Shown piece by piece: positions 1-25,889 of a stretch of 25,889 nucleotides of DNA; within the stretch, counting starts at the first letter, position 1; the number at the start of each line of letters is the position of its first letter. Location: positions 1 through 25,889 of the forward strand of contig JAJRTR010000147.1 of the NCBI GenBank assembly GCA_024278215.1, in the 5' to 3' direction. The notes under the pieces are model-generated. The model saw only the letters and a list, made by a program, of their open reading frames with translations, did not search any database and had not been told where the DNA came from. The position numbers were made by a program, and so were the translations under genes. The DNA comes from a bacterium (lineage in GTDB: Bacteria > UBP15 > UBA6099 > JAJRTR01).

Positions 1-2
1 AA

Positions 3-2411
3 ACGAGAATACGACGTCTGCAGGCGGCGATAATAGAGCTTACGACAGATAAAAACATACTTGTAAAAGACACATCAATTGCGGTGCAGACTGCTATGCG
101 GATCGCCGCGAAAGCACTGGATGTCGAGAGGGCGAGTGTGTGGTTGCTGAACGAGGACCATACAGAACTCGAGTGTATCGAATTGTATGAATTATGTCTG
201 GACTGCCACTCGTGCGGAATAGTACTGAATGCCGCGGATTATCCCGATTATTTCAGAGCGATTGAATTGCAGCGTGCCGTCGATGCGCATGACGCGAGGA
301 ATGACAGTAGAACAAAGGAATTCGCAGAAGCTTATCTGGAACCGCTGGGAATAACATCCATGCTGGATTCTGCAATCCGGCGGCAAGGTAGAGTGATAGG
401 CGTTGTTTGTTTCGAGCACACGGGACCGATACGCACATGGACGATGGATGAAGTGTCGTTCGCGGGTGAGATCGGTGATTTCATAGATTATGTGCTTCTG
501 ACGGGAGAACAACGTAAAGCTGAGCAGGCTTTACGTGAAAATGAGGAAAGGCTCGAACTTGCTCTTCAGGGCGCGCAGCTTGCGACGTGGGACTGGAATC
601 TGAAAAACGGCGAAGTCAAATTCGACAGAAGATGGGCGAAAATGCTTGGCTACTCTTATGAGGAACTTGGAGACCACCAGGAGATATGGCTGAAAACAAT
701 CCATCCCGATGATTCCGATTATGTTATATCGAAGATGAAGAAACATCTCGCGGGAGAACTTGATCTGTGCGAGACGGAACAACGGTTGAGAGCGAAAAAC
801 GGCAGATGGAAATGGGTGCATAACAGAGGGCGGATTGTGGAGTGGGATGAGGACGGAAAGCCTGTCAGGGTAGCCGGAATGCACCTTGATATTACAGAGC
901 GAAAAGAAGCCGGCGAAATGCTCAGGCTTACACAGATGGCTGTCGATAATGCGTCCGACAGTGTTTTCTGGACAAAAAAAGATGGCAGTCTGTTTTATGT
1001 TAACGACATGGCCTGTCGCACACTGGGCTATTCACGGGAAGAACTGCTCGAAAAGAAGATTTATGATATTGATGTCGATTATCCTGAAGCCTCCTGGACG
1101 CAGAGATGGGAAGTTCTGAAATCTCATGGCTCGATGGCCGGATATTCGAGATACAAGACAAAAGAAGGTCTCATTTTCCCTGTCGAAGTGACGGGCACCT
1201 ATGTCGAGTATCTCGATAAGGAATTGGTTATTGCTTTTGTTCGCGACATATCGGAACGCAGAATAGCAGAGGAAGCGTTGAAGCGAAGCGAAGAAAAATA
1301 TCGCAGGCTTGTCGACAATTCTCCGCTTCCTATCCTCATACACTGTGAAGAGAAAATAGTATTTGTGAACAGGGAAGCCGCGTCTGTTCTCGGTGCTGAC
1401 CGTCCCGAAGACATTGTTGGTAAAACGATGTGGATGTTCCTGCCGGAGAATTATCACAAAGAAGTGCGAAAGAGAGTTGACATCTTGTACAGAGGGAAAA
1501 AGCCGGCGGAAGTTTTTGAACGAAAGTATTTAAGGCTCGATGGAGAATTAATAGATGTCGATGTTATTTCAACACCGATCGAATACGAAGGTAAACCTGC
1601 GGCACAGGTGGTTTTTAAGGATATTACAGATAAAAAAAGGGCGGAAAGGGAACTTGAGAAATACAGGCACGGACTCGAAGAACTTGTAAGGGAAAGAACG
1701 CATGATCTGGAAAAGGCACAGGAGATGCTTATACAGTCCGAGCGGCTTGCGGTTCTCGGCCAGTTTGCCGGCAGCATCGCCCACGAGATACGCAATCCAC
1801 TTGCGGTTATCTCGAACGCTGCATTTTTCCTGAAGAAAAAAGCAGCCGCCCTCGATGATAAAAAATTCGAGTATTATCTCGGCAAGATCGATTCACAGAT
1901 AAAAAGAACGACTGATATTATCGACAGTATCATGCGCCTCACACGCATGGAATCTCCGCAGCTTGAAGCAGTGGAACTGAACGGTTTCATTGCGATGAAC
2001 GTGAACCTGCTCGATATTCCGACCGGGATTAACATTACTATAGATACTTCAGAGGAGGAAATAACAGTTAAACTTGATAAGAAGCAGTTTGCCATTGTGA
2101 TCGAGAATATTATTAAGAATTCATGTCAGGCGATGGAAGACGGCGGAGAGATAGCTATTGCTGTAAGGCCGCCGGACGGTTCGGTCAGGAGATGTGCCGG
2201 ACTGTTTTTCAAAGATACCGGCTGCGGTATTGAAAAGGAACATATCGAAAAGGTTTTCAATCCAATGTTTACCACGAAAAACTATGGAATCGGTTTCGGG
2301 TTATCCATTGTCAAGATGATTGTCGAAAAACATGGTGGAACAATAGAAGTGGTGTCCGAACCTGGAGTGGGAACCGTGTTTGAAATGAAATTACGTGTAA
2401 TAAACCGATGA
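3..2411 (+). CDS. GAF-PAS-PAS-PAS sensor histidine kinase (5' partial)
   Basis: Signalling histidine kinase that autophosphorylates a histidine and presumably passes phosphate to a response regulator not present here. The frame stays open to the left edge with sensible protein sequence, so the real start lies outside the window; a GTG at 84 is only an internal possibility. Counting residues from 84, the domains are GAF (about 1-140), three PAS domains (about 152-275, 284-395 and 403-525), a short coiled linker, HisKA (about 555-620) and HATPase_c (about 670-775). The H-box SIAHEIRNP holds His567. The ATPase shows the N-box NIIKNSCQAM and the G-boxes DTGCGI and GIGFGLSIVK. No membrane segment is visible, so it is probably cytoplasmic. 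The GAF has an odd cysteine cluster (C31, C38, C41, C44). A partner-switching cassette starts 153 bp downstream. The kinase assignment is secure; the signal is unknown. Confidence 0.93.
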   Translation, partial: TRIRRLQAAIIELTTDKNILVKDTSIAVQTAMRIAAKALDVERASVWLLNEDHTELECIELYELCLDCHSCGIVLNAADYPDYFRAIELQRAVDAHDARNDSRTKEFAEAYLEPLGITSMLDSAIRRQGRVIGVVCFEHTGPIRTWTMDEVSFAGEIGDFIDYVLLTGEQRKAEQALRENEERLELALQGAQLATWDWNLKNGEVKFDRRWAKMLGYSYEELGDHQEIWLKTIHPDDSDYVISKMKKHLAGELDLCETEQRLRAKNGRWKWVHNRGRIVEWDEDGKPVRVAGMHLDITERKEAGEMLRLTQMAVDNASDSVFWTKKDGSLFYVNDMACRTLGYSREELLEKKIYDIDVDYPEASWTQRWEVLKSHGSMAGYSRYKTKEGLIFPVEVTGTYVEYLDKELVIAFVRDISERRIAEEALKRSEEKYRRLVDNSPLPILIHCEEKIVFVNREAASVLGADRPEDIVGKTMWMFLPENYHKEVRKRVDILYRGKKPAEVFERKYLRLDGELIDVDVISTPIEYEGKPAAQVVFKDITDKKRAERELEKYRHGLEELVRERTHDLEKAQEMLIQSERLAVLGQFAGSIAHEIRNPLAVISNAAFFLKKKAAALDDKKFEYYLGKIDSQIKRTTDIIDSIMRLTRMESPQLEAVELNGFIAMNVNLLDIPTGINITIDTSEEEITVKLDKKQFAIVIENIIKNSCQAMEDGGEIAIAVRPPDGSVRRCAGLFFKDTGCGIEKEHIEKVFNPMFTTKNYGIGFGLSIVKMIVEKHGGTIEVVSEPGVGTVFEMKLRVINR

Positions 2412-2564
2412 CTGTCGCACACCCGCAGGGGACTATGTCGTTGAAATTGATGGGCTTTACCGATATACTCAATAATGTTACAAAGGGAACGGTAATGAAT
2501 AATCTATATCGGATACAACATTTATAATTGGAATAATAAATACATTATGATGGGGGCGAACTGA

Positions 2565-2912
2565 ATGAACCTTAGTTTTCAATACAAAAATGAAGATGGG
2601 TATATGTTGCTGACGGTTAAAGGAGAGATTGATCTTTACAACGCAAAACAGCTGAAAGAAAAAGTTGGATATGTAACAGAGGATACCGATGCGGCGAATC
2701 TCGTGCTGGACATAAGGAATGTAAAATATATAGATAGTACCGGCCTCGGCATCCTGATAGGAATTAAAAGACGGATAGCCGAAGGCGGCGGAAGACTGAT
2801 ACTTGTGTTGACATCCGAAAGGATAATAAAGCTGTTTTCAATTACGGGACTGAGCAATATTTTCACAATTGCGGAAAACAAGGAAGCTGCTCTGAAAAAA
2901 CTCGAGCAGTGA
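2565..2912 (+). CDS. STAS-domain anti-sigma factor antagonist (RsbV/SpoIIAA-like)
   Basis: A 115-residue single STAS domain. In this family the unphosphorylated protein binds the anti-sigma kinase and frees the sigma factor, and phosphorylation of a conserved serine switches it off. The motif YIDSTGLGIL contains that serine in its classic DSTGLG setting. The length matches RsbV and SpoIIAA. The ATG at 2565 is preceded by a G-rich ribosome-binding site (GGGGGCG). It is followed after 21 bp by the anti-sigma kinase and then the sigma factor, the same order as rsbV-rsbW-sigB in Bacillus. Dedicated phosphatases of the RsbU or RsbX type are not in the window, so the input must come from elsewhere. 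Confidence 0.93.
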   Translation: MNLSFQYKNEDGYMLLTVKGEIDLYNAKQLKEKVGYVTEDTDAANLVLDIRNVKYIDSTGLGILIGIKRRIAEGGGRLILVLTSERIIKLFSITGLSNIFTIAENKEAALKKLEQ

Positions 2913-2933
2913 CAATCATTAGGGGGTAAGTCG

Positions 2934-3353
2934 ATGTCGGATCAGAAAAAAGATACCCTCGTGGAGATAAATATTCCGGGCAACCCGGAGTTCCTGAGGG
3001 TGGTCAGGCTGCTTGTATCGGGCTATGCTTCAAATCATCCGATTCCTCTCGACGAGGTGGAAGACATAAAGGTTGCAGTGTCGGAAGCCTGCAACAACGC
3101 CATCCAGAAATCTGAAAGAGCAGGCTACAGCGGTTCGATAAAAATCTCCTGCTGGCTGGAAGACAGTTTTGTGTTTTTCAAGATAGAAGACAACATCTCG
3201 GAAACAGGTGGCGAAGAGCCCGACGAGACCGACGATATCGAGCGCGGCCTGGGATTCCTGCTGATACAGACTCTAATGGACGAAGTGGATGTCGATTCCG
3301 ACCCGGATACCGGAACCAGAATTCTTATGAAAAAGAAAATCGATGTAGCCTGA
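2934..3353 (+). CDS. Anti-sigma factor serine kinase (RsbW/SpoIIAB-like)
   Basis: A 139-residue HATPase_c protein. RsbW-type proteins bind and inhibit a SigB/SigF-type sigma factor, and use ATP to phosphorylate the STAS antagonist. The N-box AVSEACNNAI and the C-terminal glycine box RGLGFLLIQTLMDEV are clear. The middle segment reads KIEDNISETGG, so the usual D-x-G-x-G box keeps the aspartate but not the glycine spacing, followed by an acidic insert (GEEPDETDDIE). ATP binding is therefore likely but not certain. The ATG start follows an AGGGGG site at a good distance. The gene sits between its expected partners, with 21 bp before it and 12 bp after it, which supports one transcript. Confidence 0.92.
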   Translation: MSDQKKDTLVEINIPGNPEFLRVVRLLVSGYASNHPIPLDEVEDIKVAVSEACNNAIQKSERAGYSGSIKISCWLEDSFVFFKIEDNISETGGEEPDETDDIERGLGFLLIQTLMDEVDVDSDPDTGTRILMKKKIDVA

Positions 3354-3365
3354 GGCAATTGCGTT

Positions 3366-4130
3366 TTGACAACGAACGATTTTAATAAAATACCAAAAGA
3401 ACAGCTTCGAGAAATGCTGGCGGACTATGCGGAGACCGGAGATAGCGAAATCCGCAACAGGATAATCGAATCGCACCTTGGCATGGCGCGGTTTTTCGCA
3501 AAAAGATTCGGCGCGAGAAGCGAACAATATGAAGACCTGCTTCAGGTGGCGACACTTGGTCTGATAAACTCTGTAGACAGGTACGATGACGGGCACGGCG
3601 CGGAATTCGCCACTTTCGCGACTGTCACCATACTCGGCGAAATTAAAAGATATTTTCGTGACAAAACATGGGGTATAAAAGTGCCGCGCCGCATTAAAGA
3701 TCTGAATGTAGCGGTGAAACAGACTATTGAAAGACTGACAAAGGAAAACGACAAACATCCCACTTATGAGGAAGTCGCAAGTGAGATAGGCTGCACTGTC
3801 GAAGAGGTGATCGAATCGCGCGAAGCCGTGATGTCTTATAAGCTGGTTTCGCTTGATAAAGAGCTTGAAGGCAACGTGGGCGATCAGTCGTCAAGGCTCA
3901 TGGATATGATCGGAAATTTCGACAAGAAAATTGAACAGATCAGTGACAGACTTTCTCTCCAGAGCAGCCTCAAACAACTGAGCGACGATGAGAAATTTGT
4001 TGTCTACAACAGGTACTACAACAACATGTCGCAGGCTCAAATTGCAAAGATGATGAATGTTTCGCAGATGCAGATTTCGCGTATACAGTCCGCGGCTCTG
4101 GAGAAGCTCAAAAGGATAATGAGCAAGTAG
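3366..4130 (+). CDS. RNA polymerase sigma factor, SigB/SigF/SigG family
   Basis: A 254-residue sigma-70 family protein of the general-stress and sporulation group. Region 2 is seen in YEDLLQVATLGLINSVDRYD and in TFATVTILGEIKRYFRD, followed by the group-typical WGIKVPRRIKDLN. Region 3 lies around residues 120-160. Region 4 carries the helix-turn-helix MSQAQIAKMMNVSQMQISRI. The start is TTG at 3366, preceded by GAGG about ten bases upstream; no ATG fits without cutting conserved sequence. It ends the partner-switching cassette, and an intrinsic terminator follows about 100 bp later. By family rules it is held by the RsbW-like protein and released when the STAS protein is dephosphorylated. The regulon is unknown; hits of its promoter type were not identifiable by eye. 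Confidence 0.93.
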   Translation: MTTNDFNKIPKEQLREMLADYAETGDSEIRNRIIESHLGMARFFAKRFGARSEQYEDLLQVATLGLINSVDRYDDGHGAEFATFATVTILGEIKRYFRDKTWGIKVPRRIKDLNVAVKQTIERLTKENDKHPTYEEVASEIGCTVEEVIESREAVMSYKLVSLDKELEGNVGDQSSRLMDMIGNFDKKIEQISDRLSLQSSLKQLSDDEKFVVYNRYYNNMSQAQIAKMMNVSQMQISRIQSAALEKLKRIMSK

Positions 4131-4228
4131 CGGCCCCGGTCGACAACCGGATTGTTCATGCACACTATATTGAAACACTTTCGTGCATGGCGCACTATGA
4201 TGATGTTTGATAAATTGGATTTCAATTC

Positions 4229-4260
4229 ACGCCCTTCTTTAAACGGAAGGGCGTTTGTGT
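4229..4260 (+). terminator. Rho-independent terminator after the sigma factor gene
   Basis: A 9 bp perfect stem (ACGCCCTTC at 4229-4237 with GAAGGGCGT at 4246-4254) has an 8-base loop and runs into a T-rich tail (TTTGTGT). It separates the stress cassette from alaS. Two weaker hairpins lie just upstream: CCGGT/ACCGG (4136-4150), directly after the sigma stop codon, and CATGCAC/GTGCATG (4157-4189). Confidence 0.85.
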
Positions 4261-4316
4261 AAAAATATCTTCGTGTATTTTTGCAACCTGTTCAGCAAGT
4301 GAAAGGAAAAAGATAA

Positions 4317-6974
4317 ATGAAAGCAGACGAAATTCGCGAACGGTTCCTGTCATTCTTCGAGAGCAAGGGATGCCGCAGGCATCCTAGTTCATCGCTGGTG
4401 CCGGACGACCCGACTTTACTTACAACTTCCGCCGGAATGGTGCAGTTTAAACCATACTTCCTCGGTCTTAAAAAACCACCACACACACGGCTGACTACTT
4501 CACAGAAATGTCTGCGGGCCGTGGACATTGGCGAAGTGGGCCGCACTCCCCGCCACCACACGTTTTTCGAGATGCTCGGCAACTTCTCTTTCGGCGACTA
4601 CTTCAAGCATGAGGCTATAACCTGGGCGTGGGAACTCCTGACGGAGGGCTTCGGGATACCCGCGGACAGGCTGAAAATATCAGTTTATAAGGACGACGAG
4701 GACGCTGCAAAGATATGGCTCGGGGAGGTGGGCATACAAAAAGATCGACTTTATTACCTCGGCGAAAAAGACAATTACTGGCCATCGAGTTGCCCGTCGA
4801 AAGGCCCCGACGGCCCCTGCGGCCCCTGCTCGGAGATATTCTATGACTTCGGCGAAGAGCGCGGTTGCGGGAAACCCGGGTGCGATGTCACCTGCGATTG
4901 CGGCAGGTATATCGAGTTGTGGAATCTCGTCTTCATGCAGTACGAGCGCCACGACGGTGGCAGGCTCACACCTCTGCCGATGCAGAACATCGACACAGGC
5001 AGCGGCCTCGAGCGTGTGGCATCAGTACTCCAGGGTACACCCACAAATTTTGAAACAGACCTTTTGTTTCCCATAATTCAGAAAATCGAATCCATAGCTT
5101 CTGTCCCTTACAAGGATAATCTCATGCCTATGCGTGTTATCGCCGACCACATACGCGGCTGCACATTCCTTGTTGCCGACGGCGTGTTTCCATCCAACGA
5201 GGGGCGCGGCTACCTGCTTCGCAAAGTGCTGCGAAGAGCCTGCACTTACGGCCGTGAGATCGGCATCGAAAAACCGTTCCTGTACACACTCGCCGAAGTT
5301 GTCAATGATATTCTCGGACACCAGTATTCGGAGCTTATCGAAAAGCGCGAACTTGTAGAAAACATAATACATAAAGAAGAAGAGCAGTTTGCCGACGCGC
5401 TCGCACAGGGCCGCATGTTCGTGATGAATCATAAGAAAGAAATGGCGGGCGGCGAAGAGCCGCCGGCCGGTCTCGCTGACGGCGCGATTGTATTCACTGC
5501 TTATGACACCTACGGCCTGCCTGTCGAAGAAACCGAGAAGATCGTGAAAGAACTGGGATTCGACGGGGTAGATGTCGCGAGTTTCAAAAAAGCGATGGAT
5601 GAACAGAAAGAGCGCTCACGCAGGGGTAGCAAGATGGACGGAAGTGTTTTCGTCGAGGACCTTGAAAAAGTGTACCGTGACGCGGCATCCGACGCGGCTG
5701 GTGTATTCGACGGATATGAGAGTATGGAAATGGAGACAAAAGTTGTGTCTCTGATTAAAGACGGCGCGTCTATCGAAGAAGCCGAAGCAGGCAGCGAAGT
5801 GGATGTAATCACGCTGAAATCGCCTTTCTACGGAGAGATGGGCGGCCAGGTGGGCGACATGGGCGAAGCGCAGTTCGACGGCGGCCGACTTGATGTGACT
5901 GATACTTTCATGGCGGACGGCAATATCGTTGTTCACAGGTCAAAGATCATCGAGGGTACACTGAAAACCGGCGCTTCGATTACCCTCAAAGTCCTCGCCG
6001 GTCGGCGCGAAGCGATCATGCGTCACCACACAGCAACTCACCTCCTGCACGCCGCGCTTCGTTCCGTGCTCGGTTCGCATGTAGCGCAGTCGGGTTCGTA
6101 TGTCGGCCCCGATAAACTACGTTTCGACTTCACTCACCACAAGGCGGTCACACCTGAAGAACTTAAGAAAGTGGAAGGACTCGTAAACCGCAAAGTGCTC
6201 GAGGGGCTGCCTGTCGAAACATCGGAAAAATCGTTCGAGGAAGCGAAGAAGGAAGGGGCTATTGCGCTGTTCGGTGAGAAATACGGAGATGTGGTGCGCA
6301 GGGTGAAAGCAGGCGATTTCAGCATGGAACTTTGCGGGGGCACACATGTTGCCAACACGGCACAGGTCGGTATTGTAAAAATAACGGAGGAACGGTCGAT
6401 AGGGAGCAGTCTGCGGCGTATCGAAGCGGTAGCGGGTGAAGTCGCTCTGGATTATATCGACAAGAAACTCGACGTGATAAAACAAGCGGCAGAGTTGCTG
6501 AACGCGCAGGAGATCGACCTGCTGAAATCAATCGAGTCGCTGAAAAGCGAACGTGACAGGCTGAAAAAGGCGGCAAAGAAAGCGGGACGTGGACAACTTA
6601 AGGACGCGGGCCGCGGCTTACTGGATGCTGCCGAAGTCGTCGACGGAGTGACTGTCGTTGCGGCCTCCGTCGAAGGGATCGACGCAAAATCTTTAAGAAA
6701 TCTATACGATGAGCTAAAAGTCAAACTCGATTCGTATGTTGTGCTTCTCGGCTCGAATCCCGGTGGTAAGGTGGCTCTTTTACTTGCCTTCTCCGACGAT
6801 GTTGTGGCCAGGGGACTTAACGCGGGAAAGATGATCAAGGATATAGCTAAACATGCGGGCGGCGGTGGTGGCGGATCGCCGAAACTGGGCCAGGCGGGTG
6901 GCAGGGACGGCTCGAAAATCGCCGGGGCTGTCGCTGAAGGCGCGGAGTTGCTGAAAGAAAAATTGAGGGCGTAA
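4317..6974 (+). CDS. alaS: Alanyl-tRNA synthetase
   Basis: Charges tRNA-Ala with alanine and hydrolyses mischarged Ser- and Gly-tRNA. Its 885 residues match full-length bacterial AlaS. The class II catalytic domain spans roughly the first 250 residues, with the opening IRERFLSFFESKGC and the motif RHHTFFEMLGNFSFGDYF. The tRNA-recognition region follows. The editing domain has HHTATHLLH (near residue 569) and CGGTHVAN (near residue 672), its zinc-type histidines and cysteine. The C-Ala (DHHA1) domain ends with the glycine-rich GGGGGGSPKLGQAGG. A cysteine-rich patch (CGKPGCDVTCDC, about residues 183-194) interrupts the catalytic domain, as in many AlaS proteins. The ATG follows an AAAGGAAAAAG site. 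The xerD-like gene follows after 21 bp. Confidence 0.98.
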   Translation: MKADEIRERFLSFFESKGCRRHPSSSLVPDDPTLLTTSAGMVQFKPYFLGLKKPPHTRLTTSQKCLRAVDIGEVGRTPRHHTFFEMLGNFSFGDYFKHEAITWAWELLTEGFGIPADRLKISVYKDDEDAAKIWLGEVGIQKDRLYYLGEKDNYWPSSCPSKGPDGPCGPCSEIFYDFGEERGCGKPGCDVTCDCGRYIELWNLVFMQYERHDGGRLTPLPMQNIDTGSGLERVASVLQGTPTNFETDLLFPIIQKIESIASVPYKDNLMPMRVIADHIRGCTFLVADGVFPSNEGRGYLLRKVLRRACTYGREIGIEKPFLYTLAEVVNDILGHQYSELIEKRELVENIIHKEEEQFADALAQGRMFVMNHKKEMAGGEEPPAGLADGAIVFTAYDTYGLPVEETEKIVKELGFDGVDVASFKKAMDEQKERSRRGSKMDGSVFVEDLEKVYRDAASDAAGVFDGYESMEMETKVVSLIKDGASIEEAEAGSEVDVITLKSPFYGEMGGQVGDMGEAQFDGGRLDVTDTFMADGNIVVHRSKIIEGTLKTGASITLKVLAGRREAIMRHHTATHLLHAALRSVLGSHVAQSGSYVGPDKLRFDFTHHKAVTPEELKKVEGLVNRKVLEGLPVETSEKSFEEAKKEGAIALFGEKYGDVVRRVKAGDFSMELCGGTHVANTAQVGIVKITEERSIGSSLRRIEAVAGEVALDYIDKKLDVIKQAAELLNAQEIDLLKSIESLKSERDRLKKAAKKAGRGQLKDAGRGLLDAAEVVDGVTVVAASVEGIDAKSLRNLYDELKVKLDSYVVLLGSNPGGKVALLLAFSDDVVARGLNAGKMIKDIAKHAGGGGGGSPKLGQAGGRDGSKIAGAVAEGAELLKEKLRA

Positions 6975-6995
6975 AAACAAAGGTGAAGTCGCGTA

Positions 6996-7895
6996 TTGGA
7001 TAAGATTGAAGACCTTATTGATGCTTTTCTCGACTATCTCACAGTCGAGCGCGGATGCTCGCCCAATACCCTGGATGCTTACTCGAATGACCTGTTGCAG
7101 TTCTTTGATTTTCTGAACGAAGATTATCCGGGCGATTCGACCGAACTGTCTGCCGTGGAAGTGAGCGCATTCAGCAAACACCTCGCCGAAGAACATGGTT
7201 TCACAAAGTCAACGATCGCACGGAAGATCGCCTGTCTGCGCAAATTCATACGTTTCCTTGAACGCGAAGATAATCTCACGCAGGGCACCGCCGACGAAGT
7301 GCATACAGTGAAACGTGACCGCGCACTCCCGAAAACACTATCGCGCGAGGATGTGGAACAGATTATTGAATCTATTCCTTCTGACACACCGGAGCAGATT
7401 CGCGACCGCACAATGATCGAACTGTTGTATGCGACCGGTATGCGTGTGAGTGAGTTGACGGAGGCGCGCATGGCGGACCTGAATATCGACGAAGGTTTTA
7501 TACGCTGCCGCGGTAAGGGGGCGAAGCAGCGTATGGTGCCCGTCGGCTCGAAAGCGCGAGACTGGCTGATAAGATATCTCGATGATGTGCGCCCGGCATG
7601 GTCTGCAAAAAAACGATCCAATTACCTTATGATAAATGCACGCGGCAAACCTTTATCGAGGCAGGCTGTATGGAAAACAGTCAAAAAAGTTGCGCATGAA
7701 GCGGGTATCGTCAGCAATGTTTCGCCTCATGTTTTCAGACATTCTTTCGCAACACACATGATGGAAAACGGCGCAGACCTCAGGGCTGTTCAGGAAATGC
7801 TCGGACATGTGGACATATCGACGACGCAGGTTTACACGCATGTCACATCCGAGCGATTGCGGGAAGTATTCAAGAAATGCCATCCCAGGTCATAA
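6996..7895 (+). CDS. xerD: Site-specific tyrosine recombinase XerC/XerD family
   Basis: Resolves chromosome dimers at the dif site during division, if it is the housekeeping Xer protein. Its 299 residues match XerC/XerD. The N-terminal SAM-like DNA-binding domain runs to about residue 90. The catalytic set is visible: Arg150 in ATGMRVSELTEA, the lysine in RCRGKGAKQRMVP, His245 and Arg248 in PHVFRHSFATHM, His271 in LGHVDISTT and the nucleophile Tyr280 in QVYTHV. The start is TTG at 6996 with AAAGGTGA upstream; the next methionine would remove the N-terminal domain. It lies 21 bp after alaS, suggesting cotranscription. XerC, XerD and single-recombinase XerA or XerH proteins are hard to separate by eye, so the symbol is tentative. 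No integron or phage context is seen. Confidence 0.88.
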   Translation: MDKIEDLIDAFLDYLTVERGCSPNTLDAYSNDLLQFFDFLNEDYPGDSTELSAVEVSAFSKHLAEEHGFTKSTIARKIACLRKFIRFLEREDNLTQGTADEVHTVKRDRALPKTLSREDVEQIIESIPSDTPEQIRDRTMIELLYATGMRVSELTEARMADLNIDEGFIRCRGKGAKQRMVPVGSKARDWLIRYLDDVRPAWSAKKRSNYLMINARGKPLSRQAVWKTVKKVAHEAGIVSNVSPHVFRHSFATHMMENGADLRAVQEMLGHVDISTTQVYTHVTSERLREVFKKCHPRS

Positions 7896-8335
7896 GCAGT
7901 TGTCGAGGCGAGTGTATGTGGAGTAATAGAGATCGGGATTTCAGCAGTTTGATACTCGTACACTTGGAAAAAAGTTGTAATAAAGATAAAATGCAAGTCC
8001 CGGCGAGATGTTGCCGGATTTAAGCGCAAAGAATTCCAGGGGGACCACCGTCCAGGGGTAAAATGGATTCACGCTTTCGCGGGAATGACAGAAAGCGGGT
8101 GTCATTCCGGACAGAAACCCGGTATCCATAAGGAACAGGATGTAAGGGGTGGCTTTTGGGATAGAATGGTTTTGCCCCTTATACCGGATTACTTAAAGGA
8201 CATCCGGAAAGCAGTATCCGAGCTAAGATGTGGTTTCGCTGAAAATGGAGCTACACCTTGAAATCATGGTAATAGGGAACGGCTTAATTACTGCTGGAAC
8301 ATATTCGATAGATTGTGATTGTCTGAAATTATTAT
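7896..8335 (+). other. Gene-free 440 bp spacer before the lpt genes
   Basis: No credible coding sequence on either strand. It contains a palindromic repeat (8063-8108) and, just after it, a second inverted repeat with arms CCGGTAT (8119-8125) and ATACCGG (8181-8187), inside which AAGGGG (8144-8149) pairs with CCCCTT (8175-8180). The last 150 bases are plainer and AT-rich and presumably hold the lpt promoter, but I see no clear -35/-10 pair. Confidence 0.6.
8063..8108 (+). repeat. Dispersed palindromic (REP-like) repeat, copy 1
   Basis: The stretch reads ATGGATTCACGCTTTCGCGG and continues GAATGACA. It differs by one base from TGGATTCCCGCTTTCGCGGG followed by AATGAC, which I recall as a short repeat spread through intergenic regions of many bacteria. 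Two inverted repeats interleave: CGCTTTC (8072-8078) with GAAAGCG (8091-8097), and GGAATGACA (8082-8090) with TGTCATTCC (8100-8108). A related copy lies at 12028-12061. Confidence 0.7.
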
Positions 8336-9367
8336 ATGAAAAACATATTTAAAAATAGTTTTTTTCCATTCATCATTGCTGCAATGATGCTTATTGTTTT
8401 GTGTCCGAACTCGTCACAGTCGCAGGAAAACGAAGGCGAGCGAACCCGGGACACTGAAACAATCCCCCTGGAAATTCGCACGGAATCGATGAACATGAAC
8501 CTGGAATCTGACGTATGGAGAATCCCGGATGAAGTCGAAATAGAATACGAGACATTTATCGCAACAGGTGTGAACCTGATTTATGACATGAAAAAGAACC
8601 GTGGCACTCTTGACGGCAATCCGAAGATTACGGCAACCTACGGCACAGACACAAAAATAGACACAGGACACATCGATTTCGATCTTGACAGCGAACTGCT
8701 GACATTCTCCGGCGGCTGCAACTTTTTCAGAAAGAATGCTTCGGGGACTATCGAGTTCAATTCGGACAAATTGTTTTTTCAGATGAAAGAAGGCTGGCTG
8801 AGCTCACCCGGCCCGACTACACTGAATTACGAAGCGCCGGGGAAAGAGGGGGCCGCCCCGGACGGCACTGTCGAGGAAGTGCCGGAAGCAGATGAGGCCG
8901 ATGCGCCTGCGAACAGGAAAATCAAAATAAACGCATTCGACATGACGACAGGACCGATGATATACATGAGTAAAGAAGAACAACTGAGCGCGTCAGGACC
9001 TGTGCGAATCGAGTTCGAGGAAGGTTACTTCGAAGCAGGCGGTGTGCGTGCCGACATGAAAAATGAGATTATGGATATTACCGGCGGCATAACGGGAAAG
9101 TTCAGGAAGAACAGCTTTTCTGCCGACTCGGCCCAACTCATGTACGGCGAAAAAGAACTCACTGCGACAGGCAGTGTCACTTTCGAGAAATTCGACACGG
9201 ATGTCATGGTAACCGCAGACAAACTCTGGTATAAATTCAAAAAGGATGAGACGAAATTCGACCTTACCGGAAATGTCCACGCTAAAATGAATATCAAGAA
9301 AAAGAAGAGTGCGGAAGAAGGGGTAACAACGGGCGAAAAAGAAAAATCGGAAGGGAGCGCTCCCTGA
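8336..9367 (+). CDS. LptA/OstA-type LPS-transport periplasmic protein
   Basis: Probable periplasmic carrier bridging inner- and outer-membrane parts of the lipopolysaccharide export machine. The 343 residues start with a signal peptide (MKNIFKNSFFPFIIAAMMLI followed by VLCPNSSQSQ). Beta-rich OstA-like repeats follow, with recurring patterns such as DTGHIDFDLDSELLTFSGG, IEFNSDKLFFQM and SADSAQLMYGEKELTATG. An acidic Pro/Ala linker (about residues 162-190) separates two OstA-like blocks. It is about twice the length of E. coli LptA and may combine LptA- and LptC-like regions; this is inference. No Shine-Dalgarno site is visible before the ATG. The stop overlaps the lptB start by one base (TGATG), so the two are coupled. 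Confidence 0.82.
   Translation: MKNIFKNSFFPFIIAAMMLIVLCPNSSQSQENEGERTRDTETIPLEIRTESMNMNLESDVWRIPDEVEIEYETFIATGVNLIYDMKKNRGTLDGNPKITATYGTDTKIDTGHIDFDLDSELLTFSGGCNFFRKNASGTIEFNSDKLFFQMKEGWLSSPGPTTLNYEAPGKEGAAPDGTVEEVPEADEADAPANRKIKINAFDMTTGPMIYMSKEEQLSASGPVRIEFEEGYFEAGGVRADMKNEIMDITGGITGKFRKNSFSADSAQLMYGEKELTATGSVTFEKFDTDVMVTADKLWYKFKKDETKFDLTGNVHAKMNIKKKKSAEEGVTTGEKEKSEGSAP
9353..9364 (+). promoter_or_regulatory. Palindrome over the lptB ribosome-binding site
   Basis: GGGAGCGCTCCC is a perfect 12-base palindrome ending two bases before the lptB ATG (9367). Its left arm supplies the GGGAG ribosome-binding sequence, so a small hairpin could hide it unless ribosomes finishing the upstream gene melt it. 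Confidence 0.4.
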
Positions 9368-10173
9368 TGGACATGTACCTTAGAGGCGAAAACCTTGTGA
9401 AAAAATACAGGGGCCGTGTGGTCGTGCGAAGGGTCAATATCGAAGTGACGCCCGGCGAAATAGTCGGGCTGCTCGGCCCGAACGGAGCGGGGAAAACAAC
9501 TACTTTCTACATGCTCACAGGTCTCGTGCCACCGAACGAAGGAAGAATATTCCTGAACGGAAAAGATGTAACAACTCAGCCGATGTACCTGCGTGCCCGC
9601 AACGGCATAGGCTATCTGCCACAGGAACCGTCGATATTCAGAAAACTTACCGTCGAAGAAAACCTGATGCTGATACTCGAAAACAGGAAAATCTCCAGAA
9701 AACAACAGATCGAGAAAACCAATGAGTTGATAGAGGAATTCGGAATATCTAAAATCAGAAAAAGCAAGGGATATGTCCTCTCGGGTGGTGAACGCCGACG
9801 CGTCGAGATAGCCAGATCGCTCTCCACGGACCCCACGTATCTGTTGCTGGATGAACCCTTCACCGGCATCGACCCGATTTCAGTCCAGGAACTACAGGAA
9901 TTGATGATCAGGCTCAAAGAGCGCGGCATCGGCATTCTTATTACAGATCACAATGTCCGCGAAACACTCGATATCACCGACCGCTCGTACATTATGTACG
10001 ACAGTTCCGTGCTGAAATCCGGGACATCCGCCGAAATACTCTCGGACCCACAGGCGCGAAAACTGTACCTCGGCGAGCGCTTCAGCATCGAATACGCTCA
10101 GAAACTCGCCGAAAAATTCAAAAAAGAAAAACCTGTCGCCGGCGAACCGGCTTCCGGGCAGGACACCGAATAA
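9367..10173 (+). CDS. lptB: LPS export ABC transporter ATP-binding protein LptB
   Basis: Cytoplasmic ATPase that powers LptFG to extract lipopolysaccharide from the inner membrane. The 268 residues contain Walker A (GPNGAGKTT), a Q-loop (YLPQEPSIF), the signature LSGGERRRVEIARSL, Walker B (YLLLDEPFTGID) and the switch histidine in LITDHNVRETLD. The RARNGIGYLPQEPSIFRKLT region is diagnostic for LptB among ABC ATPases. It is about 25 residues longer than usual because of a charged tail (from about residue 243, EYAQKLAEKFKKEKP onward). The start overlaps the lptA-like stop, and the stop abuts the lptF/G start with no gap, as expected for a stoichiometric complex. Confidence 0.96.
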   Translation: MDMYLRGENLVKKYRGRVVVRRVNIEVTPGEIVGLLGPNGAGKTTTFYMLTGLVPPNEGRIFLNGKDVTTQPMYLRARNGIGYLPQEPSIFRKLTVEENLMLILENRKISRKQQIEKTNELIEEFGISKIRKSKGYVLSGGERRRVEIARSLSTDPTYLLLDEPFTGIDPISVQELQELMIRLKERGIGILITDHNVRETLDITDRSYIMYDSSVLKSGTSAEILSDPQARKLYLGERFSIEYAQKLAEKFKKEKPVAGEPASGQDTE

Positions 10174-11250
10174 ATGAAACTTACGGATCGTTTTATAATT
10201 TCAGAAATCGTGCCGATGTTCTTTTTCGGTGTGCTTGCTTTCACTGCCCTGATACTCGGAGCGGGTGTGCTCTATGAAATAATACGCACGGCATCGGACC
10301 TGAACGCAAATTTCTTTGTGGTGGCCCAGATATTCCTGCTGAGAATGCCGCAGGTGATCGCGTATACATTCCCTATGGCAACACTTTTCTGTATTCTGCT
10401 CGGATTCAACAGGATGTCCAGCGACTCCGAGATAACGGCATTCATGTCGTCCGGGGTGAGTTTTATCAGACTCATGGCCCCGGCGGTGGTCTTTGGTTTT
10501 GTCATAAGCCTGGGCACAGTGCTGCTCAATGAGATGGTAGTGCCACAATCCAACAGCAGGTTCAACTACCTGATGAACGAAATCCGGAATGACATAAAAG
10601 TAAATAATGTGATCGAGGCGAACCGGAGTGATGGAAAAGTGAGCAGCATACTATACGCGGAACGCGCGGAGGGAACACACTTTTACAACCTGAAATATAC
10701 AGAACTGAAAGATGGTAAAATAGCGAGGGAAACACTCGCCGCGGAGGCGGTCTATCAGCGCACGCACTGGCTTTTCAAGAACGGCTACGAGATATTTTTC
10801 GACAATTCCGGGGAGCCGAAGGCGTTTGTAAAGTTTCCTGAAATGAATATAATATTTGATGAGGGACTGGAAGACATCGCGCGAGAGAAAATCAAGGTCG
10901 GTAATTATACATACCAGGAACTCAGAGAGAGGATTAAACTAAGAGAGAAGCAGGGCGAAGATCAGCGAATAATAAGGCGCTTGAAAGTTGATTTTTACAG
11001 CAAACTTTCAATACCTTTCGCCAGCCTGGCATTTGTGCTGATTGCAGCGCCGCTCGGTTTGAAACCACAGAGAACCGGGTCTTCGGTCGGTCTCGGTGTG
11101 AGCGTAATAATCATATTTCTTTATTACATCATACAGCAGACATTCCGGGGTCTTGGCCAGAGCGTAATGCCGCCCGTTATGGCTGCATGGCTGCCCAACA
11201 TCCTTCTATGTGTGGTGGGCGTATGGCTCATTCGCAAAGCTTCAAGATAG
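10174..11250 (+). CDS. LptF/LptG family LPS export permease (YjgP/YjgQ)
   Basis: Inner-membrane permease partner of LptB. The 358 residues match the family. The N-terminal start LTDRFIISEIVPMFFFGVLA and a hydrophobic segment are followed by two or three more membrane helices up to about residue 125. A periplasmic beta-jellyroll domain spans about 130-265, and three C-terminal helices include KLSIPFASLAFVLIAAPLGL. The last is a conserved family motif. Only one such gene is here although LptF and LptG normally form a pair, so the partner is elsewhere or the protein acts as a homodimer. The ATG directly follows the lptB stop (TAAATG), so translation is coupled. LptF and LptG cannot be told apart by eye. 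Confidence 0.93.
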   Translation: MKLTDRFIISEIVPMFFFGVLAFTALILGAGVLYEIIRTASDLNANFFVVAQIFLLRMPQVIAYTFPMATLFCILLGFNRMSSDSEITAFMSSGVSFIRLMAPAVVFGFVISLGTVLLNEMVVPQSNSRFNYLMNEIRNDIKVNNVIEANRSDGKVSSILYAERAEGTHFYNLKYTELKDGKIARETLAAEAVYQRTHWLFKNGYEIFFDNSGEPKAFVKFPEMNIIFDEGLEDIAREKIKVGNYTYQELRERIKLREKQGEDQRIIRRLKVDFYSKLSIPFASLAFVLIAAPLGLKPQRTGSSVGLGVSVIIIFLYYIIQQTFRGLGQSVMPPVMAAWLPNILLCVVGVWLIRKASR

Positions 11251-11295
11251 AGAAACCTCTGAACAAAAATCCATTATCATCACGGAGGAAATTAC

Positions 11296-11862
11296 ATGAA
11301 AAACATGAAGATCATCATCAAAGGAAACAACATTAAAGTAAACGATTCGCTGAAAGAATATATCGACGAAAAAATCGGGCGGCTCACCAGGTATTATGAT
11401 AAACTTCAGTCTGCTGAAGTCGAACTTCTAAAACAGGACAATCGGGCGGCCGAGGAGAGCAAGCGAGTGGAAGTGACACTGAGCGCAAACGGAACGATCT
11501 TTCGCTGCGAAGAAGCCTCCATCAGCATGTATGCTTCGATAGACATTGTGTCTGAAAAACTCGAACGGCAACTGACGCGATATAAACAGAAACAGGTCTC
11601 GCGAGGACGCAAAAACGCTATACACAAGGAGCCCTTTCAGGAAACCGTTCAGATCGCCGACGAACCGGACGCCGAAAGAGAATCAGAAATTGTCAAAGTG
11701 AAAAGGTTTGCCATCAAGCCTATGAATCCTGTGGAAGCCAGCCTCCAGATGGAAATGCTGAATCACAATTTCTTTGTTTTTCTTAATGACGATTCCGAGC
11801 AGGTAAGTGTCATATATAAAAGAACCGACGGCGATTACGGTCTCATCGAACCGGAATTATGA
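11296..11862 (+). CDS. hpf: Long-form ribosome hibernation promoting factor
   Basis: Binds the 30S decoding region in resting cells and, in the long form, dimerises ribosomes into 100S particles. The 188 residues contain the N-terminal S30AE/RaiA domain (MKIIIKGNNIKVNDSLKEYI, basic helix KLERQLTRYKQKQVSRGRK) and, after an acidic linker, the C-terminal dimerisation domain VKRFAIKPMNPVEASLQMEM and HNFFVFLNDDSEQVSVIYKR. It has a strong ACGGAGGA ribosome-binding site. It sits after the lpt genes as in many proteobacteria, but the rpoN gene usually found between lptB and hpf is replaced by lptF/G. A 6 bp hairpin (GAGGCG/CGCCTC, 11861-11880) at its stop codon could be a weak terminator. Confidence 0.95.
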   Translation: MKNMKIIIKGNNIKVNDSLKEYIDEKIGRLTRYYDKLQSAEVELLKQDNRAAEESKRVEVTLSANGTIFRCEEASISMYASIDIVSEKLERQLTRYKQKQVSRGRKNAIHKEPFQETVQIADEPDAERESEIVKVKRFAIKPMNPVEASLQMEMLNHNFFVFLNDDSEQVSVIYKRTDGDYGLIEPEL

Positions 11863-12027
11863 GGCGATTGTTCCCGCCTCATTGCTTTCGTGGACAAAAG
11901 TATCGGTTCAGAGATAGATGATTGTTCCTGTTAAATGTATTCATGAAGTCTTTGTCGCAGTCGGGAAAACAACGAACCCGTTAACGGGATGTATCAAAAT
12001 GGTCTCAAATCGGTAATTTATGGACTG

Positions 12028-12061
12028 AAAATGGATTCCCGTTTTCACGGGAATCCATTTT
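12028..12061 (+). repeat. Perfect 15 bp hairpin, REP-like repeat copy 2
   Basis: AAAATGGATTCCCGT (12028-12042) pairs perfectly with ACGGGAATCCATTTT (12047-12061) across a TTTC loop. It shares the ATGGATTC...CGGGAAT core with the repeat at 8063-8108. The stem ends in TTTT, so it could also end transcription from hpf. A separate perfect palindrome, CCCGTTAACGGG, lies at 11977-11988. The rest of the 266 bp hpf-pbp1A gap shows no gene. Confidence 0.8.
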
Positions 12062-12128
12062 AACGGCCCGCGAACGGGTGTACAACAAGAAATTATTCCA
12101 GCAACCGGAAACAACACGGCGGTAAGCT

Positions 12129-14480
12129 ATGGCGAAAAAACCTGTAAAAAAAAAGATTGTCAAAAAGAAAGCGTCCACTGCAAAAAAGACAACTAAGAAA
12201 AAAGTTCCTGTAAAACGAACAGTCAAAAAAAAACGAACAGTCAAAAAAAAGGTAACAAAAGCGGTAAAAAAAACGCCTCGGAAAACAGGCGGCTGCATGA
12301 ACTCGTGCTTCACGGTAATGGCAGTGATAATGGTTATTATTATAGTTTCGCTGCTGACTGTTTCGGCTGCGACAATTTCTCTTATTTCCAAATATACCAA
12401 CGAACTTCCCAACCTCGACGCGGTTTCCATACCGGTGCCAAAAGAGAAAACAAAAGTATATGACTCGAGCGGACATATTATTGCCGAACTTTATTTTGAA
12501 AATCGCGAATTCGCCAACTCACAGGAAATCCCCGACATAGTAAAACTCGCTTTTATAGCTATTGAAGACGAGCGTTTCTACAAACACCACGGTGTGGACT
12601 TCGAAGGTATCGCAAGAAGTGTTTTCGTAGCGATAAAAACCCGGGGAAGAGCTGTGCATGGTGCCAGCACTATCACACAACAACTGGCGCGGCATATTTA
12701 CCTGAACGAATACCGGGAAGAAGGCACCGGCAGATACGAAGCAACCCTTATACGGAAGCTGAAGGAAGCTATACTTGCTATAGCGCTGGAGAAAAAATAC
12801 TCGAAGGACGAGATACTTGCACACTATTTAAATCTCATCAGCTACGGACACGGCGCTTATGGCATAAAAACCGCAACGAAAACTTTTTTCAAGAAAAAGC
12901 TCAGCGAGCTCACACTCGATGAGGCCGCCCTGCTCGCTGCCGTTATCAATGCGCCGAGCAGGTATTCTCCCTACTATCGACCGACAAATGCCATAAACAG
13001 ACGCAATCTCGTACTGGGTAAAATGCTCGAACTTCATTTTATATCGAAGGGCGAGTATGAAACCGCTGTCAGGCGGCCACTGAACCTTGCCGAACTCAAG
13101 GGGCCCGCACACGAGAATTATAAGGCTCCCTACTTCATCACATACGTAATAGACCAACTAGAACATGAGGATTTCCCATATCCGATCGACAGCAAATCAC
13201 TATTCTCGGACGGCTACAGGATTTACACGACACTTGACCTGAAGAAAAACCGGATCGCCGAAGAAGCCTTGAAATACGGCATGAAAATGGCGGCGGATAG
13301 AAAAGCGAATGTGAAGCAGGGCGCTATTATCGCCATCGAACCGCAGACCGGCAGAATTATCGTGATGGTAGGCGGTACTGATTTCAAAAAATCGAAATTC
13401 AACCGCACGTGGCAGGCCATGCGCCAGCCGGGTTCGGCGTTCAAGCCGTTCGTCTACATTACCGCCATCAGGCAGGGATACTCGATGGAAAGCACGCTGC
13501 TTGATGAAAAAGTCTGCTTTGACGTTTATCCCGAAGAGTATTGCCCCAACAACTACGACCACAAATATAAAGGGCTCGTTACCCTGCACACCGCAATGAA
13601 GTTTTCGAGAAACATACCTGCCGTAAAAGTAGGCAACCTTGTGCGTCCCGAAAATATAATCAAGACAGCCCGCGACATGGGCATTAAAAGCAAAATGTCA
13701 CCTATGCTTTCATTGCCACTGGGCACTTTCGAAGTTACCGTTATAGAGATGGCATCGGCCTACGCGGTCCTGGCGAACGGCGGCAGATATGTCGAACCTG
13801 TTGCCATCGAGAGAATCGAGGATTCACATGGAATAGTGCTCTACCAGAAGAAATATCGTGCGGGTCGCAAGATTCTCGAAGACAATACAATCGCCCGAAT
13901 TGTTCCCGTCATGGAAGACATAATTCAGGGCGGAACCGGCACAAGGGCGAAAATCAGAACGAAAAAAGGTATCAGACCCGCCGCAGGCAAAACCGGCACC
14001 ACGAGTGATTTCCGCGACGCGTGGTTTGTCGGTTTCACTCCGGGGCTCGCCACAGCAGTGTGGTTCGGCAACGACGATAATTCGCCTATGAGAAACATGT
14101 ATAAAGGTCGTCCTGTCGGGAAAGGCGTTACAGGCGGTTCGATACCTGCTTCGACATGGGGCTATTTCATGAAAAAAGCACTGGCGGGAAAACCGATACG
14201 TTACTTCAAACTTCCACCGGCCAGTCCGATGAAAACCTACCAGATAGAGATTCCGGCAGCTTCTGAAACTGAAAAACTCATGAAAAGTCCGATGTCGGGC
14301 GCGGAAGGACGCAACTACAATTTCCAGGAGCCGGATGTGCTGGATTTCAGCAATGGCGGCAGGGATAAAATCCGTAAACCAGCGCACAAAACCCGCAGGC
14401 GTGAGACAGATATGGAAATGGAGTTTATCGAGCCTGATCGCAAGCAAAAGAAACCTTCAGACGTCGAGGAATTCTTCTGA
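12129..14480 (+). CDS. Class A penicillin-binding protein 1A with Lys-rich cytoplasmic tail
   Basis: Bifunctional peptidoglycan synthase: glycosyltransferase plus transpeptidase. The 783 residues begin with a cytoplasmic tail (1-55: 24 Lys, 3 Arg, no acidic residue) and a single membrane helix (about 61-85). The GT51 domain shows catalytic Glu146 in AIEDERFYKHHGVDFEG and GASTITQQLARHIYL. The transpeptidase domain has SxxK at Ser436-Lys439 (PGSAFKPF), SRN at 493-495 and KTGTT at Lys621. The C-terminal 60 residues are charged and low in complexity. The tail carries a tandem RTVKKK repeat and four runs of eight or nine A. Family members usually have a short basic tail; this one is unusually long and H1-like. 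ATG at 12129 is the only start that fits. mutL follows after 61 bp. Confidence 0.95.
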   Translation: MAKKPVKKKIVKKKASTAKKTTKKKVPVKRTVKKKRTVKKKVTKAVKKTPRKTGGCMNSCFTVMAVIMVIIIVSLLTVSAATISLISKYTNELPNLDAVSIPVPKEKTKVYDSSGHIIAELYFENREFANSQEIPDIVKLAFIAIEDERFYKHHGVDFEGIARSVFVAIKTRGRAVHGASTITQQLARHIYLNEYREEGTGRYEATLIRKLKEAILAIALEKKYSKDEILAHYLNLISYGHGAYGIKTATKTFFKKKLSELTLDEAALLAAVINAPSRYSPYYRPTNAINRRNLVLGKMLELHFISKGEYETAVRRPLNLAELKGPAHENYKAPYFITYVIDQLEHEDFPYPIDSKSLFSDGYRIYTTLDLKKNRIAEEALKYGMKMAADRKANVKQGAIIAIEPQTGRIIVMVGGTDFKKSKFNRTWQAMRQPGSAFKPFVYITAIRQGYSMESTLLDEKVCFDVYPEEYCPNNYDHKYKGLVTLHTAMKFSRNIPAVKVGNLVRPENIIKTARDMGIKSKMSPMLSLPLGTFEVTVIEMASAYAVLANGGRYVEPVAIERIEDSHGIVLYQKKYRAGRKILEDNTIARIVPVMEDIIQGGTGTRAKIRTKKGIRPAAGKTGTTSDFRDAWFVGFTPGLATAVWFGNDDNSPMRNMYKGRPVGKGVTGGSIPASTWGYFMKKALAGKPIRYFKLPPASPMKTYQIEIPAASETEKLMKSPMSGAEGRNYNFQEPDVLDFSNGGRDKIRKPAHKTRRRETDMEMEFIEPDRKQKKPSDVEEFF

Positions 14481-14541
14481 TCCGCCGACACCGCCGCGCC
14501 GCTTTTGCTTTAACAGTGAAATAGAAACAGGAAAGAGACTG

Positions 14542-16431
14542 ATGCCTGGAATCAATATACTGGATTCTAAAACCGTAAGTAAAATAGCCGCGGGCGAGGT
14601 TGTCGAGCGCCCCCTTTCCGTGGTGAAGGAACTTGTCGAAAACGCAATAGACGCGGGCAGTACTGAAATATCGGTCGAACTCGAAGAGGGAGGCCATCGC
14701 CTCGTGCGCATCAGCGACAACGGGTGCGGCATGAGCCGCGAAGACGCCGTGTTATGCGTGCGAAGCCACACTACAAGTAAGCTCTCCGATATTCATGATC
14801 TCGAAAAAGTGATGACGATGGGCTTTCGGGGCGAGGCGTTGCACAGCATAGGCGCGGTTGCGCATCTTTCTATCACAACATTTGACGGCGAAGGCGATGT
14901 GGGCTGGAAGGTGCGTGTCGAAGGCGGCGACGAGCAGGAGCCGGAACCCGTGCCGCGCGTCAAAGGCACCACAGTGGAAGTGGAAAACATATTCTATAAC
15001 GTACCGGCGCGCCGCAAGTTTCTGAAAACTCCACGCTCGGAAATCACTCAGATAAACAGCATTATGACCAGGTTCCTTGTATCCCATCCCGCTATTGGAT
15101 TCAAACTTGACCACAATGGTAAAAATATGTTGAATGTGCGCCCATGCACTGACCGTATGGAACGCATAGAATATATCATGGGCGGCAACATAGCCCGCGA
15201 AGTGGTGAGAATGACGGCATCGCTGAAGAATCTCGGCCTTGACGCCTATTTCACTATGCCCGACATGACATTTCCAAATAGGAAATACCAATTGTTTTTC
15301 GTAAACGGGCGAGCCGTTCGCGACAGGAATATGACGGTGGCGGTCGACACTGCGTATAAAGGGCTCCTCGGAGGCGGTCGCTATGCGCTGGCAATACTTT
15401 TCCTCGACATTCCGTCCGACATGGTCGATGTCAATGTGCATCCCACAAAGAGCGAAGTCAGGTTCGTAAAACCTCACGACATCCATTCGCTGGTGTACAG
15501 AACACTACGCGGAAAATTTGTCGAACCCGAGGGCGCGGGCAGATTCACACTTGTGCAGAGCCGGAACGCCGGAGTGCAGACTCCCGCGCGGGACGGCGAT
15601 GAAAAGGAACCGGAAGGCATGATGGATTTCGGACCGTCGAAGAAGAAACATGCCGACATTTTAAGCAGGGCTCTGCCGGTTCAGAAGGAAGCGGTTTTTA
15701 CAACGTCTGAAAGTGTCGATAATGACGCGGCCACACACGAAGATATTGAAACCGACCCCGCGCTCGACCGTGATGAACCCTTCGCGGAGGCGGATCGCGA
15801 AAAGGGAGGCGTCGAGCAGAAAACAGATGCGGCACATGTCGCAACGGGCGAGGAAGAGTACCCGCGACAAATAAAAATACTCGGGCAGTTCTATGAAACA
15901 TTCATAATGGCTGAAGTCGACGGTACTCCTGTATTTGTCGATCAGCACGTCGCGAGCGAGCGCATCATCTACAACCAGTTGAAGCGAAGGTCGATAGACC
16001 GCCACTCGCAATTGATGCTCATTTCAGAACCGGTGGAAGTGCCGCGAAATGTTTTCGACATACTGTCCGCCAACCTTGATAAGATCAAAAGTATCGGTGT
16101 CGGGATCGAAGTGTTCGGCGACCGCGCATTCGTCATTAGATCAGTAGTGCATAACGCGGGGCCGTTCGATCCGGTGGAATTACTTGTGGGTGTGGCGGAA
16201 GAGATATCGGCGCTGCCCGGGAAGGCGCCCGCGGATGTTCTTATGGATAAACTTTACGTTGTCGCTTCGTGCAAAATGGCCGTGAAGGCAGGACAGAAGC
16301 TAGAATTCGAGGAAATGCAGCAGCTTGTGACACAGCTTATGAAGGAAGAGTACAACCGAACCTGTCCGCATGGCAGACCCATTTTCCATGCTATCTCGCT
16401 TGAAAACCTCAAAACCTGGTTCAAACGCTGA
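14542..16431 (+). CDS. mutL: DNA mismatch repair protein MutL
   Basis: Coordinates mismatch repair after MutS binds a mismatch. The 629 residues start at the ATG at 14542, where the family-typical MPGINILDSKTVSKIAAGEV begins after an AGGAAAGAG site; the open frame reaches further left into pbp1A but that part is not MutL-like. The GHKL ATPase domain shows VKELVENAIDAGS, ISDNGCGM, TSKLSDIHDLEKVMTMGFRG and the loop KGTTVEVENIFYNVPARRKF. An acidic linker spans about 345-445. The C-terminal domain has the endonuclease-type motif DQHVASERIIYN (467-478), SCKMAVKAGQ and CPHGRP. The last acidic residue of the usual DQHA(X)2E(X)4E motif is Asn478. It precedes the methyltransferase, miaA and hfq, a common arrangement. 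Confidence 0.97.
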   Translation: MPGINILDSKTVSKIAAGEVVERPLSVVKELVENAIDAGSTEISVELEEGGHRLVRISDNGCGMSREDAVLCVRSHTTSKLSDIHDLEKVMTMGFRGEALHSIGAVAHLSITTFDGEGDVGWKVRVEGGDEQEPEPVPRVKGTTVEVENIFYNVPARRKFLKTPRSEITQINSIMTRFLVSHPAIGFKLDHNGKNMLNVRPCTDRMERIEYIMGGNIAREVVRMTASLKNLGLDAYFTMPDMTFPNRKYQLFFVNGRAVRDRNMTVAVDTAYKGLLGGGRYALAILFLDIPSDMVDVNVHPTKSEVRFVKPHDIHSLVYRTLRGKFVEPEGAGRFTLVQSRNAGVQTPARDGDEKEPEGMMDFGPSKKKHADILSRALPVQKEAVFTTSESVDNDAATHEDIETDPALDRDEPFAEADREKGGVEQKTDAAHVATGEEEYPRQIKILGQFYETFIMAEVDGTPVFVDQHVASERIIYNQLKRRSIDRHSQLMLISEPVEVPRNVFDILSANLDKIKSIGVGIEVFGDRAFVIRSVVHNAGPFDPVELLVGVAEEISALPGKAPADVLMDKLYVVASCKMAVKAGQKLEFEEMQQLVTQLMKEEYNRTCPHGRPIFHAISLENLKTWFKR

Positions 16432-16473
16432 AAGCGCCCCTCGCTATTCAACAGGCTAAGATAGAGGACCGCT

Positions 16474-17241
16474 GTGCCTGAAAATATATGTGTTGTAACA
16501 ACACCACGCAAGAGAACTGATCTCGAACCGCGCGCTATCGAAACCGCCGTGCGCACAGGTCTGACATATATTCCCAGAAATGAGTATTCTTTCGTTAAAA
16601 TATTCGAGAAAACCGGTGCTGCTGCGATATATGTCGAAGCGGACGACGCACCATTTATACAAACACAGAAGGGCCGGTTTTTCTATCATGAAAATACTGC
16701 CGGAATGCGCACGAAAAATGTGAGTGTTCCCGACCCTGTGATAAGGGCGCTCGATGTGCGGCCCGGAGACAGCATTATTGATGCTACGATGGGCCTCGGA
16801 TGTGATTCTCTCGTGATCGCGACTGCGCTGGGCGGCGGTTCGTTGATCGGCATCGAGAGCAGCGTTCCCATAGCGGACATCGTCAAACGCGGATTGAATG
16901 ATTATAGTTATACAAGCGACGCGCTTGCCGATGCCGCGAAAAAGATAACCGTTATACGCGCGGATAATATCGAGTACCTGAGAAAGTGCTCCGACTCGAG
17001 CGCAGACACAGTTTATTTCGACCCGATGTTCACCGATACCATTGAAACATCTTCGTCGATGCAGCGTTTAAAACAACTCGCGGACCACAGTCCGCTTACT
17101 ACAGAAGTGATCGAAGAAGCGAGGCGTGTCGCGCGAAGGCGTGTCGCGGTGAAAACCCGCAGGGGCTCATTCGGCGCAATCGGGTTCACAGATGTGATAC
17201 CATCCGGGAATACAATAATTTATGGCATTATCAGAATATAA
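16474..17241 (+). CDS. Class I SAM-dependent methyltransferase, RsmJ-like
   Basis: Probable S-adenosylmethionine-dependent methyltransferase of 255 residues. The SAM-binding glycine motif is IIDATMGLGCDSL (about residues 103-115), followed by the acidic end of strand 2 (LIGIESS) and the DPMF motif (YFDPMF) that replaces the NPPY of many nucleic-acid methyltransferases. DATxGLGxDS together with DPMF is typical of RsmJ, the 16S rRNA G1516 methyltransferase, and of the YpiP-like proteins. The N-terminal 90 residues form a small extra domain. The GTG start at 16474 follows AGAGGA. It overlaps miaA by 20 bp, so the two are probably cotranscribed, which fits an RNA-modification role. The exact target is inference. 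Confidence 0.8.
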   Translation: MPENICVVTTPRKRTDLEPRAIETAVRTGLTYIPRNEYSFVKIFEKTGAAAIYVEADDAPFIQTQKGRFFYHENTAGMRTKNVSVPDPVIRALDVRPGDSIIDATMGLGCDSLVIATALGGGSLIGIESSVPIADIVKRGLNDYSYTSDALADAAKKITVIRADNIEYLRKCSDSSADTVYFDPMFTDTIETSSSMQRLKQLADHSPLTTEVIEEARRVARRRVAVKTRRGSFGAIGFTDVIPSGNTIIYGIIRI

Positions 17242-18172
17242 AATACCGGTGATCACAGGGCCTACGGCGACCGGAAAAACAGGCGTTTCGCTGATAGTGG
17301 CGGATATCATAGACTGCGAGATCATCAACATGGACTCGCGTCAGGTATATCGCGGCATGGACATCGGAACGGCTAAACCATCGCGCGAGGAGCGCGACCG
17401 GGTTCAACACCACCTGATAGATGTGGTTGATCCCGGCGAAAGATTCACAGTCGCGGATTTCGTGGACATTTGCCGCACAAAAATTGAAGAGATACGCTCG
17501 AGGGACCGTCTTCCGGTGATAGTGGGCGGCACACCGTTTTATCTTTCGGCGCTTCTGGGCGGTCTTGACTTCTGTGAGGTAGACTGTGACGACGAATTCC
17601 GCAACAGGTTGCGCGAGCGCGCCGAAGCGGAGGGGAAGGAAAAACTTCATGACGAACTCCGCAGTATCGACCCTGTGTCTGCTGAAAAAATACATCCGAA
17701 CGATCTTTTCAGAGTAATTCGGTCGCTTGAGATTTATCATGTCACGGGACATCCGTCATCGGAACGTAGAACAAAGCGTGTTCCCGAACATCGGGAGGTC
17801 AATAATAACACTGAAGTTTTTTCCATTTTTTCGCTTTACATGGAGCGAAAAAAGTTATACGATCTCATAGATAAGCGCACGGAACTCATGTTCGATGGAG
17901 GCTTTCTGGAAGAAACAGAGACCGTAGCGCGAAACTGGCCCGAAGCCGTTCCCTTTTTGAGAAAGACAATCGGCTACGGACAGGCTCTCGGGGTTAACAG
18001 GGGCGATGTGAGCCTTAAAGACGCAATCGACGAGACCGCGAAGCACACCCGGCGATATGCAAAACGCCAGATGACGTGGTTCAGGTCGATGGCCGGACTC
18101 GAATGGCTCGACAGGGAGGATAATACCGGAGAGCAGATTGCTGAAATAGTAGTTGAGACCGTAAAAAGTTAA
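17222..18172 (+). CDS. miaA: tRNA dimethylallyltransferase MiaA
   Basis: Adds a dimethylallyl group to A37 of tRNAs that read UNN codons. The 316 residues match the family. The P-loop GPTATGKTG lies at residues 13-21, followed by INMDSRQVYRGMDIGTAKPS, HHLIDVVDPGERFTVADF, the GGTPFYLSALLGG motif and the C-terminal TRRYAKRQMTWFRS. All these are hallmark MiaA segments. The ATG lies inside the end of the methyltransferase gene. hfq begins 60 bp after its stop, the usual miaA-hfq neighbourhood. Confidence 0.98.
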   Translation: MALSEYKIPVITGPTATGKTGVSLIVADIIDCEIINMDSRQVYRGMDIGTAKPSREERDRVQHHLIDVVDPGERFTVADFVDICRTKIEEIRSRDRLPVIVGGTPFYLSALLGGLDFCEVDCDDEFRNRLRERAEAEGKEKLHDELRSIDPVSAEKIHPNDLFRVIRSLEIYHVTGHPSSERRTKRVPEHREVNNNTEVFSIFSLYMERKKLYDLIDKRTELMFDGGFLEETETVARNWPEAVPFLRKTIGYGQALGVNRGDVSLKDAIDETAKHTRRYAKRQMTWFRSMAGLEWLDREDNTGEQIAEIVVETVKS

Positions 18173-18232
18173 CACACTAACAAAGAATAATAAACTAAAA
18201 AATTAGAGAACTATTAGAGGAGGTCTCTCACA

Positions 18233-18472
18233 ATGGCGGATATGATCAACATCCAGGATGATTTTTTGAAAAGAGCGAGGAACGATAAGGTATCGGTTAT
18301 CGTCTTCCTGACGAACAAGGTTCAACTCCATGGACACATCACAGGATTCGACAGATACGTTGTATTGCTGGAATCCGCCGGCAAACAACAGATGGTATTC
18401 AAACATGCCATTACTACCATAACACCGTCATTCCCGCTTAACATCAAGATTCACAAACCCCCGCGGGAATAG
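18233..18472 (+). CDS. hfq: RNA chaperone Hfq
   Basis: Hexameric Sm-like protein that pairs small RNAs with mRNAs. Its 79 residues are the minimal Hfq core with no long C-terminal tail. Sm1 is seen in VSVIVFLTNKVQLHGHITGFDRYVVLLE (read as two overlapping halves), and Sm2 in QMVFKHAITTITP, where family members usually read YKHAIST; the Lys-His pair of the proximal RNA site is kept. A strong AGAGGAGG ribosome-binding site precedes the ATG. The leader (18176-18215) is A-rich with a few AAT/AAA triplets of the kind the distal face of Hfq can bind, so autoregulation is possible. dapF starts 31 bp downstream. Confidence 0.97.
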   Translation: MADMINIQDDFLKRARNDKVSVIVFLTNKVQLHGHITGFDRYVVLLESAGKQQMVFKHAITTITPSFPLNIKIHKPPRE

Positions 18473-18503
18473 TAATTCAGCTATTCTGATTGGCAGGTAA
18501 AAA

Positions 18504-19370
18504 ATGCATTTTCTGAAAATGCACGGTCAGGGCAATGACTTTGTCGTACTCGGTTTTAAAGAGACGCCGGAGATGGACTTCCCTGCAATTGCCCGCAAAA
18601 TGTGCAGGCGTAATTTTGGTGCGGGAGCCGACGGACTGATCGCGGTGCTGCCTTCTTCCATAGCGGATTTTAAAATGCGCGTTTTCAACCCGGACGGCTC
18701 GGAACCCGAAATGTGCGGCAACGGCATACGCTGTGCCGCCAAATATTTTATTGAACGTATGATGGTAAAATCCGCACCCGCACCCGAACCCGAAGGTGAA
18801 ATCTCTGTCGATGTCGAAACACTTGCGGGCGTCCTGAAAACAATCGCAAGGTGTAAGGACGGAAGCGCAGAGGAAATGTCTGTTGACATGGGCGCGCCGA
18901 TACTGGCTCCAGCGCGAATACCTGTACAGCATGATGCCGACATCGCAATCCGGATTCCGCTCGAAGCGGCGGGTAGAAAGATAAAAGCAACATGCGTTTC
19001 GATGGGCAACCCGCACGCAGTCATTTTTGTCGACAAAGAATTATCCGATGACGAGTTCCTCGCAACAGGTCCGGCTGTTGAAATTCACGCGGCGTTTCCC
19101 AACAGGACGAATGTCGAGTTCGTGCGGGTAATCAACAGGAATGAACTAAGAATGCGAGTGTGGGAACGCGGCGTCGGCGAAACGCTCGCGTGCGGCACGG
19201 GCGCGTGCGCCGCAACAGTAGCGGCATGTCTCAACGAATACTGCGACCGTGATGTTACAGTGCATCTCAAAGGCGGCGATCTTCGCGTCTCATGGACCGC
19301 CTCGGATAATATCATAATGACCGGTACGGCTGTCGTCGTATACGAAGGCGACTATCTTGATTTGTACTGA
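18504..19370 (+). CDS. dapF: Diaminopimelate epimerase
   Basis: Converts LL-diaminopimelate to meso-diaminopimelate for peptidoglycan and lysine. The 288 residues are slightly over the usual 270-280. The two catalytic cysteines are in place: Cys71 in MCGNGIRCAAKY and Cys230 in ACGTGACAA. Other family blocks are MHGQGNDFV, NFGAGADGLI, FNPDGSEPEMCGNG, MGNPHAVIF and RVWERGVGETLACGTGA. A Pro/Ala/Glu stretch (PAPEPEGE, about residues 91-98) is a small insertion. The ATG follows a GGCAGGT-type site. Together with the dapL gene 352 bp downstream it supplies the last steps of the aminotransferase variant of the DAP pathway. Confidence 0.97.
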   Translation: MHFLKMHGQGNDFVVLGFKETPEMDFPAIARKMCRRNFGAGADGLIAVLPSSIADFKMRVFNPDGSEPEMCGNGIRCAAKYFIERMMVKSAPAPEPEGEISVDVETLAGVLKTIARCKDGSAEEMSVDMGAPILAPARIPVQHDADIAIRIPLEAAGRKIKATCVSMGNPHAVIFVDKELSDDEFLATGPAVEIHAAFPNRTNVEFVRVINRNELRMRVWERGVGETLACGTGACAATVAACLNEYCDRDVTVHLKGGDLRVSWTASDNIIMTGTAVVVYEGDYLDLY

Positions 19371-19722
19371 ACTTGTTCGAATTCAGATTTCTTTTATGAA
19401 TTTAGTATCTTACGACTGAAATGCTACGCAAGATGGTAAAGAAATGCTGAAAAGAGATCGGTGAAAGCTGGAGCTTCCAGTTACAGTCGTTTCCAATGTA
19501 GACCTTGGGAACGATGAAACTCTGTGTGCCGTGCTCAAACCGCATTTGTTTGGGCACGAAAATGCGGCCTGTTTGGTTCCCGCTTTGCCGGGTTAGGGGT
19601 CATGACTGGAATTTGCCCTTTAATTCAGGATGTCTCCAGGGAATTCTTCACTTGGCTGAAGTGTTACGAAGAATGATTTCGCGTGAAAATGATTTCGTAT
19701 GCTTTGAAAGGAGTGTTCGAAG
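19371..19722 (+). other. Hairpin-rich 352 bp spacer upstream of dapL
   Basis: No credible gene. The middle (19468-19567) is packed with inverted repeats listed separately. The end holds CTTCA/TGAAG and the AAAGGAG ribosome-binding site of dapL. I looked for a lysine riboswitch, which would make sense before a lysine-pathway gene, but did not find its conserved core. Confidence 0.6.
19468..19567 (+). repeat. Cluster of inverted repeats, possible degenerate repeat element
   Basis: Three hairpins in a row: CTGGA/TCCAG (19468-19480); CGTTTCCAA/TTGGGAACG (19488-19496 with 19505-19513, one G-T pair); and CGTGCTCAAAC/GTTTGGGCACG (19530-19540 with 19548-19558, one G-T pair). The loop of the third, CCGCATTT (19540-19547), pairs with AAATGCGG (19560-19567), giving a competing fold. 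The segments resemble short intergenic palindromic repeats, but I cannot name a family. Confidence 0.6.
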
Positions 19723-20883
19723 GTGAAATTTACAAAAAGAATAGATAAAATACCACCATACCCTTTCGCAATTCTCGATCAGAAAAAACAGGAAGCGATA
19801 GAGCGTGGACAAGACGTAATAAGTCTCGGCATAGGCGATCCCGACTTGCCGACACCGCAGAAGATCATCGATACGCTGTGCAAAGAGGCGGCGAACCCTG
19901 CGAATCACCAGTATCCATCTTATGAAGGAATGCCGGTTTTCAGGGAAACAGCCGCGGAATGGATGAAAAACAGGTTCGGGGTGGAGGCGGACCCGAAGAG
20001 CGAGATAATCTCACTCATAGGCTCCAAGGAAGGCATAGCGCATATATATCCCGCGTTTGTGCAACTCGGCGACATTTCACTCGTGCCGGCTCCCGCATAT
20101 CCCGTATACAATGTCGCCACCATCCTTGCGGACGGCACACCTTATGTGATGCCGCTTAAACGGAGAAGCGGATTTCTGCCCGACTTTGATATCATATCAA
20201 CTGAAGTACTGAAAAAAGCGCGGATAATGTTTATCAATTATCCGAATAATCCTACCGGCGCTGTAGCCTCGCTCGAGTTTTTCGAAAAAGCAGTAAAGTT
20301 TGCATGCGATAATGATATTATACTTTGCCACGACGCCGCATACACCGAACTTACTTTCGACGATTATGAAGCGCCCAGCATTCTGGAGGTAGACGGCGCA
20401 AAGGACGTTGCCGTCGAATTCCACTCGATGTCGAAAACATTCTGCATGACCGGATGGCGTGTAGGTTTTGTCGTCGGCAATAAGGACATAATCGCCGGGC
20501 TTTCCAGAGTAAAAACAAACATCGACTCGGGATTGTTCCAGGCGATACAGTATGCGGCGATAACGGCCATGAACGATGTTGTGGACGAGCAACTGGAGAT
20601 AAGAAGCATCTTTCAGCAGCGCCGCGATATACTTGTCGACGGATTGAAGAGTCTGGGTTGGGACGTGGACCTGCCGAAGGCCACATTCTATCTATGGGCT
20701 CCGGTGCCTACCGATGAAACTTCCGTAGAATTCTGCTCGCGCGTGATAAAAGAAACCGGTGTCCTGATAACTCCCGGTGTCGGCTTCGGCGAAGAAGGCG
20801 AAGGCTTCTTCCGTATTTGCTTCACGCAATCCGTGGAGCGCATCGAAGAAGCTGTCGGCAGGCTCTCGAAAATGAAATTGTGA
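19723..20883 (+). CDS. dapL: LL-diaminopimelate aminotransferase
   Basis: PLP enzyme that makes LL-diaminopimelate from tetrahydrodipicolinate in one step, bypassing the succinylase and acetylase routes. The 386 residues are full length. The N-terminus RIDKIPPYPFAILDQKKQEA and VISLGIGDPDLPTPQKIID are typical of DapL of the shorter bacterial type. Further class I aminotransferase motifs are INYPNNPTGA, CHDAAYTELTFD and the PLP-lysine segment SMSKTFCMTGWRVGF with Lys238. The start is GTG at 19723, nine bases after AAAGGAG. dapF lies upstream on the same strand. A general aspartate aminotransferase cannot be excluded, but the motifs and the dapF neighbour favour DapL. Confidence 0.9.
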   Translation: MKFTKRIDKIPPYPFAILDQKKQEAIERGQDVISLGIGDPDLPTPQKIIDTLCKEAANPANHQYPSYEGMPVFRETAAEWMKNRFGVEADPKSEIISLIGSKEGIAHIYPAFVQLGDISLVPAPAYPVYNVATILADGTPYVMPLKRRSGFLPDFDIISTEVLKKARIMFINYPNNPTGAVASLEFFEKAVKFACDNDIILCHDAAYTELTFDDYEAPSILEVDGAKDVAVEFHSMSKTFCMTGWRVGFVVGNKDIIAGLSRVKTNIDSGLFQAIQYAAITAMNDVVDEQLEIRSIFQQRRDILVDGLKSLGWDVDLPKATFYLWAPVPTDETSVEFCSRVIKETGVLITPGVGFGEEGEGFFRICFTQSVERIEEAVGRLSKMKL

Positions 20884-21058
20884 GATGGAACAGGCCACAG
20901 TTCGCAACCGGTGAAAATGTTGAAGGTGAGTATCAGGGGGGGCTTCTGAAGCCTTCAGTCTGTGTGTTCTCGTGTTGGCCCCCGGGGACGAGATGAATTT
21001 CCATAATCAACCCGAATTGACCGAATTCCGAACTTTGCCTGGTTCCGGCTATGCGGGA

Positions 21059-22144
21059 TCAGGAATCGAGGAGATGGAGCGCGCCGGGGTCGAGTTGGAG
21101 TTTGACATCTGTGCCTTCCTGCAACATGCCTGCGACTTTCGGGTTGGGTGCCTGGACAAGTATCTTTTGACCGGCGGCGGTGAATGTGTACTCGATGTCA
21201 CTGCCCATATAGACGGCGCGTGAAACGGTAGCGGGTATACCGTCCGCGTTTTCCGGCAGTATTTCGAGAGCCTCAGGCCGCAGGACCGCTTCCACCCGCC
21301 TGTCCAGCCTGATCTTATGTCCGGGTTGAATGATAGTGAATTCGCCGCCGAGTATTCTCGCTTTGATGTTGTCGCCGTCGATGGACTGGATTTCCGCTGG
21401 AACAAAGTTGACTTTGCCGAAGAATGAAGCGACGAAGCAGGAGGCGGGCCGCTCGTATATGTCGCGCGGCGTGCCGACCTGTTCGATAATTCCTTCGCGC
21501 ATGACGACAATGCGGTCGGATATGCAGACGGCTTCTTCCTGGTCGTGTGTGACGTATATGCTGGTGATGCTCAGACTCTGCTGTATGCGACGTATTTCGT
21601 CGCGCATCTGCACCCTGAGCCGGGCATCGAGGTTGCTGAGTGGCTCGTCGAAGAGCAGTACGGAAGGTTCGTTGATGAGAGCGCGAGAGAGAGCCACACG
21701 TTGTTGCTGGCCGCCGGAAAGTTGTCCGGGCATGCGGTCTTCCATCCCTTCGAGTCCGACAGAAGCCATGATATTCACGACTTTATCTTTGATCTGCGCG
21801 CGAGGCATTTTCTTTTTTATGCGCAGACCATAGGCGATGTTGTTGAAGATCGTCATGTGAGGAAACAGCGCGTAGCTCTGGAACACCATCGATGTATTAC
21901 GGCGGTTGGGCGGCAGGTATCCAACGGGGGCGCTGTCGATGAAAATCTCGCCCTTGGTCGGAATTTAGAATCCGCCGATCATCCGCAGTATTGTCGTTTT
22001 GCCGCAGCCAGAGGGGCCGAGAAGTGTGAATAATTCACCCTTTTTTACGGAAAACGAGACATCGTCGACGGCAACTACCGCCCTGTTCTGCTTGTCTTCG
22101 AAAATCTTTGTTATGTTTTTCAGTTCAAGTCCGGCTGAGGACAT
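21059..22144 (-). pseudogene. ABC transporter ATPase (FbpC/PotA-like) interrupted by an in-frame TAA
   Basis: Would be the ATPase of the permease encoded upstream. Read through, it would be 361 residues, the normal size for a TOBE-containing importer ATPase. The first 59 codons hold Walker A ([11 protein letters not shown], about 41-51) and end at LRMIGGF. Codon 60 is TAA (21965-21967), where relatives have a glutamate (GFE-PT), so a single GAA-to-TAA change would explain it. The same frame continues with IPTKGEIFID, the Q-loop MVFQSYALFPHMT, LSGGQQQRVALSRAL, Walker B SVLLFDEPLSNLDA and a C-terminal TOBE region. The start ATG at 22144 follows AGGAG; a TTG six bases upstream is less likely. 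Restart downstream would lack Walker A. It could be a true nonsense mutation, a base-call error, or readthrough. Confidence 0.85.
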
Positions 22145-22165
22145 TTGCAACTCCTGTAACAGGTG

Positions 22166-23467
22166 TTATCTCGTTTTCGAGAACAATGATTTTTTCCACA
22201 GGTCGTAGCGGTCGAGATACCCGTTATCTTTGTACCATTCGATTGTTTCGCGCATACCTTCCAGCAGATCGGGATACAGAAATTCGTAGCCCAGCGACCT
22301 GAGTTTATCGTTGCTGAACGTATACACCGCTTTGAGATAGTAGACCATGTCTTTCTCGATGAAGGGGCGCGACCCTGTGATTTTCGACAGTGAGCGCGAG
22401 ATGTCGGCCAACTGGTTGCCGAGGCTGAAAAATAAGTCGCGCGGTATGAAGATGGGCATCATTCGCACACCCATCAGCGGGCATACGAATTCCGCGAACT
22501 CACGCAATGTGTATCTCGTATTGTCGATTACGTTATAAGCTTCTCCGATTGCTTCTTTCCTGTCGGCGAGAAAATGCGCCGCGTTGCATACATCCCTGAC
22601 ATGTACGCCAACCATGTAGTTGTCGATGTTGACGGGGAACGGAAGTATCGGGAATTTCGCCATTAAGAACAGGATCGTGGCCATGCCGTAAGTGTTGCGC
22701 GGGCCGTAGACGGGCGCGGGTCTGACGATGCTGACCGGCAACCCTTTTTCAGTGTATTCGAGTCCGACTTCTTCCTGCATGAGTTTCGAGCGTTCGTAGT
22801 TTGTGCCGGGTCTCTTGGCGTTGTCCTCGACGACGGGCAGTTCGTCCGCTTCCGGGTAGCCGTAGACCGAAACGGTCGAGAAAAGCAGGAACCGCTTCAC
22901 GCCGGCGTCGAGCGAGAAGTCGCAGATATTGCGCATGCCGAATACGTTGACCCTCTCGCACAGTTCCCAGGGAGCCTCGTAGTCGAATATCGCTGCCGGA
23001 TGATAGACATAGTCTATTTTATTCGCAAAAAGTTTTTTAAGCGACTCGGTGTTTGTGATGTCCGCCGGGATGAAGTTGGCTTTCGCGTTGAGAAATTCGC
23101 GTGGAGCGGATTCAAGGTCTGTTGCGATTACGTTGTAGCCCTTTTCTATCAGCAGGTCGACCATGTGACCGCCGGCGAACCCGCACGCGCCTGTCACAAG
23201 TGTTGTCAGCTGCGCATTTGATTCGGCAGCTTTCTTTTTGGAAACAGTTTTTTTGCCGGACACAGTTTTTTTCGAAGATTTTTTCGCAGTCGCTTTCCTT
23301 GTTGTTGTCTTCTTAACTGGTTTTTTCTTTACAATCTTTTTCTTTGCCGCAGTCTTCTTTGCAGATTTCCCGGCAGTTGTTTTTTTCTTTGCCGCAGTCT
23401 TCTTTTTTGGGGCAGCTTTCTTTTTGGGTGCCGATTTTTTCTTAGCAGTTGTTTTTTTCTTTGCCAT
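22166..23467 (-). CDS. Extended SDR / NAD-dependent epimerase with histone-H1-like tail
   Basis: A 433-residue protein. Residues 1-81 are a Lys/Ala/Thr/Ser tail (36 Lys, 1 Arg, no acidic residue before Glu82) resembling bacterial histone-H1-like or AlgP-type tails. The remainder is an extended short-chain dehydrogenase/epimerase of the 3-beta-HSD/sugar-epimerase group: nucleotide-binding VTGACGFAGGH (about 91-101), the VYHPAAIFDYEAPWE block, LLFSTVSVYG and the catalytic YERSK, then IVRPAPVYGPRNTYG. Substrate unknown. The start chosen is the ATG at 23467, nine bases after GGAGG; a longer frame starting at 23497 would add ten unlikely residues. It sits between the ABC permease and the ATPase, only 21 bp before the latter, which is an odd place for such an enzyme. 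Confidence 0.88.
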   Translation of the reverse strand: MAKKKTTAKKKSAPKKKAAPKKKTAAKKKTTAGKSAKKTAAKKKIVKKKPVKKTTTRKATAKKSSKKTVSGKKTVSKKKAAESNAQLTTLVTGACGFAGGHMVDLLIEKGYNVIATDLESAPREFLNAKANFIPADITNTESLKKLFANKIDYVYHPAAIFDYEAPWELCERVNVFGMRNICDFSLDAGVKRFLLFSTVSVYGYPEADELPVVEDNAKRPGTNYERSKLMQEEVGLEYTEKGLPVSIVRPAPVYGPRNTYGMATILFLMAKFPILPFPVNIDNYMVGVHVRDVCNAAHFLADRKEAIGEAYNVIDNTRYTLREFAEFVCPLMGVRMMPIFIPRDLFFSLGNQLADISRSLSKITGSRPFIEKDMVYYLKAVYTFSNDKLRSLGYEFLYPDLLEGMRETIEWYKDNGYLDRYDLWKKSLFSKTR

Positions 23468-23740
23468 TGTCCTGTACCTCCACGGAATCGATATCATGCA
23501 CCGTGCACAATCTTGACGAGTCGGTTTTTCGTGCGTAAAGAAAACACGTAAACCGCGCGATGAGGCGGTAATTACCAGACGGAGTTCCGAAGCGCAGGTT
23601 ACGGAACAGACGATTCACAGGTTCTTACCGGTTCCCGCCGAATGTTGTGTTGCACACGGGCCGTGCTCCCGTCCTCTCTCTATATTTTCCGCAATTGCTT
23701 CCGAAATATTCTATCATTATCTGTTTCTATGCGCTAATAC

Positions 23741-25555
23741 TCATAATAAAGTCTGCATCTGCGCCGCTTTCATATTGCGCTCGCCCATGCCTCTGACGAG
23801 GAGTTGGATCACGCCGAGAGCAACGAGAACGAACAGCATCAGGACAACACTGAGAGCGGCGGCCTGGCTGTAATCGCTGTTGTCTATAGCTTCGAGAATA
23901 GCGATTGTGATAAGAGGCAGGTTACCTGTTGAAAGAAAAATCACGGCGCTGATGGCCGTCATACATTTAACGAAACTGTAAGCGAGTCCGCTGAAAAAAG
24001 CCGGAGCGATGAGCGGCAGGGTAATATTGAAGAAAGTCTGGGCGCTCGATGCGCCGAGGTCGAGTGATGCTTCTTCGATGGAGTTGTCGATCTGTTGTAT
24101 ACTCGCGATTCCCGACCTGATGCCGACAGGCATATTCCTGAAAACGAAAAGCATAACGATGAGAAACGGCGAGCCGTAAAAAAGCAGGTCATGTATCTTT
24201 TCCGCCGTAATCGAACCGAAAACGCCTGTCATGAAAGCCGGTACTTTGTTGAATGCGAGTATGTAGCCTATGCCGACAAATGTGCCGGGTGTCGCGAAAG
24301 TCAGCATGGCAGTGAATTCCATAAGGCTGCGTCCGGGAAACCTGCGGCGCACGACAAGGAAGGCAATCATCATGCCGATCAGGCCTGTGATCGGTGTAGC
24401 CACGGCGGCAAGTTCCAGTGAGATGAGTATCGCCCGCAGGTAGTCGGAACCGCTTTCGAAAAGTTCGACATAATTCTTTATGGTCAGTGTGTTGTCCGCG
24501 CCCCACTGCTTTGTAAACGAACCGAAAACCACCATTCCGTAGAAAAGGAAAATCAGTCCCACGAAGAATAAGCAAGCAGCGAAAAAACCGGCTTTTGTCG
24601 GCAGAGAAACTTCCTTGATCGCGCCGCTGCCGGGTTTGCCTGTAACTGTCACAAACGATTTCTTCTCGAGCCAGTACTTTTGTATCATGAAAGCGAGGAG
24701 AGAGGGGATCAACAGCATGATGGCGAGCAGCGACGCGCCGGAAAGGTCGTGCAGTGCGCCGACAACGAGCAGGTACGCCTGTGTTGTGAGCACTTCGTAG
24801 TTGCCGGAAATCACCAGAGGCGTTCCGAAATCCGCCAGCGACTCGATGAACAGCAACAGCATTGAAGCCGCCACACCCGGCAGCGACAGCGGAAATGTGA
24901 CTGTCCAGAACACACGCCAGCGCGACGCGCCAAGGTCCATCGCCGCTTCTTCAAGCGATGTATCTATCGCTCCCAGAACTCCCACCAGCAGCAGGAACGC
25001 CATAGGGAAATATGACAGCGTTTCGAATGTCACCAGTCCGTTGAATCCGAATATTTCGAATCCCATTTTGTAGATGTCGACGCTGTGTGCGTAGAGGAAA
25101 TTTGTAATGCAGCCGTTGCGGCCAAGCAATAGAATGCCCGCCATAGCAACAACAAACGGCGGCGAAATTATAGGGAATGTTGCGACAACTCGGAAAAAAC
25201 CCTGGCCGGGCATCCTGATGCGGGTCAGTGAATATGCGAAGATGTAGCCGACAAAGGTTCCGATCGAAGCAACCCAGAAGCCTACTTTTACGCTCCTGAG
25301 AAAAGGCCCGTAATAATATGATTTGGTAACTATATCGGCGATGGATGAAATCAGGGAGCGGTCTTCACGGAACAACCCAGTCGCCGCGACAAGATACAGC
25401 GGATAGACAACATAGACACCGAGCAGCGCAAAAATACCGATGATAATAATCAGCAACGCCGGCTCGGAAGCCAGTCTTCGCAGTTCGATAACTATTTCTT
25501 TGAGACGTTTCATTACCGGGTTTTTTCCAGGTTGCGTAAGCTGTATTCCGCTCAC
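23741..25555 (-). CDS. FbpB-like ABC importer permease with two fused membrane domains
   Basis: Inner-membrane permease of 604 residues, the length of the fused ferric-iron-type family (FbpB/AfuB/SfuB); iron is the most likely substrate, but thiamine or phosphonate relatives exist. About twelve membrane helices fall in two halves, each with an EAA loop that docks the ATPase: EEAAMDLGASRWRVFWTVTFPLSLPG in the first half (two adjoining pieces) and EEASLDLGASSAQTF followed by NITLPLIAPAF in the second. The halves are joined by a linker around residues 290-320. The GTG at 25555 lies about 26 bp after the predicted transcription start; an ATG at 25513 (MKRLKEIV) has a GGAAAA-type site and is an equal alternative. 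No substrate-binding protein gene lies in the window. The ATPase follows on the same strand after the epimerase. Confidence 0.93.
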   Translation of the reverse strand: MSGIQLTQPGKNPVMKRLKEIVIELRRLASEPALLIIIIGIFALLGVYVVYPLYLVAATGLFREDRSLISSIADIVTKSYYYGPFLRSVKVGFWVASIGTFVGYIFAYSLTRIRMPGQGFFRVVATFPIISPPFVVAMAGILLLGRNGCITNFLYAHSVDIYKMGFEIFGFNGLVTFETLSYFPMAFLLLVGVLGAIDTSLEEAAMDLGASRWRVFWTVTFPLSLPGVAASMLLLFIESLADFGTPLVISGNYEVLTTQAYLLVVGALHDLSGASLLAIMLLIPSLLAFMIQKYWLEKKSFVTVTGKPGSGAIKEVSLPTKAGFFAACLFFVGLIFLFYGMVVFGSFTKQWGADNTLTIKNYVELFESGSDYLRAILISLELAAVATPITGLIGMMIAFLVVRRRFPGRSLMEFTAMLTFATPGTFVGIGYILAFNKVPAFMTGVFGSITAEKIHDLLFYGSPFLIVMLFVFRNMPVGIRSGIASIQQIDNSIEEASLDLGASSAQTFFNITLPLIAPAFFSGLAYSFVKCMTAISAVIFLSTGNLPLITIAILEAIDNSDYSQAAALSVVLMLFVLVALGVIQLLVRGMGERNMKAAQMQTLL

Positions 25556-25587
25556 AGGTTGCAGTATCTCGCTTCACTGCCCCTACT

Positions 25588-25617
25588 ATTATATATTAGA
25601 CAAAAATACTTTGTAAA
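25588..25617 (-). promoter_or_regulatory. Sigma-70-type promoter of the permease operon
   Basis: Reading the minus strand, TTTACA (25612-25617) is followed after 18 bp by a perfect TATAAT (25588-25593). Transcription would begin near 25581, about 26 bases before the permease GTG. It makes the permease the first gene of its operon, so a binding-protein gene is not cotranscribed ahead of it. Confidence 0.65.
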
Positions 25618-25674
25618 ACAGCGTGGTTGTTCATGCACCGAAATGAAAATTGGAACAGGCCCTTAAGGGAAATC

Positions 25675-25696
25675 TCGCGACAACGCATTGTCGCGA
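25675..25696 (-). terminator. Hairpin after the edge gene, possible terminator
   Basis: TCGCGACAA (25675-25683) and TTGTCGCGA (25688-25696) form a perfect 9 bp stem with a four-base loop, starting four bases after the stop codon of the edge gene on the minus strand. Only a short T run follows, so it is a hairpin with possible terminator function. Confidence 0.5.
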
Positions 25697-25699
25697 AAA

Positions 25700-25889
25700 T
25701 CAAGCAGCGATACCAAGGGGCTCAAAGATATCGAGCATCACATTGCGTAGTGAACGGTAATGGTCATCAATTACGCCGAGGTTATTAGTGTGGCCGCAGT
25801 CGGTGTGGGATGGGCCGACACCGGCAATGATAGGAATCAGAACTTTATCGCGCAATAAAATAAATGCGACCATGGATTTCAAACCCGAC
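25700..25889 (-). CDS. C-terminal end of an unrecognised protein (partial)
   Basis: The frame is open to the right edge, so only the last 62 residues or so are present. They read SGLKSMVAFILLRDKVLIPI, then IAGVGPSHTDCGHTNNLGVI, and end in DDHYRSLRNVMLDIFEPLGIAA (given in parts). A methionine-type start inside the window (TTG at 25882) is possible but a longer gene is more likely. The HYxxLRxxMxxxFxxLGIAA ending is reminiscent of tails I associate with proteins of repeated or mobile genes, but I cannot name a family. It lies upstream of, and on the same strand as, the permease, separated from it by a hairpin and a promoter. Confidence 0.5.
   Translation of the reverse strand, partial: SGLKSMVAFILLRDKVLIPIIAGVGPSHTDCGHTNNLGVIDDHYRSLRNVMLDIFEPLGIAA

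Follow-up and report, generated by a model that had tools for sequence, protein, structure and literature searches.

A histone H1-like polycationic tail on extended short-chain dehydrogenases of the candidate phylum UBP15: a possible tether to the nucleoid

Histone H1-like tails are already known in bacteria on nucleoid proteins, on a topoisomerase and on proteins that position granules. The window analysed here, a stretch of 25,889 nucleotides that forms contig JAJRTR010000147.1 of a UBP15 genome assembly (GCA_024278215.1), raises the question of what such a tail might do on a metabolic enzyme, as it carries a gene for a short-chain dehydrogenase (SDR) that begins with about 80 residues of this kind. 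No SDR with an H1-like tail is reported in the literature searched, most subscription papers being outside its coverage, and within that literature the SDR is a new carrier. If the reading proposed below is true, a repeated and charge-conserved fusion would mean that bacteria can use a generic polycation to set the location of an enzyme. The proteins described here also add a set of H1-, HU- and SWIB-type nucleoid proteins to the picture of a nearly unstudied candidate phylum. The gene has the following features.

22166..23467, minus strand: tailed extended SDR, coding sequence of 433 amino acids plus stop, from the ATG at 23467 (start codon, orthologue alignments)
23222..23467, minus strand: H1-like polycationic tail, residues 1-82 (composition, HC2 profile, AF2 disorder)
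23477..23481, minus strand: Shine-Dalgarno-like GGAGG, 9 nt before the ATG at 23467
22214..23206, minus strand: extended SDR (NAD-dependent epimerase/dehydratase) catalytic domain, residues 88-418 (profiles, structure)
23171..23194, minus strand: cofactor-binding glycine motif TGACGFAG, residues 92-99, in which T92, G93, G96 and G99 are invariant in orthologue alignments
22784..22798, minus strand: catalytic YERSK (Y224-x3-K228), in which Y224 and K228 are invariant among tailed SDRs

The first-pass annotation had counted 36 Lys and one Arg with no acidic residue in the first 81 residues, and our recount agrees: residues 1-81 comprise 36 Lys, 15 Ala, 12 Thr, 6 Ser, 4 Val, 3 Pro and 1 Arg, with neither Asp nor Glu, and the earliest acidic residue is E82. 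Lys makes up 4.9% of the residues encoded by the long ORFs of the window's genome, and at this share the binomial probability of at least 36 Lys in 81 residues is approximately 1e-25, so the Lys content of the tail is not due to chance; the probability that 81 residues lack Asp and Glu is approximately 2.5e-5. By AF2, pLDDT is below 50 at residues 1-5 and 7-67, and residues 1-67 are thus predicted to be almost wholly disordered. The description of the tail as histone H1-like is borne out by composition. Against the HC2 profile (PF07382, cut-off 40) the tail alone reaches 17.1 bits (E 0.006), below the gathering score, and the tailed SDR reaches 27.2 bits in the genome scan, also under the cut-off.

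A longer reading frame could begin 10 codons earlier, at the ATG at 23497 (MISIPWRYRT...), which has no Shine-Dalgarno sequence (SD); since GGAGG lies 9 nt upstream of the ATG at 23467, the latter is preferred and the earlier codon is probably 10 codons too early. The candidate starts after codon 1 are a GTG within the tail (V69), a GTG at V91 and an ATG at M102, the last of which already lies past the beginning of the GxxGxxG motif. None of the three is preceded by an SD, so that a start giving a tail-less protein is not sensible.

The tail is followed, as the first-pass annotation had proposed, by a complete Rossmann-fold enzyme. Pfam Epimerase (PF01370) matches residues 90-313 with an E-value of 4.5e-35 and 121.6 bits (cut-off 20.9), and AF2 pLDDT is mainly above 90 from residue 90 onward; by profile and predicted structure the enzyme is a complete extended SDR, and we read the protein as a soluble oxidoreductase or epimerase. 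The best structural neighbours are nucleotide-sugar epimerases and dehydratases, with fold matches to 6pmh (Z 35.5) and 4zrm (Z 35.0). The enzyme is also matched by the 3Beta_HSD profile (7.9e-16) and by the structure of a sterol-4-alpha-carboxylate 3-dehydrogenase, 6jkg (4.5e-15). The nearest NCBIfam model, the hopanoid-associated sugar epimerase HpnA (TIGR03466), scores 110.1 bits and falls short of its cut-off of 367.65. To judge from these matches, the substrate class may be 3β-HSD-like or nucleotide-sugar. No HU domain (PF00216) was found in the tailed SDR with Pfam profiles, and it is thus not an HU protein of the HupB type.

Conservation was examined in seven genomes of the order, designated G000 (the window's own) to G006; the next nearest genomes share with the window's genome the taxonomic domain only. 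Orthologues are present in G001, G002, G003, G004 and G005 at 70-74% identity, the G005 copy being a contig-end fragment, and no orthologue was found in G006 (88% complete). The fusion is conserved in these relatives: a Lys/Ala/Pro N-terminal tail is present in all six orthologues, including the window's own, from three families of the order. These tails are 39-89 residues long and carry a net charge of +13 to +36 with zero to two acidic residues. A GGAGG-type SD precedes the tail start in five of the six (G000, G001, G003, G004 and G005; the orthologue loci with an SD like that of the window are L009, L010, L011 and L013), and the G002 orthologue has a GTG start after a G-rich stretch. The first-pass annotation had named close homologues that all start at the Rossmann fold as the finding that would overturn its reading, and the close homologues do not show this. 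The tail is missing only from homologues at approximately 45% identity or below: tail-less paralogues (at most 45% identity) that start at the Rossmann fold occur in the same genomes, among them sister paralogues of similar pI, and some 35 more distant homologues from outside the order likewise start at the fold without a long tail.

Within this group the tail varies freely in its letters but retains its charge. Within genus g2, dN/dS is approximately 0.4 for the tail and 0.01-0.02 for the core. Among three congeners the residue is changed at none of 21 Lys codons versus 10 of 54 other tail codons (Fisher p 0.053), and when neutral evolution is simulated to 0.3 substitutions per site or beyond, the Lys residues are quickly lost, the probability of retaining at least 19 Lys being 0.0025 or less. 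The pattern in these alignments is that of a disordered region under selection for charge, not sequence.

Similar tails are found on other SDRs. G002 encodes two further tailed SDRs that belong to other subfamilies, L024 (36% identity) and L207/C109 (approximately 35-40%). An IQ-TREE phylogeny of 44 SDRs requires three changes to account for the tailed members, and the starred branches force three. A single origin of the tail was rejected on this tree, and the fusion seems to have arisen more than once, on at least three SDR branches, a conclusion made less sure by one tailed row (G002_b) that is a long branch and whose placing is weakened accordingly. In another lineage, G155 has an SD-preceded SDR with a short K/S/T/R-rich tail that begins MAKK (MAKKAQGSTKKTTAKSSSRTAASSRR) and bears a weak likeness to the tail in the window. 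When 241 genomes were searched with a profile, no other full tail came up outside the order; the other early-starting matches there were rejected, most of them because stop codons interrupt the stretch where the tail would lie or because the frame upstream is an unrelated one rich in Arg or Asp. Viral contigs and plasmids yielded distant SDRs only, with no Lys-rich tail in the viral ones inspected, and among the matches listed those of plasmid SDRs begin no earlier than residue 82. Because the SDR family is very large, recurrence by itself is no proof of a special link.

A second Lys-rich tail is encoded on the opposite strand of the window.

12129..12293, plus strand: Lys-rich cytoplasmic N-terminal tail of a PBP1A-family protein, 55 residues before the TM helix (coding sequence 12129-14480)

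In G001, G003 and G006 the orthologues of this protein start with a K/P/A tail that is shorter, and the tail is absent from a PBP1A paralogue on G000 contig C199 and from the G005 homologue. A 1.17 Mb sample (26%) of the window's genome contained very few plausible genes with comparable Lys-rich stretches, and a genome-wide Lys bias was rejected as the source of the tail on this ground. Apart from the SDR and PBP1A, they are genes for a stand-alone H1-like protein of 85 residues (L210:4625-4879, contig C116), for an HU protein that ends in an H1-like Lys/Ala tail (L253:6035-6391, contig C9; Pfam 7.3e-29), two genes on a phage-like contig, and a few genes for hypothetical or ribosomal-type proteins. 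Contig C39 of G002 (L203, L206) encodes an H1-like protein of 93 residues together with a SWIB-domain protein whose N-terminal tail is H1-like. When aligned to the H1-like and SWIB tails, the SDR tail beats 300 of 300 composition-shuffled copies, and against the HU and PBP tails 68 and 37 of 300 shuffles reach its score, which is no excess; repeats inflate tail alignment scores, so that these comparisons are optimistic. An HMMER search of the window's genome with the tail found little, composition correction blunting such a search. Two further observations were made along the way. The phage-like contig (L195, G000 contig C46, 11166 bases) carries its two Lys-rich small proteins adjacent to one another, and a minus-strand frame of 1858 residues (L291:11900-17473) encodes a very long protein with a Lys-rich stretch inside.

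Several characterized proteins offer points of comparison. Mycobacterial HupB resembles the SDR in having a Lys/Ala/Pro-rich tail on a folded domain, and its H1-like tail is required for nucleoid association (PMC5676037); HupB, however, binds DNA itself and has a C-terminal tail, whereas the SDR is a metabolic enzyme with the tail at its N-terminus. The tailed HU of UBP15 (L253:6035-6391) is of the kind described for HupB. Actinobacterial topoisomerase I (TopA) is, like the SDR, an enzyme that bears a Lys-rich tail of the H1 type, and Lys repeats keep it on DNA (PMC7398561), but TopA acts on DNA and no DNA substrate is known for the SDR. The disordered KPAA-like tails of AlgP and PhaF bind DNA and position another object relative to the nucleoid (PMC9239181); these are long C-terminal KPAA repeats on an alpha-helical or phasin domain with no enzyme, in contrast to the 82 N-terminal residues of the SDR. 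Chlamydial Hc2 (PF07382) shares composition and repeat style with the SDR tail but is a whole nucleoprotein, whereas the feature described here is a tail that scores under the 40-bit cut-off. On the side of the enzyme, extended SDRs (HpnA, GalE-like epimerases and 3β-HSD-like enzymes; PF01370) share with the tailed protein the Rossmann fold and the TGxxGxxG and YxxxK motifs, and the Mth375 and TM0509 epimerases match it in fold with Z of approximately 35. A long tail distinguishes it from all of the approximately 35 inspected from outside the order, that of G155 being a short one.

Retention of the tail in relatives suggests that the enzyme is kept at the chromosome or at some other negatively charged surface. 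By analogy with the systems above, we propose that the disordered polycation may act as a tether to nucleic acid, with the nucleoid as the most likely site, and we give this proposal an even chance of being right. The tail would bind polyanions by charge alone, chromosomal DNA being the most likely and RNA a possible partner, and the enzyme would become concentrated on the nucleoid with its catalytic domain free on a flexible linker. The least sure step is what this would achieve: an NAD-linked reaction might be placed at the nucleoid, or DNA occupancy or Lys modification might tune the location of the enzyme. A fuller scenario, in which UBP15 SDRs would be moored to the chromosome by borrowed H1-like tails of at least three origins and would carry out an NAD-linked reaction at the nucleoid, is offered tentatively, as we think it somewhat likelier to fail than to hold. 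The first-pass annotation had listed nucleoid, RNA, polyphosphate and anionic envelope polymers as potential partners. The nucleoid is favoured among them because comparable tails occur in the same genomes on HU, on SWIB and on stand-alone proteins of the H1 type, and polyphosphate has lost ground. Counting against the nucleoid are the similar tail on a membrane protein, PBP1A, in the same window, which keeps an anionic membrane or envelope partner plausible, the alignments to the HU and PBP tails that do no better than shuffles, and gene neighbours with no tie to DNA metabolism. Since a tail purely of the Lys/Ala kind binds polyanions of every sort, the sequence does not discriminate between DNA, RNA and anionic lipid.

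The tail could instead be a polybasic membrane anchor that fixes the enzyme to the cytoplasmic membrane on its acidic inner side, where a substrate such as an isoprenoid, a sterol-like compound or a lipid-linked sugar would be found; the tail of PBP1A would serve PBP1A in the same way. We consider this unlikely, even though PBP1A has its Lys-rich cytoplasmic tail in the window and in three relatives and the 3Beta_HSD and 6jkg matches are to lipid-substrate enzymes. Membrane anchors of this type are usually polybasic plus hydrophobic, and the SDR tail is nearly devoid of hydrophobic or aromatic residues and has no acylation signal; moreover, the top structural matches are nucleotide-sugar enzymes, and what most resembles the tail in these genomes are proteins of the DNA type. 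A general region for RNA, ribosome or condensate binding or for solubility, with no single partner and kept as useful or harmless, would accommodate the strong drift of letters and length, composition alone being kept, and RNA and DNA binding are not separable by sequence. Such a region is nevertheless rather improbable, as charge is retained well beyond neutral expectation, the tail is present in every orthologue found and absent from sister paralogues of similar pI, and like tails appear to have arisen on other SDR branches.

Polyphosphate or another storage granule is a very unlikely target. AlgP (polyphosphate) and PhaF (PHA) do have Lys/Ala/Pro tails (PMC9239181), and KPAAKPKP-like stretches occur in the tails of G001, G003 and G004, KPAA tandem repeats being absent from that of G000. 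Against this, a search of the seven genomes found neither PPK1 nor PhaC, and PPK2 in G002 only, with controls detected for each; as the genomes are 67-97% complete, the absence is not absolute. The squalene-hopene cyclase C-terminal family was likewise not found in any of the seven. With key enzymes not found in the window's genome, the polyphosphate, PHA-granule and hopanoid readings are all weakened. It is scarcely credible that the tail is an artefact of a wrong start codon or of low-complexity expansion in one assembly. The tail DNA is of low complexity, with two copies of an 18-bp unit at 23435-23470, but the tail is in frame in six orthologues from separate assemblies, five of them with a clear SD, and no usable start with an SD lies downstream of it; an artefact was rejected on the SDs and the six orthologues.

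The surroundings of the gene were also inspected. Gene order around the SDR is not kept between the window's genome and its relatives, and no neighbour tying the enzyme to DNA metabolism was seen around it. The idea that the gene shares an operon with the ABC transporter on either side of it (permease 23741-25555, ATPase 21059-22144) was rejected, as this order is not conserved in relatives. The ATPase frame, on the minus strand, has an in-frame TAA after MIGGF (at approximately 21967) and is otherwise intact; the TAA reflects either a nonsense mutation or a mistake in the assembly.
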